Of a stretch of 64,000 bases of DNA, positions 1 through 64,000 are shown piece by piece. The notes beneath the pieces were generated by a model, which did no database searches, had not been told where the DNA came from, and saw only the letters and a program-made list of their open reading frames with translations. The stretch is from positions 3,070,850 to 3,134,849 of the forward strand of contig NZ_LR131273.1 of assembly GCF_900631615.1 (NCBI RefSeq), read 5' to 3'. Every line of letters starts with the position of its first letter. Position 1 is the stretch's first letter. Position numbers and translations under genes: made by a program. This DNA is from Tsukamurella paurometabola. GTDB taxonomy: Bacteria; Actinomycetota; Actinomycetes; Mycobacteriales; Mycobacteriaceae.

Positions 1-1
1 G

Positions 2-475
2 ATCCTCGGGATCAGTGCGACCGCGGTTCATTCCGCGTTGCAGCGCGCCCGGAAGGCGCTCGCGAGTGCCGGCCCGCCACCGTCGGACCTCCCCGCCGGC
101 GAGGTGGATCCCCGCCTGCTCGACGGCTTCGTGCGAGCCTTCGAGCGGCACGACGTCGCGGGCCTGGCCGCCCTGCTCGCGGAGGACGTCGTCTTCTCCA
201 TGCCTCCGGTCGCGTTCTGGCTCCGCGGTGCCGTCGATTACGCGACCCTGTTCGGCTCGGGCGACGCCTGCGTCGGCCACCGGCTCGTCCCGACGACGGC
301 GAACGGCGCCCCCGCGTTCGGGCAGTACGCGCCCGATTCCGGGGGCGCCATGCGTCCGTTCGCGCTCGTCGTCGTCGAGTCCGACGGTGCCCGGATCACG
401 CGGGTGACCACGTGCCTGGACCAGGCGGACCGGTTCGAGGCCTTCGGCCTGCCGGCCCACCTGACCGCGGACTGA
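2..475 (+). CDS. ECF sigma-70 factor with SnoaL-like C-terminal domain (3' part only)
   Basis: The 5' end lies outside the window; 157 codons remain. The first residues, ILGISATAVHSALQRARKAL, are the recognition-helix end of sigma region 4, which contacts the -35 element. They are followed by about 120 residues of SnoaL/NTF2-like fold (DGFVRAFERHDVAGLAALLAEDVVFSMPP pattern, broken here by position near residues 40-70). ECF sigma factors with this tail (SigG/SigJ/ECF41-like groups in actinobacteria) use it to tune activity, usually in place of a classical anti-sigma factor; that is family knowledge. Translation continues in frame from base 2, so the TTG at 38 is not the true start. Which subgroup it belongs to cannot be decided without the N-terminus. 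Confidence 0.8.
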   Translation: MLGISATAVHSALQRARKALASAGPPPSDLPAGEVDPRLLDGFVRAFERHDVAGLAALLAEDVVFSMPPVAFWLRGAVDYATLFGSGDACVGHRLVPTTANGAPAFGQYAPDSGGAMRPFALVVVESDGARITRVTTCLDQADRFEAFGLPAHLTAD

Positions 476-498
476 CCGCCGCCGGAGCGCGGCGCCGG

Positions 499-2085
499 TC
501 AGCGGCCGGCGGCCACCAGCTCCGCGCAGCGTTCGCCGACGAGCATCACGGTGATGTTCGGGTTCACCGTGGTGTGCTCGGGGAACACGGACGCGTCCGC
601 CACCCGGAGGCCCGCGGTGCCCTTGACCCGCAGCTCGGGGTCCAGCGGCGACATCGGGTCGTCGGCCGCGCCCATCCGCACCGTGCCCGCGGGGTGGTAG
701 ACGGTGTTGTGGGTGCGCCGGATGTAGTCGGCGAGCTCCGCATCCGTCTGTGCGCCCGGTCCCGGGTACAGCTCGCGCTCGATCCACTCCTTGAGCGGCC
801 CCGCCTCGGCGATCTCGCGCGCCTTCCGGATGCCCGCGATCATCACCTTCATGTCGTGCCCCTCGGGGTCGGTGAAGTACCGCGGGTCCACCTTGGGCTT
901 GTCCCGGAAGTCCCGCGACCGCAGCCGGACGGTGCCGCGCGAGCGCGCGTGCGTGACGTTCGGGGTGAGGCAGAAGGTGTTCTCCGCCGTCGGGTAGCCC
1001 TGGCGCAGCGTGTGCATGTCGAACGGGACGCTGCCGTAGTGCATCATCAGGTCGGGCCGGTCGAGGCCGTACTCGGTGGGCGTGAAGATCCCGATCTCCC
1101 ACCACTGGGTGGACTCGCGGACCATCGGCCGCGTGGTCTCGAAACCGATCACGCCCTCGGGGTGGTCCTGCAGGTGCGCGCCCACGCCGGGGGAGTCGAC
1201 GAGCACGTCGACGCCCGTCTCGCGCAGGTGATCGGCGGGGCCGATCCCGGACAGCATGAGCAACTTCGGCGAATCGATGGCGCCCGCGCTGACGATCACC
1301 TCCCGTCGTGCGGCCACGCGCGTCGTGCGGCCGAACGCGTTGTCGGTGATGTCCACGCCCACGGCGCGCGGCACGTCGCCGGCCGTGTCGAAGACGACCC
1401 TCTTGGCCCACGCGCCGGTCCGGATCGTGAGGTTCTCGCGGTCGAGCGCGGGGTGCAGGTAGCTCACCGACGACGACGAACGGGTCCCGTCGGCGCGGCG
1501 GTTGATCTGGAAGAAGTTGGCACCGCTGAGCACCGTCTCACCCGAGTTGAACTCGACGCGGGGGATGCCGACCTCCTCGCAGGAGTCGAGCAGCGCGACG
1601 CCGCAGGGGTCGTTCGGGGGCACCGTCATGATGTGCACCGGCCCGGAGCGCCCGTGGTGCTCGCCCGGCGCGTCGTTGGTCTCGATCTTCGGGTACAGCC
1701 GGTACACCGAGTCGGCTCCCCAGCCCGTCGCGCCGTGGTCGCGCTCCCAGGAGTCGAGGTCCTCCCGCGGTGCCCAGAAGGCGATGCAGCTGTTGTGGGA
1801 GCTGCAGCCGCCCAGGACCTTCGCGCGCGCGTGCCGCATGAACGAGTTGCCGTTCTCCTGCGGTTCGATCGGGTAGTCCCAGTCGTACCCCGACTCGAGC
1901 AGCTCCATCCACCGGTCCAGCTGGAGGATCGCCTGGTCGCCCACGTCCGACGGGCCCGCCTCCAGCAGGCAGACCGTCACCGTCGGATCCTCGGACAGGC
2001 GCGCGGCGACGGCGGCGCCGGCCGATCCGGCGCCCACCACCACGTAGTCGAAGGTGTCGTCGTCCCGTGCGTGCTCAGAGGTCAC
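499..2085 (-). CDS. betA: GMC oxidoreductase, probable choline dehydrogenase
   Basis: A 528-residue flavoprotein expected to oxidise choline to betaine aldehyde. The N-terminus has the FAD dinucleotide fold VVVGAGSAGAAVAARL (residues about 15-30). The GMC signature GGCSSHNSCIAFWAPRED follows near residue 92. The C-terminus carries the usual catalytic His region (YHPAGTVRMG) and NPNITVMLVGERCAEL. The length is slightly below classical BetA (about 550). The GTG start directly abuts the TAA stop of the upstream aldehyde dehydrogenase, so the two are probably translationally coupled. The choline role is inferred from position after betT and betB; on sequence alone another alcohol substrate is possible. 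Confidence 0.88.
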   Translation of the reverse strand: MTSEHARDDDTFDYVVVGAGSAGAAVAARLSEDPTVTVCLLEAGPSDVGDQAILQLDRWMELLESGYDWDYPIEPQENGNSFMRHARAKVLGGCSSHNSCIAFWAPREDLDSWERDHGATGWGADSVYRLYPKIETNDAPGEHHGRSGPVHIMTVPPNDPCGVALLDSCEEVGIPRVEFNSGETVLSGANFFQINRRADGTRSSSSVSYLHPALDRENLTIRTGAWAKRVVFDTAGDVPRAVGVDITDNAFGRTTRVAARREVIVSAGAIDSPKLLMLSGIGPADHLRETGVDVLVDSPGVGAHLQDHPEGVIGFETTRPMVRESTQWWEIGIFTPTEYGLDRPDLMMHYGSVPFDMHTLRQGYPTAENTFCLTPNVTHARSRGTVRLRSRDFRDKPKVDPRYFTDPEGHDMKVMIAGIRKAREIAEAGPLKEWIERELYPGPGAQTDAELADYIRRTHNTVYHPAGTVRMGAADDPMSPLDPELRVKGTAGLRVADASVFPEHTTVNPNITVMLVGERCAELVAAGR

Positions 2086-3600
2086 TTACGCGTCCTTCCG
2101 CTCGGCGAACCATCCGGTCACGGACGGCCGCAGGTTCTCGTACACGTGCTTGGCCTCGAGGTACTCGCCGAGGCCGGTGGGACCGAGCTCGCGCCCGATT
2201 CCCGAGGCGCCGAAACCGCCCCACTCTGCTTGGGGGAGGTACGGGCCGAAGTCGTTGATCCAGACGGTGCCGTGGCGCAGCCGGCGTGCGACCCGCTTGG
2301 CGCGACCCCCGTCGGCGGACCACACCGCGCCGGCGAGGCCGTACTCGGTGTCGTTGGCGATCGCCACGGCCTCGTCCTCCGTCTCGAAGGTCTCGACGGT
2401 GACGGTGGGCCCGAAGGCCTCGTCGTGGACGCAGGCCATCGACGGATCGCACCGGTCCAGCACGGTCGGGAGGTAGAAGAAGCCGGCGTCGAGCGAGCCC
2501 GAGCCCTGGTCGCCGGTGGCGAAGGCGCCGCCGGTGCGGACCACCGCGCCGTCCTCGCGCGCCTTCTCCACGTAGGCGTGCACCTTGTCGCGGTGCGCGG
2601 CCGAGATCAGCGGGCCGGTCTCGGTGCCCTCGGCGTAGGGCAGTCCCTGCCGGATGTCCTCGGCGCGGCGGACCAGCTCGTCGACGAAGACGTCGTGCAC
2701 GGACTCCTCGACGACGAGGCGCGCGCCGGCCGAACAGACCTGCCCGGAGTGCAGGAAGGCGGCGTTGAGCGCGTTGTCGACCGCGGCGGCGAGCCCCTCG
2801 GGAGTGGCGCACGCATCGGCGAAGATCACGTTCGGGTTCTTGCCGCCGAGTTCGAGCGCGACCTTCTTGACGGTGCCTGCGGCGTTCGCGGCGATGAGCC
2901 GACCGGTCACGAGGCCGCCGGTGAAGGAGACCAGATCGACGTCGGGGTGGGTCGAGAGCGGCGCGCCCGCCTGCGCGCCCGCGCCGAGCACGAGGTTGGC
3001 GACACCGTCGGGCAGACCCACCTCCTGCAGCACCCGCATCAGCAGGATCGAGGTGTGCGGGGTGAGCTCGGACGGCTTGAGTACGAACGTGTCGCCGGCG
3101 GCGAGTGCCGGGGCGACCTTCCACGCGGCCTGCAGGAGCGGGTAGTTCCAGGGCGTGATCATGCCGCACACGCCCACGGGCTCGTACACGATCTGCGAGC
3201 TGACGTCGGCGGAGCCGGCGTCGACGATGCGCCCGCTGTCCTGCCCGGCGAGCTTGCCGAAGTAGCGGAAGCAGGCGGCGATGTCGGCCATGTCGATCTC
3301 GGACTCGTAGAGCCGCTTGCCCGTGTCGAGCGTCTCGGCGCGGGCGAACTCGTCCCGTCGCCGGTCGATCGCGTCGGCGACGCGCAGCAGCAGGTCGCCG
3401 CGCTCGGCCGCGGGGGTGTGCGGCCAGGGGCCGGTGTCGAAGGCCCGTCGCGCGGCGGCGATCGCGGCCTCGGTGTCGGCGGCGGTCGCCTCGTCGACGA
3501 CGCCGACCTCGGTGCCGTCGGCCGGGCACAGGATCGTGCGCGTGCCGCCGTCGGCGCTGCGGCGCCAGGCGCCGTCGATGAACAGGGTGGGTTCGGTCAT
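2086..3600 (-). CDS. betB: Betaine aldehyde dehydrogenase
   Basis: A 504-residue NAD(P)-dependent aldehyde dehydrogenase, the second step of glycine betaine synthesis. Seen in the sequence: the cofactor region GMITPWNYPLLQAAWK, the catalytic glutamate in LELGGKNPNVIF (about residue 260) and the catalytic cysteine in GQVCSAGARL (about residue 300). The open frame continues far upstream across the transporter gene. The ATG at 3600 is chosen because it overlaps the transporter stop by 4 bases (ATGA) and gives the normal family length and N-terminus (MTEPTLFIDGAW). It lies between betT and betA in one leftward operon, which supports the betaine assignment over a generic ALDH. Confidence 0.92.
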   Translation of the reverse strand: MTEPTLFIDGAWRRSADGGTRTILCPADGTEVGVVDEATAADTEAAIAAARRAFDTGPWPHTPAAERGDLLLRVADAIDRRRDEFARAETLDTGKRLYESEIDMADIAACFRYFGKLAGQDSGRIVDAGSADVSSQIVYEPVGVCGMITPWNYPLLQAAWKVAPALAAGDTFVLKPSELTPHTSILLMRVLQEVGLPDGVANLVLGAGAQAGAPLSTHPDVDLVSFTGGLVTGRLIAANAAGTVKKVALELGGKNPNVIFADACATPEGLAAAVDNALNAAFLHSGQVCSAGARLVVEESVHDVFVDELVRRAEDIRQGLPYAEGTETGPLISAAHRDKVHAYVEKAREDGAVVRTGGAFATGDQGSGSLDAGFFYLPTVLDRCDPSMACVHDEAFGPTVTVETFETEDEAVAIANDTEYGLAGAVWSADGGRAKRVARRLRHGTVWINDFGPYLPQAEWGGFGASGIGRELGPTGLGEYLEAKHVYENLRPSVTGWFAERKDA

Positions 3601-5756
3601 GCGGGGGTCCCTTCGGGTTCCGTGGACGCTTCGGGGTCGGGATCGGTTCGGGTATCGGCGGATTCGTCGTGTCCGTCGTGGTGGTCGGTGGCGGCGCGCC
3701 GCAGGTGCAGGTAGCCGAGGTGGCGTTCGTACTGGTCGAGGATGTCGCCGATGATCTGCTCGCGGGTGTAGCCGTTGAGCGTGTACCCCTGCGAGCCCTC
3801 CGCGAGGTAGACCTCGCACCGGAAGTACCGGTCGTCCGAGCGCTGCGCGAGGATCGCGTAGCTGGGCGCCGGAGCGGAGACCGGCCACACGCAGTACTCG
3901 AAATGCGGTTCGCCGGCCAGGTCCACCTTGAGCGTCGGCGAGGGTAGGGATTCGCTCCGGCCCGATTCGTCGATCGTCGCCGTGAGCCCCTCGGCGGCGA
4001 ATTCGGCTGCCACGTCCCGCATCGCGGGCGCGACGGTGCTGGTGAGGAAACGTTGGGTGGCGGCCTTCCCGGGGTAGTGGATGGTGGCGAGAAGGCGCCG
4101 CCGCCAGCTCCCGGGATCGCCGCTGCCACGGCCCGCCGCGAGCGACTTCGGCAGCGTCGTGCGGTAGCTGTCGAGCTTGTAGGACTCGCTGTGCAGCGCC
4201 CGCAGCAGCGCGATGCCCACGAGGGCCAGCACGAAGGAGAAGGGCAGGCCCATGATGATGGTCGCCTTCTGCAGCGTGACGATCGAGCCCTCGTTCCCCG
4301 CGAACAGCATCGCGAGCGTGAGCAATCCGATGGCGAAGGACCAGAAGATGCGCGTACTCCGCGCGCAGTCCGCCATCGGGTCCGCGAGCTTCGACGTGAA
4401 GTTGCCCATCACCAGGGAACCGGAATCGGCGCTGGTGACGTAGAACAGCAGGCCGGTGATCGTGGCGATGGCCAGGAGTAGCGGTGCACCGGGGTACTTC
4501 TCGAGCAGGGAGTAGAAGCCCACCTCGGGCGTCGCCGCGGTGGCCTCCGCGAAGCTCTTGTCGCCGCGGGCGACCTCGAGGGCGCTGTTGCCGAACACCG
4601 AGATCCACACGAGGATGAAGCTGAACGGGACCACCAGCACGCCGAAGACGAACTGCCGCAGGGTGCGTCCGCGCGAGATGCGCGCCAGGAACAGCCCCAC
4701 GAAGGGGGCCCAGGCCACCCACCAGGCCCAGAAGAACAGGGTCCAGGCGTCGAGCCATCCCGACGGGTCGTTGCCCGGGAACTCGGGATTGACCTGGCCC
4801 CACGCGAAGGTGTCCATGGTCCGGTCGAGGAACGTCGAGACGTAGTCGCCGGTGTTCTGCACGAGGGCGTTGAGCAGGAAGTCGGACTTCCCGGCGACCA
4901 GGATGTACACCAGCATGAGGATCGCGAGGATCACGTTGAGCTCGCTGAGCCGGCGGATGCCCTTGTCGACGCCGGACGTCGCGGAGATCGTGGCGACGAT
5001 GACCGACAGCACGATGAGGCCGATCTGCGCGGCCTTGCCCTGGGGGATGCCGAAGAGCGTGTTGAGCCCGTAGTTGAGTTGCACGATCCCGATGCCGAGG
5101 GACGTCGCGATGCCGAAGATGGTGCCGAGGACGGCGGCCACGTCGACCGCATCGCCGAGCCGGCCGTGCACCCGCTTGCCGAGGATCGGGTAGAGCGCCG
5201 CGCGGATCGTCAGGGGGAGGTTGTGCCGGAACGCGAAGTAGGCCAGCGCCCCGCCCATCAGCGCGTACATCGCCCAGCCGGTGATGCCGTAGTGGAACAC
5301 GGTCCACGTGACGGCCTCGCGCGCGGCGTGGTTCGTCTCGCCCTGCCCGACCGGTGGATCGATGTAGTGGCTCACGGGCTCGGCGACGGAGAAGAACATC
5401 AGGTCGATGCCGATGCCCGCGGCGAACAGCATCGAGGTCCAGGTGAAGAGGCTGTACTCGGGGCGCGACTCCTCGGGTCCGAGGCGGTACCGGCCGTACC
5501 GGCTCAGGCCGATGAACACGACCACGCCGACGATGCCCGTCGCGAGAAGGAAGTACCACCACCCGAACCAGGTGGTGATGAAGTCGACCACGCCGCTGAT
5601 CACGCTCTCCGCGGTTTCGGGAGAGGCGAGCGCCCACAGGGCGAGGGCGAGGACCGAGCCCGCGGCTGCGAGGAAGACTCGGCGGTTCAAGGAGCTCGTC
5701 GGTGTCGTCGTGGTCTCTACTGGTTTCGATGTTCGTGAGGATTCAGAATCACTCAT
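3597..5756 (-). CDS. betT: BCCT-family choline/betaine transporter, BetT-like
   Basis: A 719-residue secondary transporter with about 12 membrane segments and the BCCT tryptophan-rich signature (FFWAWWVAWAPFVGLFLARI, about residues 340-360). After the last membrane helix a cytoplasmic tail of roughly 190 residues follows, with the GYTLNGYTREQIIGDILDQY element found in long BetT proteins and linked there to osmotic control. It is the first gene of betT-betB-betA, so the operon imports choline and converts it to the osmoprotectant glycine betaine. It overlaps betB by 4 bases. No betI-type regulator lies next to it; the divergent neighbour is a GNAT enzyme 66 bases away. Confidence 0.9.
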   Translation of the reverse strand: MSDSESSRTSKPVETTTTPTSSLNRRVFLAAAGSVLALALWALASPETAESVISGVVDFITTWFGWWYFLLATGIVGVVVFIGLSRYGRYRLGPEESRPEYSLFTWTSMLFAAGIGIDLMFFSVAEPVSHYIDPPVGQGETNHAAREAVTWTVFHYGITGWAMYALMGGALAYFAFRHNLPLTIRAALYPILGKRVHGRLGDAVDVAAVLGTIFGIATSLGIGIVQLNYGLNTLFGIPQGKAAQIGLIVLSVIVATISATSGVDKGIRRLSELNVILAILMLVYILVAGKSDFLLNALVQNTGDYVSTFLDRTMDTFAWGQVNPEFPGNDPSGWLDAWTLFFWAWWVAWAPFVGLFLARISRGRTLRQFVFGVLVVPFSFILVWISVFGNSALEVARGDKSFAEATAATPEVGFYSLLEKYPGAPLLLAIATITGLLFYVTSADSGSLVMGNFTSKLADPMADCARSTRIFWSFAIGLLTLAMLFAGNEGSIVTLQKATIIMGLPFSFVLALVGIALLRALHSESYKLDSYRTTLPKSLAAGRGSGDPGSWRRRLLATIHYPGKAATQRFLTSTVAPAMRDVAAEFAAEGLTATIDESGRSESLPSPTLKVDLAGEPHFEYCVWPVSAPAPSYAILAQRSDDRYFRCEVYLAEGSQGYTLNGYTREQIIGDILDQYERHLGYLHLRRAATDHHDGHDESADTRTDPDPEASTEPEGTPA

Positions 5757-5822
5757 GTCGTTCGACGTTACCGTGGTGGGTATGAAACCGGACGAGGTCG
5801 GTCATTCCGCGGACACCGCGCG

Positions 5823-6464
5823 ATGACCGTGATCCGTCCCTACCGGGACGCCGATGCGGATTCCCTGCGCGCCCTGTTCGTGCGGGCGGGGGAGGGCTCG
5901 CCGTCGGGGGAGTTGTGGCGGCACCCGGCGTCCGAACGGGCCGTCTACCTGGACCCCTACATCGAGCACTGCCCCGCATCGCTCTTCGTCGCCGAGGCCG
6001 ACGGTGCCCTCGTCGGGTACCTGACGGGGTGCCCTCCGGGGGCGTCGCTGCCGTCGGAGGACGACCGTCTCGTCGCCGCGCTCCGCCGCCCGGCGGTGCT
6101 GCTGCGTCCCGCGACCGCACGGTTCCTCGGGCGCGCCGCGTTCGACCTCGCGACGGTGTGCCGCCGCGAACCGTCGGCCTCCGGGGAGCTGCACGACGAC
6201 CGTTGGCCCGCCCATCTGCACATCGACGTCGCGCCGGAGGCCCGGGGTACGGGCGCGGCGTACGGGCTGATGGAGGCCTGGCTGGACGCGCTCGGCGGCG
6301 TCGGCTGCCACCTGCAGACGCTGGTGGAGAACGCCCGCGCGGTGCGGTTCTTCGAGCGCTGCGGGTTCGTCCCGTTCGGCCCCGGTCCGACGGTGCCGGG
6401 CGTGCGGTACCGCGGTGAGCGGGTCCACCAGCTCACCATGGTGCGGCCGCATCGGGCGGCATGA
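5823..6464 (+). CDS. GNAT-family N-acetyltransferase
   Basis: A 213-residue protein with a GNAT fold. The core is LHIDVAPEARGTGAAYGLMEAWLDALGG split over residues 126-155, where R-G-T-G-A is the acetyl-CoA pyrophosphate loop. It is followed by VENARAVRFFERCGFVPFG, the usual last strand and helix. The substrate is unknown. It is divergent from betT and 18 bases upstream of lepA, so it may be cotranscribed with lepA. Confidence 0.8.
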   Translation: MTVIRPYRDADADSLRALFVRAGEGSPSGELWRHPASERAVYLDPYIEHCPASLFVAEADGALVGYLTGCPPGASLPSEDDRLVAALRRPAVLLRPATARFLGRAAFDLATVCRREPSASGELHDDRWPAHLHIDVAPEARGTGAAYGLMEAWLDALGGVGCHLQTLVENARAVRFFERCGFVPFGPGPTVPGVRYRGERVHQLTMVRPHRAA

Positions 6465-6482
6465 GAAACTGAACGGTGACGT

Positions 6483-8366
<1,884 letters not shown>

Positions 8367-8400
8367 TGTTCCGGCGGTCGCCGATGGTCCGGGCCGGACG

Positions 8401-9339
8401 GTGACCGCACCGTCGGATTCGGCGTCCTCCGGGGCCGCGCCGCGGGGGCGGGAGGACCTCTCCCGCTTCGCGCTGCTGTCGATCGCCACCTCGCTGGTGG
8501 TGATCGGGCTCAAGATCCTGGCCTGGCGCCTCACCGGCTCCGTGGGCCTGTTGTCGGACGCCGCCGAGTCCTCGGTGAACGTGGTCGCGGCGGTGGCCGC
8601 CTACGTCGCGCTCAGGGTGGTGGCCAAGCCCGCGGATGACGACCACAACTTCGGTCACACGAAGGCCGAGTACTTCTCCGCCGTGCTCGAGGGCGTCATG
8701 ATCGTCGTCGCGGCGGTCGTCATCCTGGTGTCGGCGGTCGATCGGTTGCTCAACCCGCAGGCGCTGGACAACGTCGGCCCGGGCCTCGGGATCTCGGTGC
8801 TCGCGACCGTGCTCAACGGGCTCGTCGGGCTCTACCTGGTGCGGGTGGGTCGGCGGCACCGCTCGCTCGCACTGCAGGCCGACGGTAAGCACCTGCTCAC
8901 GGACGTGTGGACGACGGCGGGCGTGATCGTGGGCGTCCTGCTGGTCGCGCTCACCGGGTGGCTGCCGCTCGATCCGCTCATCGCGATCGCGGTGGCGGTG
9001 AACATCCTCGTCGTGGGCGCGCGCCTGGTGTGGCAGTCCGGTGCGGGTCTGATGGACGCCGCGCTACCGGTCGAGGAACGGGCGCGGATCGACGCGGTCC
9101 TCGACCACCGCCGGGGCGGCGGGATCGACTTCCACGACGTCCGGACCCGCGAGTCCGGGCACGAGCGGTTCCTCCAGCTGCACATGCTCGTGCCCGGCGA
9201 CTGGACCGTTCAACACGCCCACGACGTCACCGAGGAGGTCGAGGCGGACCTCGCGGCCCTGTTCGACGACCTGCGGATCACGATCCACATCGAACCCATC
9301 GACGACCCTCGGGCGTACGAGGCCTGGCGCCTCGACTGA
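8401..9339 (+). CDS. Cation diffusion facilitator family transporter
   Basis: A 312-residue CDF efflux protein for divalent metals. Six membrane segments are followed by a cytoplasmic C-terminal metal-binding domain (about residues 215-312, with HDVRTRESGHERFLQLHMLV). The transport-site pattern is present: SDAAESSVN in helix 2, DDHNFGHTKAEY after helix 3 and HLLTDVWTT in helix 5 (His plus Asp four apart), which is typical of zinc/iron CDFs. The GTG start at 8401 lies 34 bases after the lepA stop. The exact metal cannot be read from sequence. A convergent aldo/keto reductase ends 5 bases downstream. Confidence 0.88.
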   Translation: MTAPSDSASSGAAPRGREDLSRFALLSIATSLVVIGLKILAWRLTGSVGLLSDAAESSVNVVAAVAAYVALRVVAKPADDDHNFGHTKAEYFSAVLEGVMIVVAAVVILVSAVDRLLNPQALDNVGPGLGISVLATVLNGLVGLYLVRVGRRHRSLALQADGKHLLTDVWTTAGVIVGVLLVALTGWLPLDPLIAIAVAVNILVVGARLVWQSGAGLMDAALPVEERARIDAVLDHRRGGGIDFHDVRTRESGHERFLQLHMLVPGDWTVQHAHDVTEEVEADLAALFDDLRITIHIEPIDDPRAYEAWRLD

Positions 9340-9343
9340 GCTC

Positions 9344-10171
9344 TCAGCCGTTGAACGCGGCCGGGTGCGGTCCGGTCCTGCCGTCGGCCTCCAGCGCGTC
9401 GATGGCGGCGACCTCGGACTCGTCGAGGGTGAAACCGAACAGGTCGAGGTTCGCGGCGATGCGGCTGGGCGTCACCGACTTCGGGATGACGACGGTGCCG
9501 TGCTGCAGGTGCCAGCGGAGCACCACCTGCGCCGGCGTGGCGCCATGCCGCTCCGCGGCCGCGGTGACGGCGGGGGAGTCGAGTGCGGCTCCCTGGGCGA
9601 GCGGGCTCCACGCCTCGGTGGCGATGCCGAGGCGGCGGTTCGCCTCCGTGGTCGCGCGGTTCTGGAGCGCGGGGTGCAGCTCGATCTGGTTGACGGCGGG
9701 CAGGACTCCACCGAGCGCCGCGACCCGGTCCAGGTGCTCGGGCAGGAAGTTCGAGACGCCGATCGAGCGGGTTCCCGCGCCGCGGAGGCCCTGGAACTCG
9801 CGCCAGGTGTCGAGATACGCGTCGGTCGCGGGCGCGGGCCAGTGGATGAGGTACAGGTCCACGTGGTCGAGGCCCAGGCGGTCGAGGCTCGCCTCGAGCG
9901 CGGGGCGGGCCCGGCCCGCGCCGAGGTCCGCGACCCACAGTTTCGTCGTGACGAACAGCTCGTCGCGGGGGATGCCGGCGGCGGCGAGGGCCCGGCCCAC
10001 GCCCGCCTCGTTGTCGTAGATCATGGCGGTGTCGATGCTGCGGTAACCGGCTTCGAGGGCCGTCTCGACGGCGCGTTGCGCCTCGTCGTCGGGCACCTGG
10101 AAGACGCCGAAGCCGACCTGCGGCATGAGGACGCCGTCGTTCAGGGTGACGGCCGGGATGGTGGTGGTCAT
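9344..10171 (-). CDS. Aldo/keto reductase
   Basis: A 275-residue NADPH-dependent (beta/alpha)8-barrel reductase. The catalytic tetrad is visible: Asp and Tyr in IDTAMIYDNEAGVGRAL, Lys in VTTKLW and His in YLIHWP. The cofactor region is VVIPKSVTPSRIAANL. The ATG at 10171 gives the standard start MTTTIPAVTLNDGV; upstream in-frame sequence is low-complexity Arg/Pro and not family-like. It follows the MFS transporter by 62 bases on the same strand, so pump and reductase are probably one transcript controlled by the divergent MarR protein. Confidence 0.9.
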   Translation of the reverse strand: MTTTIPAVTLNDGVLMPQVGFGVFQVPDDEAQRAVETALEAGYRSIDTAMIYDNEAGVGRALAAAGIPRDELFVTTKLWVADLGAGRARPALEASLDRLGLDHVDLYLIHWPAPATDAYLDTWREFQGLRGAGTRSIGVSNFLPEHLDRVAALGGVLPAVNQIELHPALQNRATTEANRRLGIATEAWSPLAQGAALDSPAVTAAAERHGATPAQVVLRWHLQHGTVVIPKSVTPSRIAANLDLFGFTLDESEVAAIDALEADGRTGPHPAAFNG

Positions 10172-10233
10172 GGGGTTACTCCTCGAGATGGGAAGGGATG
10201 GGAGAGCGGTGTGCCGAGGGACGGAGTGCCGCG

Positions 10234-11424
10234 TCACGCGGCGACGGGAAGGGGGGACGGGGCCGGGGCGGCGGCGTGCTCGCCGCCCGCGACGCGAGTG
10301 GCGACGACGTAGGCGAGCAGCCCGGCGAGCGTGATCGCGGCGCCCACCCACAGCGGCGAGACGTAGCCGAGGCCCGCCGCGAGGGTGAGGCCGCCGGCCC
10401 ACGCGCCGACGGCGTTACCCAGGTTGAACGCGGCGATGTTGGCGCCCGAGGCGAGCGTCGGAGCGTCCGCGGCGTGGTTCATGATGCGCATCTGCAGGCC
10501 CGGTACCGTCGCGAAGCCGAAGGCGCCCATGAGGACCAGCGCGACGACGGTGGCCACCTGGGAGGTGGCCGTGAGAGCGAACGCGCCCAGCACGACGGTC
10601 AACGAGGCGAGCAGGACGATCAGTGTGAGCGGAAGGTTCCGGTCGGCCGCCCGCCCGCCGAGCAGGTTGCCCACGAAGAGTCCCGCGCCGAACAACACGA
10701 GCAGCCATGGCACGGACGACGAAGCGAAACCACCGACCTCGGTCAGCGTGAACGCGATGTAGGTGAAGGCACCGAACATGCCGCCGTAGCCGAGCACGGT
10801 CACCAGCATCGAGAGCCACACCTGGCGGCGGCGGAAGATGCGGAACTCGGCGAACGGGTGGGCCTCCGCTGCGGCGGCCGGGGTGGTTCGGACGAGTGCG
10901 GCGATGCCGACGAGTGCGATCACGCCGATCACCGTGATGGCCCAGAAGGTCGACCGCCAGCCGGCGGCCTGGCCGAGGAAGGTGCCCAGCGGCACGCCGA
11001 GCACGTTCGAGACGGTGAGGCCCGCGAACATGATGGAGATCGCTGCGGCGCGGCGGTTCTCGGGCACGAGATCGGCGGCGACGACCGCGCCGATGCCGAA
11101 GAACGCTCCGTGGCACAACGCCGCGACGATGCGGCCGGCGAGCATGACCTCGTAGGTGCCGGCGAGCGCCGACATGAGGTTGCCGACGATGAACAGCACG
11201 AGGAGGCCGAGGAGGGCGTGCTTGCGGTTAACCCGGCCGAGCGCCGCGGTGAGGATGATGCCGCCGATGGCCACGGACAGCGCGTAGCCGGAGATCAGGT
11301 AGCCGGCGGTGGTCTCGGTGACCGCGAAGTCGGCGGAGATCTCCGGCAGCAGGCCCATGATGACGAACTCGGTCAGTCCGATTCCGAAGCCGCCGAGGGC
11401 GAGCGCGAGGAGCGCGAGTGGCAT
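10234..11424 (-). CDS. MFS transporter, DHA1-type drug/sugar efflux
   Basis: About 396 residues with 12 predicted membrane helices. The start is MPLALLALALGGFGIGLTEF, and the GRVNRKHALL loop between helices 2 and 3 is the MFS motif A region. Close in type to YdhP/AraJ-like arabinose or multidrug exporters. The ATG at 11424 is preferred over the in-frame ATG at 11469 because AAGGAA lies just upstream and the latter adds a charged, non-family N-terminus that would run into the repeated TTGCAC boxes. It is divergent from a MarR regulator, a common arrangement for efflux pumps induced by the compound they export. Confidence 0.88.
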   Translation of the reverse strand: MPLALLALALGGFGIGLTEFVIMGLLPEISADFAVTETTAGYLISGYALSVAIGGIILTAALGRVNRKHALLGLLVLFIVGNLMSALAGTYEVMLAGRIVAALCHGAFFGIGAVVAADLVPENRRAAAISIMFAGLTVSNVLGVPLGTFLGQAAGWRSTFWAITVIGVIALVGIAALVRTTPAAAAEAHPFAEFRIFRRRQVWLSMLVTVLGYGGMFGAFTYIAFTLTEVGGFASSSVPWLLVLFGAGLFVGNLLGGRAADRNLPLTLIVLLASLTVVLGAFALTATSQVATVVALVLMGAFGFATVPGLQMRIMNHAADAPTLASGANIAAFNLGNAVGAWAGGLTLAAGLGYVSPLWVGAAITLAGLLAYVVATRVAGGEHAAAPAPSPLPVAA

Positions 11425-11461
11425 GAGAATTCCTTCACGGATACGAGGAACAGATAGGCGC

Positions 11462-11519
11462 GTGTGCAATCACCAGCGTCTGCAGTAGTTGCACGCACAA
11501 CGAATAGATAGTTGCACAC
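11462..11519. promoter_or_regulatory. Repeated TTGCAC boxes between MFS pump and MarR regulator
   Basis: Three related boxes lie in the divergent intergenic region: GTGTGCAA at 11462-11469, GTTGCACGC at 11489-11497 and GTTGCACAC at 11511-11519. The first and third are inverted relative to each other, and both are joined to a CCAGCG/CGCTGG element, so they form a long interrupted inverted repeat. GTTGCACGCACAAC at 11488-11501 is itself a partial palindrome. Such spacing suits binding of MarR dimers that repress both promoters; the assignment is inference. Confidence 0.5.
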
Positions 11520-11574
11520 GCTGGTAATCGTCGCAAGGTGGTATGGTCGGGGTCACGACGGAAGGGTGCTCATC

Positions 11575-12036
11575 ATGGGGATCGCCGATGACGCGGTGGA
11601 GATTCGTGCGCAGGGATGGCGCACCCTCGTCGCATTGCATGCGCTGATCGAGAACGAGCTCGAGCGTTCCTTGCAATCGAGTCACGACCTCTCGGTCGTC
11701 GAGTTCACGGTGCTGGACGCGCTGAGCCGGCAGGACGGGTGGCACATGCGGATGCGCCAGCTCGCTCGCGCGGCGGCCCTGTCGAGTAGCGCGACCACGC
11801 GGCTGGTGACTCGGCTGGAGGATCGCGGCCTGCTCGCACGGATTCTGTGCGCCGACGATCGTCGCGGGATCTACACCGAGCTGACGCCCGCCGGGTGGGA
11901 ACTGCTCGCTGCTGCGCGCCCGACCCACGAGCGGGTGTTGCGTGATGTCCTCGAGGAGGCTGCGGAGCAGCCGGAGCTGCGGGTACTGGTCGACGCCGTG
12001 TCGGTGAAAGCTCCCGGGGTGGGGGCGTCCCGCTGA
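11575..12036 (+). CDS. MarR-family transcriptional regulator
   Basis: A 153-residue winged-helix regulator. The DNA-binding core is visible as MRQLARAAALSSSATTRLVTRLEDRG (split at residues 62-87), followed by the wing LCADDRRGIYTELTPAGWELL. The ATG at 11575 (MGIADDAVEIRAQGW) is preferred; the in-frame ATG at 11512 would place the start inside a putative operator box. It is transcribed divergently from the MFS-reductase pair and is likely their ligand-responsive repressor and its own. Confidence 0.85.
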   Translation: MGIADDAVEIRAQGWRTLVALHALIENELERSLQSSHDLSVVEFTVLDALSRQDGWHMRMRQLARAAALSSSATTRLVTRLEDRGLLARILCADDRRGIYTELTPAGWELLAAARPTHERVLRDVLEEAAEQPELRVLVDAVSVKAPGVGASR

Positions 12037-12124
12037 CCGACTGTGCGAATCACGGGAAACTTCAGTAACTTCCGTCCCTCCCGTCGTCCTTTTCGTTGGC
12101 TTTCGTCACGGTTCGCGCGACAAT

Positions 12125-12140
12125 TGTGACCGGCGTCACA
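12125..12140. promoter_or_regulatory. CRP-type binding site (TGTGA-N6-TCACA)
   Basis: The 16 bases TGTGACCGGCGTCACA match the CRP consensus TGTGA-N6-TCACA exactly, and their arms TGTGAC/GTCACA are perfectly inverted. It lies 61 bases upstream of the start codon of the secreted-protein gene at 12201. Mycobacterial CRP (Rv3676) is known to recognise this type of site. No promoter elements are clear enough to say whether binding would activate or repress. Confidence 0.6.
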
Positions 12141-12200
12141 GTGGCGTCGGGCCGCGTCGGCGGCCAGTCGTTCGTTCGACGGAGGATTGGGGAGTTCACC

Positions 12201-12602
12201 ATGAACATGCGGACAACCGGAGCTCTCGGGCTCGCGATCGCGGGTGTGGCGACGATGCTCTCGGCGGGTACGGCGGCCGCGGATCCCGCGCCGCCCTATG
12301 TCGACCTGCAGGCCTTCGGCTACGTCAGTTGCGGTGGTCCGCTTCCGGACAGGCCGGAATCGAACTCGTTGATCGACCACGGATGGGTCACCAACCACGG
12401 TCCCGGCACGGCGTACGACGTTCGGGTCTGGTTCAACGGCGGCGTGTCCAGGTCCGCCGGCATGCTGGCCCCCGGGGAATCGCTGCAGATCGAGCAGGTC
12501 GTCCCGAGCTGGGGATGCCCGTTCCGGGCGATCTCGGTCAAGTCGTCGACGAGCACGTACGACATCAACAGCGGCAACAACTGGTGGGTCGCGCGCAATT
12601 GA
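12201..12602 (+). CDS. Small secreted protein, paralogue 1 (unknown function)
   Basis: 133 residues. An N-terminal signal peptide (hydrophobic residues about 5-25, AXA-type site near TAAADPAP) indicates export. The mature part of about 105 residues has two conserved cysteines, in SCGGPLPDR and WGCPFR, probably a disulfide. The pattern N-x-G-x-x-x-A-x-x-V-x-V-W ... LAPGESLQIEQ resembles CARDB/Ig-like beta-sandwich domains (inference). The start is supported by GGGGAG eight bases upstream of the ATG. It is clearly paralogous to the gene at 12869. I do not recognise a named family. Confidence 0.75.
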   Translation: MNMRTTGALGLAIAGVATMLSAGTAAADPAPPYVDLQAFGYVSCGGPLPDRPESNSLIDHGWVTNHGPGTAYDVRVWFNGGVSRSAGMLAPGESLQIEQVVPSWGCPFRAISVKSSTSTYDINSGNNWWVARN

Positions 12603-12620
12603 GCGGGCCCGCTGCCCGCA

Positions 12621-12653
12621 CCGGCCCCGGACCGCAGTGCGCTCCGGGGCCGG
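12621..12653. terminator. GC-rich hairpin after secreted paralogue 1
   Basis: CCGGCCCCGGA and TCCGGGGCCGG form a perfect 11-bp stem with an 11-base loop, starting 19 bases after the stop codon at 12602. There is no clear T-tract, which is common for terminators in high-GC actinobacteria. Confidence 0.6.
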
Positions 12654-12868
12654 CCCGTATCGGCGCCCGGAAGGGTCCCGCCGCGACGTTGCGCGGAAGT
12701 GACAGTTGGATAACGGGATTCGATGCGATCGTGCCCGGATCGTGATGTGACGGACGTAACGCCGGAGCCCGGCCGACCGACAAGACGGACAGCGCCCCGT
12801 TGCGGCGCTCGCGGTCGAAAATGCGCCGCGTCCGAAGAAGTTCGATCGGGGAACAGGGGAATCGAATC

Positions 12869-13264
12869 ATGAGGAAGATTGCATTGGCGGCCGCATCGGC
12901 CGCGATCGCCGGAGCCGCATCGCTGGTCTCCGCACCGTCCGCGAGCGCCTTCGTGCCCATCGTGGATCTTCAGGTCACGGGTGGGATCTCGTGCGGCGGG
13001 CCGCTGCCGGGACGGGCGGAGCCGAACTCGCAGACCGATCACGGCTACGTCCGCAACAACGGCAACGTGCCCGCGGTGAACGTCTGGCTCGGCTTCGGGG
13101 GCGGCGGGGGGCAGGGGCGCGCGTCGCTCGCGCCCGGTCAGGGCTTCGCGGCCACCCGGACGGTGCCCACGTGGGGCTGTCCGTTCCGGTCGACGTGGGT
13201 GCACACGGCGACCAGTAGCTTCGACATCAACTACAGCAACAACTACTTCGTCGCGCACAACTGA
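12869..13264 (+). CDS. Small secreted protein, paralogue 2 (unknown function)
   Basis: 131 residues with a signal peptide (MRKIALAAASAAIAGAASL, cleavage likely after SASA). The mature part aligns throughout with the protein at 12201: VDLQ-x-x-G-x-x-SCGGPLP, N-S-x-x-DHG, a central V-W segment, LAPG, VP-x-WGCPFR, and a DIN-x-x-x-NN ending in VA-x-N. Both cysteines are conserved. A Gly-rich stretch (GFGGGGGQGRAS) replaces part of one strand. The start is backed by GGGGA upstream. A weaker CRP-like half site (TGTGA at 12746) lies about 120 bases upstream. The function is unknown. Confidence 0.75.
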   Translation: MRKIALAAASAAIAGAASLVSAPSASAFVPIVDLQVTGGISCGGPLPGRAEPNSQTDHGYVRNNGNVPAVNVWLGFGGGGGQGRASLAPGQGFAATRTVPTWGCPFRSTWVHTATSSFDINYSNNYFVAHN

Positions 13265-13270
13265 GAGCCG

Positions 13271-13305
13271 TCGTCGCGCGGCGTTCGGGGGGCGCCGCGC
13301 GACGA
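13271..13305. terminator. GC-rich hairpin after secreted paralogue 2
   Basis: TCGTCGCGCGGCG and CGCCGCGCGACGA form a perfect 13-bp stem with a 9-base loop just past the stop codon at 13264. It sits between convergent genes, so it could serve both. Confidence 0.65.
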
Positions 13306-13342
13306 GGACTCCTCGACGCACGTACCCGGGTCTCGCGACGGG

Positions 13343-14461
13343 TCACGCGAGCACGGCCGCAGTGCCGAGGAACCGTCCGTAATCGCGGACGGGGCCCTCC
13401 AGGCGGTGCTTCGTCGCCGCGGTGATCCTCGTGAACGGCTCGATGGTCACGGTCACGGTCTTCGCCGTGGCCTTCCTGCTCCAGGTCCCTACGATTTCGC
13501 CGTCGACGACCACGATCGGCTTGAAGACGCCGTTGCGTCCCGGAACGATCCGGCTGAGGAAGGTCTCGTCGAGCTGCGGTGCGCGGGAGCCGTACCCGAT
13601 GATGTACTCGTCGAAGCCCGGGAGCAGGAGGGGGCGCGCGAGTGCCTCGTCGACCTGCGAGTCGGCCACATCGGCGGTGCCGCGTGCGACGAGGAAGCGG
13701 TTGCCCGCCAGCGTGATCCGTTCGACGGTATCGCCGGCGGCGTCGATGCCCTCGTCCACCGCGCCCATCGGGAGGTACGCCCACTTGCCGATGTCCTGCC
13801 GGGTGACCGGCCCTCGTGCGGCGACGAACCGCGACACGGCTTCGCCCAGAGCGTGTTCCGGATCCCGGCGCTCGCCGATCCAATCGTCGGCCAGTGCGAA
13901 GACGTCGGCCTTCTGCCCGGGATCGGCGAAGACGATCGCCATGAGCTCGGTGAGGTCACGCAGGATGTGGCCGGTCTGCGAATTGTCGAGCGGCAAGCCC
14001 GCGTCCGCGCACGCCGCGACCAGTTCGGGGCGGGTGCGCGTGCCGCCGCCCGCCAGTTCTGCTCGGACGATCCGCTCCGCGTCCGCCATCATCGCGTCGG
14101 TGATCCCGAGCTGTGGCCGGCGCTTGGCCGCCTCCGCCCGGGAGCGGACGGTCAGCGCGGCGCTGAGCCAGTGCAGGTCCTCCGGCGCCGTGATCTGCAG
14201 CGTGCCGCGTGCGGGTCGGTTGCGGGTGATCCGGCCCGCTGCGAGGTCGGCGAGCACCGTCGCGTCGTCCGGGTGCTCGGACGCGCGGAGCGACAGCGCG
14301 AAGCGGGCGGCCGCACCGTCCTGCGCCTGGATCGCGAGCATGCCGCGCGCGACGTCCGGCGCGGTGCGCCAGTCCCGCGCCCCGGGTACGAGGCCCTGGG
14401 CGCGGAGTCGGAGCGCACGGATGCGGCGGATCTCGGGGTCGGCGGCTGCGGTGGGGCCCAT
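13343..14461 (-). CDS. Winged-helix protein of the AlkZ/YcaQ-like (HTH_42) family
   Basis: 372 residues. The N-terminal region contains MLAIQAQDGAAARFALSLR (about residues 41-59), whose Q-A-Q matches the Q-x-Q catalytic motif of AlkZ/YcaQ DNA glycosylases. The rest fits the tandem winged-helix architecture of that family (RPARGTLQITAPEDLHWL, then LLLPGFDEYIIGYGSR and VVVDGEIVGTWSRK near the C-terminus). Members excise alkylated or cross-linked bases, or are uncharacterised. Activity here is inferred from the motif only. Confidence 0.75.
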   Translation of the reverse strand: MGPTAAADPEIRRIRALRLRAQGLVPGARDWRTAPDVARGMLAIQAQDGAAARFALSLRASEHPDDATVLADLAAGRITRNRPARGTLQITAPEDLHWLSAALTVRSRAEAAKRRPQLGITDAMMADAERIVRAELAGGGTRTRPELVAACADAGLPLDNSQTGHILRDLTELMAIVFADPGQKADVFALADDWIGERRDPEHALGEAVSRFVAARGPVTRQDIGKWAYLPMGAVDEGIDAAGDTVERITLAGNRFLVARGTADVADSQVDEALARPLLLPGFDEYIIGYGSRAPQLDETFLSRIVPGRNGVFKPIVVVDGEIVGTWSRKATAKTVTVTIEPFTRITAATKHRLEGPVRDYGRFLGTAAVLA

Positions 14462-14496
14462 GGGCGGAATCCTGCCACGGGCGTAGCCTCATCGGT

Positions 14497-15465
14497 GTGT
14501 GGAACACCTGGCTGACGCGCACCCTGGACATCGATCTGCCGATCCTCGGCGCCCCCATGGGTGGCCGTGCCGGGGGCGAGCTCGCGGGGGAGGTGACGGC
14601 CGCGGGCGGGCTGGGGATGATCGGCGCCGCCCGGTACGCCACGCCCGAGTGGATCGCCGAACAACTCCGCGTGATCCGGGCCGCTGCGGGCGAGGACGCG
14701 CCGATCGCCTTCGGCCTGCAGACCTGGTCGCTCGCCGACAGCCCCGAGCTGCTGGACGCGGTGCTCGCGGCCCGGCCGAAGCTCGTCTCGTTGTCGTTCG
14801 GAGATCCCGCGCCGTTCGTGCAGCGCGTCAAGGACGCGGGGGCGGTGGTGATCTCCCAGATCAACTCGGTGGAGGACCTGCGCGAGGTCGAGGCCGCGGG
14901 GGTCGACGCCGTGGTCGCGCAGGGTGGCGAGGCGGGCGGGCACACCGGCCGGATCGCGACCCTGCCGCTCCTGCAGGAGGTCCTGCGGGCGACCGAGCTC
15001 CCGGTCCTCGCGGCCGGTGGTATCGCTACCGGCCCCGGCCTGGCGGCCGTTCTCGCCGCCGGCGCGCAGGGCGCGCTGGTCGGCACGGCCCTCCTCGCGT
15101 CGCCGGAGACCGTGGGTCCCGATTACGCGATCCCCGCGCTGCTCAAGGCGGGCAGTGCCGACACGGTCTACACCGACGTCTTCGACAAGGCGCGGCACCA
15201 GCCGTGGCCCACCCGATGGTTCGGGCGCGCCCTCACCAACGACTTCACCGCGCGCTGGCACGACGGCGACGGGGTCGAGGCCTCGTCCGGTACCGAGGAA
15301 GCGGTCAGCGCGGCGTACGACGGTGCGCTGCCGGAGGTCGGGGTCGTGTACGCCGGTCAGGCCGCGGGCCTGGTCGACGAGGTGCGTCCCGCCCGTGAGG
15401 TGGTCACGTCCATCGCCGCCGGCGCGGAGGCACGGCTGCGCGCCGTCGCCGGGGTGTTGGGCTGA
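14497..15465 (+). CDS. Nitronate monooxygenase (2-nitropropane dioxygenase family)
   Basis: A 322-residue FMN-dependent TIM-barrel enzyme that oxidises nitronates such as propionate-3-nitronate. Visible motifs are PILGAPMGGRAGGEL at the N-terminus, VAQGGEAGGHTGR (about residues 139-151, with the active-site His) and VLAAGGIATGPGLAAVLAAGAQGA, the FMN phosphate site. The GTG start at 14497 gives the standard N-terminus. The stop overlaps the start of the following pentapeptide gene (TGATG), so both are probably cotranslated. Confidence 0.88.
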   Translation: MWNTWLTRTLDIDLPILGAPMGGRAGGELAGEVTAAGGLGMIGAARYATPEWIAEQLRVIRAAAGEDAPIAFGLQTWSLADSPELLDAVLAARPKLVSLSFGDPAPFVQRVKDAGAVVISQINSVEDLREVEAAGVDAVVAQGGEAGGHTGRIATLPLLQEVLRATELPVLAAGGIATGPGLAAVLAAGAQGALVGTALLASPETVGPDYAIPALLKAGSADTVYTDVFDKARHQPWPTRWFGRALTNDFTARWHDGDGVEASSGTEEAVSAAYDGALPEVGVVYAGQAAGLVDEVRPAREVVTSIAAGAEARLRAVAGVLG

Positions 15466-16118
15466 TGGCCGGCGTCGTCGCGCCGAAGGTCGCGCCACTG
15501 CGCCTCGGGGACCTCGAGGTGGGGGACACCGACGAGCTGATGCCGGGTGGCACGGAGGACCGCCGCCGGTTCGCCGAGCCCACGGTCAAGGGACGTGATC
15601 TCAGCGGAATCACCTTCAGCGAGTGCGAGCTCGCGGGCTGGGAGGTCCGCGATGCCGTGTTCACCGAGGCGGCGTTCCTCGAGACCAGGATCAGCGCGCT
15701 GTTCGCCACGGGCTTCCGCGCCACGCGTTCGACGCTCCGCCAGGTCGAGGTCGAGGATGCCCGGATCGGCGCCGTCGAGCTCATGGACGCCACGCTGCGC
15801 TCCGTGGTCTTCACCGACGTCCGGCTCGGATTCGTGAACCTGCGCGGCGCCGCGCTCACGGACGTGGTGTTCCGGGGCTGCATGCTCGACGGCATCGACG
15901 CCGCCGACGCGACCCTGAACCGGGTGGCGTTCGAGGACTGCACCGCCGGCGAGCTGGACGTGACGCGGGCGACACTGCAGAACGTCGACCTGCGCGGCCT
16001 TCAGGTGGAACGGATCCGCGGTGTGGAGGGCATCGCCGGCGCGACGATGTCGCACCTGCAGGTGGTCGGTCTGGCCGAGGTCTTCGCCGCACACCTGGGC
16101 ATCCACGTCACGGACTGA
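15465..16118 (+). CDS. Pentapeptide repeat protein
   Basis: 217 residues dominated by A(D/N)LxF-like five-residue repeats, for example LRGAALTDVVFRGCMLDGID and ATLNRVAFEDCTAGELDVT. These predict a right-handed quadrilateral beta helix. It lacks a signal peptide or membrane segment. Some pentapeptide proteins mimic DNA and protect gyrase (MfpA), but nothing here shows that role. It overlaps the nitronate monooxygenase stop by one base. Confidence 0.82.
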   Translation: MAGVVAPKVAPLRLGDLEVGDTDELMPGGTEDRRRFAEPTVKGRDLSGITFSECELAGWEVRDAVFTEAAFLETRISALFATGFRATRSTLRQVEVEDARIGAVELMDATLRSVVFTDVRLGFVNLRGAALTDVVFRGCMLDGIDAADATLNRVAFEDCTAGELDVTRATLQNVDLRGLQVERIRGVEGIAGATMSHLQVVGLAEVFAAHLGIHVTD

Positions 16119-16131
16119 TCGTCACCGGACC

Positions 16132-16149
16132 GGCGCGGCGAACCGCGCC
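16132..16149. terminator. Short GC hairpin
   Basis: GGCGCGG and CCGCGCC pair perfectly around a CGAA tetraloop, 13 bases after the pentapeptide gene stop and before a convergent gene. There is no T-tract. Confidence 0.45.
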
Positions 16150-16202
16150 CCGAGGATCCGGCCGACCGAACAGTGGCTCCGCCACCGGTCGCGGGGGTGC
16201 GC

Positions 16203-16592
16203 TCACTGCGACATCGCGGCGTTCGCCATGCCGCCGGTGACGACGGTGCAGAGCACGACGAGGCCGATCCCGATGAGCGGCCAGTGGAACGTGTACCGCC
16301 GCCGGCGGGCCTGCACGACGGTGATCACCGCGGTGCCGACGACGATCGCGGCGATGCCCACCCACTGCAGGAGAATCGCGGCGCCGGCCGCGTCCGAGGC
16401 GGCGCAGGGGCCGGGCGGGCACCCGTCGGCCGCCATCGCGTAGAAGCCGGCGAACATCGCCGCAGCGTACGCGGTGCCGAGCAACAGGACCCACAGCACG
16501 ACGCCCGCAGCGGTGTCCGCCGCGCCGGATGTCTTCGTGCGTGGCGCGGGCTCGGCGGTGAACAGGGTGGGGAGGGCAATGGGATCGCTCAT
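16203..16592 (-). CDS. Small three-helix membrane protein, unknown function
   Basis: 129 residues. A hydrophilic N-terminus of about 28 residues is followed by three hydrophobic segments (about 29-52, 68-92 and 103-124). Between the first two lies a Cys-containing extracytoplasmic loop (GCPPGPCAASDA), and a positive loop QARRRR precedes the last helix. No family recognised. It is divergent from the M3 peptidase and convergent with the pentapeptide gene. Confidence 0.65.
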   Translation of the reverse strand: MSDPIALPTLFTAEPAPRTKTSGAADTAAGVVLWVLLLGTAYAAAMFAGFYAMAADGCPPGPCAASDAAGAAILLQWVGIAAIVVGTAVITVVQARRRRYTFHWPLIGIGLVVLCTVVTGGMANAAMSQ

Positions 16593-16678
16593 GGTGACAG
16601 CATCGCCGGGCCGCGGCCGCCCGGAATCCGTGCAACTACTCAGGCCGGGTGAGGGCTTGTCCGGGTAGGTTCGTCTGC

Positions 16679-18715
16679 GTGACCGTCGACGCCGTTCTCG
16701 CCCCGAGCACCCTGCCCTTCGCCCTGCCGGACTTCGCCGCGTTCGCGGAGGTGGACTACGAGGCGGCGTTCGCGGAGGGGTTCGCCCGGCACCGTCGGGA
16801 CATCGCGGCGATCGCCGCGAACCCCGAGCCCGCCACCTTCGCGAACACCGTCGAGGCGATGGAACGCGCCGGTCAGGACCTGGGGCGCGTGGCCGCGGTC
16901 TTCTTCTCGCTGACCTCGACCGACCGCACGGATGCGCTGGAGGCCGCGCAGGCGGCGATCTCGCCGCGGTGGTCGGCGCACTTCGACGCGATCCTGATGG
17001 ATGCCGCGTTGTTCGCCCGCATCGACGAGCTGCACTCCCGGCGTGGTGACCTCGGGCTCGATGCCGAGCAGCACCGCCTCCTCGAGCGGTACCACCTGCG
17101 CTTCATCCGTGCGGGCGCCGGGCTCGGCGCCGCAGCGCAGGAACGGCTGCGGGCGATCAACACCGAGCTCGCCGAGCTCACCACCGAGTTCTCCCGCCGC
17201 ACCCTGGCCGAGACCAACGCCTCGGCAGTCCATTTCGCGACCGAGGCCGAGCTCGACGGCCTGGACGCGGACGCGGTCTCGGCCGCCCGCGCCGCGGCGC
17301 AGGAGGCCGGACGCGAGGGGTTCCTCCTCGCCCTGGGGTACCCGCTCAACCAGCCGAACGTCGCGCGGCTGACCGACCGGGAGTCCCGCCGGAAGGTCTT
17401 CGAGGCCTCGTCGGAGCGGAACACGCGCGGCGGCGACAACGACACCCGCGAGCTGATCGCGCGCGTCGCGGCGCTGCGTGCCGAGCGGGCCGCGCTCTTC
17501 GGCTACCCGCACCACGCGGCGTACCAGATCGCCGACCAGACCGCGGGCACCGCCGAGGCGGCCCTCGGAATGCTGCGGGACCTCGCCGTCCCGGCCGCGC
17601 GGAACGCCGCCGCCGAGCGCGCCGAACTGGAGGAGCTCGCGGGACATCCGATCGAGGCGTGGGACTGGCCGTACTACGCCCGCCTCGCCGAGCAGCGCGC
17701 GCAGGCGAGCGAGGGTGCCGCGGAAGGGCCGCAGCTCAGCGACTACTTCGCGCTCGACACCGTCATCGAGAAGGGCGTGTTCGAAGCCGCCTCCCGCATG
17801 TACGGGCTCACGTTCACCGAGCGCACCGACCTCGCGCTCCACCACCCGGACGCGCGGGCGTGGCAGGTCATGGGGCCCGACGGTGCGCCGCTCGGCCTGT
17901 TCATCGGTGACTACTTCGCGAGGCCGAGCAAGCGCGGCGGGGCGTGGATGACCAGCTTCGTCGACCAGGCCGCGCTGCTCGACGCGCGACCGGTGATCAT
18001 CAACGTGTGCAACTTCGTTCGGCCGCCCGCGGGCCGGCCCGCGCTGCTCACGCGGGACGAGGTGACCACCGTCTTCCACGAGTTCGGGCACGCGCTGCAC
18101 GGCCTGCTCTCCGACGTCACGTATCCGTACTTCTCGGGCACGAGCGTCCCGCGCGACTTCGTGGAGTTCCCTTCGCAGTTCAACGAGATGTTCGCGGCCT
18201 GGCCGTCGATCCTGGACAACTACGCCCGGCATCACGCGACGGGCGAGCCGCTGCCCGAGGGGCTTCGGCGATCCGTGCTCGAGCCCGGCACCCGCGGTGA
18301 GGGGTTCGGCACCGTCGAGTACCTGGCGGCGGCCGTGATCGACCTGGCCTGGCACACGATCGAGCCGGGCACCGTCGTCGCCGACGTGGAGGCCTTCGAG
18401 GCGGCGGCGCTCGCCGACGCGGGCCTGGATGTGGCGGGCGTGCCGCCGCGCTACCGCGGGCCGTTCTTCAATCACATCTTCTCGGGCGGGTACAGCGCGG
18501 GGTACTACAGCTACATCTGGTCGGAGGTGCTGGACGCCGACGCGTCCGCCTGGTTCGCCGCGCACGACGGGCCGACACGGGAGAACGGTGAGAAACTGCG
18601 TGCCGCCGTGCTGTCGCGCGGCGGTAGCGTCGACGCCTTGCAGGCCTACCGCGACTTCCGGGGTGCGGACCCGGACATCAGCCCGCTGCTCGAGCGCCGC
18701 GGGCTGACCGCGTAG
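16679..18715 (+). CDS. M3-family metallopeptidase (oligopeptidase A / Dcp type)
   Basis: About 678 residues, the normal length for thimet-like oligopeptidases, which cut short peptides in the cytoplasm. The zinc site is TTVFHEFGHALHGL (HExxH, around residue 470), with further conserved regions PRDFVEFPSQFNEMF and the C-terminal FNHIFSGGYSAGYYSYIWSE split near residues 598-617. The GTG at 16679 (VTVDAVLAPSTLPFALPDF) is preferred because GGTAGG precedes it; an in-frame GTG at 16649 has no ribosome site. No signal peptide. Confidence 0.93.
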   Translation: MTVDAVLAPSTLPFALPDFAAFAEVDYEAAFAEGFARHRRDIAAIAANPEPATFANTVEAMERAGQDLGRVAAVFFSLTSTDRTDALEAAQAAISPRWSAHFDAILMDAALFARIDELHSRRGDLGLDAEQHRLLERYHLRFIRAGAGLGAAAQERLRAINTELAELTTEFSRRTLAETNASAVHFATEAELDGLDADAVSAARAAAQEAGREGFLLALGYPLNQPNVARLTDRESRRKVFEASSERNTRGGDNDTRELIARVAALRAERAALFGYPHHAAYQIADQTAGTAEAALGMLRDLAVPAARNAAAERAELEELAGHPIEAWDWPYYARLAEQRAQASEGAAEGPQLSDYFALDTVIEKGVFEAASRMYGLTFTERTDLALHHPDARAWQVMGPDGAPLGLFIGDYFARPSKRGGAWMTSFVDQAALLDARPVIINVCNFVRPPAGRPALLTRDEVTTVFHEFGHALHGLLSDVTYPYFSGTSVPRDFVEFPSQFNEMFAAWPSILDNYARHHATGEPLPEGLRRSVLEPGTRGEGFGTVEYLAAAVIDLAWHTIEPGTVVADVEAFEAAALADAGLDVAGVPPRYRGPFFNHIFSGGYSAGYYSYIWSEVLDADASAWFAAHDGPTRENGEKLRAAVLSRGGSVDALQAYRDFRGADPDISPLLERRGLTA

Positions 18716-18741
18716 CGAACGCTCTGGTCGGAACCTCCGCT

Positions 18742-19380
18742 CTACGGAGAGGGGGCGAACACCGATCGCAGCGGCGCCGGGTCACCCTCGAGTTCGCCCA
18801 GCTCGATCGCCTCCTCGGCGGAGACCGTGCCGGTGGCGAGGCAGACGAGGACGTCCGGCGAGGCCGTCAGCACCGTGCGCGGTCGCTCCGCCGGAACGAA
18901 GGCGGACGGGCCGGTCTCGTCGATGCGGACCGTCATGAGGAATCCCTCCACCTCGACACCGGCTTCGACCGCGGGGGAGGCGGTGCGGCCGCGGAGCAGG
19001 GCCGGGACGGCCAGCGTGAGCCAGCGCGGCTGGAAGGCGTCGTCGCCCCGGCCCGAGGCGAGGAGGGGGACTCCCCACCGGCCCAGCGCCTCCATCGGCT
19101 CGCGCAGTGCCGCGCCCCGCGGAGTCAGCCGGTAGACGACCCCGGCGTCGCCGATGTGCCGCTCGACGATCCCGTCCGCCTCCAGGCCGCGCAGCCGGTC
19201 CGCCAGCAGATTCGTCGCGATACCCGCGAGCGAGGTCCTCAGCTCGCCGTACCGCATCGCACCCGGCAGGAGCTCGCGGACGATCAGCAGCGTCCAGCGG
19301 TCGCCGATCACGTCCAGTGCGCGGGCGAGGGCGCAGAACTGACCGTACGAGCGCTTCGGGGGATTGACTTTTTCAACCAT
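18742..19380 (-). CDS. HxlR-family transcriptional regulator
   Basis: About 212 residues. The N-terminal 100 form the HxlR winged helix: CALARALDVIGDRWTLLIVR, then FGELR-like MRYGELRTSLAGIATNLLADRL. About 90 residues of extra C-terminal domain follow, likely for sensing. The ATG at 19380 is preferred to the ATG at 19395, which lies within a perfect palindrome that looks like the operator. It is divergent from the DUF1761 gene and probably represses both. Confidence 0.85.
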   Translation of the reverse strand: MVEKVNPPKRSYGQFCALARALDVIGDRWTLLIVRELLPGAMRYGELRTSLAGIATNLLADRLRGLEADGIVERHIGDAGVVYRLTPRGAALREPMEALGRWGVPLLASGRGDDAFQPRWLTLAVPALLRGRTASPAVEAGVEVEGFLMTVRIDETGPSAFVPAERPRTVLTASPDVLVCLATGTVSAEEAIELGELEGDPAPLRSVFAPSP

Positions 19381-19397
19381 ACTTGATTGTATCAAGT
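19381..19397. promoter_or_regulatory. Perfect 7-3-7 palindrome, candidate HxlR operator
   Basis: ACTTGATTGTATCAAGT has two perfect 7-base arms around TGT. It abuts the regulator's start codon and lies 37 bases upstream of the DUF1761 start. Its A+T richness stands out from the surroundings. Function as operator is inferred from position. Confidence 0.6.
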
Positions 19398-19433
19398 TCC
19401 TACCGCGATGGTGCTACCGGAGGAGCGATTCAC

Positions 19434-19853
19434 ATGGACGTGACCATCAACTGGCTCGCGGTGCTCGCGGCCAGCGTCGTCGGCTTCGTGATCGCCTTCG
19501 TGTGGTACAGCGACTGGGGGCTCGTGGGTGGTACGTGGCGGAGGCTGACGGGCGTGACCAAGGCCGACTCGGACGGTGCGGGCGCGACGCCGATGGTGGT
19601 GCTCGTCGTCTCGCTGGTCCTGACGGCGATCGGTCTGGCGGCGGCCTACGCGCTCGCCGCGGCCTACTTCGGCCGCGAAGCCCCGTGGCTCGCCGCCGCG
19701 ATCGGGGGTGCGGCGTGGCTGGGTTTCTCCGTCACGACCCTGGCGCAGCACAACTTCTTCGAGATGAAGCCCGCACGGCTCACCGTCATCAACAGCGTGT
19801 ACCAACTGATTCTGTTCGTCGGGATGGGGCTCACCGTGGGCCTGATCCAGTAG
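19434..19853 (+). CDS. DUF1761 membrane protein
   Basis: 139 residues with four membrane helices (about 6-24, 52-76, 83-101 and 117-137). The N-terminus MDVTINWLAVLAASVVGFVI and the motif FVWYSDWGLVG match the DUF1761 family, whose role is unknown. GGAGGAG lies nine bases upstream of the ATG at 19434, a strong ribosome site. It is the likely target of the adjacent HxlR regulator. Confidence 0.8.
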   Translation: MDVTINWLAVLAASVVGFVIAFVWYSDWGLVGGTWRRLTGVTKADSDGAGATPMVVLVVSLVLTAIGLAAAYALAAAYFGREAPWLAAAIGGAAWLGFSVTTLAQHNFFEMKPARLTVINSVYQLILFVGMGLTVGLIQ

Positions 19854-19872
19854 TGGCCGGGCGACGGCATCG

Positions 19873-20631
19873 TCAGTCCGCCAGCCGCCGCAGGACGTCG
19901 AATTCGCAGCCGGGTGCGGACGGGTCGTAACCGTGCTGGATGAGCCAGCGTGATGCCAGGAGGCACCGCATCGACCACCACCCGCGCACGACACCGCGAT
20001 CGACGTCGCGGCCGTATCCGGTGAGGACGTCCTCGAGGCGATCGGGATGGCCGAGGGTGAGGGTCGCGATGTCGTACAGCGGATCGCCGCGCCCCGCCTC
20101 GGACCAGTCGATGACGCCGGTCACGGCACCGTCGGCGACGAAGACGTGCTCCACCTGGAGATCGCCGTGGATGAAGGACGGCGTCCACGGGCGGAGCGCG
20201 GACTGCGCGGTGGCCCTCGCGGTCGCGATGATGCGGCCGGGGAGAGCCGAGTGCGCGCGCAGCCACGCGCATTCGATGCCGAGGTCCCGGCCGAGCCCGG
20301 CAGCGGACCGGCCCTGCCACGGCGGCAGCGGTGCATCGTGGAGAGTCCGGATCGCCGCGCCCGCCGCGATCCACGCCGACGCGGGTGCGGCATCCGGCCC
20401 GTCGAGCGTGCCGAGTGCGGCGCCGCGCACGGCCGCCAGGGCCAGCACGGGCGGCCGGTGCCAGAGCACGTCCGGCGTGGGCACAGGGGCGAGCCGCATC
20501 GCCCGGACCTCCCGGCGTGCCTGCGCCGGATCCCCGTCGATCTTCAGGTAGACGTCACCGACGCGCACCGTCGCGCGTGCGCGATGAGCGGCCACCACGT
20601 CGACGGAGTCCACCCGGCGAGCATCCCGCAC
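19873..20631 (-). CDS. Aminoglycoside phosphotransferase/choline kinase-like protein
   Basis: 252 residues with a protein-kinase-like APH fold. The catalytic loop is SFIHGDLQVEHVF (about residues 152-164) and the metal-binding loop is VIDWSEAGRGDPLYDIA (about 174-190). An N-terminal Lys in VGDVYLKIDGD may position ATP. The substrate could be an antibiotic, a sugar or a small metabolite; the sequence does not tell. Start is GTG at 20631, with another in-frame GTG at 20613. Confidence 0.82.
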   Translation of the reverse strand: MRDARRVDSVDVVAAHRARATVRVGDVYLKIDGDPAQARREVRAMRLAPVPTPDVLWHRPPVLALAAVRGAALGTLDGPDAAPASAWIAAGAAIRTLHDAPLPPWQGRSAAGLGRDLGIECAWLRAHSALPGRIIATARATAQSALRPWTPSFIHGDLQVEHVFVADGAVTGVIDWSEAGRGDPLYDIATLTLGHPDRLEDVLTGYGRDVDRGVVRGWWSMRCLLASRWLIQHGYDPSAPGCEFDVLRRLAD

Positions 20632-20700
20632 GCGGGTGCCGCTGCGCCAGGCGTTTTCGGGTGCGCCGGACGACGGCCCCCGCGACCCGCGGGCGTCGCG

Positions 20701-20853
20701 TCAGGAGACGATCACGCCCCGCGGATCCGTGCGGCTGTCCCGGTCGGCGACGGCGCGGTGGATGTCGCGGGCGCGGAAGTCCAAGCCGTCGTGGTCGCTC
20801 GTCAGCCAGACGAGGAAGGCGATGAACGTGATCAGTGCCAGCACGCTGAGCAT
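20701..20853 (-). CDS. 50-residue single-pass membrane protein
   Basis: A short gene: MLSVLALITFIAFLVWLTSD is one membrane helix. It is followed by a charged cytoplasmic tail rich in Asp and Arg (FRARDIHRAVADRDSRTDPR). Reality is supported by AGGAGG six bases upstream of the ATG at 20853 and by the hydrophobic helix followed by polar tail. No family recognised. It lies downstream of the alpha-mannosidase with its own A+T-rich upstream inverted repeat. Confidence 0.6.
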   Translation of the reverse strand: MLSVLALITFIAFLVWLTSDHDGLDFRARDIHRAVADRDSRTDPRGVIVS

Positions 20854-20884
20854 CTCGACCTCCTGGGTGTGCGGAATCTCTGTC

Positions 20885-20911
20885 TGATAGTGAAGAACCA
20901 TCAAACTATCA
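20885..20911. repeat. Inverted repeat TGATAGT-N13-ACTATCA
   Basis: Perfect 7-base arms spaced by 13 bases, in unusually A+T-rich sequence. It lies 32 bases upstream of the 50-residue protein's start and 37 bases downstream of the alpha-mannosidase stop. It could be an operator for the small gene or a weak hairpin; the low GC of the arms argues for the former. Confidence 0.45.
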
Positions 20912-20947
20912 CCGAGATTCCGGGGCATCGAGGTGATGCTCACCACG

Positions 20948-23900
20948 TCAACGACGGAAGCGCAGCGTGACGATCTGGAAGGGGCGCAGCGTGAGTCGGA
21001 GATCACGTCCGGTCTCGGCATCGGCGAGAGGACGCTCCAGCAGGTCGGTCCGCACGACGGACGCATGCTCGAAGCCGGCGCGCAGCGTCGTGCTCAGCCG
21101 GGTGCCGCGCGACTCGTAGAGGCGCACCACGACGTCGCCGCTGCCGTCCTCCGCGAGTTTGACCGCCTCCACCATCACGCCCGGGTGATCGACGGAGACG
21201 AGCGGAGCGACCGCCGCGGCGCCGGGCGCAGTGCGGGGCGGGAGGTTCCGCCGGTAACCCTCTTCGACCGCATCTCCGATCGTGGCGCCGGGCCGCACCG
21301 AGACCCCGAGCCGGTGCGCACCCTGATCCGTCTCGGGATCGGGGTAGCGGGGCGCGCGCAGCAGCGAGAGCCGCACGACGGTGCCGGGGACCGCGTCGTC
21401 CGAATCCGCCGGGCCTCTCGTGATGTCGTGTCCGTACGTGGAGTCGTTCGCCACGGCGACGCCGTAGTCCGGCTCGCCGACGTGCACCCAGCGGTGGGCG
21501 CAGATCTCGAACTTCGCGGCGTCCCACGACGTGTTGGCGTGCGTCGGGCGGAAGACGTGGCCGAACTGCGTCTCCGAGGCGCTCCGATCCGCCTGCACGT
21601 CGAACGGGAACGCCAGCTTGAGCAGCTTCTGCCGCTCGTGCCAGTCGATCTCGTTGGCGATGTCCAGCGCGGGGGAGTCGGGGCGCAGGGAGATCCGTTG
21701 GGTGATCGCCGAGTCCCCGAAGGTACGGCGCACCACCACGGCGCCGCCGTCGATCGCCACCGACTCCGCGTCGACGAGATCGGTGACGTCCCGACGGTAG
21801 AACGAGTCGATGTCCCACGCCTCCCAGTGGTTCGGGATGTCGCGGTGCAGCTGCAGCAGGTTCCCCGGCGCGGCCATCGCCTCCCGGCCCGTCGTCGCAT
21901 CGACGAGCGAGACGAGGAGGCCGCTCTCGTCGATCAGCGCGGAGACCACGCCGTTGTCGAGACGGAAGCCCGCGCCCTCGGCGACCGGCGCGACCGTGGG
22001 CGCGGCGTCGACGACGGCGGCGCCGAGCGCGGGCACACCGTCGCGCGGGTGGGGCGCCGCGTTGAACACCAACCGCCGCTCGCCCGCATCCGCGACGCCC
22101 TGATGGCGGGAGTCGACGCCCGTCAACGCCGTGAGCGCACCGTCGATGATCCGCTCGAGCCGCCGCGCCACCGCGGCGTAGTTCCGCTCCGCGTCCCTGT
22201 GCACCCACGCGATGGAACTGCCCGGCAGGATGTCGTGGAACTGCTGCAGCAGCACGATGTGCCAGATCTCCTCGAGTTCCTCCGCGGGATAGTCGAATCC
22301 GGCGCGCACGGCGGCCGTGGCCGCCCACAGCTCGGCCTCGCGGAGCAGGTGCTCGCTGCGGCGGTTGCCCTGCTTGGTGTTCGCCTGCGACGTATAGGTG
22401 CCGCGGTGGAATTCCAGGTACAGCTCACCCACCCACCGCGCCGGGCGGGACATTTCCGCCGCGGCGGCGTCGAAGAACTCGGCGGGCGAGCCGATCTCGA
22501 CGGCCGGGGAGCCCTCCAGCGAGGCGGTACGGTCCGCCGCCGCGAGCATCTCGCGGGTGGGCCCGCCGCCACCGTCGCCCCACCCGAACGGGACGAGTGA
22601 GCGCGTGCCGGCGCCCTGCTCGCGGTAGTTCTTCTGCGCCCGTGCGAGATCCGCACCCGACAGGTCGGAGTTGTACTTGTCGACGGGCGGGAAGTGCGTG
22701 AACAGGGCCGTGCCGTCGATGCCCTCCCACAGGAACGTCGAGTGCGGCATGCGGTTCGTCTGGTTCCACGACAGCTTCTGCGTGAGGAAGTAGCGCGAAC
22801 CCGCCGCGGCGACGATCTGCGGCATCGCCGCGGAGTAGCCGAAGGAGTCGGGGAGCCACGCCTCCGGGGTGTCGATCCCGAACTCGTCCAGGAAGAACCG
22901 TTTGCCCGCCACGAACTGCCTGGCCATCGCCTCGCCGCCCGGCATGTTCGTGTCGGCCTCGACCCACATCCCGCCCACCGGCACGAACCGGCCCGCCGCG
23001 ACCTTGTCCTTGATCCGCCCGAACAGGTCGGGATATCGGTCGCGCACCCACGCGAACTGCTGCGCGGAGGAGCAGGCGAAGCGGAACGACGGATCGCGGT
23101 CCATGAGGTCGACGACGTTCGCGAAGGTCCGCGCGCACTTGCGGGCGGTCTCGCGGACGGGCCACAGCCACGCGGAGTCGATGTGCGCATGGCCGACGGC
23201 GGTGATCCGGTGCGCCGACGCGTACGCGGGGGAGGCCAGCGCGGGTGCGAGCGCCGCGCGCCCCGCCGCCGCCGTGCCGGCGACGTCGTGCGGGTCCACC
23301 GCGTCCAGCATGCGCTCCAGCGCGCGGAGCAGCTCGTGCCGCCGCGGCAGGTCGAAGGGCAGCTCGTGCATCAGGCCGTTGAGCGTCCACACGTCCTGCT
23401 GCAGTTCCCACACTGTGCGGTCGCGGAGTGCGAGGTCGATCGTGCCCAGCCGGTACAGCGGACCGTCGCCCGCGGTCTCCCGGTCGCCCAGGTGCGTGGG
23501 GGAGACGAAGTCGCCGCCCAGGTCCGGATTGGCGGCGGCCTCGATGTACAGGTCGATCGGCTCGCCGGGCTCGAGCGGCACGTACGCGTTGAAGGGGGAG
23601 ATCCCCTTCACGACGGTGCCGTCCGCCCGGTACACGAGGCCCTCGGCGTTGAAGCCGGGGCCGCCGGTGAAGCCGAGCTCCACGCGCAGCTCCAGGGCAT
23701 GCCCGGCGCCCTCGGACCCGGCGAGCCGGGACCACCCCGCCGGAGCGTCACCCGTGACGTGCAACCAGAGGGTGGACCACGGCGCGCCCCAGGGGGTGCC
23801 GGCCGCGATGGGCGTGAAGTCCTGCGCCACCGCTTCGGCGAACGGGACCGGCTCGCCCGGAGCCGCCCAGGCGGTCACCGAGACCGGGGCGGAGTGCGAG

Positions 23901-23974
23901 TACACCGCCGCGTTCAGGAACTCCCGCGTGAACCTGTCGAGCCGCTCTTCGGTCAGCCGCCGGTCGTCGTGCAT
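20948..23974 (-). CDS. GH38 alpha-mannosidase
   Basis: 1008 residues, normal for bacterial family 38 enzymes, which remove alpha-linked mannose with retention. The metal/active-site motif GHAHIDSAWLWPVRE is present (about residue 260), and the nucleophile region is GMWVEADTNMPGGEAMARQ (about residue 340). The C-terminal half is beta-sandwich (FDVQADRSASETQFGHVFRP). No signal peptide is seen, so it is probably cytoplasmic. It ends a two-gene leftward unit behind the GH15 enzyme (18-base gap). Confidence 0.92.
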   Translation of the reverse strand: MHDDRRLTEERLDRFTREFLNAAVYSHSAPVSVTAWAAPGEPVPFAEAVAQDFTPIAAGTPWGAPWSTLWLHVTGDAPAGWSRLAGSEGAGHALELRVELGFTGGPGFNAEGLVYRADGTVVKGISPFNAYVPLEPGEPIDLYIEAAANPDLGGDFVSPTHLGDRETAGDGPLYRLGTIDLALRDRTVWELQQDVWTLNGLMHELPFDLPRRHELLRALERMLDAVDPHDVAGTAAAGRAALAPALASPAYASAHRITAVGHAHIDSAWLWPVRETARKCARTFANVVDLMDRDPSFRFACSSAQQFAWVRDRYPDLFGRIKDKVAAGRFVPVGGMWVEADTNMPGGEAMARQFVAGKRFFLDEFGIDTPEAWLPDSFGYSAAMPQIVAAAGSRYFLTQKLSWNQTNRMPHSTFLWEGIDGTALFTHFPPVDKYNSDLSGADLARAQKNYREQGAGTRSLVPFGWGDGGGGPTREMLAAADRTASLEGSPAVEIGSPAEFFDAAAAEMSRPARWVGELYLEFHRGTYTSQANTKQGNRRSEHLLREAELWAATAAVRAGFDYPAEELEEIWHIVLLQQFHDILPGSSIAWVHRDAERNYAAVARRLERIIDGALTALTGVDSRHQGVADAGERRLVFNAAPHPRDGVPALGAAVVDAAPTVAPVAEGAGFRLDNGVVSALIDESGLLVSLVDATTGREAMAAPGNLLQLHRDIPNHWEAWDIDSFYRRDVTDLVDAESVAIDGGAVVVRRTFGDSAITQRISLRPDSPALDIANEIDWHERQKLLKLAFPFDVQADRSASETQFGHVFRPTHANTSWDAAKFEICAHRWVHVGEPDYGVAVANDSTYGHDITRGPADSDDAVPGTVVRLSLLRAPRYPDPETDQGAHRLGVSVRPGATIGDAVEEGYRRNLPPRTAPGAAAVAPLVSVDHPGVMVEAVKLAEDGSGDVVVRLYESRGTRLSTTLRAGFEHASVVRTDLLERPLADAETGRDLRLTLRPFQIVTLRFRR

Positions 23975-23992
23975 GCCTGCACGCTACTTGCG

Positions 23993-25981
23993 TCAGGGCG
24001 TGTGATGTGCGGGAAGGAACGCGGAGGCGTCGTGCCCCGCCTCCTCGGCCCGGATCACGTGCACGACCGCGTTGATCAGGGCCAGGTGCGTGAAGGCCTG
24101 CGGGAAGTTCCCGAGGTGCTTGCCCGACTTCGGGTCGATCTCCTCCGCGTACAGCTTGAGCGGTGACGAGTACGCGAGGAGCCGCTCGCACAGCGCGCGG
24201 GCCCGCGCCGTCTCGCCGATCTCGACCAGCGCCGACACCAGCCAGAACGAGCAGATCGTGAACGTGCCCTCCTCGCCGTGCAGGCCGTCGTCGGTCTCCT
24301 CCACGCGGTACCGCAGCACGAGGCCGTCCTCGGTGAGCTCGTCGGCGATGGCGAGCACCGTCGCCCGCACCCGCGGGTCGTCGGACGGCAGGAACCGCAG
24401 CAGGGGCACCAGCAGGAGGGAGGCGTCGAGCGCCGGAGAGCCGTACCGCTGGGTGAAGACGCCGCGGTCGTCCACGCCGTGCTCGAGGATGTCGGCCTTG
24501 ATGACCTCGGCCTTCTCCGCCCACTCGCGGGCGTAGTCGTCCTCGCCGTGCATCGCCGCGAGCTTGGCCCCACGATCGAGGGCCACCCAGCACATGACCT
24601 TCGAACTGGTGAAGTGCTGCGGCTCCCCGCGCACCTCCCAGATGCCGCGGTCGGGCTCGCGCCAGTGCTTGAGCGCCTCCTCGACCTGCTCCTTGAGCAC
24701 CGGCCACAGCGTCTCCGGGATCCGCTCCGAGGACTTCGTGTTCAGGTACACCGAGTCCAGCATGGTGCCCCAGATGTCGTGCTGTCGCTGGTCGTAGGCC
24801 CCGTTGCCGACCCGGACGGGCCGCGCACCGTCGTACCCCGAGAGGTGGCCGAGCTCCTCCTCGACCAGAGTGCGCTCCCCGCCGACCCCGTACATGACCT
24901 GTAGTGGGTGCCGCTCGCCGTTGTTGGCGCCGGAGACGTCGGCGATGAAGGAGAAGAAGTCCTCGGCCTCCCGGTCCAGGCCCAGCGTGTACAGGCCCCA
25001 GAGAGCGAACGTCGAGTCGCGCACCCACGCGTACCGGTAGTCCCAATTGCGGACGCCGCCCGGCGTCTCCGGGAGCGAGGTCGTCGACGCGGCGAGCAGC
25101 GCGCCCGTCGGGGAGTACGTCAGGCCCTTGAGGGTGAGCGCCGAGCGCTGCAGGTACGTGCGCCACGGGTGGTCCGGGAACTGGCCGCGGTTGATCCACT
25201 GGCGCCAGGACTCCGCGGTGGCCCACATCTTCTGGGTCGCCTCCGGGAAGGTCTGCGGCACCGGATGCTTGCTCCACGACAGCGCGACGAAGACCTCGTC
25301 GCCCTCCTTGAGGCGGGTGTGCGCGCGGGCCTCGCGCCCCTCGAGGCCCAGGCGCATATTGGTCGTGAGCTTGAGCTCCGGGTTCAGCCCGAAGTCGGTG
25401 CGGGCGCGCGCCACCGCCTCGCCGTAGCCGTCGCCCGAATAGGTCCACTCGGCGCCCGCGCGGTGGTAGTCGAACGCCGGCTCGCAGTTGAGCTGCAGCT
25501 CGACGGTGCCGGAGACGCAGCGCGCGGTCCGGAGCAGGATGTGCTCGGCGTCCCAGTCCGTGGGGGTCCGACGGTGCGTGCGCGACCGGGTGTGGGTGTC
25601 GTGCCAGGGCCCCATCACCAGGGCGTCGCGCACGATCAGCCAGCCCGTGGAGGTCTGCCACGTGGTCTCGAGCATGAGGCTGCCGGGCAGGTACCGGCGG
25701 TCGACGGGGACGCGCACGCCGTACGGGGCCAGCCGGAACGAGCCGGCGCCGCGGTCGAGGATCGCGCCGAACACACTGGGGGAATCGGGGCGCGGGATGC
25801 ACATCCACTCGACACTGCCGTCACGCGCGATCAGGCACGTGTTCTCGCAGTCGGAGAGGAAGGCGTAATCGTGGATGGGCGGGAAAACGGCATCGCCGAT
25901 CGACGGGGTGTCGGTGACGAGCGCATCGGTGCCCGGCGCGTCGGAGGTCGGTCCGTCGTTCTTCGATGACATGCACACCAT
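23993..25981 (-). CDS. GH15 glucoamylase-like enzyme, probable trehalase
   Basis: 662 residues with an N-terminal beta-sandwich of about 230 residues (PPIHDYAFLSDCENTCLIARDGS start) and a C-terminal (alpha/alpha)6 barrel. Motifs include WDYRYAWVRDSTFALWGLYT (about residue 315) and EEIDPKSGKHLGNFPQAFTH (about 615). The M. tuberculosis gene at this syntenic position, Rv2402, is a GH15 trehalase, so trehalose hydrolysis is the best guess; glucan hydrolysis is the alternative. In-frame ATG at 25972 is an equally possible start; neither has a good ribosome site. Confidence 0.88.
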   Translation of the reverse strand: MVCMSSKNDGPTSDAPGTDALVTDTPSIGDAVFPPIHDYAFLSDCENTCLIARDGSVEWMCIPRPDSPSVFGAILDRGAGSFRLAPYGVRVPVDRRYLPGSLMLETTWQTSTGWLIVRDALVMGPWHDTHTRSRTHRRTPTDWDAEHILLRTARCVSGTVELQLNCEPAFDYHRAGAEWTYSGDGYGEAVARARTDFGLNPELKLTTNMRLGLEGREARAHTRLKEGDEVFVALSWSKHPVPQTFPEATQKMWATAESWRQWINRGQFPDHPWRTYLQRSALTLKGLTYSPTGALLAASTTSLPETPGGVRNWDYRYAWVRDSTFALWGLYTLGLDREAEDFFSFIADVSGANNGERHPLQVMYGVGGERTLVEEELGHLSGYDGARPVRVGNGAYDQRQHDIWGTMLDSVYLNTKSSERIPETLWPVLKEQVEEALKHWREPDRGIWEVRGEPQHFTSSKVMCWVALDRGAKLAAMHGEDDYAREWAEKAEVIKADILEHGVDDRGVFTQRYGSPALDASLLLVPLLRFLPSDDPRVRATVLAIADELTEDGLVLRYRVEETDDGLHGEEGTFTICSFWLVSALVEIGETARARALCERLLAYSSPLKLYAEEIDPKSGKHLGNFPQAFTHLALINAVVHVIRAEEAGHDASAFLPAHHTP

Positions 25982-26030
25982 GATGAGGCACGGCGGCGGG
26001 TTCGCGCACGGCGGTCGCTAGGCTGGTCGG

Positions 26031-26267
26031 GTGCATGCGATCGCGCAGTGGTGGGACTCGGTGGAGCTGTGGCTCACGGGTCTGCCGTACGTACTGCAGG
26101 TCAGCCTGGTGATGGTTGTACTCGCAGTGATCGCAATGCTGGTGGTGCGCGTCCTCAGCGCCCTCATCGACCGCGTCGCCGACGCACTGGACGCCCGCCT
26201 CGAGCGGTCCGGTCGCGCCGATGTCGCAGGTCAGCGTGCCGGAGAAGGGAATGACGAGAGTGTCTGA
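26031..26267 (+). CDS. Small single-pass membrane protein (Rv2401A-like position)
   Basis: 78 residues from a GTG start. An N-terminal amphipathic stretch (HAIAQWWDSVELWLTGLP) is followed by one membrane helix (about residues 20-43, LQVSLVMVVLAVIAMLVVRV) and a charged C-terminus. It lies in the same place as the small membrane protein Rv2401A of M. tuberculosis, between the trehalase and subI. The function is unknown. Its 3' end overlaps the next small gene by 17 bases in another frame. Confidence 0.7.
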   Translation: MHAIAQWWDSVELWLTGLPYVLQVSLVMVVLAVIAMLVVRVLSALIDRVADALDARLERSGRADVAGQRAGEGNDESV

Positions 26268-26370
26268 GACAGGCGGCGGATGGCGGGCACTCGTGCCCAA
26301 GTCGAAGGTGACGCTCGCGCTGATCGCGCTGCTGGTGCTCCTCGTGGTCGCGTGGGCCGTGCTCCGCTGA
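26251..26370 (+). CDS. 39-residue membrane protein
   Basis: ATG at 26251 preceded by GGAGAAGG. The product has a polar N-terminus (MTRVSETGGGWRALVPKSK) and then one uninterrupted hydrophobic helix of about 19 residues ending in an Arg. An alternative GTG at 26260 gives 36 residues. The gene overlaps the end of the 78-residue gene, suggesting translational coupling. No family recognised; support is the ribosome site and the membrane-helix composition. Confidence 0.5.
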   Translation: MTRVSETGGGWRALVPKSKVTLALIALLVLLVVAWAVLR

Positions 26371-26423
26371 CCGGGCTTCGTAGGATTCTCGCCTGACCGA
26401 AGTCCCGAGGAGAACGGCGAGAC

Positions 26424-27518
26424 GTGATCCGACCCAGCCTCCGTGGCCGTGCTGTGAGCATCGTCGCGGTCGCCCTGACCGTGCTGCTCACGGCATGTGG
26501 GGGCGGCTCCACCGACGACCCGCACGGCGTCGACATCTCCAGCGGTGACGAACGCGTGAACCTGGTCGCCTTCGCGGCGCCCAAGCCGGCGTTCGACATC
26601 GCCATCCCCCTGTTCCGCGAGAACAACCCCGACGTGGGCTTCTCGCAGTCCTACGGCGCATCGGGCGACCAGTCGCGCAAGGTCGCGCGGCACGTTCCGG
26701 CCGACGTGGTGAACATGTCCGTGGCCCCCGACGTCACCCGCATCGTCAAGGCCGGCCTCATCGACAAGGACTGGGAGAAGGCGTACCCGCGGCGCTCGGT
26801 CCCCTTCACGTCCCTCGTCGCCGTGGTCGTCCGCCCCGGCAATCCCAAGGGCATCCGCGACTGGGCGGACCTGCTCAAGCCCGGTGTCGAGGTGGTGACG
26901 CCGAACCCGGCGAGTTCCGGATCCGCGAAGTGGAACCTGCTCGCGCCCTACGCGGCGCTGTCCAACGGGGGCCAGGAGCCCGAGAAGGGCCTCGCCTTCG
27001 TCAAGGAGCTCATCCGCGATCACACGACGGTGAGCCCCGGCTCCGGGCGCGACGCGACCTCGGCGTTCGAGTCCGGGCAGGGCGACGTCCTGCTCAGCTA
27101 CGAGAGCGAGGCCGTGCTGCTGCAGCGGCAGAGCGAGAAGGAGGGCAAGCCCAAGCCCGAGTACTTCATCCCGCCGCAGTCGTTCCGGATCGACCTCCCG
27201 GTGGCCGTGGTGAACACCGCGCAGTCGCCCGAGGCGGCGCAACGCTTCGTCGGTTTCCTGTTCTCCCCCGAGGCGCAGCGGGCCATCCCGCGATCGGGCT
27301 TCCGGGCCGGCGACCCCGCGATCGCCGCGGAGACCGCGCACCTGTTCCCGGCGCAGCCGCAGCGGCTGTGGACCGTCGACGAGCTCGGCGCGGTGCTCGG
27401 CAAGGGCACCGCCGCGAAGAACGGCGGCAAGGACCTCACCGGCTGGCCCGCGGTCGACGCCGCGCTGTTCGGCGACAAGGGCGCCATCGCCGCCGCCTAC
27501 AAGAACGGCGGGAAGTGA
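26424..27518 (+). CDS. subI: Sulfate/thiosulfate ABC transporter substrate-binding lipoprotein
   Basis: 364 residues. A lipoprotein signal ends in LLTACGG, placing the lipid on Cys 25 and the protein on the outer face of the membrane. The binding domain shows VNLVAFAAPKPAFD, SYGASGDQSRKV and ADVVNMSVAPDVTRI, typical of sulfate-binding proteins. It starts a tightly packed operon subI-cysT-cysW-cysA (stop/start overlaps of 1, 4 and 11 bases). The same order is Rv2400c-Rv2397c in M. tuberculosis. Confidence 0.94.
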   Translation: MIRPSLRGRAVSIVAVALTVLLTACGGGSTDDPHGVDISSGDERVNLVAFAAPKPAFDIAIPLFRENNPDVGFSQSYGASGDQSRKVARHVPADVVNMSVAPDVTRIVKAGLIDKDWEKAYPRRSVPFTSLVAVVVRPGNPKGIRDWADLLKPGVEVVTPNPASSGSAKWNLLAPYAALSNGGQEPEKGLAFVKELIRDHTTVSPGSGRDATSAFESGQGDVLLSYESEAVLLQRQSEKEGKPKPEYFIPPQSFRIDLPVAVVNTAQSPEAAQRFVGFLFSPEAQRAIPRSGFRAGDPAIAAETAHLFPAQPQRLWTVDELGAVLGKGTAAKNGGKDLTGWPAVDAALFGDKGAIAAAYKNGGK

Positions 27519-28312
27519 TGCGGAGCCTCGTCAACCCGCTGCGCATCGGCGTGGCCTGGCTGTGGATCTCGCTGATCGTCCTACTGCCGATCGCCGCGAT
27601 CACCACCAAGGCCTTCGACCACGGCTGGTCGGGCTTCTGGGACGCGCTCACCGCGAAGAACGCCGTCTCCACACTGGTCATCACCGTCTGGGTCTCACTG
27701 CTGGTGACGCTCATCAACGTGGTCATGGGCACCGTCATCGCCTGGGTGCTGGTGCGCGACGACTTCCCCGGGAAGGGCGTCGTCAACGCGCTCATCGACC
27801 TGCCGTTCGCACTGCCCACCATCGTCGCGTCGATCGTGCTGCTCTCGCTGTACGGGCCGGACAGCCCGATCGGGTTGACGCTCAACGCGACGCAGCCGGC
27901 GATCGTCATCGCCCTCGCGTTCGTGACCCTGCCCTTCGTGGTGCGGCAGGTGCAGCCGGTGCTCATCGAACTCGACCGCGAGGTGGAGGAGGCCGCGGCG
28001 TCGCTCGGCGCGCCGAACCGGGTGATCGCGGCGAAGATCGTGATCCCCACGCTGCTGCCCGCCATCCTGTCCGGCGCGGGCCTCGCCTTCACCCGCGCGA
28101 TCGGCGAGTTCGGGTCGGTCGTGCTGGTGGGCGGCAACGTCCCGGGGCAGACGCAGGTCGCCTCGCAGTACATCCAGCAGCAGCTGGAGGTCGACAACCA
28201 GGTGGCCGCCTCCGCGGTCTCGGTGGCCCTGCTCGCCATCGCCTTCGTCCTGCTGGCGGTGATGCGGTTCGTCGGATCGAGGACTGCCAAGCGGGAGGAG
28301 AACAGCGAATGA
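27518..28312 (+). CDS. cysT: Sulfate ABC transporter permease CysT
   Basis: 264 residues, about six membrane helices. The EAA loop that docks the ATPase is VEEAAASLGAPNRVIAAKIV (about residues 155-174). The start ATG overlaps the subI stop by one base (TGATG), which fixes it; the open frame upstream is a shadow of subI. It pairs with CysW to form the sulfate channel in the cytoplasmic membrane. Confidence 0.94.
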   Translation: MRSLVNPLRIGVAWLWISLIVLLPIAAITTKAFDHGWSGFWDALTAKNAVSTLVITVWVSLLVTLINVVMGTVIAWVLVRDDFPGKGVVNALIDLPFALPTIVASIVLLSLYGPDSPIGLTLNATQPAIVIALAFVTLPFVVRQVQPVLIELDREVEEAAASLGAPNRVIAAKIVIPTLLPAILSGAGLAFTRAIGEFGSVVLVGGNVPGQTQVASQYIQQQLEVDNQVAASAVSVALLAIAFVLLAVMRFVGSRTAKREENSE

Positions 28313-29127
28313 ACCTCTCCAGGAAGACGGTGCTGAGCCTCCGGTCGGTCGCACTGCTGTACCTGCTGGTGCTGCTCGTGCTGCCCATCGGCGTGATCCT
28401 GTACCGCTCGTTCGAGCGCGGCTTCGGCGAGTTCTGGGCCTGGATCACCACCCCGGCCGCGATTTCGGCGCTGCAGCTCTCGCTGCTCATCGTCGCGATC
28501 GTGGTGCCGCTCAACGTGATCTTCGGCGTGCTCGTGGCGCTGGCCCTCGCCCGCGGGAAGTTCCGCGGCAAGGCCGCACTCCAGGCGGCGGTCGACCTGC
28601 CCTTCGCCGTCTCGCCCGTCGTCGTGGGCGTCGCGCTGATCATGCTGTGGGGCGTCGGCGGCTGGTTCGGCGGCATCGAATCACTCGGCTTCCGGATCAT
28701 CTTCGGGCTGCCCGGCATGGTGCTCGCGACGACGTTCGTGACGCTGCCCTTCGTGGTGCGCGAGGTGGAGCCGGTGCTGCACGAGATCGGACAGGATCAG
28801 GAGCAGGCCGCCGCGACCCTCGGCGCCAGTGCCTGGCAGACGTTCTGGCGGATCACTCTGCCGGCGATCCGCTGGGGCCTGACCTACGGCGTGGTCCTGA
28901 CGATCGCCCGCGCACTGGGCGAGTACGGGGCCGTGCTCATGGTCTCGTCCAACTTCCCCGGCATCTCGCAGACGCTCACCCTGCTCGTGAGCTCGCGCAA
29001 CCACGACGACTACAACACCTTCGGGGCGTACGCCGCCGCGACACTGCTCATGCTGCTGGCGCTCGTCGCGCTAGTGGTGATGTCCCTGCTCGAAGCGACC
29101 CGCAGGAGGAACCGCGATGACGATTAA
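28309..29127 (+). CDS. cysW: Sulfate ABC transporter permease CysW
   Basis: 272 residues, six membrane helices, with the EAA-type loop [20 protein letters not shown] (about residues 164-183). The ATG at 28309 overlaps the cysT stop by 4 bases. It is the second half of the permease heterodimer. Confidence 0.94.
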
Positions 29128-30115
29128 CGTGGTGGGAGCCAACAAGCGCTACGGCGATTTCGCGGCCCTCGACGACGTCTCCCTGGAGATCCCCGACGGG
29201 TCGTTGACCGCGCTCCTCGGGCCCTCCGGCTCCGGTAAGTCGACGCTGCTGCGCTCGATCGCCGGCCTCGACCGACTCGACTCCGGGCTCGTCGAGATCA
29301 ACGGCGTCGACGTCACGCACGCGACGCCGCAGCAGCGCGACATCGGTTTCGTCTTCCAGCACTACGCCGCGTTCAAGCACATGACCGTGCGCGAGAACGT
29401 CGCCTTCGGGCTCAAGATCCGCAAGCTGCCGGCGGCCAAGGTGAAGGCCAAGGTCGACGACCTGCTCGACGTCGTGGGGCTCACGGGGTTCCAGTCGCGA
29501 TACCCCGCGCAGCTGTCGGGCGGCCAGCGTCAGCGCATGGCGCTCGCCCGCGCTCTGGCGGTGGACCCGCAGGTGCTGCTGCTCGACGAGCCCTTCGGCG
29601 CGCTCGATGCGAAGGTGCGCGACGAGCTGCGGTCGTGGCTGCGTCGTCTGCACGACGAGGTGCACGTGACCACCGTGATCGTGACGCACGACCAGCAGGA
29701 GGCGCTCGACATCGCCGACCGGATCGCGGTGCTCAACAAGGGCCGGATCGAGCAGGTCGGGACTCCGGCGGACGTCTACGACCGGCCCGAGACCGAGTTC
29801 GTCATGTCCTTCCTCGGGTCGGTCGCGCGGCTGAACGGTGTGCTGGTGCGCCCGCACGACATCCGCGTGGGCCGCACCCCCGAGCTCGCGCGCGCCGGTG
29901 GCCTGACCTCCGAGGAGGCGGGCGTGCTGCGCGCCGAGGTCGAGCGCGTGGTCTACCTCGGCTTCGAGGTCCGGGTGGAGCTGAAGAACGCCGCGACGGG
30001 GGAGCGCTTCCACGCGCAGATCACCCGTGGCGACGCCACCGCGCTGGATCTGTCGGAGGGCGACGCGGTGTACGTGCGCGCCACCCACGTGCCGGAGATC
30101 GCCGCGTCGAAATAG
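29117..30115 (+). CDS. cysA: Sulfate ABC transporter ATPase CysA
   Basis: 332 residues. The nucleotide-binding domain shows [11 protein letters not shown] (Walker A, about residues 36-46), [15 protein letters not shown] (signature), [11 protein letters not shown] (Walker B) and [14 protein letters not shown]. The C-terminal 90 residues form a TOBE-like domain ([13 protein letters not shown]). It overlaps cysW by 11 bases. It drives sulfate and thiosulfate import. Confidence 0.95.
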
Positions 30116-30143
30116 GGTTGTGCGCATCGGTAATGTTGCCGGT

Positions 30144-31388
30144 ATGACCGATTCGAGCGCGATCGACTTCCAGCGCGTCACCACCCGGGAGCAGCTCCTC
30201 GGCTTCCAGCAGTGCGCCTCCATCGGTTTCCAGAGCAGGCTGCCCGACGCCGATCAGTGGGTCGAAGCGGTGTCGTCGCAGCTCGATTCCCTCGACCACC
30301 GGATCGCGGTCGACGGCGCGCGGACCGTCGGGACCTTCCTCTCCTTCGACCAGGAGCTCACGGCCGTCGGCGGTGCGCGGGTCCCGGTCCGCGCCGTCTC
30401 GGCCGTGACCGTCCTGCCGACGCACCGCCGCCGCGGCATCCTCGGTACGCACATGCGCGAGTGCCTCGGGACCGCGCTCGCCGGCGGCGCGGCCGCGGCC
30501 ACCCTCATCGCCGCCGAGCACGCGATCTACGGCCGGTACGGCTTCGGGCAGAGCACCGAGTCCGTCGACCTCCGGATCGCGGTGGACCGCGGCCGGCTAC
30601 CGCAACCTCCCGTCGGCGAGGTGCGGTACGCGGGCGGCGAGGAGTACCTGGAGGCGTCGACCCGCATCCGCGAGCTGCTCGACTTCCCCGGGCGGGTGTC
30701 GAAGCTCGACATCAATCTGCGCCGCACGGCGGGCGTGCTGGCGGGCGGCGGGCCCGATGAGACCCTGCGGGTGGTGCTGCGCCGCGACGGCGAGGTCGCG
30801 GGCGTGCTCGCGTACACCGTCGCGCCGAAGTGGACCGACAGCCGCCCCGACTCCACGCTCAAGGTCACCGAGCTCCTCGGCGTCGACGCCGCCGCGGAGC
30901 GGGACCTGTGGTCGTTCGCCATGAGCATCGACTGGGTGCTGTGGGTCGAGGCGACACAGCGTCCCCTCGACGACATCGCCACGACCGTCCCCGTCGACCC
31001 GCGCACCGTGCAGCTGTCCAACCGCACCGATTTCCTGTGGATCCGGCCCTTCGACGTGCCCGCGCTGTTCTCGGCGAGGACGTACGCCGCGCCGGGCCGG
31101 CTCGTGCTGGAGGTGACCGATCCGGGGTTCGACGGTGCCGGTCCCGGCCCGGCGCACGGGCGGTTCCTGATCTCCACGGACGGGGGAGCCGGCACCTGTA
31201 CGCCGACCGACGAGCCCGCCGACCTCGCGCTCGACGTCACCGACCTCGGCAGGCTGTGGCTCTCCGACGAGCCGGTCGCGCGCCGCGTCGCCGTCGGGTC
31301 GATCCGGGAACTGTCCGACGGCGCCGCCGCCCGCGCCGACCTGATGCTGTTCAGCCCCCGTCGGGCCTGGGCCGTCGAGATGTTCTGA
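30144..31388 (+). CDS. Eis-like GNAT N-acetyltransferase
   Basis: 414 residues with Eis architecture: an N-terminal GNAT domain, a second degenerate GNAT domain and a C-terminal SCP2-like domain. The acetyl-CoA loop is THRRRGILGTHMRE (about residues 93-106). Tyr129 in HAIYGRYGFG corresponds to the general-acid tyrosine of mycobacterial Eis, and the chain ends in Phe (AVEMF), as Eis does, whose terminal carboxylate acts in catalysis. Eis enzymes acetylate aminoglycosides and protein lysines. The substrate here is not known. The start is set by homology at ATG 30144. Confidence 0.85.
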   Translation: MTDSSAIDFQRVTTREQLLGFQQCASIGFQSRLPDADQWVEAVSSQLDSLDHRIAVDGARTVGTFLSFDQELTAVGGARVPVRAVSAVTVLPTHRRRGILGTHMRECLGTALAGGAAAATLIAAEHAIYGRYGFGQSTESVDLRIAVDRGRLPQPPVGEVRYAGGEEYLEASTRIRELLDFPGRVSKLDINLRRTAGVLAGGGPDETLRVVLRRDGEVAGVLAYTVAPKWTDSRPDSTLKVTELLGVDAAAERDLWSFAMSIDWVLWVEATQRPLDDIATTVPVDPRTVQLSNRTDFLWIRPFDVPALFSARTYAAPGRLVLEVTDPGFDGAGPGPAHGRFLISTDGGAGTCTPTDEPADLALDVTDLGRLWLSDEPVARRVAVGSIRELSDGAAARADLMLFSPRRAWAVEMF

Positions 31389-31753
31389 TGCGCGACCACT
31401 CGGCCTCGCTCGCGTTCCTCCGGGTGGAGCGGGACATGCACGTCAGCGGGCTGAAATACGCGTTCACGTGGACAGGTCCGTACGCGCCGGTCCTTTCGTT
31501 CCCCGGTCGCGTGTACGCGGTCGGCATCCGGTTCGACGATGACGCGGACGAGGAGTTGGAGACCCACCTTCTTGCAGATCAGATCCAGGAAGCAGTGCTG
31601 GATTCGGCGCAGGTCGGGCCGTCGCGAACCTGGCCGCTCGCCGCTCGAGGAACGTCACCGTTGTGGGCGCGCGTTCGTGACGGGATCGCGGTATGGGAGA
31701 GCGCCGACCGTTCGGAGCGGTACCGGATCGGGGAACTCCCCGCGGGCAAGTAG
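31388..31753 (+). CDS. Conserved hypothetical protein, partner of the Eis-like gene
   Basis: 121 residues, soluble, no signal. Its ATG overlaps the Eis-like stop (TGATG), so the two are translated together. Seen in the sequence: a predicted alpha/beta protein with FLRVERDMHVSGLKYAFTW and acidic DDDADEELETH. The C-terminal half (WARVRDGIAVWESADRSERY) looks beta-rich. I do not recognise a family. The coupling hints at a joint function with the acetyltransferase. Confidence 0.6.
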   Translation: MRDHSASLAFLRVERDMHVSGLKYAFTWTGPYAPVLSFPGRVYAVGIRFDDDADEELETHLLADQIQEAVLDSAQVGPSRTWPLAARGTSPLWARVRDGIAVWESADRSERYRIGELPAGK

Positions 31754-31790
31754 CGGCATCGGCGGACTCTCCCTCACCAGGCTGAAGCGG

Positions 31791-31826
31791 CGCCGGCCGC
31801 ACCCCGAAACGCGGGTGCGGCCGGCG
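31791..31826. terminator. Strong bidirectional hairpin
   Basis: CGCCGGCCGCACCC and GGGTGCGGCCGGCG form a perfect 14-bp stem with an 8-base loop. It sits between the convergent Eis-partner gene (ends 31753) and cysN (ends 31841). Confidence 0.75.
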
Positions 31827-31840
31827 GACCGTCGAACTGC

Positions 31841-33118
31841 TCAGACCAGGTGGGCCAGGGCATCCCCGACCAGACCGGCGGCGAGGGTGTTGCCGCCCGC
31901 GGGGTCGATGAGCAGGAACGAGCCCATCTCCCGGTTCTTGTCGTAGTCGTCCGCGACGATCGGCTCGGCGGTCTGGATCGCGATCCGGCCGATCTGGTTC
32001 AGCTCGAGCGTCGTGCCCTCACCGACGGTGAGGTTCTGCTCGTCGAAGACGGCGTCCAGCCCGCCGACGATGGCCTGCGTGGTCTTGGTGCCGTGCTTGA
32101 GCAGCAGCCGCGCGCCGATGCGGAGCGGCTTCTCGGCCAGCCAGCACACCGTCGCCTCGAACTGCTGCCGCGGTTCGGGGGCGTCGGCGGCGGAGACGAT
32201 CACGTCGCCGCGCGAGACGTCCACGTCGTCGGCGAGGATCACCGTGACCGAGCGGCCGGTGTGCGCGGAGTCGAGCGGGCCGTCGGCGGTGTCGATGCGC
32301 TCGACGCGGCTCCGCGTCCCGGCGGGGAGCACGAGGACCTCGTCGCCCACGTCGACGGTGCCGGCGGCCACCTGACCGGCGTACCCGCGGTAGTCGGGGT
32401 ACTCGGGGGTGCGGGGCCGGATCACGTACTGCACCGGGAAGCGGAAACCGATGGGCTTGGTGTCCGGGTCGGTCGGGATGGACTCGAGGTGCTCGATGAG
32501 CGAAGGGCCGTCGTAGTACGGGGTGTTCTCCGACCGGGAAGCCACGTTGTCACCGTGCAGCGCCGAGACGGGGATCGCGTGGACGGCCTCGTCGGACCAC
32601 CCCAGCGAGCCGGTGAGCGCCCGGAACTCGGCCGAGATCTCCTGGAACACGGTCGCCGGATCCTCGACGAGGTCGATCTTGTTCACCGCGAGCACCAGGC
32701 GCGGCACGCCCAGCAGCGACAACACCGCGGCGTGCCGCCGGGTCTGCTCGATGACGCCCTTGCGCGCGTCGGTCAGCAGGATCACGACCTGGGCGGTGGA
32801 GGCGCCCGACACCGTGTTGCGGGTGTACTGAACGTGGCCGGGGGTGTCGGCGAGGATGAAGGACCGGTTGGGCGTCGCGAAGTAGCGGTAGGCCACGTCG
32901 ATGGTGATGCCCTGCTCGCGCTCGGCGCGCAGGCCGTCGACCAGCAGCGACAGGTCGGGAGTCTCGAGGCCCTTGTCGACCGACGCGCGGGTGACGGCGT
33001 CGATCTGATCGGCGAGCACCGACTTCGTGTCGTAGAGCAGGCGGCCGACGAGGGTGGACTTGCCGTCGTCCACGGAGCCGGCCGTGGCCAGGCGCAGCAG
33101 CGCGGGGGCGGTGCTCAT
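31841..33118 (-). CDS. cysN: Sulfate adenylyltransferase subunit 1 (GTPase)
   Basis: 425 residues. An EF-Tu-like GTPase that powers APS formation by CysD. Motifs are GSVDDGKSTLVGRL (P-loop, residue 14 on), REQGITIDVAYRYF, DTPGHVQYTRN and VNKIDLVED. The frame runs on upstream, but ATG 33118 overlaps the cysD stop and gives the family start. The protein ends after the beta-barrel domains: there is no fused APS kinase (CysC) as in M. tuberculosis CysNC, fitting a pathway that reduces APS directly. Confidence 0.95.
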   Translation of the reverse strand: MSTAPALLRLATAGSVDDGKSTLVGRLLYDTKSVLADQIDAVTRASVDKGLETPDLSLLVDGLRAEREQGITIDVAYRYFATPNRSFILADTPGHVQYTRNTVSGASTAQVVILLTDARKGVIEQTRRHAAVLSLLGVPRLVLAVNKIDLVEDPATVFQEISAEFRALTGSLGWSDEAVHAIPVSALHGDNVASRSENTPYYDGPSLIEHLESIPTDPDTKPIGFRFPVQYVIRPRTPEYPDYRGYAGQVAAGTVDVGDEVLVLPAGTRSRVERIDTADGPLDSAHTGRSVTVILADDVDVSRGDVIVSAADAPEPRQQFEATVCWLAEKPLRIGARLLLKHGTKTTQAIVGGLDAVFDEQNLTVGEGTTLELNQIGRIAIQTAEPIVADDYDKNREMGSFLLIDPAGGNTLAAGLVGDALAHLV

Positions 33119-34059
33119 CAGAAGTAGCCCTCCTTCTTGCGGTCCTCCATGGCGGCCTCCGAGACACGGTCGTCGCCACGGGTGGCGCCGCGCTCGGTGA
33201 GCCGCGACGCGGCGACCTCGGCCATGATCTGCTCGTTGGTGGCGGCCTCGGAGAGGATCGCGCCGGTGGTGGAGCCGTCGCCCACGGTGCGGTACCGCAC
33301 CGAGAGGGTCTGCACCTGTTCGCCCTCGCGCGGGCCTCCCCACACGCCGGCGGTCATCCACATGCCGTCGCGGTCGTAGACCTCGCGCTGGTGGGCGTAG
33401 TAGATCGAGGCCAGCTCGATGTCCTCGCGGGCGATGTAGCGCCAGATGTCGAGCTCGGTGAAGTTGCTGATGGGGAACACGCGCACGTGCTCGCCCGGCG
33501 CGTGCCGGCCGTTGTACAGGTTCCACAGCTCGGGACGCTGCCGCTTCGGGTCCCACTGGCCGAACGCGTTGCGCAGGGAGAAGATGCGCTCCTTGGCGCG
33601 GGCCCGCTCCTCGTCGCGGCGGCCGCCGCCGAAGACGGCGTCGAACCGGTTCTCGGAGATCGCATCCAGCAGCGGCACCGTCTGCAGCGGGTTGCGGATA
33701 CCGTCGGCCCGCTCCTCGAGCCGGCCGTCGGCGAGGTAGTCCTCGACCTTCGCCACGTGCAGCCGCAGGTTGTACTTCTCGACCATGCGGTCGCGGAAGT
33801 CCAGCACCTCGGGCAGGTTGTGGCCGGTGTCCACGTGCAGGAGCGCGAACGGCAGCGGCGCCGGCCAGAAGGCCTTGACCGCGAGGTGCAGCAGCACCGT
33901 CGAGTCCTTGCCGCCGGAGAACAGGATGACGGGCCGCTCGAACTCGCCGGCGACCTCGCGGAAGATGTGGATGGCCTCGGACTCCAGCGCGTCGAGCGTG
34001 CTGAACTCCGTGGGGTCGCCAGTGGACACGATCGGCTCCGTGGGCTCTGTGATGGTCAT
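33118..34059 (-). CDS. cysD: Sulfate adenylyltransferase subunit 2
   Basis: 313 residues, PAPS-reductase-like ATP pyrophosphatase fold. The PP-loop is ILFSGGKDSTVLLHL (about residues 45-59), followed by FALLHVDTGHNLPEVLDFRD and the GGGRRDEERARAKERIFSLR region. It makes APS from sulfate and ATP with CysN. ATG 34059 overlaps the cysH stop by 4 bases (ATGA); an upstream in-frame ATG at 34077 lacks support. Confidence 0.95.
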   Translation of the reverse strand: MTITEPTEPIVSTGDPTEFSTLDALESEAIHIFREVAGEFERPVILFSGGKDSTVLLHLAVKAFWPAPLPFALLHVDTGHNLPEVLDFRDRMVEKYNLRLHVAKVEDYLADGRLEERADGIRNPLQTVPLLDAISENRFDAVFGGGRRDEERARAKERIFSLRNAFGQWDPKRQRPELWNLYNGRHAPGEHVRVFPISNFTELDIWRYIAREDIELASIYYAHQREVYDRDGMWMTAGVWGGPREGEQVQTLSVRYRTVGDGSTTGAILSEAATNEQIMAEVAASRLTERGATRGDDRVSEAAMEDRKKEGYF

Positions 34060-34802
34060 GAGGCGTGCAGTCCGCATTCTGTCTTGGTCGAACCGGCCCA
34101 GCGGCCGCTTCGAGGATCGGAACCCGGGGCGGGCTTGTTGGTGCAGGGCTGGCAGCCGATCGACGGGTAGCCCTCGTCGACCAGCGGGTTGACCAGGATG
34201 CCGTTCTCCTCGATGAACCGCTGCATCTGCTCGTCGGACCAGTCGACGATGGGATTCACCTTGAGCAGCCCGAAGCCCTCATCGAACGAGATGAACGGGG
34301 CGTTCGCGCGAGTGGGCGACTCGACCCGGCGGATGCCGGTCACCCAGGCCCGGTAGCCCTTGAGGGTCTCGCGCAGCGGCACCACCTTGCGCAGGTTGCA
34401 GCACTGCGCGGCGTCGCGGGCGAACAGATCCTTGCCGAGGGCCGCGTCCTGCTCGCCGACGCTCTGCGCGGGCGTCACGTTGAGCAGTTCCACCTCGTAG
34501 ATCGACTCGACCGCGTCGCGCATGCCGATCGTCTCGGGGAAGTGGTAGCCGGTGTCGAGGAACAGCACCTTGGGCCGGTCCTGCACCTGCTTGGCGAGGT
34601 GCACCAGCACCCCGTCCTGCATGTTCGACGCGACCACGAAGTCCTCGCCGAAGGTGTCCAGCGTCCACCGCAGCAGGGTCAGCGCATCGGCGCCCTCCAG
34701 CTCCTTCGACGCACGGTCCGCGAGGGCACGGAGCTCGTCCGCGTCGCGTCCGGTCAGGGGGTTCGACGGTGACTCCGTCGCCGAGTCCGCTCGTGCCGTC
34801 AT
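34056..34802 (-). CDS. cysH: APS reductase (assimilatory, 4Fe-4S type)
   Basis: 248 residues. It reduces APS to sulfite with thioredoxin. The iron-sulfur ligands are Cys134-Cys135 (QCCNLRKV) and Cys217/Cys220 (CQPC). The catalytic Cys is 243 in TECGLH. The paired cysteines mark an APS rather than PAPS reductase. ATG 34802 overlaps the sirA stop by 4 bases. It lies in the operon sirA-cysH-cysD-cysN. Confidence 0.95.
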   Translation of the reverse strand: MTARADSATESPSNPLTGRDADELRALADRASKELEGADALTLLRWTLDTFGEDFVVASNMQDGVLVHLAKQVQDRPKVLFLDTGYHFPETIGMRDAVESIYEVELLNVTPAQSVGEQDAALGKDLFARDAAQCCNLRKVVPLRETLKGYRAWVTGIRRVESPTRANAPFISFDEGFGLLKVNPIVDWSDEQMQRFIEENGILVNPLVDEGYPSIGCQPCTNKPAPGSDPRSGRWAGSTKTECGLHAS

Positions 34803-36523
34803 CGCAGATCCTCCTCCGCGGCGCGGAGCGTCCACTGCGCGAAGCGTTCACCCTCTTCGCGCTGGGAGACGAAGTTCCGCACCACACGCTCGATGTAGTC
34901 CCCGAGCTCCGTCGACAGCACCTTGTGCTGGCGCAGCTTGCGGCCGAACCCGCTGTCGAGCCCGAGGCTTCCACCAAGGTGAACCTGGAATCCCTCGACT
35001 TGATTCCCCTCGTGGTCGTCGACGAGCTGACCCTTGAAGCCGATGTCGGCGATCTGCGACCGGCCGCACGAGTTGGGGCAGCCGTTGATGTTCACCGTGA
35101 TCGGCACGTCCAACTGCGCGTTGATGTCGGCGAGCCGCTGCTCCAGCTCCGGCACCAGCACCTGCGACCGCTTGCGGGTCTCGACGAACGAGAGCTTGCA
35201 GAACTCGATGCCGCTGCACGCGATGAGGTTGCGGCGCCAGCTCGACGGGCGGCCCTGGAGGCCGACCGGGGCCAGTTCGTCGATCAGCGAGTCGACCTGC
35301 TCGTCCGGGACGTCGAGGATGATGAGCTTCTGGTACGGCGTGAACGCGGCGCGGTCGGAGCCGACCCGGTCCATCGCGTCGGCCACCGCGCTCAGGACGG
35401 TGCCCGAGACGCGGCCGGCGATGGGCGAGAAGCCGACGGCGTTGAGGCCGTTGCGCAGCTTCTGCACGCCGATGTGGTCGATCGGACGCGCGGGCTGCTC
35501 GGGCGCGGGGCCGTCGATCAGCTTGCGGCCCAGGTATTCGTCCTCGAGCACCTGGCGGAACTTCTCGATGCCCCAGTCCTTGACCAGGAACTTCAGCCGC
35601 GCCTTCGAACGCAGCCGGCGGTAGCCGTAGTCGCGGAAGATCGCGACCACGCCCTCCCACACGTCGGGCACCTCATCGAGCGGGATCCACGCGCCCACCC
35701 GCTGCGCCAGCATCGGGTTGGTCGACAGTCCGCCCCCGACCCAGAGGTCGAGGCCGGGGCCGTGCTCGGGGTGCACGACGCCGACGAAGGCGACGTCGTT
35801 GATCTCGTGGACCACGTCCTGCTGGCCCGAGATGGCGGTCTTGAACTTGCGCGGCAGGTTCGAGTACTGCGGGTCGCCGATGTAGCGGCGCACGATCTCG
35901 TCGATCGCGGGCGACGGGTCCAGGACCTCGCCGAAGGACTCGCCGGCCAGCGGGGAACCGAGCACGACGCGGGGGCAGTCGCCGCAGGCCTCGGTGGTCT
36001 TGAGGCCCACCGCCTCGAGTCGCTTCCAGATCTCGGGGACGTTCTCGATCTCGATCCAGTGGAACTGCACGTTCTCGCGGTCCGAGATGTCGGCGGTGTC
36101 GCGGCCGAACTCGGTGGAGAGCTCGCCGAGCGTCCGCACCTGCGCCGCATCGAGCTTCCCCCCGTCGCAGCGCACGCGCATCATGAAGTACGGCGCTTCC
36201 AGCAGGTCGATGTTCTCGTCGCCGGTGTACGTGCCGTCGTAGCCCTGCTCGCGCTGCGTGTAGAGGCCCCACCAGCGCATCCGGCCGCGAAGGTCGGCCT
36301 TGTCGATCGAGTCGAAGCCCTGCTTCGAGTAGATGTTCTCGATCCGGGCGCGCACGTTGAGCGGGTTGTCGTCGCGCTTGGTCTGCTCGTTCGCATTGAG
36401 CGGCGTGCGGTACCCCAGCTTCCACTGGCCCTCCGACTTGCGCTTGGCCGGGCGCGTGCGCGCCGGCCGCGTCGGGGCGGCGTCAGCGGCGGAGGGGACA
36501 GGGGCGTCGGCGATCGACGTCAT
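34799..36523 (-). CDS. sirA: Ferredoxin-dependent sulfite reductase
   Basis: 574 residues, very close to M. tuberculosis NirA/SirA, which reduces sulfite to sulfide by six electrons. Siroheme/4Fe-4S ligands are in CSGIEFCKLSF and NGCPNSCGR. Tyr88 (WWGLYTQRE) and Cys180 (TEACGDCPR) match the pair that forms the Tyr-Cys crosslink in NirA. It is the first structural gene of the assimilation operon. CAGGAG precedes the ATG. An 80-base leader after a Cys-containing upstream peptide lies in front (36524-36603). Confidence 0.95.
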   Translation of the reverse strand: MTSIADAPVPSAADAAPTRPARTRPAKRKSEGQWKLGYRTPLNANEQTKRDDNPLNVRARIENIYSKQGFDSIDKADLRGRMRWWGLYTQREQGYDGTYTGDENIDLLEAPYFMMRVRCDGGKLDAAQVRTLGELSTEFGRDTADISDRENVQFHWIEIENVPEIWKRLEAVGLKTTEACGDCPRVVLGSPLAGESFGEVLDPSPAIDEIVRRYIGDPQYSNLPRKFKTAISGQQDVVHEINDVAFVGVVHPEHGPGLDLWVGGGLSTNPMLAQRVGAWIPLDEVPDVWEGVVAIFRDYGYRRLRSKARLKFLVKDWGIEKFRQVLEDEYLGRKLIDGPAPEQPARPIDHIGVQKLRNGLNAVGFSPIAGRVSGTVLSAVADAMDRVGSDRAAFTPYQKLIILDVPDEQVDSLIDELAPVGLQGRPSSWRRNLIACSGIEFCKLSFVETRKRSQVLVPELEQRLADINAQLDVPITVNINGCPNSCGRSQIADIGFKGQLVDDHEGNQVEGFQVHLGGSLGLDSGFGRKLRQHKVLSTELGDYIERVVRNFVSQREEGERFAQWTLRAAEEDLR

Positions 36524-36603
36524 GGAGACTCCTGGGATTCATGGGATGGCGCGCCGGGCTGGTGGCGCTTCCGGGGGCTCGACGCGGAAAGAGGCGTCGG
36601 GAA

Positions 36604-36693
36604 TCAGGCCCGACAGCCGCTGCTGCAGACCCGCAGGTAATCGATGTGCCGACGCGACGCCAGCAGCTCACCCTGTCCATCCATCGAGATCAT
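36604..36693 (-). CDS. Cysteine-containing leader peptide upstream of sirA
   Basis: A 29-residue peptide, ATG 36693 to TGA 36604, ending in ASRRHIDYLRVCSSGCRA. This is the pattern of actinobacterial leader peptides (RRHIDL-x-R ... C-x-x-x-C near the end) found upstream of sulfur genes. There, ribosome stalling at Cys codons when cysteine is scarce is thought to expose the downstream gene. A second ATG at 36684 gives 26 residues. No clear ribosome site precedes either, so it may be leaderless. The next gene, sirA, starts 80 bases later. Function is inferred from family pattern and position. Confidence 0.75.
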   Translation of the reverse strand: MISMDGQGELLASRRHIDYLRVCSSGCRA

Positions 36694-36730
36694 TGTGCCA
36701 CCGGATGGGCGGAGAAGTGGAATCGGGTTC

Positions 36731-36746
36731 CGCTCACCGGTGAGCG
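36731..36746. promoter_or_regulatory. 16-bp perfect palindrome between sirA leader and hemW
   Basis: CGCTCACCGGTGAGCG is a perfect palindrome in the divergent promoter region, 38 bases upstream of the leader peptide ATG and 36 bases upstream of hemW. It could be an operator for the sulfur operon, hemW or both. No regulator is encoded nearby. Confidence 0.5.
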
Positions 36747-36781
36747 AAATCCGGAGGTGGCGGACCTGACAGACTGGACGG

Positions 36782-37954
36782 GTGCCCGCGCCCTCGACAC
36801 CTGAGATCAGCCGGCTCGACGGTGCCTCGACCCCGTTCGGGCTCTACCTGCACGTCCCGTTCTGCGCCACGCGGTGCGGGTACTGCGATTTCAACACCTA
36901 CACGGCCGGCGAGCTGGGCGCATCGACGTCGCCGCAGGCGTGGGCCGAGGCGATCGACGGGGAGCTGGGCCTGGCCCGCGGTGCGCTCGGTGACGTCCCG
37001 GTGTCGACGGTGTTCGTGGGCGGCGGCACCCCGTCGCTCCTGGGCGGAGACGGCCTCGCCGCGCTGCTCGATACGGCCCGCCGGCACTTCACCTTCGCCG
37101 ACGACGCCGAGGTGACCACCGAGTCGAACCCCGAGTCCACCTCGCCGGAGTTCTTCGCGCGGCTGCGCGAGGCGGGCTTCACCCGGATTTCGCTCGGCAT
37201 GCAGTCCGCCGCGGAGCACGTCCTCAAGGTCCTCGACCGCACCCACACGCCCGGCCGGGCGGTCGCCGCCGCGAAGGAGGCGCGGGCGGCCGGCTTCGAG
37301 CACGTCAACCTCGACCTCATCTACGGCACACCGGGCGAGTCCGACGACGACCTGCGAGCCTCGCTGGACGCCGTGCTCGACGCGGGCGTCGACCACGTCT
37401 CCGCCTACGCCCTCATCGTCGAGGACGGAACCGCGCTGGCGCGGCGGATCCGCCGCGGCGAGCTCCCGGACACCGACGACGACGTGCTGGCGCACCGCTA
37501 CGAGATGCTCGACCGCGCTCTCCGCGACGCCGGGTTCGACTGGTACGAGGTGTCGAACTGGGCGCGCTCCGAGGCCGGGCGATGCCGGCACAACGAGCTC
37601 TACTGGGAGGGCGCGAACTGGTGGGGCGCCGGCCCGGGCGCGCACGGCCATGTCGACGGGACGCGGGTCTGGAACGTCAAGCATCCCGCCCGCTACGCGG
37701 AGGCGGTCGCCGACGGCGCGCTGCCCCTCGCCGGCCACGAGGTGCTCACCGACGAGGATCGCCACGTCGAGGACGTGATGCTCCGCGTCCGCATGCGATC
37801 CGGCATCCCCCTCGCCGTTCTGCGGGCCGATGAGGCCGCGCGGGCCGACGAGGAGGTCGCCGTCGGGAACCTGGAGCGGCACGGTGACGCGTACGTGCTC
37901 ACCGACGCCGGTCGCCTGCTCGCCGACGGCGTGGTGCGACGGATCCTGGACTGA
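36782..37954 (+). CDS. hemW: Radical SAM protein HemW (coproporphyrinogen oxidase-like)
   Basis: 390 residues. The radical SAM cluster motif is CATRCGYCDF (C-x3-C-x2-C) near residue 28, followed by GGGTPSLLG and the HemN-family C-terminus (WWGAGPGAHGH, VEDVMLRVRMRSGIPL). HemW proteins bind heme and act as heme chaperones; many are annotated as HemN. The extra cysteine of true HemN next to the motif is replaced here by Phe (CDF), which favours HemW. Start GTG 36782. It corresponds to Rv2388c. Confidence 0.9.
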   Translation: MPAPSTPEISRLDGASTPFGLYLHVPFCATRCGYCDFNTYTAGELGASTSPQAWAEAIDGELGLARGALGDVPVSTVFVGGGTPSLLGGDGLAALLDTARRHFTFADDAEVTTESNPESTSPEFFARLREAGFTRISLGMQSAAEHVLKVLDRTHTPGRAVAAAKEARAAGFEHVNLDLIYGTPGESDDDLRASLDAVLDAGVDHVSAYALIVEDGTALARRIRRGELPDTDDDVLAHRYEMLDRALRDAGFDWYEVSNWARSEAGRCRHNELYWEGANWWGAGPGAHGHVDGTRVWNVKHPARYAEAVADGALPLAGHEVLTDEDRHVEDVMLRVRMRSGIPLAVLRADEAARADEEVAVGNLERHGDAYVLTDAGRLLADGVVRRILD

Positions 37955-38701
37955 TCAGGACAGGGCGAACACCACCGTGACGGTCACGGTGAGCGACTGC
38001 TCGCCGGACTCGATCGGGACGGGCGAGGCCGCGGCACCGGGTGCCGGGACGGGAGCGGAGTACTGCCGCGTCGGGTTGGGGCGGGCGGCCGCGCCCTCGG
38101 TGACCGTGCGGACCTCGCCGAGCTTCCCGCCGGAGAGCTTGGCGTACTGCTCGGCGCGGCTCTTGGCCTCGGCGAACGCCTTGTCACGGGCCGTGGCCTT
38201 GAGTGCGGAGTCGTTCTCGATGTCGAAGCCCACGGAGTTGATCCGGGTCGCATCGCCGCCCGCGGTCGCGATGTCCCCGAGCAGCTTCGAGGCGGTGTCG
38301 AGCTTGCGGACCTTCACCGTGAGCGACTGCGTCGCCTCGTACGACATGATCCGCCGGTCGGTGCCGTACCGGGGATCGACCCGAACGTTGGCGGTGGCGA
38401 CGTCCTTCTTGTCGACGCCATTGGCGCCGGCGGCGTCGATCACCTTCTGGGCGCTCGCCGAGGCGTCGTTGAGTGCGGTCGTGACGTCGCCCGCCTGGTG
38501 CTGGACCGCCAGCTCCACGGTGAGCACGTCGGGTGCGCCGGAGGCGTCGCCGGTGCCGACGGCCGTGATCTCCCGCGGGGAGTCGTTGGAGGTGCTCGAC
38601 GAACCGCACGCCGTGACCGATCCGCCGACGGCGACCGCCGCGAGGAGCGCGAGGCCGGCGGCGCGCAGTTTCCGTGCTGTGCTGGATGTGGAGTTCGCCA
38701 T
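37955..38701 (-). CDS. SIMPL-domain lipoprotein
   Basis: 248 residues. The lipobox VTACGSS gives lipid anchoring at Cys 32. The SIMPL (DUF541) domain follows with EITAVGTGDASGAPDVLTVE and AEQYAKLSGGKLGEVRTVTE. Family members sit in the periplasm/cell wall and several form large oligomers; their role is poorly known. Its stop directly abuts the hemW stop (convergent). It is followed upstream by a second SIMPL gene on the same strand. Confidence 0.82.
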   Translation of the reverse strand: MANSTSSTARKLRAAGLALLAAVAVGGSVTACGSSSTSNDSPREITAVGTGDASGAPDVLTVELAVQHQAGDVTTALNDASASAQKVIDAAGANGVDKKDVATANVRVDPRYGTDRRIMSYEATQSLTVKVRKLDTASKLLGDIATAGGDATRINSVGFDIENDSALKATARDKAFAEAKSRAEQYAKLSGGKLGEVRTVTEGAAARPNPTRQYSAPVPAPGAAASPVPIESGEQSLTVTVTVVFALS

Positions 38702-38768
38702 AGTCTCAGGGTGGCACCGGGCACGCGCCGCCGCAGCGGATCGCCGGTTACGGCAACGGAGAAGGCGG

Positions 38769-39398
38769 TTACACCAACTCCCATTCGACGGTGACCCGGG
38801 CCGTCACCGCGCGCTCGCCGGCTTCCATCGCGGGTCCCGCCGGTGCGGCGGCCATCGACTTCGCAGCGAAGTGCACCTCGGCGCGCGGGCCCGGCGCGGG
38901 GTCGTCGGTGATCGCGAGCACCGCGCCGAGGGCGTCGCCGGACAGGGCCGCGTACTGCTCGGCCCGGGTCCTCGCGTCGGTGAAGGCGGCCTCGCGCGCC
39001 GCGGCGGCGGGGCCGGCACCGTCGGACAGTGCGAACGTGACGGACTGGATCCGGGCGGCGTCGCCCGCGGCCGTGGCCGCGGCCTGTAGCACTGCGGCGG
39101 CGTCGCCCACGGAACGAACGGTCACCGTGAGCGACTCGCTCGCGGCGTAACCCTCGAGGCGACGGTCCTCCCACGGCCCCGTCTCGACGGCCTGCAGCCC
39201 CACGTCCGACGTGGCGACGTCCCCGCTCGACACCCCGGCCGCGTGGGCGGCGGCGACCACCGCGCGTGCCGCTTCGCCGGCGCCCGAGAAGGCCGTCGCC
39301 ACGTCGCCCGCGCGGAACTCCACGCCGATGCGGGCGATGACGACGTCGGGGGTCGCGGTGGCGGTGCCGGACCCGGTCAGGCGGATGGTGCGCGACAT
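38769..39398 (-). CDS. SIMPL-domain protein without signal peptide
   Basis: 209 residues covering only the SIMPL domain: IRLTGSGTATATPDVVIARI at the N-terminus and AEQYAALSGDALGAVLAITD near residue 150. It aligns along its length with the neighbouring lipoprotein but begins directly at the domain, so it should stay in the cytoplasm unless exported otherwise. ATG 39398 is chosen by homology. It lies 67 bases upstream of the lipoprotein gene and probably shares its transcript. Confidence 0.82.
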   Translation of the reverse strand: MSRTIRLTGSGTATATPDVVIARIGVEFRAGDVATAFSGAGEAARAVVAAAHAAGVSSGDVATSDVGLQAVETGPWEDRRLEGYAASESLTVTVRSVGDAAAVLQAAATAAGDAARIQSVTFALSDGAGPAAAAREAAFTDARTRAEQYAALSGDALGAVLAITDDPAPGPRAEVHFAAKSMAAAPAGPAMEAGERAVTARVTVEWELV

Positions 39399-39409
39399 GG
39401 GGAGTCCTC

Positions 39410-39763
39410 TCAGTCCTGGCGGGCGTGTTTGCCGTGCCTCCCCGAGGATGCCGGACGCGGCGGGGTGCCGGGTGGGAGCGCGTGCACGCGGCAGTGCAGG
39501 ACCTCGCGCCCCCGGAGCGCGGACCGCACCGCCCGGTGCAGGCCGTCCTCGAGATACAGGTCGCCGTTCCACTCGACCGCGTGCGGGAACAGGTCGCCGT
39601 AGAAGGTGGAGTCCTCGGAGAGCAGCCGATCGAGGGCCAGGACCGTGGTGGTGGTGATGATCGCGCTCAGCCGCACCTGCTGCGGCGGGATCTGTGACCA
39701 GTCGCGGGGGCTGAGCCCGTGATCGGGGTACGGCTTCCCGTCGAGTACGCCCTTGAAGATCAC
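39410..39763 (-). CDS. Conserved hypothetical protein (Rv2375-like)
   Basis: 117 residues, matching in character and place the M. tuberculosis gene Rv2375 beside hrcA. Conserved segments are [37 protein letters not shown] and [18 protein letters not shown]. The DGLHR pattern recalls ParB/sulfiredoxin-like domains (GxHR), which is a guess. The C-terminal tail is basic and disordered. The function is unknown. It is divergent from hrcA. Confidence 0.78.
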
Positions 39764-39823
39764 GGCTCGACTCTAGCCCGCGTAAGCTGGACATTCGAAG
39801 TTCGCACTCGAAAGGACGGCACG

Positions 39824-40858
39824 ATGTCGACGACGGAGGACCGGCGCTTCGAGGTGCTTCGGGCGATCGTGGCCGACTACGTCGAGACCCACGAGCCCGT
39901 CGGCTCGAAGGCCCTGGTGGACCGGCATCAGCTGGGCGTGTCCAGCGCGACGGTCCGCAATGACATGGCGGTGCTCGAGGCCGAGGGTTACATCACCCAG
40001 CAGCACACCAGTTCCGGGCGGATCCCCACCGAGAAGGGGTACCGCCAGTTCGTCGACCGGATCGCGCAGGTCAAGCCGCTGTCGGCGGCCGAGCGCCGCG
40101 CCATCCTCCAGTTCCTGGAGACCGGTGTCGACCTCGACGACGTGCTGCAGCGCTCCGTGCGGCTGCTGGCGCAGCTCACCCGCCAGGTCGCGGTGATCCA
40201 GTATCCCGTGCTCAGCTCCGCGCGGGTCCGGCACCTCGAGGTGGTCGCACTCGCCCCCACCCGGCTGCTGCTCGTGGTGATCCTGGACTCGGGCCGCGTG
40301 GAACAGCGGCTCGTCGAGCTGGGGGAGCCGGCCTCCGACGAGGACCTCTCCCGCCTGCGCGAGCTGTTCGGCGCCGCCGTGCACGGCAAGCTGATCCCCG
40401 ACGCCTCCATGGCGGTCGCGGACCTCGCTCCGCTCGCGCCCCGAGACCTGCGCGACGCCGTGATCCGGGTGTCGACGGTGCTGGTCGAGACGCTGGTCGA
40501 GCGCGCCGACGACCGGTTGGTACTGGGCGGCACCGCGAACCTCACCCGCAACGCGGCCGACTTCGACGCCGTCTCCGGTTCCCTGCGCAGCGTGCTCGAG
40601 ACGCTGGAGGAGCAGGTGGTCGTGCTCAAGCTGCTCACCGCACGGCAGCAACCCGGCACCGTGTCGGTGGCGATCGGCTCGGAGACGCAGGACGAGAACC
40701 TGCGCGGCGCCTCGGTGGTGTCCACCGGATACGGCGCACCGGGCGCGGTGTTCGGCGGCGTCGGCGTGCTCGGCCCGACCCGTATGGACTACCCGGGCAC
40801 GATCGCCTCCGTGGCGGCCGTCGCGAGGTACGTCGGCGAGGTGCTCGGCGAGCGCTGA
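39824..40858 (+). CDS. hrcA: Heat-inducible transcription repressor HrcA
   Basis: 344 residues. The N-terminal winged helix is [19 protein letters not shown] then [18 protein letters not shown]. The C-terminal GAF-like domain ends with [20 protein letters not shown]. It represses chaperone genes through CIRCE elements with GroEL as partner. The ATG at 39824 is preceded by AAAGGA. No CIRCE sequence is visible in front of it. It is followed by dnaJ2, as in M. tuberculosis. Confidence 0.95.
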
Positions 40859-40995
40859 CTGCGCCGGGCGGGCGTCCCGGTCGTCCTCCGACCTGCGCGA
40901 ATGGTTCGATTCGCCGGTGTGGTGGAATCATGGGTTGAGCGCGGTCCGATCAGGTCCGCTGACTGTCGCCGATTTCGTTAGAGGGTTTCACAGAA

Positions 40996-42159
40996 GTGGC
41001 ACGTGACTACTACCGCATCCTCGGGGTCGATTCGAAGGCCTCCGACCAGGAGATCAAGCGCGCCTACCGCAAGCTCGCCCGCGAGCTGCACCCCGACGTG
41101 AACCCCGACGAGGCCGCTCAGGAGAAGTTCCGCGACGTCTCCGACGCCTACGAGGTGCTGAGCGACCCCGAGAAGCGGCGCGTCGTGGACATGGGCGGCG
41201 ATCCGCTGGACAGTTCGCCCGGCGGCGGCTTCGGTGGCGGCGGGTTCGGCGGCGGCTTCTCCGGCGGCCTGGGCGACGTCTTCGAGGCCTTCTTCGGCGG
41301 CGGCATGGGCGGCGGTGGCCGCGGCCCGCGCGGTCGTGTCCGGGAGGGCAACGACGCGCTGATCCGCATGGAGCTGGATCTCGACGAGTGCGCGAACGGC
41401 GTGAGCCGCGAGCTGACCGTCGACACCGCGATCCTGTGCGACAAGTGCCACGGCGCGGGCACCGAGGGCGACAGCAAGCCGTCGACGTGCCCCACCTGCC
41501 ACGGCGCGGGCGAGGTGCAGTCCGTCCAGCGGTCCTTCCTCGGGCAGGTCATGACCTCGCGGCCGTGCCCCACCTGTGCGGGCGTCGGCGAGATCATCGA
41601 GAACCCCTGCAGCAAGTGCAGCGGCGACGGCCGTGTCCGCACGCGCCGTAACCTCACCGTGAAGATCCCCGCGGGCGTCGGCGACGGGATGCGCGTCCGC
41701 CTCGCCGGCCAGGGCGAGGTCGGACCCGGCGGCGGTCCCGCCGGCGACCTCTACGTCGAGGTCTCCGAGCGCGAGCACGAGTACCTCACCCGCGACGGCA
41801 GCACGTTGCACGTGACGGCGCGGGTGCCGATGTTCGATGCGGCGCTGGGCGCCGAGGTCGTGGTGCCCACCGTCATCGACGGAGAGCTCACCGTCGAGGT
41901 GGCTCCGGGCACCCAGACCGGCGATACCACGGTGCTGCGGGGCCACGGCATGCCGCAGGTCAATTCGCAGGCTCGGGGCAACCTCGTCGTGCACTTCGAC
42001 GTCGCCGTCCCGGCGCGCCTGGACAAGAAGCAGACCGAGAAGCTGCGCGAGCTCAAGGCGCTGTTCCCGGGCGAGGGCCCGCACGCCGCCCGGCGCGGCG
42101 GCCAGGACCAGGGCGGCGGCATCTTCTCCCGCCTGCGCGACACGTTCGCCGGACGGTAG
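40996..42159 (+). CDS. dnaJ2: Chaperone protein DnaJ2
   Basis: 387 residues. The J domain carries HPD in [13 protein letters not shown], followed by a Gly-rich linker (about residues 75-112). The zinc domain has four C-x-x-C-x-G-x-G motifs: [24 protein letters not shown] and CSKCSGDG. It stimulates DnaK ATPase. GTG start 40996 gives [11 protein letters not shown]. The 137 bases in front contain no recognisable CIRCE. Confidence 0.95.
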
Positions 42160-42165
42160 CCGCCG

Positions 42166-42942
42166 GTGGCGGCCACCGTCTTCCTCGCGGAATCGCTGCC
42201 CGCGCCGGGGGAGGAGTACCTCCTGGCCGGCGACGAGGGCCGGCACGCCGCCGCCGTGCGCCGGGTCCGGGTGGGCGAGGAGCTCGTCCTCTCCGACGGT
42301 GCCGGCGGATTCGCCCGGTGCACCGCGACCGCGGTGGGCAGGGCGGAGGTGACGGTGCGCTGCGCCGAGACCTGGACGGTACCGCCCGCCTCACCGCGCG
42401 TGGTGCTGGTGCAGGCCCTGCCGAAGTCCGACCGTTCCGAGCTGGCGGTGGAACTCGCCACCGAGGCGGGGATCGACGCGATCGTTCCGTGGCAGGCGTC
42501 GCGGTGCGTCTCCCGGTGGGACGGCGGCGGGTCCGGCGGCAAGGGTACCGGCAAGGCGGAGAAGGGTGTGGCCCGGTGGCGCGCCGTGGCGCGCTCGGCC
42601 GCGAAACAGGCTCGGCGAGCGTATGTTCCGGAGATCCACGACCTGGTGACGACGCGGGAACTGGTTCCGTTACTCACCAGTATGGATGCGAATGTAGTTG
42701 TCTTGCACGAGGGTTCGGCGGTGCATCTCGGCGAGGTTGACTTCTCAGTAACCGAAACCGTCGTTATCGTGGTGGGGCCGGAGGGCGGAATCAGCCCCGA
42801 GGAACTGGATGCCCTGGTCGGGATGGGTGCGCAGCCCGCGCTCCTCGGCCCGACGGTGCTGCGGACCTCCACCGCTGCCGCCGTCGCCCTGGGGGCGCTG
42901 GGAGTGATGACAGACAGATGGTCCGGCAGGCCGCCGGACTGA
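42166..42942 (+). CDS. rsmE: 16S rRNA (uracil-1498-N3)-methyltransferase
   Basis: 258 residues with an N-terminal PUA-like domain and a C-terminal SPOUT domain. Visible are GDEGRHAAAVRRVRVGEEL, LVQALPKSDRSELAVELATE and the AdoMet knot VVGPEGGISPEELDAL with GPTVLRTSTAAAVALG. It starts at GTG 42166, six bases after dnaJ2, the usual hrcA-dnaJ-rsmE order. Confidence 0.93.
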   Translation: MAATVFLAESLPAPGEEYLLAGDEGRHAAAVRRVRVGEELVLSDGAGGFARCTATAVGRAEVTVRCAETWTVPPASPRVVLVQALPKSDRSELAVELATEAGIDAIVPWQASRCVSRWDGGGSGGKGTGKAEKGVARWRAVARSAAKQARRAYVPEIHDLVTTRELVPLLTSMDANVVVLHEGSAVHLGEVDFSVTETVVIVVGPEGGISPEELDALVGMGAQPALLGPTVLRTSTAAAVALGALGVMTDRWSGRPPD

Positions 42943-42999
42943 ACGACCGGATCGGCGGGGTGCCGGCCGGCGGCTGGGACGAAGGAGTGCTCGGACACG

Positions 43000-43719
43000 A
43001 TGGCGCGTCGCATCTTCTACGGCAGCGAGGAATCGCAGCACGGGCACTTCTACCCCGGTGACGCCGATAAGCCGCTGATCACCCTGGTGCACGGCGGCTA
43101 CTGGCGAAACCTGTACTCGATGACGATGGAGTCCAAGGTCGCCAAGGACCTCAACGACCGCGGCTACCCCGTGTGGAACGTCGAGTACCGCCGGGTCGGT
43201 GAGCCGGGCGTGGTGTGGCCGATCCTGGGCGAGGACGTGCTGGCGGCCATCGACTACGGCACGGCCAAGCTCGCCAAGGACGCCGGGCACATCGTCGCGG
43301 CGCACAGCGCCGGCGCTACGCTCGCGGTCTGGGCCGCCGCGCAGCGCCCCGACCTCTTGGGCGTGATCTCCCGGGGCGGCGTCCTCGACCTCATCGAGCG
43401 GGGCGACGGTGATCAGTCGATGCGCCTGCTCTTCGATCTCGCCCCGAACGCCAATCAGCGCCTCATCAAGCGGACCTTCGCGCAGGCGAGCCCCGTCGCG
43501 GCGATGCCCTTCACCACCCGCGTGCGCGCGCTGCACGGGCGGCTCGACGAGCAGGTGCCCTATCAGCTCTCCGAGTGGTTCCTCTCGCAGGCGCAGGAGA
43601 ACGGTATGGACGCGACGCTCACGATGATCGAGGGCGAGGGGCACGACGACTTCCTCGAGCCCGGCTCGAAGGGCCACGCCGCCACAGTCGCCGCGATCGA
43701 GGAACTTTCCGTGCGCTGA
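43000..43719 (+). CDS. Alpha/beta hydrolase
   Basis: 239 residues. The oxyanion motif HGGYWRNLYSM and the nucleophile elbow AHSAGATLAVW (Ser about 107) are clear. The acid is probably in HGRLDEQVP and the catalytic His in GEGHDDFLEP. HGGYW is typical of kynurenine formamidase-like esterases. Substrate unknown. It sits inside the conserved rsmE-phoH run. Confidence 0.85.
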   Translation: MARRIFYGSEESQHGHFYPGDADKPLITLVHGGYWRNLYSMTMESKVAKDLNDRGYPVWNVEYRRVGEPGVVWPILGEDVLAAIDYGTAKLAKDAGHIVAAHSAGATLAVWAAAQRPDLLGVISRGGVLDLIERGDGDQSMRLLFDLAPNANQRLIKRTFAQASPVAAMPFTTRVRALHGRLDEQVPYQLSEWFLSQAQENGMDATLTMIEGEGHDDFLEPGSKGHAATVAAIEELSVR

Positions 43720-43785
43720 GTAACTGATCCGGCGGCGCTCACGATAGGGATCGTGAAACGCCACTGCAACGGATCGGAGAGCTCG

Positions 43786-44238
43786 ATGATCACCAGCACT
43801 CGCACCCTCCTCGGTACCGCCGCCGCGGCCGTACTCGGTCTGGGCGCCCTCGCGACCGGGGCGGGCACCGCCACGGCCGCGCCGGATGAATCCGGGGCCA
43901 CGTGCCGGGTCGGCACGCGCATGTTCACCATGGCCATGCAGGAGATGACGTCCTCCACTCCTGGTCAGGGGCCGGACACCGTGGTTCCCGGGCAGGCCAG
44001 GATCCTCGTGAACGTCCCCGAGTGGTACGGCGCGCGGTGGTCGGCGAGCATCTCCTGGCGCGACGCCGCGACCGGTGTCGGTGGGGCCCTCGGGCCGCAG
44101 CCGTCGGACCCGATGGCTCCGAACCTCACGTCGTTCGCCCGTGTCCGTACCGGCGCCGGTGAGAAGGTGGTGACCGCCCGGGCGGTGAAGGAGAGCGGCG
44201 AGACGCTCACGTGTTCGGGCACGTTCACCGTCCGCTGA
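43786..44238 (+). CDS. Secreted hypothetical protein
   Basis: 150 residues from ATG 43786, with GGAGAG just upstream. A signal peptide (hydrophobic residues about 6-28, cleavage near TATAAPDE) leads to a mature domain of about 120 residues. It contains two cysteines, ATCRVGTRM and LTCSGTF, probably bridging the two ends of a beta-sandwich. No family recognised. The longer GTG start at 43753 would put extra charged residues before the signal peptide. Confidence 0.7.
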   Translation: MITSTRTLLGTAAAAVLGLGALATGAGTATAAPDESGATCRVGTRMFTMAMQEMTSSTPGQGPDTVVPGQARILVNVPEWYGARWSASISWRDAATGVGGALGPQPSDPMAPNLTSFARVRTGAGEKVVTARAVKESGETLTCSGTFTVR

Positions 44239-44347
44239 ACGAACAGGGCGAATCTCGGAGGCGGGGCCACGTCGTGGGGGACTAAACTGGAGATATCCAC
44301 CCCGACGGGGTGGTGCCCCGCCTCACCGACGAAGGATTACGCACCGC

Positions 44348-45394
44348 GTGCCAGACCCCACCAGTTCCGACAGCCCCGCCCAGGCCGTGACGCCGGCGCG
44401 GTCCACCGTCGAGATCCCCATCGAGCTGATCTTCGGTCTCCTCGGACCCGCGGACGCGAACCTCCGTGCGCTCGAGGGCGCGCTCGCCGCGGACATCCAC
44501 GCACGGGGCAACGTGATCACACTGTCCGGCCGCCCCGCCGACGTGGCGCTGGCCGAGCGCGTCCTCGCCGAGCTGCTGGCGGCCGTTCGCAGTGGCGTGG
44601 CCGTGAGCCCCGAGGAGGTGCGCCGGTCCATCGGCATGATGACCGACGGTTCGGGCGAGTCGCCCGCCGAGGTGCTCACCCTGGACATCATCTCCCGCCG
44701 CGGGAAGACGGTGCGCCCCAAGACGGTGAACCAGAAGAAGTACGTCGACGCGATCGACGAGCACACCATCGTCTTCGGCATCGGCCCCGCGGGTACGGGC
44801 AAGACCTACCTCGCGATGGCCAAGGCCGTGCAGGCCCTGCAGTCCAAGCAGGTCAGCCGCATCATCCTCACCCGGCCCGCCGTGGAGGCGGGGGAGCGGC
44901 TCGGCTTCCTGCCGGGCACCCTCAACGAGAAGATCGACCCGTACCTGCGCCCGCTCTACGACGCGCTGCACGACATGATGGATCCCGAGGCCATCCCGAA
45001 GCTCATGGCGGCCGGTGTCATCGAGGTGGCGCCGCTGGCGTACATGCGCGGCCGCACCCTCAACGACGCCTTCATCATCCTCGACGAGGCGCAGAACACC
45101 ACCGCCGAGCAGATGAAGATGTTCCTCACCCGGCTCGGCTTCGGCTCCAAGATCGTGGTCACGGGCGACGCGACGCAGGTCGACCTGCCGGGCGGCGCGA
45201 CCAGCGGGCTCCGGGCGGCCGTCGGCATCCTGCGCGGCATCGACGACATCCACATCGCCGAGCTGTCCAGCGCCGACGTCGTGCGGCACCGCCTGGTCGC
45301 CGAGATCGTCGACGCGTACTCCCAGTTCGAGGAGCAGCTCGAAGCCACCAAGCGCCCGCAGCTGGGCGCGCGACGCATCCCGGGGCGCCGATGA
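44348..45394 (+). CDS. phoH: PhoH-like ATPase
   Basis: 348 residues. An N-terminal KH-like region (about residues 20-95) is followed by a P-loop ATPase: [17 protein letters not shown] (Walker A, about 145-161) and [17 protein letters not shown] (Walker B). PhoH proteins are thought to work with YbeY in RNA processing. It starts at GTG 44348 with AAGGA upstream. It overlaps ybeY by 4 bases. Confidence 0.94.
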
Positions 45395-45930
45395 GCATCG
45401 AATTCGCCAACGAGTCGGGTTTCGACGTGGACGAGGCGGAGGTCGTGGCGGTGGCCGCGTTCGCCATCGCCGCGATGGACGTGCATCCGGGTGCCGAGCT
45501 GAACATGCTCGCCGTCGACCTCGACACCATGGCCGACCTGCATGTGAAGTGGATGGACCTGCCCGGGCCCACCGATGTGATGAGCTTCCCGATGGACGAG
45601 CTGACTCCGGGGGGCCGCCCCGACATGGTGGACGCCGGGCCCGCGACGCTGGGCGACATCGTGCTGTGCCCGCAGTTCGCGGCGGAGCAGGCGGCCGCGG
45701 CCGGACACTCGACCGGCCATGAGCTCAACGTGCTCACGGTGCACGGTGTGCTGCACCTGCTGGGCTTCGACCACGCCGAGCCGGACGAGGAGCGCGAGAT
45801 GTTCGCGCTCCAGGACAGCATCCTCGCCGAGTACTACGCGCAGCAGCGCGACAAGGAGCGGCGCGCCCGGCAGTCCGCCCGCGACGAGAAGCTGCTCGGC
45901 CGTACCGGGTTCCTGGGGCGGCGGGACTGA
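45391..45930 (+). CDS. ybeY: Endoribonuclease YbeY
   Basis: 179 residues. The zinc site [11 protein letters not shown] (H-x3-H-x5-H, about residues 118-128) is complete. YbeY is a single-strand RNase needed for 16S rRNA maturation and ribosome quality control. It is coupled to phoH by an ATGA overlap. The C-terminal 30 residues are basic and family-variable. Confidence 0.95.
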
Positions 45931-45933
45931 GCC

Positions 45934-47253
45934 GTGTCCTCGTCGATCCTGCTGATCGTCGGCGTCGTCGCCCTGGTACTGCTGGGCGGACTGTTCGCTG
46001 CCGTCGACTCCGCCCTGCTGACGGTCTCCCCGGCCCGCGTCGAGGACCTCGTCGAGGACGGCCGCCCGGGCGCCAAGCGCCTGCAACGCGTCCTGGTCAA
46101 CCGGCCCCTGTACGTCAACCTCGTGGTGCTGTTGCGCACCGCGTGCGAGGTCCTGTCCACGGTCCTGGTGTTCCTGGTCCTCGACCGCTACCTGTCCACC
46201 GTGTGGACGGCCGTGGTGACCGCCGCGGTCATGACGGTGGTCAGTTACGTCCTGATCGGCGTGGGGCCCCGCACCCTCGGCCGCCAGCACGCCTACACAC
46301 TCGGCTGCGCGACCGCCGTGATCCTCCAGGTCATCGCGGTTCTCATGGGGCCGATCACCCGCCTGCTCATCCTCCTCGGTAACGCCATCACGCCGGGTCG
46401 CGGTTACCGCAACGGCCCGTTCGCGACCGAGGTGGAGCTGCGCGAGCTCGTCGATCTGGCGCAGCAGCGCGGCGTCGTGGACGAGGACGAGGGCAAGATG
46501 ATCCAGTCCGTCTTCGAGCTCGGCGACACCGCCGCTCGCGAGGTCATGGTGCCGCGCCCCGAGATCGTGTGGATCGAGGCGGACAAGTCCGTCTCGCAGG
46601 CCACCCGGCTCGCGGTCCGTTCCGGTCATTCCCGCATCCCCGTCATCGGGGAGAACGTCGACGACGTGCGGGGCGTCGTCTACCTCAAGGACCTCGTCGC
46701 CCTTCCCGACGGTGCCGACCGGCACGCCATCGAGGTGGGCCGGATGGCGCGCCCCGCGGTCTTCGTGCCCGACTCGAAGCCGGTCGACGCGCTGCTGCGC
46801 GAGATGCAGCACACCAACAACCACATGGCCGTCCTGGTTAACGAGTACGGTTCCATCGCCGGCCTGGTGACCATCGAGGACGTGCTGGAGGAGATCGTCG
46901 GCGAGATCACCGACGAGTACGACGCCGGCGAGATCGCCCCCGTCGAGGAACTCGGCGACGGGGTGTACCGGGTGTCCGCCCGGCTCGACCTCGAGACGCT
47001 CGGCGACCTGTTCGACGAGGAGATCGAGGAGGACGAGGTCGACACGGTCGGCGGGCTCCTCGGCCTGGTGCTGGGCCGCGTGCCGCTGCCCGGCTCGCAG
47101 GTGCGGGCGCACGGACTGCTGTTGGAGGCGGAGGGCGCGACCGACCGACGCGGCCGGATGCGGATCTCGACGGTCCTGGTGCGGCGCGCCGAGACCGACG
47201 GGGAGGCATCGTCGGACGAGGTGACCGCGAACGAGGAGAAGGAGACCGCGTGA
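45934..47253 (+). CDS. Hemolysin-family CNNM/CBS membrane protein
   Basis: 439 residues: an N-terminal DUF21 membrane domain with about four helices, a CBS pair ([19 protein letters not shown] at about 200, then [20 protein letters not shown] at about 300) and a C-terminal CorC/HlyC domain. Relatives are magnesium/cobalt transport proteins. It corresponds to Rv2366c. It starts at GTG 45934 and overlaps the next gene by 4 bases. Confidence 0.9.
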
Positions 47254-47573
47254 CCGAGACGTCCGATGAGGACCGGAAGCTGGTGACCCTCGCGCGCGGC
47301 GCGATGGGCCGGGCGGGTACCGGACACGGCGCGGCGGTCCGGGACGTGGACGGCCGTACGTACGCGGGTGCTCCGGTGGCCCTCGCCTCACTGGCGCTGA
47401 CGGGGCTGCAGGTGGCCGTCGCCACCGCCCTGAGCTCCGGGGCCGAGGGCTTCGAGGCCGCGGTGATCGTCGGTGCGACCGACGGCACCGACCCCGGCGC
47501 CGCGGCGCTGCACGAGGTGTCCCCTGCGGCGCCGATCCTGTTGTTCGACGCTCGTGGAGAGGCCCTGACGTGA
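47250..47573 (+). CDS. Degenerate cytidine-deaminase-like protein
   Basis: 107 residues. [20 protein letters not shown] lines up with the cytidine deaminase segment G-R-T-Y-x-G-x-N-V-E-N-A-S-x-x-L-T-x-C-A-E. The substrate-binding Asn/Glu and the Cys/His-Ala-Glu zinc motif are replaced, and no PCxxC follows. It therefore should not be a deaminase. The same small gene is found before era in M. tuberculosis (Rv2365c). It is coupled to both neighbours by GTGA overlaps, which argues for a real, retained role. Confidence 0.75.
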
Positions 47574-48526
47574 CCGAAGAGATCCAGCCGCACGGCGACG
47601 GGGACGAGGACTTCCGGTCCGGTTTCGTCTGCTTCGTGGGGCGGCCCAACACGGGCAAGTCGACGCTGACCAATGCGCTGGTCGGGGCGAAGGTGGCGAT
47701 CACCAGTTCGCGTCCGCAGACCACGCGCTCGACGATCCGCGGCATCGTCAACCGGCCGGACTGCCAGCTGGTCCTCGTGGACACCCCCGGGCTGCACCGG
47801 CCGCGCACCCTGCTGGGGCAGCGCCTCAACGACCTGGTGCGCGACACCTACTCCGAGGTCGACGCGATCTGCCTGACCATCCCCGCGGACGAGAAGATCG
47901 GGCCCGGAGACCGGTACATCCTGGATCAGGTGCGGCACATGGCGCCGAGGACCACGCTCATCGGCGTGGTCACCAAGATCGACAAGGTGGGCCGCGTCCG
48001 GGTCGCGGAGCAGTTGGTGGCGGTGTCCGCGTTCCTCGGCGGCGACTGCGATGTGATCCCCGTGTCGGCGACCTCCGGCCAGCAGGTCGAGGACCTGGTG
48101 GACCTGCTCGCCTCGAAGATGGAGCCGGGTCCCGCCTTCTACCCGGACGACGAGGTCACCGACACCGACGACGACACGATGATGGCCGAGCTCATCCGCG
48201 AGGCCGCACTGGAGGGTGTGCGCGACGAGCTGCCGCATTCGCTGGCCGTCGTCATCGAGGAGGTGCTCGAACGGGAGAAGACGGAGGCGCAGGAGAAGTC
48301 GGGCAAGCCCGCGATGTTGGAGGTGCACGCGCTGCTCTACGTGGAGCGTCCCTCGCAGAAGGCGATCATCATCGGCAAGGGCGGTTCCCGGCTGAAGTCC
48401 GTGGGAACCGCGGCGCGTGAGGAGATCGAGAAGCTTCTGGGCCGGAAGGTCTACCTCTCCCTGCACGTCAAGGTCGCCAAGGACTGGCAGCGCGACCCGA
48501 AGCAGCTGGGGCGCCTGGGCTTCTAG
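47570..48526 (+). CDS. era: GTPase Era
   Basis: 318 residues. GTPase motifs: GRPNTGKSTLTNAL (P-loop, about 22-35), DTPGLHRPR and TKIDKVG. The C-terminal KH domain has IIIGKGGSRLKSVGTAAREE (about 263-282), which binds the 3' end of 16S rRNA during 30S assembly. It overlaps the preceding gene by 4 bases (GTGA). Its stop overlaps the end of a convergent unknown gene by 4 bases. Confidence 0.96.
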   Translation: MTEEIQPHGDGDEDFRSGFVCFVGRPNTGKSTLTNALVGAKVAITSSRPQTTRSTIRGIVNRPDCQLVLVDTPGLHRPRTLLGQRLNDLVRDTYSEVDAICLTIPADEKIGPGDRYILDQVRHMAPRTTLIGVVTKIDKVGRVRVAEQLVAVSAFLGGDCDVIPVSATSGQQVEDLVDLLASKMEPGPAFYPDDEVTDTDDDTMMAELIREAALEGVRDELPHSLAVVIEEVLEREKTEAQEKSGKPAMLEVHALLYVERPSQKAIIIGKGGSRLKSVGTAAREEIEKLLGRKVYLSLHVKVAKDWQRDPKQLGRLGF

Positions 48527-48750
48527 CGGCCGAGCATCCGCTGCCACCAGGTGCGACGCCTGTTCCGGTACTTCTCCGGGTCCGGCAGTGGACCCGGATC
48601 GTCGGCCCGGCCCTCGACGAAGTCGATCATCTGCTGCGGGACGGGTTCCTTGAAGTTCCGAAGACCGGTGATGACCACGCGGGTAATTGCGCGCTGGATC
48701 TCGGGGCTCTGTGGTCGTTGCCCCTGATCGAGGTGCTCGGTGTCAGTCAT
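48523..48750 (-). CDS. Small hypothetical protein, last gene of the era-recO cassette
   Basis: 75 residues, soluble and charged. It has a helical central part (EIQRAITRVVITGLRNFKEP), a Pro/Asp-rich linker and a basic aromatic end (RNRRRTWWQRMLGR). No family recognised. The ATG at 48750 overlaps the stop of the gene upstream by 4 bases. It converges on era with a 4-base overlap of stop regions, leaving no room for a terminator. Confidence 0.6.
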   Translation of the reverse strand: MTDTEHLDQGQRPQSPEIQRAITRVVITGLRNFKEPVPQQMIDFVEGRADDPGPLPDPEKYRNRRRTWWQRMLGR

Positions 48751-48875
48751 CGCTCGCCCTTCTTCACAGCGCGCTCACGTCCAGTATCGCCTCGGTACCG
48801 GGTCAACGCCAAGTGCGTGGCGATGTCCTTTTCAGTAGGTGTCGCCAGGGTTGAATCGATCAAGTCGTCGATCAC
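48747..48875 (-). CDS. Downstream half of a probably frameshifted small gene
   Basis: A 42-codon frame from GTG 48875: IDDLIDSTLATPTEKDIATHL followed by a basic end. It overlaps the upstream membrane gene by 4 bases (GTGA), so it could be a separate coupled gene. More likely it is the C-terminus of that gene: one extra base near 48893-48896 would join the frames as VADIERARDGWAVIDDLIDS, and the reading frame here is open upstream through DGWAVIDD without need for the GTG. A 67-codon version from 48950 is also possible. Confidence 0.5.
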   Translation of the reverse strand: MIDDLIDSTLATPTEKDIATHLALTRYRGDTGRERAVKKGER

Positions 48876-49048
48876 GGCCCAGCCGTCGCGGCCCGCTCGA
48901 TGTCCGCCACGTACGTGGCTCCCAACGCCCACTCGCATCGGGTCCACCACTCCTTCCTATTGTCTGCGAGCCGCTTCTGGCCGATCGTCACGATAGCGAT
49001 GATGGCGGCTGCACTGCCGACGATGATCGTGGCCCACCCCGGTGTCAT
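48872..49048 (-). CDS. Small membrane-anchored protein, apparently truncated by frameshift
   Basis: 58 residues. One N-terminal membrane helix (ATIIVGSAAAIIAIVTIG) is followed by KRLADNRKEWWTRCEWALGA. This R-x-E/K-WW-x-R-x-x-WAL pattern I associate with a widespread actinobacterial small-protein group that is normally about 100 residues long. Here the frame ends early (ERAATAGP). The expected continuation lies in the next frame. The ATG at 49048 has GGAGAGG upstream. Confidence 0.6.
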   Translation of the reverse strand: MTPGWATIIVGSAAAIIAIVTIGQKRLADNRKEWWTRCEWALGATYVADIERAATAGP

Positions 49049-49110
49049 GGCCTCTCCCCCCCCGAAGAAATCCGATGCTGCTGACATCGTGCACCGGACC
49101 GCTGACAGGT

Positions 49111-50667
49111 TCAGGAGTTCTGGTCCAGGAGCGCGGCGAGCGGGATCTCCTCGAGCTCCGAGTAGCCCACGCCGCGCCACCGGTACAAGCCCGCACCGGT
49201 TGCGACGAGGAACTCGTCGCCGTGGCACGCGACGGAGACCTGCGTGGTGTGGATCGGCGCGACCGCGACGGGTTCGAGGGTGTCTCCGTCGAGGCGTACG
49301 AGCAGCCAGAACTGCTCCTCGCTCCGGTACTCGCACGGTCCATCGAGCGGCCACCAGCCGTCGGCGCCGGTGCCGTCGGGGCGGTGACAGACGACGTACA
49401 GGTCGTTCCCGATCGTCCGCACGCTGCCGAAGCGCGGCGCGGTACGCGCGCTGCGGGTGACGGTGAGGTTGGGGCGCACGTCGAGGGCGATCGGGTCGCC
49501 GAACATGCCCCCGGTGAAGACGCGCGGCGGCGCACCGCCGAAGCCGTCGGGGTTGGGGCCGACGTCGTCGAGCACAGGCCCGACGGTGATCTCGCCCGCC
49601 TCGCCTACGCGTACCAGGCGGTGGGTGCGGTCCTCGGGCGCCATTTCGCCGTTGCACGTGAGAAGGAGGAAGCCGGACTCGGTGGCGATGCCCCACTCCG
49701 GGGCGTCGCCCGAGTAGAGGGACTCACCCACTTCGGCATCGCCGATGCCGATCCGATACAGCTGCACGATGTTCCGATCTTCGCGCAGGGCGATCAGCGC
49801 GGTGTCACCGCCGTCGATGACGGAGTCGACCGGCGAGGTCGACACGTGAGTGACGGCCCCGTCGGCGATCCGGAACACCCCGTCCGACCTGAACGCCCAA
49901 CAGGCGCCCTCGCAGGCCCACACGGTCGGGATCTCGTAGGCGTCCTTCGTCGTCACCGCGCCGGGCAGGAGGTGCTCCGTCGGTGCGTTCTCGTCGGCCA
50001 GGTCGAGCGCCACCACGATCGGCAGCGTGCTGTCGATGACCCAGGACCGATCACCGTCGACGGCTACGGAATCCGGGCTGATGCGCGGCTGTGGTGCCGT
50101 GAGCGGTGCATCTGCGAGGTCCAGGTCGACGACGGCCGCGAACTCGTACCGGTGCTCGTGGTCGTCAGTGACGGATGAATCGAGCCATTGAGGGCAGGCG
50201 GTGACATCGCGGTATTCGTACGTGCCGGGGACATGGACGAAGGGCTCGGTGTCGGTGGTCCGTCGAGCCAGCACGGACGCGACCCGAACCCGCAGAATCC
50301 GACCCCGTACTCGGATCGGATTCGGGTGGTAGACGTAGTCGGCGTAGACGGTGCCCCGCACGCGGACTGGCCCGATAACCGGGCGAGGGGCGCCCCATGA
50401 CACCTCCCACCCCATGCCCCGCAGCGTGGTCGGCCACCGCATGCGCCGGTCATCGTCACGGCCGGTGACAGACGGTGCACCGCGGGGAATCGCCTCGGCG
50501 GAGAGCTCTGTGACCCCCGCGTCGCTGGGGTCCGGAACGCCCTCCTCGCGGAAACCGATCACGTACTCGCCGATCTCGCCGACCACGGGAGGCGGCGGTG
50601 ATCCGTCGCTCAACATCCAGCTCGCAAGGCTGACGCGCAGCGGCACCGAGGCGGTGGGCTCCGTCAT
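49111..50667 (-). CDS. Large unknown protein: paralogous N-domain plus propeller-like repeats
   Basis: 518 residues. The N-terminal 190 (from PPPPVVGEIGEYVIGF to FAAVVDLDLADAP) repeat the whole of the neighbouring 184-residue protein at about one-third identity by eye. The remaining 320 residues consist of successive beta-rich units such as SVAVDGDRSWVIDSTLPIVV, CWAFRSDGVFRIADG, FLLLTCNGEM and EFLVATGAGLYRWRG, which suggest a beta-propeller. There is no signal peptide or membrane helix. ATG 50667 overlaps the upstream stop by 4 bases. Function unknown. Confidence 0.7.
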   Translation of the reverse strand: MTEPTASVPLRVSLASWMLSDGSPPPPVVGEIGEYVIGFREEGVPDPSDAGVTELSAEAIPRGAPSVTGRDDDRRMRWPTTLRGMGWEVSWGAPRPVIGPVRVRGTVYADYVYHPNPIRVRGRILRVRVASVLARRTTDTEPFVHVPGTYEYRDVTACPQWLDSSVTDDHEHRYEFAAVVDLDLADAPLTAPQPRISPDSVAVDGDRSWVIDSTLPIVVALDLADENAPTEHLLPGAVTTKDAYEIPTVWACEGACWAFRSDGVFRIADGAVTHVSTSPVDSVIDGGDTALIALREDRNIVQLYRIGIGDAEVGESLYSGDAPEWGIATESGFLLLTCNGEMAPEDRTHRLVRVGEAGEITVGPVLDDVGPNPDGFGGAPPRVFTGGMFGDPIALDVRPNLTVTRSARTAPRFGSVRTIGNDLYVVCHRPDGTGADGWWPLDGPCEYRSEEQFWLLVRLDGDTLEPVAVAPIHTTQVSVACHGDEFLVATGAGLYRWRGVGYSELEEIPLAALLDQNS

Positions 50668-51218
50668 GACGCCGATCCGGATTCGCCGGGGTCGGTGAGA
50701 TCGAGGTCCACGATGACGGCCCAGTCGAAGCGACTGCCCCCAGGAGTGGGTGTCTCGTCGTCGTACCTCCTCGGCGCGGCCCCGACGTCGCGGTGGCGGA
50801 TCGTCCCCGGAATCGGGCGCCAGGCCTGCCTGCCTCCAGGATCTCCCGGCCAGGGTTCGAGGCGCATCTCGACCGACTCGATGCGGACCCGGATCACACG
50901 TCCCCGCACGTCGGGCGTGCCCATGTGATTGGCGTGGAATGTGCCGTGCAGCCGAACCGGGCCGTTCACTGGAGCTGTTCCGTGCGCCTCGTACCTCCAA
51001 CCGGGGCCGGAGTACACCGTCGGCCAGCGGCGCAGCCCGTCGACGGCGATGTAGGAGCTGCCGGTGACCGTTGCCGTCGCTTCGATGTCGACGACGGCGG
51101 TGTCGTCCGAGTGGGCGACGTCCTCAACGGCGAAGAAAATGAGCGGGTACTCGCCGATGTCGCCGACGACGGGAGGGTCGATGCTGTCGTCCTCGATGTC
51201 CCAGGTGTTGATCACCAC
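50664..51218 (-). CDS. Unknown protein, single copy of the paralogous domain
   Basis: 184 residues from GTG 51218 (VVINTWDIEDDSIDPPVVGDIGEY split near residue 20). It corresponds to the N-terminal domain of the next gene: VVG-x-IGEY, RWPT-x-x-x-G-x-G-W, PV-x-GPVR-x-x-GT, VRGR-x-x-RVR, PGT-x-x-x-RDV and VDLDL-x-D are shared in order. Start uncertain: GTG 51215 and ATG 51269 are in frame, and none has a clear ribosome site. It is the first gene of the leftward cassette, divergent from recO. No known family. Confidence 0.65.
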   Translation of the reverse strand: MVINTWDIEDDSIDPPVVGDIGEYPLIFFAVEDVAHSDDTAVVDIEATATVTGSSYIAVDGLRRWPTVYSGPGWRYEAHGTAPVNGPVRLHGTFHANHMGTPDVRGRVIRVRIESVEMRLEPWPGDPGGRQAWRPIPGTIRHRDVGAAPRRYDDETPTPGGSRFDWAVIVDLDLTDPGESGSAS

Positions 51219-51242
51219 TTGGAAGACGCGGCGCGTTTGGCA

Positions 51243-51254
51243 TGTCACATGACA
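51243..51254. promoter_or_regulatory. Palindrome in front of the era-recO cassette
   Basis: TGTCACATGACA (arms TGTCA/TGACA around CA) lies 24 bases upstream of the GTG at 51218, within a locally A+T-rich patch (51241-51270). It may be part of the cassette promoter or an operator. Confidence 0.35.
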
Positions 51255-51327
51255 AGTACAACATGGCATTGAGGTGTGGGAGCGTCGATCGCGCCGGATG
51301 TCCGGCGGGGGTGGGATGATGTTCTGC

Positions 51328-52125
51328 ATGAGGTCGTACCGGGACAGCGCTGTGGTGCTGCGGCAGCACAAGCTGGGGGAGGCCGACTACATCCTCACCC
51401 TGCTGACCCGGGACAACGGCCTGGTCCGCGCCGTCGCGAAGGGGGTGCGCCGGCCGCGGTCGCGGTTCGGCGCCCGGCTGGAGCTGTTCGCGCACGTCGA
51501 CCTGCAGCTGCACCCCGGCCGCAACCTGGACATGGTGACGCAGGTGCACTCCATCGCCGCCTACTCGGGTGACCTGGCCGGCGACTACGGCCGCTACACC
51601 ACGGCCTGCGCGGTGATCGAGACGGCGGAACGGCTCGCGGGCGAGGAGCGGGCACCGGCGCTGGAGTTGCACCGGCTCACCGTCGGCGCGCTGCGCGCCA
51701 TCGCGGCCGGCGTGCGCGACCGCGACCTGGTGCTGATCTCGTTCCTGCTGCGTGCCATGGAGTCGGCGGGCTGGGCGCCCGCCCTCACGATCTGCGCCCG
51801 CTGCGGCGACGAAGGACCCCACCGTGCCTTTCACGTGGCTGCGGGCGGCGCCGTCTGCGTGCACTGCCGTCCGTCGGGATCGGCGGTGCCCGGGCAGGGG
51901 GTGCTGGACCTGATGGCGGCGCTGGCCCGGGCCGATTTCGACTTCGCCGAGACCACGGGCGAGCGGGTGCGCAGGCAGGCCAACGGGCTCGCCGCCGCGC
52001 ACCTACAGTGGCACGTGGGGCGGCAGCTGCGGTCGCTGCCCATGATCGAGCGGCACGCGCCGCACAGTCCGGCCCTCGCGGCCGGTGAGAGGGAGGTCGA
52101 CGGTGCCGGGACTGCGGCGGGGTAG
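51328..52125 (+). CDS. recO: DNA repair protein RecO
   Basis: 265 residues. The N-terminal OB fold [20 protein letters not shown] and [21 protein letters not shown] is followed by the C-terminal domain with a zinc-type [14 protein letters not shown] ... CVHC. RecO loads RecA onto SSB-coated DNA with RecR. ATG 51328 is chosen by homology; ATGs at 51316 and 51319 are in frame and closer to GGGGGTGGG. It is divergent from the unknown cassette. Confidence 0.93.
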
Positions 52126-52921
52126 GTCCAAGACTGCGGGAACCGGCGCGGGGGCTCCGGTCACCGTCCGCCCCCCGGACCCGCACCCCTCGGGGGCGAC
52201 GCCGCCGGAGATCCCCGCGGAACTGGTGCCGAACCACGTCGCCCTGGTCATGGATGGCAACGGCCGCTGGGCCAAGGAGCGAGGCATGGCCCGCACCGAG
52301 GGCCACAAGCGCGGCGAGGCCGTGCTCATGGACACGGTCTGCGGGTGCATCGAGATCGGTGTGAAACAGCTGTCGGCGTACGCCTTCTCCACGGAGAACT
52401 GGTCGCGCAGCCCCGAGGAGGTGCGCTTCCTCATGGGCTTCAACCGCGACGTGATCCGCCGCCGTCGCGACGAGATGCATGAGATGGGTGTCCGTGTGAA
52501 GTGGGCGGGACGCCGGCCGCGCCTGTGGCGCAGCGTGATCAAGGAGCTCGAGGTCGCCGAGGAGCTCACCAGGGACAACACCGTCATGACGCTCACGATG
52601 TGCGTCAACTACGGCGGTCGGGCCGAGATCGTCGATGCCACAAGGGAGATCGCTCGCCGCGCGGCGGCGGGGGAGATCAGTCCCGATCACATCACCGAGC
52701 AGTCCTTCCAGCACTACCTGTACCAGCCCGACATGCCCGATGTGGACTTGTTCCTGCGGCCGTCCGGCGAGAAGCGCAGCTCGAACTTCCTGCTGTGGGA
52801 GAGCGCCTACGCCGAGTACGTCTACCAGGACACCCTGTTCCCGGACTTCGACCGGCGGAATCTCTGGGAAGCGTGCCTCGAGTACGCGAAGCGCGACCGC
52901 CGGTTCGGCGGCGCGCAGTGA
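52103..52921 (+). CDS. uppS: Decaprenyl diphosphate synthase (cis-prenyltransferase)
   Basis: 272 residues. Motifs: [23 protein letters not shown] begins near residue 46 (diphosphate-binding Asp), [17 protein letters not shown], and the end [16 protein letters not shown]. It makes the polyprenyl carrier for peptidoglycan and arabinogalactan. GTG 52103 is preferred because GGGAGG lies seven bases upstream; it overlaps the end of recO by 23 bases. Product length (decaprenyl) is inferred from the mycobacterial orthologue Rv2361c. Confidence 0.94.
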
Positions 52922-53325
52922 CGGCGCAGGATCCCCGGCTCGACGCGCTGCGCTCGCGACTGGAATCCGCACTGGCCGACGGGGTGGTGCTGCGCCGTGA
53001 CGAGAATCAGGCCGTGCTGGTCGATTTCGGTGAGACGCCCGCGTCGGTGCAGGTCTTCGAACTCGCTCGCGACGTGGACGTCTACTCGCTGACCCAGGTG
53101 GTGGCCTGGGACCTCGCGCTGACCGATGAGCTCCGCGACGACGTCCGGACGGTGGCGGAGGGGGTTCAGTTCGGTTCGCTGCGGCTGATGGAGCGGGAGG
53201 TCTCCGCCGATCTGGTCCTGCACTACAGCTTCCCGGCGGGCACCCTCGCCGGGGAGGCGCTGCGCGAGTTCGTGCTGTTCGTGCTCGCCCAGGGCGTCGA
53301 CGCGCGCCGCCGCCTCGTCGGCTGA
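52918..53325 (+). CDS. Conserved hypothetical protein (Rv2360c-like)
   Basis: 135 residues, soluble alpha/beta. Its GTG start overlaps the uppS stop by 4 bases. Sequence features: an N-terminal helix ([18 protein letters not shown]), beta strands ([20 protein letters not shown]) and a C-terminal helix. The overall pattern recalls YbjN/type III chaperone-like folds (guess). Its place after uppS matches Rv2360c of M. tuberculosis. Function unknown. Confidence 0.72.
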
Positions 53326-53356
53326 CGGCGCGCGCCGCACTCCTCGTCGGGGACGG

Positions 53357-54352
53357 TCAGGGGCGCAGCAGCACCTTGCCGACGCGGCCCGGGCGACCGC
53401 TCGCCGCTGCGGCCGAGGAGATCTCGTCGAGCGGGTACACCCCGTCGACCGGAAGTGCGAGGGTGCCGGCGGCGACGCCGCGCACGACCTCACTCATGAG
53501 CTCTGCCCGCTTGCCGGGATCCATCTCCTGGCTCACGGTGCGACCCCAGAAGCCCTTGACCACGATCTCCTTGAAGATCGCGACGTTGACCGGGATCTCC
53601 AGCATCGCGCCCTCGCCCGGGTTCGTCGCGCTCATCGCACCGAACGACACGAGGGTGCCGCGCTGGCCGAGCAGGAGAGCGAGCTGCGTGCTCGCCGCGC
53701 CGCCGATCGAATCGACGGCGGCGGCGTAGCCGGCCTCCCCCGCCAGCTCCTTGGCACGGTCGCGCCAGCCCTCGGTATCGGTGGCGATCACGTTCGTCAC
53801 GCCGAAGGTCGCGAGCTCGTCGATGGCGGCGGACCGTCGGACCAGGCCCGTGACGTTGACGCCCCGGGCGGTCGCCAGCTGCGCCAGCAGGCGCCCGACC
53901 ATGCCGTTCGCGGTGTTCTGCACGATCCACTGACCGGGCTGGACGTTGAGGTAGTCGAGGAGGCTGATCGCGCTGAACGGCATCGAGAACAGCTGTGCTG
54001 CGGCCTCGTCGGAGATCTCCCCGGGCACGGGGAGGAGGCCCGCGGCGCCGGCGACGAAGTACTCGGCCCAGGTGCCGAACGCGGAACCGGTGGCGACGCG
54101 CTGGCCGACGGTGAACCCCTCGACGCCCTCGCCGAGGGCGTCGATGACGCCGACGGCCTCGGAGCCGGAGGCGGCGGGGAGGGCGGGCTTGTAGCCGTAG
54201 TCGCCCTTCACGGTCCACAGGTCGTGATTGTGGATCGGGGCGAGCAGGGTGCGGATCCGCACCTGCCCGGGCCGCGGCTCGGGCAGCGGGACCTCACGGA
54301 CGGTCAGGACGCTCGCGGGGTCGCCGAACTCGTCCTGGATCAGTGCACGCAT
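53357..54352 (-). CDS. Zinc-independent quinone oxidoreductase-like dehydrogenase
   Basis: 331 residues, MDR superfamily. An N-terminal GroES-like domain (HNHDLWTVKGDYGYKP, GSEAVGVIDALGEGV) and a Rossmann domain (NTANGMVGRLLAQLATARG) are visible. The structural and catalytic zinc cysteines are absent, as in quinone oxidoreductase and enoyl reductases. It is the third gene of ohrR-ohr-qor, spaced 31 bases from ohr, so it probably deals with products of peroxide stress. Confidence 0.85.
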   Translation of the reverse strand: MRALIQDEFGDPASVLTVREVPLPEPRPGQVRIRTLLAPIHNHDLWTVKGDYGYKPALPAASGSEAVGVIDALGEGVEGFTVGQRVATGSAFGTWAEYFVAGAAGLLPVPGEISDEAAAQLFSMPFSAISLLDYLNVQPGQWIVQNTANGMVGRLLAQLATARGVNVTGLVRRSAAIDELATFGVTNVIATDTEGWRDRAKELAGEAGYAAAVDSIGGAASTQLALLLGQRGTLVSFGAMSATNPGEGAMLEIPVNVAIFKEIVVKGFWGRTVSQEMDPGKRAELMSEVVRGVAAGTLALPVDGVYPLDEISSAAAASGRPGRVGKVLLRP

Positions 54353-54383
54353 GGGTGTCTCCTTGATGGGGTGGTGGGGAAGG

Positions 54384-54806
54384 TCAGTCGTCGGCGACGG
54401 TGACGGTCACGTCGATGTTGCCGCGCACGGCGTTCGAGTACGGGCACACCTGGTGCGCCGCGTCCGCGAGGGCCTGGGCGGCGTCGTGCTCGACATCGGG
54501 AATGACCACTTCGAGCGCAACGGTCAGGCCGAAACCGCCGGAGCCGTTGGGGCCGATGCCCACCCGGGCGCCGACGCTGGAGTCGCCGAGTGCGACCTTC
54601 TGCGTGCGCGCGACCATCTGCAGGGCGGAGTGGAAGCACGCGGCGTAACCCGCGGCGAAGAGCTGCTCGGGATTGGCGCCGTCACCGGACCCGCCCATCT
54701 CCTTCGGGATCGCGAGCTGGAGGTCGACGCGGCCGTCGTCGGTGCGGGTGCGGCCGTCGCGGCCGGCGCCGGTGGCGATGGCCTCGGCGGTGTACACGGT
54801 GTTCAT
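54384..54806 (-). CDS. ohr: Organic hydroperoxide resistance protein
   Basis: 140 residues, OsmC/Ohr fold. The redox pair is Cys57 (AACFHSALQMVA) and Cys121 (VCPYSNAVRGN). The catalytic Arg is in the N-terminal region (GRTRTDDGRVD), and Glu in NPEQLFAAGYAACF belongs to the active site. It reduces organic peroxides using lipoyl thiols. ATG 54806 set by homology. It lies 31 bases after ohrR. Confidence 0.93.
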   Translation of the reverse strand: MNTVYTAEAIATGAGRDGRTRTDDGRVDLQLAIPKEMGGSGDGANPEQLFAAGYAACFHSALQMVARTQKVALGDSSVGARVGIGPNGSGGFGLTVALEVVIPDVEHDAAQALADAAHQVCPYSNAVRGNIDVTVTVADD

Positions 54807-54837
54807 TCGGTGGTTCCTCCTGGAACGGTTCGGTGGA

Positions 54838-55263
54838 TCAGGCGTGTGCTGCGCAGAAGCGGTTCGCCAGGTCGCGGAGCGCGATCGCGTCCTCCACGGG
54901 CAGGTTGAAGCCCTCGTAGACCCGGCGGCGCGCCGCGTCGACGCGCGGCCGCAGTGCACGGCCCGCGTCGGTGACGTGGACGGTGACCAGGCGCTCGTCG
55001 GCCTGGTCGCGGCGGCGTTCGAGGAGGTCCGCGGCCTCGAGCCGGCGGATCAGCGGCGACAGGGTGCCACTGTCGAGGCGCAGGCGTTCGCCGAGTGCCG
55101 AGACGGTGACGCCGTCGTGCTCCCACAGTGCGAGCAGCGTGACGTACTGGGTGTACGTGAGCCCGAGAGCCGACAACTCCTCGCGGTAGGCGCCCGATGC
55201 CACGCGTGCGGCCGAGTAGAGCGCGAAGCACAGCTGCTCGTCCAGGGTCTGATTCGCTTCCAC
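54838..55263 (-). CDS. ohrR: Organic hydroperoxide-sensing MarR regulator
   Basis: 141 residues. The reactive cysteine expected near the N-terminus is Cys12 in DEQLCFALYSAAR. The partner tyrosines are in LGLTYTQYVTLLALWEHDG. The winged helix follows (LRLDSGTLSPLIRRLEAADLLERRR). Oxidation of Cys12 by organic peroxide should release it from DNA and induce ohr. Two palindromes lie right upstream of the start. Confidence 0.92.
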   Translation of the reverse strand: MEANQTLDEQLCFALYSAARVASGAYREELSALGLTYTQYVTLLALWEHDGVTVSALGERLRLDSGTLSPLIRRLEAADLLERRRDQADERLVTVHVTDAGRALRPRVDAARRRVYEGFNLPVEDAIALRDLANRFCAAHA

Positions 55264-55270
55264 CTCTTTA

Positions 55271-55301
55271 TAATTGCACGCAATTAAGTTGTGAACAACT
55301 T
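55271..55301. promoter_or_regulatory. Two adjoining palindromes, candidate OhrR operators
   Basis: TAATTGCACGCAATTA (55271-55286) has arms TAATTGC/GCAATTA around two bases. AAGTTGTGAACAACTT (55286-55301) has arms AAGTTGT/ACAACTT around two bases. They share one base. The first lies 8 bases upstream of the ohrR start codon. The A+T-rich AATT core recalls OhrR boxes of other bacteria. They also lie upstream of alkB (173 bases away), so an effect on that promoter is possible but less likely. Confidence 0.6.
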
Positions 55302-55380
55302 AGATCGGGCCGATTGTACGAACGCGGCGCCCGTGTCTACCTGGGCGTTTACATATCAGGCAAAAATGTCCATCGTTTGC

Positions 55381-55405
55381 TTGACAGATGCTCCACATGT
55401 GTCAA
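55381..55405. promoter_or_regulatory. Inverted repeat TTGACA-N13-TGTCAA in the alkB promoter
   Basis: Perfect 6-base arms spaced 13 bases lie 69 bases upstream of the alkB start. The left arm is also a perfect -35 hexamer; AAATAC 17 bases after it is a possible weak -10. The TetR regulator at the end of the operon is a plausible binder, as described for AlkX of Dietzia on its alkane operon. Confidence 0.5.
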
Positions 55406-55473
55406 ATACTGGGCACAGAGCGTATGACCTCAGTCACAGCCCCTGGCGGGGCGAACGGATCAAGGAGGGCACT

Positions 55474-56736
55474 GTGAAGGGCCTGGCTTACATCGACGCG
55501 GACGGCAAGGAAGCCGTCTGGACCGACCACAAGAAGCGACTCTGGCTGTGGGGCCTGTTCGTTCCCACGGCGTTGTTCTTCGCGGTGGGGCTCATGATGC
55601 TGCTCGGCATCGGCCACACGCCGCTGATGTATCTGGCGCCGGTGCTGTGGTGGATCGGTCCGCTGCTCCTCTACGTCATCCTCCCGATCGTCGACATCAA
55701 GGCCGGCGACGACGGCGAGAACCCGCCGGAGGAGGTGATGGAGGCGCTCGAGGAGTCCAAGTACTACCGCTGGTTGACGTACATCTTCCTGCCGTGTCAC
55801 CTCGCCTCGCTCATCGCGATGTGCTACTTCATCACGGCCGACGACCTGTCCTGGCTGGGCGGCGTGTACTCGGACGGCGGCGGCCTCGGCCTGATCAGCC
55901 AGATCGGCGTCACGCTGAGCCTCGGTGTCGTCACCGGCATCGGCATCAACACCGGCCACGAGCTGGGGCACAAGAAGCCGGAGAACGAGCGTTGGATCGC
56001 CAAGCTCACCCTCGCACCCGCCATGTACGGCCACTTCTTCATCGAGCACAACCGCGGCCATCACGTGCGCGTCGCCACCCCGGAGGACCCCGCGAGCGGC
56101 CGCTTCGGCGAGACCTTCTGGGAGTTCCTGCCGCGCAGCGTGTGGGGCAGCTTGAAGTCCTCGTGGAACCTGGAGAAGACGCGTCTCGAGCGCCTCGGCA
56201 AGAGCCCGTGGACCCTCACGAACGACGTGCTCAACGCGTGGCTGATGACCGTCGTGCTGTACGGAGTGCTGACCGCGGTGTTCGGCTGGTACGTGCTGCC
56301 CTTCCTGATCGTCCAGGGGATCTACGGGTTCAGCCTGCTGGAGTCGGTGAACTACCTCGAGCACTACGGTCTGCTGCGCCAGAAGACCGCCTCCGGCCGC
56401 TACGAGCGCTGCGCGCCGCGGCACTCGTGGAACTCGGACCGCATCATCACCAACGTCTTCCTCTACCACCTGCAGCGGCACAGCGACCATCACGCGAACC
56501 CCACGCGCCGCTACCAGACCCTCCGCTCCTTCGAGGAGGCCCCGTCGCTGCCCCAGGGCTACGCCACCCTGATCGGCGTGACCTACTTCCCGCCGCTGTG
56601 GCGCAAGATCATGGACCACCGCGTCCTGGACCACTACGACGGTGACATCACCAAGGTGAACATCCACCCCCGCGTCCGCGACAAGGTGCTCGCGAAGTAC
56701 GGCGCGCCGAGCACCGGAGAGCAGGCCGCCGCATGA
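55474..56736 (+). CDS. alkB: Alkane 1-monooxygenase
   Basis: 420 residues, integral membrane non-heme di-iron hydroxylase that oxidises medium-chain alkanes to 1-alkanols. The histidine boxes are all present: NTGHELGHKK, EHNRGHHVRV and LQRHSDHHAN, plus the AlkB signature NYLEHYGLLRQ. Six hydrophobic segments are seen. GTG 55474 has AAGGAGG seven bases upstream; the frame is open further up but that part is promoter. It is followed by its electron-transfer partners in one operon. Confidence 0.95.
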   Translation: MKGLAYIDADGKEAVWTDHKKRLWLWGLFVPTALFFAVGLMMLLGIGHTPLMYLAPVLWWIGPLLLYVILPIVDIKAGDDGENPPEEVMEALEESKYYRWLTYIFLPCHLASLIAMCYFITADDLSWLGGVYSDGGGLGLISQIGVTLSLGVVTGIGINTGHELGHKKPENERWIAKLTLAPAMYGHFFIEHNRGHHVRVATPEDPASGRFGETFWEFLPRSVWGSLKSSWNLEKTRLERLGKSPWTLTNDVLNAWLMTVVLYGVLTAVFGWYVLPFLIVQGIYGFSLLESVNYLEHYGLLRQKTASGRYERCAPRHSWNSDRIITNVFLYHLQRHSDHHANPTRRYQTLRSFEEAPSLPQGYATLIGVTYFPPLWRKIMDHRVLDHYDGDITKVNIHPRVRDKVLAKYGAPSTGEQAAA

Positions 56737-56894
56737 GCGCCTTCAAGTGCCCCGTCTGCGACTACGTGTACGACGAGACCTCCGGCGCCCCGCGAGAAGG
56801 CTGGCCCGCCGGCACCGCCTGGGCCGATATCCCCGACGACTGGAACTGCCCCGACTGCGGGGTTCGCGACAAGATCGACTTCGAGCCCGTCTGA
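56733..56894 (+). CDS. Rubredoxin (first copy)
   Basis: 53 residues, one iron held by four cysteines in CPVCDYVYDE and CPDCGV. The ATG overlaps the alkB stop by 4 bases (ATGA). The insertion after the first Cys pair (DETSGAPREG) is longer than in the second copy, and CPVCDYVYDE resembles the AlkG1-type rubredoxins that often do not support alkane hydroxylation (family knowledge, applied by inference). Confidence 0.93.
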   Translation: MSAFKCPVCDYVYDETSGAPREGWPAGTAWADIPDDWNCPDCGVRDKIDFEPV

Positions 56895-56927
56895 GACGGA
56901 TCAGAAAGACCGAGAAAGGAATCCATC

Positions 56928-57116
56928 ATGAGCGACGCGCCCTTCAAACTGTTCCGCTGCCTGCAGTGCGGCTTCGAGTACGACGAGGCCGAGGGCTGGC
57001 CCGAGGACGGTATCGAGCCCGGCACCCGCTGGGACGACATCCCGGACGACTGGTCCTGCCCCGACTGCGGCGCCGCCAAGGCCGACTTCGAGATGGTCGA
57101 GGTGTCGCGGGCATGA
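56928..57116 (+). CDS. Rubredoxin (second copy)
   Basis: 62 residues with iron ligands in [18 protein letters not shown] and CPDCGAAK. The first motif, C-x-x-C-G-F-x-Y-D-E-A-x-G, fits the AlkG2-type rubredoxin that passes electrons to AlkB. AGAAAGGA precedes the ATG. It lies 33 bases after the first copy and overlaps rubB by 4 bases. Confidence 0.93.
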
Positions 57117-58297
57117 GCACCGACGGCGTGGTCATCGTCGGCACGGGCGTCGCGGGCGCCACCGCGGCCCTGGCGCTGCGGACCGGCGGGTTCGAGGGAG
57201 CGGTGACCCTCGTCGGCCGTGACGCGCACCTCCCGTACCGACGGCCCACGCTGTCGAAGGACGTGCTCCTGGCGGGGATGCCGGTCGAGAAGGCGCTCCT
57301 GAAGCCGGCGACGCACTGGGACGACATCGGGGTCGTGGTCCGCACCGGGGTCACCGTGACGGGAGGCGACACCGCGGCCCGCACTCTGGAGCTGTCCGAC
57401 GATTCCGTCCTTCCGTACGGCTCCCTGGTCCTGGCCACCGGTGGTGCGGCGCGGGAGCTGCCCGGCCTGCCGCCCGCGCCCCGTGTGAAGTACCTGCGGG
57501 ACTTCGCGGACGCGATCGCGCTCCGCGACGAACTCGGCCGGGCGGGCAGCGTGATCGTTCTCGGGGCCGGTCTCATCGGCTCGGAGGTGGCCTCGGCCGC
57601 GGCGAAACTGGGTGCGACCGTCACCGTGATCGAGCCGGCCCCCTTGCCGCTCGCCCGCGTCGTGCCGCCGTCGATCGGCGAGCGCCTCGCCGGCCTGCAG
57701 CGCGACGCCGGTGTCGACCTGCTGCTCGGCGTCCGGCCGGGGGAGATCGCCGTCGAGCCCGACCAGGTCTCCGTCGCCCTCCCCGGCGGCGTGGCGCTCG
57801 TCGCCGACCTGCTGGTCGTCGCGGTGGGGTCGAGCCCCGACACCGGGCTGGCCGAGCGCCTGGCCCTGCGGGTCGACGACGGTATCCTGGTGGACGAGCA
57901 GTACCGCACGTCCGCCGAGGGCGTCTACGCCGTCGGTGACTGCGCACGCGTGCCGCATCCGCTGGAAGGCGGTACCTACCGCGCCGAGAACTGGTCGGCG
58001 GCGCAGGACCAGGGCACGGCCGTCGCGCAGGTGCTCCTCGGCGGCGCGCCGGCGCCCACGGTTCCGTGGGGCTGGTCGAACCAGTTCGGGGCGGTGCTGC
58101 AGTTCGCGGGATGGCCCGCGGCGGACGACGAGCTGGAGGTGGACGGCGCCATGGACGCGGCGAGCAGTGAGCCCTTCTTCGCGCGGTGCCGCCGCGGCGG
58201 ATCCCTCGCGGGCGCCGTCGCGATGGGCCGGCCCAAGGAACTGCGGGCGGCCCGCGGCGAGCTGTCCGAGCAGATCGCGGCGGCGGTCGCGCGATGA
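57113..58297 (+). CDS. rubB: Rubredoxin reductase
   Basis: 394 residues, FAD/NAD(P)H-dependent. The FAD site is [17 protein letters not shown], the NAD site [20 protein letters not shown] (about residue 145) and the second FAD motif [13 protein letters not shown] (about 270). It reduces the rubredoxins for AlkB. ATG 57113 overlaps the second rubredoxin stop by 4 bases. Confidence 0.93.
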
Positions 58298-58902
58298 CCG
58301 TCCTCGTCGGGCGCGACGCCGCTGACGCCGCACCCAAGCAGACGGTGCGGGACCAAGCGCTCGACGCGGTGAGCACGGTCCTCCACGGGCGGGAGTGGTC
58401 CGCGGTCACGATGGCCGCGGTCGCCCGCGAGGCGGGGGTGAGCCGGCAGACGCTCTACAACGAGTTCGGTTCCCGTAAGGGCATGGCGGTCGCCTACGTG
58501 ACCCGGTTCGTCGACGGGCTCCTCGCGTACGTGCAGGAGCGGATCGACGCCCACCCCGGCGAGATCGACGCCGCCGTCGAGGACGCGATGTGCGGCGTCT
58601 TCGAGATCGGTATGGGTGACCCCGTCGTCATCAACATCGTGGGTCCGAACCCGCATCGCGACCTCATGGGGATCGTGACGATCGACGGTACGCCGATCAT
58701 GCAGCGCGCGGCCGAAGGGCTCGCGGAGATCCTCGCCATGAGCTGGGCCCAGGTCCGGCGGGCCGACGCGCAGGTCGCTGCGGGCGTCCTCGTCCGCCTC
58801 GCCTTCAGTCACCTGACGATGCCCATCGAGGGGCCGGAGGCGGCGGCGCGCGAGGTGTCCGCCGTGCTCTCGCCGTTCCTCACCCGCGCCGTTCGCGCCT
58901 GA
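58294..58902 (+). CDS. TetR-family regulator of the alkane operon
   Basis: 202 residues. The N-terminal helix-turn-helix is MAAVAREAGVSRQTLYNEFG (residues 39-58). The C-terminal ligand domain (VEDAMCGVFEIGMGDP) is like AlkX/AlkU proteins that sense fatty acids or alkanes in actinobacteria. ATG 58294 overlaps the rubB stop by 4 bases, so it is made with the operon it probably controls through the inverted repeat at 55381. Confidence 0.9.
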   Translation: MTVLVGRDAADAAPKQTVRDQALDAVSTVLHGREWSAVTMAAVAREAGVSRQTLYNEFGSRKGMAVAYVTRFVDGLLAYVQERIDAHPGEIDAAVEDAMCGVFEIGMGDPVVINIVGPNPHRDLMGIVTIDGTPIMQRAAEGLAEILAMSWAQVRRADAQVAAGVLVRLAFSHLTMPIEGPEAAAREVSAVLSPFLTRAVRA

Positions 58903-58923
58903 GCCGCACGTCGGCGTGCCGGG

Positions 58924-59331
58924 TCAGGCCGAGCAGTCGGCGCACCGCCCGAAGATCTCCAGCGTGTGCGTCACATCCGTGAATCCGTGTGCCGCGGCGG
59001 TCCGTGCCGACCATGCCTCGACCGCCCGATCGGTCACCTCGACGGTGCGTCCGCACTCGCGGCAGACCAGGTGATGATGGTGCTCGTCCGAGCACAACCG
59101 GAACAGCGCCTCGCCGCTGTCGGTCCGCAGGGTGTCCACTGCGCCCGCGTCCGCCATCGCCTGCAGGTTGCGGTAGACGGTGGTCAGGCCGATCGACTCG
59201 CCGTCGGCGCGGAGTTGCTCGTGCAGCTCCTGCGCGGATTTGAACTCCGAGACCGACTGCAGGGCCTGTGTGATGGCCCCGCGCTGCTTCGTCGCACGGA
59301 CACCCGTGCCTTTGGCCGCGTGCACGGTCAC
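58924..59331 (-). CDS. furB: Zinc uptake regulator (FurB/Zur)
   Basis: 135 residues. DNA-binding part ATKQRGAITQALQSVSEFKS and GLTTVYRNLQAMADAG. Metal ligands are DEHHHHLVCRECG and the C-terminal CADC. It represses zinc-uptake and alternative ribosomal-protein genes when zinc is plentiful (Rv2359 orthologue). Start GTG 59331, two bases after the smtB stop. An in-frame GTG at 59325 is an alternative. Confidence 0.94.
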   Translation of the reverse strand: MTVHAAKGTGVRATKQRGAITQALQSVSEFKSAQELHEQLRADGESIGLTTVYRNLQAMADAGAVDTLRTDSGEALFRLCSDEHHHHLVCRECGRTVEVTDRAVEAWSARTAAAHGFTDVTHTLEIFGRCADCSA

Positions 59332-59333
59332 CG

Positions 59334-59687
59334 TCAGGCCCCCGGCCGTTCCGTGGCGTGCGCGACGGCGTCGACCACGATGTGCGCGAGGTGGTCGTCG
59401 ACGAGGCGGTAGACGATCTCGCGGCCGTTGCGTTCGCCGCGCACGACGCCGGCGGACTTGAGGACCCGGAGGTGCTGGCTCACCAGTGGCTGCGTCACGC
59501 CCAGCGCGTCGACGAGCTGGTGCACGCACAGCTCGGAGTGCATGAGCTCGAGCACGATGGAGATCCGGACGGGGGCGGCCAGCGCACGGAGCAGGTCGCC
59601 CGTGGCGGTGAGCACCTCGGGATCGGGCTGCGCGCGCGGCAGGTCCTCGGGGTCGACGGGGCAGTCGGCGACGACGTCGGTGGGAAT
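59334..59687 (-). CDS. smtB: ArsR/SmtB zinc-sensing repressor, probable ATT start
   Basis: The winged helix is LLRALAAPVRISIVLELM, CVHQLVDALGVTQPLVSQHL. The alpha5 metal site is intact: Asp-x-His in VDDHLAHIV, then His and Glu in AVAHATE. It corresponds to Rv2358, which releases DNA on zinc binding and so controls furB. The first standard codon is GTG 59615 (93 residues), with no ribosome site. The frame is open upstream to a TAA at 59699, and the segment VADCPVDPEDLPRAQPDPEV resembles the N-terminus of mycobacterial SmtB. AGGAGG followed by five bases precedes ATT at 59687, the start chosen here (117 residues). Confidence 0.82.
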   Translation of the reverse strand: MPTDVVADCPVDPEDLPRAQPDPEVLTATGDLLRALAAPVRISIVLELMHSELCVHQLVDALGVTQPLVSQHLRVLKSAGVVRGERNGREIVYRLVDDHLAHIVVDAVAHATERPGA

Positions 59688-59700
59688 GGGAGCCTCCTCT

Positions 59701-59720
59701 TATCAACAATCATTTTCATA
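59701..59720. promoter_or_regulatory. Imperfect inverted repeat upstream of smtB-furB
   Basis: TATCAACAATCATTTTCATA is an imperfect 20-bp palindrome (12 of 20 positions symmetric) in A+T-rich sequence, immediately upstream of the smtB ribosome site. Position and character fit an SmtB operator. It only partly fits the mycobacterial Zur box (TGAAAAT-N-ATTTTCA): one half TGAAAAT is exact on the minus strand. Confidence 0.5.
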
Positions 59721-59845
59721 TGCGGGAACGGCCACGTCAAGCGAGCGGGAGGTAGGCGTCCCATCGCGCCGCGGGGGAGAGCGCGAACGGTAGAGTCGGT
59801 GCGTACGTTTTTCCTTCTCACAACCCGTCGGAGATGAAGCGCGCC

Positions 59846-61249
<1,404 letters not shown>

Positions 61250-61274
61250 CGCGGCGCCGGTCCGCTGAGCGACG

Positions 61275-61308
61275 AGGACCGCCCATCCCTCGCGGGGTGG
61301 GCGGTCCT
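61275..61308. terminator. Bidirectional hairpin between glyS and the lipoprotein gene
   Basis: AGGACCGCCCA and TGGGCGGTCCT form a perfect 11-bp stem with a 12-base loop, followed by TCTCGTC. It lies between convergent genes and is probably shared. Confidence 0.8.
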
Positions 61309-61327
61309 TCTCGTCGGGCCGCTGCTC

Positions 61328-61738
61328 CTACCCGCAGGTGACCTCGACGCGGAACTTCTTGGTACTCAGGTCCGCCGCGCGCGCCTCACCCGTGATCGTG
61401 TAGCGGTTGCCGGCCTTCGAGGCCTTGGCCGAGCCGACCTTCCCCACGGGCGTGTTCAGCACCGTCATCACGTTCCCGCCGGTGGCGATGAACAGGCTGT
61501 TCACCGTGGGCGGATTGCCCTCGGTGAGCATGGCCCCGATGCCGCGGGCGGTCTGGACGCTGCCGGAGCCCACCGTGATCGTCTCGCCGTTCCGCGAGCA
61601 ACCCGCGTTGACGTACTCGGCCGCGCTCTCGGCCCTGCCGTCGACCTCGACCACGGTGCTGGAGTCGATGTTGGGAGAGGTGCACGCCGCGAGGGCGACC
61701 AGAACGCAGCCCGCGAGGGCGACTGGCGCGATTTTCAT
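61328..61738 (-). CDS. LpqH-like lipoprotein (mycobacterial 19-kDa antigen family)
   Basis: 136 residues. The lipobox VALAACTSP anchors the protein at Cys 19. The mature domain has the family features: VVEVDGRAES, a Cys in YVNAGCSRNGE and a final Cys (RVEVTCG), likely a disulfide. LpqH proteins are surface lipoproteins and TLR2 ligands in mycobacteria. The family assignment rests on pattern and size. ATG 61738 is preferred to 61744. Confidence 0.78.
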   Translation of the reverse strand: MKIAPVALAGCVLVALAACTSPNIDSSTVVEVDGRAESAAEYVNAGCSRNGETITVGSGSVQTARGIGAMLTEGNPPTVNSLFIATGGNVMTVLNTPVGKVGSAKASKAGNRYTITGEARAADLSTKKFRVEVTCG

Positions 61739-61788
61739 AGACACACCGTACCGGCCCGATCGTGCTGGGCCGTGGGATACTCGACGGC

Positions 61789-62244
61789 ATGACGAACGGC
61801 AAGGTTGTCCACTTCGACACGCAACGCGGCTTCGGCTTCCTGGCGCCGGACGCGGGAGGTGAGGACGTCTTCCTCCACGTGAACGACATCGACTTCGACG
61901 AGTCGGCGCTGCGGCCCGGCACCGAGGTGACGTTCGACGTGGAGAAGGGGGACAAGGGGTTCAAGGCCGTCAACGTCGCCGTGGTCGGGGGTGCTCCCGC
62001 GCCGTCGGCGCCCCGTCGTGACCACCGCGATCAGCGCGACCAGCGGGGTGACCGGCGCGAGCAGGCGCCCCGCCGGGACGCGGCGGCGCGGCCGGCCGCC
62101 GGCGCGCTGGACATGCAGTCCTTCGTCGACGAGCTCACCGAGCTGCTCCTCGACTCCTCGGACGATCTGACCGCCGGGCAGATCATCGCGATCCGCCAGC
62201 GGATCGCGGATTTCGCCTTCGCACGCGGTTGGGTCACCGAGTAG
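61789..62244 (+). CDS. Cold-shock-domain protein with C-terminal helical extension
   Basis: 151 residues. The first 65 form a cold-shock domain: GKVVHFDTQRGFGFLAPD (RNP1), DVFLHVNDI (RNP2). A basic, disordered linker (RRDHRDQRDQRGDRREQ) follows, then a helical domain (MQSFVDELTELLLDSSDD, GQIIAIRQRIADFAFARGW). This two-part form is longer than simple CspA proteins (about 67 residues). It is likely an RNA-binding protein. It is directly upstream of dgt. Confidence 0.87.
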   Translation: MTNGKVVHFDTQRGFGFLAPDAGGEDVFLHVNDIDFDESALRPGTEVTFDVEKGDKGFKAVNVAVVGGAPAPSAPRRDHRDQRDQRGDRREQAPRRDAAARPAAGALDMQSFVDELTELLLDSSDDLTAGQIIAIRQRIADFAFARGWVTE

Positions 62245-63570
62245 GTGCCGCCGCGCCTGCCCGGTCCGGCCGCGTATCAGCCGGCCGACGTCGAACGCCT
62301 CGTCGCCGAACCGCCCAAAACCGCGGGCCTCGAAGCGGATACCGAGCCCACACTGTTCTCGGGCCCGCAGTGGGAGGCCCTGCGCTGGGAAGGGCACAGC
62401 TCGGCCTTCGCGCGCGACCGCGCTCGGGTGCTGCACAGCGCCGCCCTTCGCCGCCTCGCCGATAAGACGCAGGTCGTGGGCCCGCGCGAGGGTGACACGC
62501 CCCGTACCCGGCTCACCCACTCGCTGGAAGTCAGCCAGATCGGCCGCGGTATCGCCCTCGGGATCGGCTGCGACCCGGACCTGGTGGACCTCGCCGGCCT
62601 CGCCCACGACATCGGCCACCCGCCCTACGGCCACAACGGCGAACGCGCGCTCGACGAGGTGGCCCGGGACATCGGCGGCTTCGAGGGCAACGCGCAGAAC
62701 CTGCGCATCCTCACCCGGCTCGAACCCAAGGTGCTCGATGCCGCGGGGGAGTCGGTGGGACTCAACCTCACCCGCGCCGCACTCGATGCGGCGACCAAGT
62801 ATCCGTGGTTGCGCCGCGAGCCCGGCGGCAAGTTCGGCGTGTACGACGACGACGCGCACGTCCTGGAGTGGATGCGGGGCGGTGAGGACGGGCCGTACGG
62901 CACCCGCCAGTGCCTCGAGTCGCAGGTCATGGACTGGTCCGACGACGTGGCCTACTCCGTGCACGATGTCGAGGACGGAGTGCTCTCGGGCCGCCTCGAC
63001 CTGCGCGCGCTCTCGTCGCCCGCGGAGGTGCGCAGCCTCTCCGGCTTCGGCGCGAGCAGCTTCCGCGGCGCCGAGGCCGCGGAGCTGGAGGAGGCCGGTG
63101 CTCGGCTCGCCTCGTTCGACGTGGTCGCCGCGGCCGCGAAGTACGACGGCGGCCTCGCCTCCTCGGTGGCGCTCAAGCGCATGACCAGTGAGCTGGTGGG
63201 CCGCTTCGCCTCGGCCGCGATCGACGCGACCCGCGCCGCCACGGCCAACGAGCCGGTGTGCCGGTACGAGGCGGACGTCGAGGTGCCGCCGTCCGTCCGT
63301 GCCGAGGTGATCCTGCTGAAAACGATGGCGCTGCAGTACATCTACTCCAACCAGATGCACCTGGCCATACAGCAGGGGCAGCGTGATCGGATACTGCGCG
63401 TGGCGGACTACCTGATGGGCGCGTCACCGTCGAACATCGATCCGCTGTACTCCCCGGCGTACCTGGCCGCGGACTCCGACGCCGCCCGGCTGCGCGTGGT
63501 CGTCGACCAGATCGCGTCGATGACCGAGACCCGCCTGGAGCGGCTGGACCAGAAGGTCCTCGAGGGCTGA
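62245..63570 (+). CDS. dgt: Deoxyguanosinetriphosphate triphosphohydrolase
   Basis: 441 residues, HD-domain dNTPase that splits dNTPs to nucleoside and triphosphate. The HD motifs are [15 protein letters not shown] and [15 protein letters not shown] (about residues 130-144), with the further Asp in [18 protein letters not shown] 62245 directly follows the TAG of the cold-shock gene, so the genes are probably coupled. It precedes dnaG as in M. tuberculosis (Rv2344c-Rv2343c). Confidence 0.94.
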
Positions 63571-63590
63571 CCGGCAGTACACTCGAACTC

Positions 63591-64000
63591 GTGGTCGGCA
63601 GAATCCCGGAGCGTGACATCGCGGCGATCCGCGACCGTGCGCGCATCGAGGACGTCGTCGGCGAGTACGTGGCACTGCGTCCCGCCGGTGTGGGCTCGAT
63701 GAAGGGCCTGTGCCCGTTCCACGACGAGAAGACACCCAGCTTCCACGTGCGCCCTTCGCAGGGCTTCTTCCACTGCTTCGGCTGCGGCGAGGGCGGCGAC
63801 GTCATCTCCTTCCTGCAGAAGATCGAGCACGTGCCCTTCGTCGAGGCCGTCGAGCAGCTCGCCGACAAGGTGGGCATCCAGATCACCTACGAGGGCGGCG
63901 GCCCCGGTCCGAAGCAGGACCGCGGTACCCGCATGCGGCTGGTGGCGGCCAACGCGGCCGCGCAGAAGTTCTACGCCGAGCAGCTGCGCACGCCCGAGGC
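63591..64000 (+). CDS. dnaG: DNA primase (5' part only)
   Basis: The first 136 codons; the gene runs out of the window. The N-terminal zinc-binding domain is complete: CPFHDEKTPSFHVRPSQGFFHCFGCGEGGD spans residues about 42-71, with Cys, His, Cys and Cys ligands. This is the single-strand DNA template-recognition domain. The RNA polymerase core lies outside. GTG 63591 gives VVGRIPERDIAAIRDR, the normal start. Confidence 0.95.
   Translation, partial: MVGRIPERDIAAIRDRARIEDVVGEYVALRPAGVGSMKGLCPFHDEKTPSFHVRPSQGFFHCFGCGEGGDVISFLQKIEHVPFVEAVEQLADKVGIQITYEGGGPGPKQDRGTRMRLVAANAAAQKFYAEQLRTPE

Follow-up and report, generated by a model that had tools for sequence, protein, structure and literature searches.

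Two separable accessory gene modules in a variable era–recO interval of Tsukamurella

In the genus Tsukamurella, two separable accessory modules occupy a variable spot, the interval between era and recO. In Tsukamurella paurometabola, these are represented by five minus-strand reading frames, found in a window of 64,000 nucleotides (NZ_LR131273.1, positions 3,070,850 to 3,134,849; the source genome is a single contig of 4.70 Mb), which code for the paralogous proteins P184 and P518 (module 1), and for a frameshifted membrane protein and its small, intact partner, P75 (module 2). The locus is a real, partly damaged accessory gene set with a putative function.

Gene order and variation of the era–recO interval

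The five frames lie between era and recO, within positions 48523-51218 of the window, and include the 184- and 518-residue proteins, the small membrane frames and the 75-residue protein that a preliminary description had placed there on the strand opposite to era and recO (Table 1). The same description had nearly all of these genes joined by 4-base overlaps; three such junctions exist (P184/P518, the 58-aa and 42-aa frames, and the 42-aa frame and P75), and 62 bp separate P518 from the 58-aa membrane frame. The ends of P75 and era also overlap by 4 bp. Elsewhere in the window, two neighbouring small proteins (12201-12602 and 12953-13264) share a similar stretch around CGGPLP, and an apparent alkane hydroxylase cluster (a membrane oxygenase-like protein, two rubredoxin-like proteins, an oxidoreductase and a TetR-like regulator, all named by eye) occupies 55474-58902.

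Table 1. Features of the era–recO region, in window coordinates
Feature	Position	Strand	Description
era (flank)	47570..48526	+	
P75	48523..48750	-	75 aa; intact small partner protein, module 2
Membrane protein gene, second piece	48747..48875	-	42 aa; frameshifted, module 2; corresponds to profile positions 53-95
Membrane protein gene, first piece	48872..49048	-	58 aa; frameshifted single-pass membrane protein, module 2
P518	49111..50667	-	518 aa; DUF6578-related N-terminal domain and predicted C-terminal beta-propeller
P184	50664..51218	-	184 aa; GTG start, in-frame start further upstream possible; DUF6578-related stand-alone protein
recO (flank)	51319..52125	+	start approximate

Era was present in all 61 genomes searched, and the interval was read in 49 of them (the window plus 8 and 40 loci), 12 being left out; RecO was found downstream of era in 44 of the 49. 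The adjacency of era and recO had been taken as conserved in the Mycobacteriales. Outside the genus, however, RecO (its start being extrapolated in this survey) lies within 10 bp of era in 3 of the 28 intervals that contain it; in the other 25 the two genes are 475-5968 bp apart, with a wide variety of predicted genes in between. Genes here and in the neighbourhoods described below were called with a simple in-house caller, and names such as amidase, TetR, kinase-like or luciferase-like were given by eye. Across the order the interval is variable, so that foreign genes at this position are not unusual in themselves.

Among 16 genomes of the genus (G numbers denote genomes), P518 is found in five (G000, G002, G003, G010 and G012), an intact P75 in seven (G000, G001, G002, G003, G004, G010 and G011), an intact membrane gene in three (G003, G004 and G010) and P184 in G000 only; G005 has a membrane-gene remnant without P75, and seven genomes have none of the four genes. 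P518 occurs without the membrane gene in G002 and G012, and the membrane gene and P75 occur without P518 in G001 and G004. Because the parts vary independently, they form two modules and not the single cassette first envisaged, and the membrane gene, which had been viewed as an anchor, is not obligate for P518. The genes are thus patchy in a presence/absence survey of the interval, and close relatives do not all carry them. The gaps of G014 and G006 (loci L098 and L093) hold other, unrelated genes in these two species. In a T. tyrosinosolvens record the interval contains the two small genes of module 2, which are labelled there as hypothetical. The Tsukamurella tyrosinosolvens sequence deposited as plasmid 18 (L163; NZ_LR134460.1, 92959-101261) is probably a piece of chromosome, since it contains ybeY, a PhoH gene and a gene for an isoprenyl transferase besides era and recO.

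The dN/dS values of P518 (0.25-0.53; 10 pairs), P75 (0.10-0.59; 15 pairs) and the intact membrane genes of relatives (0.23-0.30; 3 pairs) mark the reading frames as more than chance. Among G000, G002, G003 and G010, dS is 0.218-0.614 for P518, 0.322-0.410 for era and 0.18-0.26 for recO; at the protein level P518 has diverged well beyond the flanking genes, with a dN of 0.082-0.191 (era 0.025-0.064, recO 0.003-0.020). The P518 of G012 stands further apart, at a dS of about 1.0. P75 is out of step with the tree of the genus built from era, recO and uppS, some supports of which are low: G002 and G010 are sisters by their flanks, yet their P75 proteins share 60% identity, against 88% for the pair from G002 and G011.

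P184 and P518 and their relatives

P184 is homologous to the N-terminal part of P518 (39% identity, E 9.7e-25), and the two are paralogues, as expected from the earlier suggestion that they hold the same domain. In a tree of this domain, P184 is sister to the five Tsukamurella P518 proteins (support 0.94), and so looks like an old paralogue and not a recent copy. The structure models are all beta for both P184 (pLDDT 82) and P518, the C-terminal part of the latter being predicted to fold as a propeller. Both proteins fall under the curated cut-off of DUF6578 (PF20218; 27.8 bits), with 14.5 and 12.8 bits, while a propeller-bearing relative (L158; 31.1 bits) and a stand-alone one (L208; 73.3 bits) pass it, and P184 and P518 were for this reason filed as DUF6578-related only. 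P184 matches L208 with an E of 2e-5, and P518 matches the L158 plasmid protein with an E of 2e-32 over 98% of the query. By sequence, P184 and P518 are divergent relatives of this uncharacterised family but not strict members: the domain is homologous, but they lack the ECC cysteine pair that inspection by eye showed in L206, L208 and L210, and P518 has an extra propeller. The preliminary description was right in calling the proteins unknown; DUF6578, the only family matched, is itself of unknown function, and no paper on it was found in the literature collection searched.

Relatives of module 1 are patchy: of 298 genomes sampled from the order, 11 have them, and they also occur on 12 plasmid records (11 from Rhodococcus, one from Dietzia). 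Three DUF6578-related matches cluster in G020, one of them interrupted by an internal stop (L077 / L139), and in L159 (NZ_CP089607.1) two divergently oriented DUF6578-related genes have an annotated VbhA antitoxin gene and a Fic gene nearby. All 12 plasmid neighbourhoods were inspected: a SUKH gene (31.7 bits against a cut-off of 25.4) adjoins one relative and a barstar gene (33.8 bits against 23.4) another, and three have DUF2716 annotated nearby. In related genomes, SUKH genes are infrequent (39 matches in 22 of 61). Among the 302 proteins predicted over 30 neighbourhoods, two families recur in six loci each, one unnamed and the other DUF2716-like (confirmed as DUF2716 by Pfam for one member), and four more, hypothetical or cold-shock, in 3-4 loci; the loci are in part related to one another, and ordinary families recur too (ABC ATPases in six loci, TetR-type in four). 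Other relatives stand singly among metabolic or housekeeping genes. Of the sensing, conflict or contact roles that the preliminary description had raised as speculation, conflict is a possible one, for which the plasmid neighbourhoods give thin and indirect support; none of the observations points to sensing or contact.

The membrane gene and its partner

Module 2 is a recurrent actinobacterial gene pair, damaged in the window by a frameshift in the membrane gene. That the gene is frameshifted had been noted before and is confirmed by nine aligned homologues, all with a single frame of 91-106 aa. These homologues have an N-terminal hydrophobic segment (19-residue mean of about 2.1 in two of them) followed by an AD.R.E.W.R motif. 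The gene is also frameshifted in G001, at a different place, and remnants of it are present in G005 and G011. With a profile of the membrane gene (A4), 28 of the 298 genomes from the order and 16 of 394 drawn from the class gave a match, eight of the latter belonging to the window's own family and already present in the first sample. In G023, a single-contig genome of the same family, there are seven matches, two of which are pieces of one broken copy, giving six places.

For a survey of the partner, 55 loci were taken and the membrane gene was recovered in 54. A partner was found within 450 bp downstream in 45 of the 54 loci (E<0.01), against 0 of 54 in each of the upstream, antisense and distant control windows (E<0.1), the profile having been iterated for three rounds on the downstream windows and not on the controls. 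Seven seeds came from the 54 loci themselves; the other loci gave 38 of 47, and the seed profile alone 39 of 54. A 4-bp overlap of the two genes is frequent. In L177 and L181 the partner appears, by eye, to be fused to the membrane protein (profile E of 1.3e-7 and 6.5e-11), in nine of the 54 loci the membrane gene has no recognised partner, and in L178, L220 and L228 it is also split, with the partner present. The partner in G011 (L084:5960-6301) is a 113-aa frame with two near-identical repeats of the partner domain. Module 2 is carried by 13 plasmid records (E of 0.1 or better), including ones from Gordonia, Mycobacterium avium and Pseudarthrobacter; one of the 13, from Tsukamurella, contains era and recO and is probably chromosomal. 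At era–recO itself, P75 is intact and the membrane gene broken or gone in four of the 16 genomes of the genus (G000, G001, G002 and G011), and an intact membrane gene with a lost P75 was seen in none of the 16, a pattern that would fit a toxin-antitoxin-like pair.

Searches of Pfam, NCBIfam, PADLOC and PHROGs with module 2 gave nothing above the cut-off, with a weak match in PHROGs. P75 falls short of the cut-off for domain Y of the pPIWI_RE island (21.5 bits; cut-off 26.7); the PADLOC match had an E of 7.6e-5 over 41 residues, and the partner relatives of L092 and L166 gave no match to this domain in PADLOC at an E of 0.1.

Possible roles and comparison with known systems

We propose, with a probability of about one in three, that P184 and P518 are of an orphan immunity type; such a role is proposed because tandem paralogy, variability and plasmid company resemble published polyimmunity loci (PMC3482391). 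P184 and P518 would be soluble cytoplasmic binding proteins that recognise protein toxins which competing relatives deliver, and neutralise them; the all-beta domain would do the binding and the propeller would offer an additional interaction platform. The small protein of module 2 probably holds the membrane protein in check by binding its cytoplasmic part; in the window, the membrane gene would have been lost and the partner left behind. In a bolder version, which is improbable, module 2 represents a mobile and undescribed membrane conflict system of two genes in Actinobacteria (a single-pass EWW-motif membrane protein with a small, overlapping, restraining partner), the DUF6578-propeller proteins are an undescribed immunity class, and the era–recO gap is a cargo site for both.

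Several alternatives compete with the orphan-immunity proposal. About as likely as that proposal is an accessory role of P184 and P518, as regulators or binders, in metabolism or the envelope and with no part in conflict, their patchiness being ordinary turnover in a permissive gap. This is consistent with the purifying selection, the many different genes that fill the era–recO gap and the relatives that stand singly beside unrelated metabolic genes, but at odds with the immunity-type neighbours at two plasmid loci, the tandem paralogues and the fast protein change. That OB-fold proteins (SSB, PriB, HIN domains) dominate the match list of the P184 model, and that both models are all beta, would suit a nucleic-acid-binding or scaffold function instead, perhaps in stress regulation or mobile-DNA defence and not in toxin neutralisation. 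The DUF6578-like domain would then form an OB-like beta-barrel, with the propeller as the docking site for a partner; we regard this as unlikely.

Nearly as likely as the orphan-immunity proposal is that module 2 is a toxin-antitoxin-like pair, with P75 as the restraint on a harmful membrane protein and P184 and P518 as unrelated passengers. The pairing and its absence from all controls, the frequent overlaps, the several places in one genome and on plasmid records, the one-sided loss at era–recO and the split membrane genes that retain a partner all favour it. Against it stand the fusions, the nine loci with no recognised partner and the remnant kept without P75 in G005, and errors in draft genomes may mimic frameshifts. 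The frameshift and the remnants in G005 and G011 could also be read as five frames decaying as junk without function, but dN/dS is well below 1 for P518, P75 and the intact membrane genes, which makes this very improbable.

An apparent one-off cassette has become two testable things, a scattered gene pair and a propeller-bearing branch related to DUF6578, both of which may play a part in bacterial competition. Should one of them prove to be a conflict system, a role is gained for hypothetical proteins on the chromosomes and plasmids of Rhodococcus, Tsukamurella and their relatives; if neither does, the era–recO gap is still shown as a cargo site and not a conserved junction.

Toxin-antitoxin modules with a membrane toxin are a known class. 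Module 2 differs from them in its fused forms and in lacking an above-cut-off library match. Common to both are two short, often overlapping genes, adjacent and conserved as a pair, which occur at several places per genome and on plasmids, and in which the membrane gene may be inactivated and the partner kept. For module 1, the published comparison is with the polyimmunity loci of polymorphic toxin systems (PMC3482391). The window is without a recognised immunity superfamily, and neutralisation is putative here; the apparent resemblance lies in tandem paralogues, the lack of a recognised toxin gene (at our locus, judged by eye) and a content that varies between species, and two of the Rhodococcus plasmid relatives adjoin a SUKH or a barstar gene.
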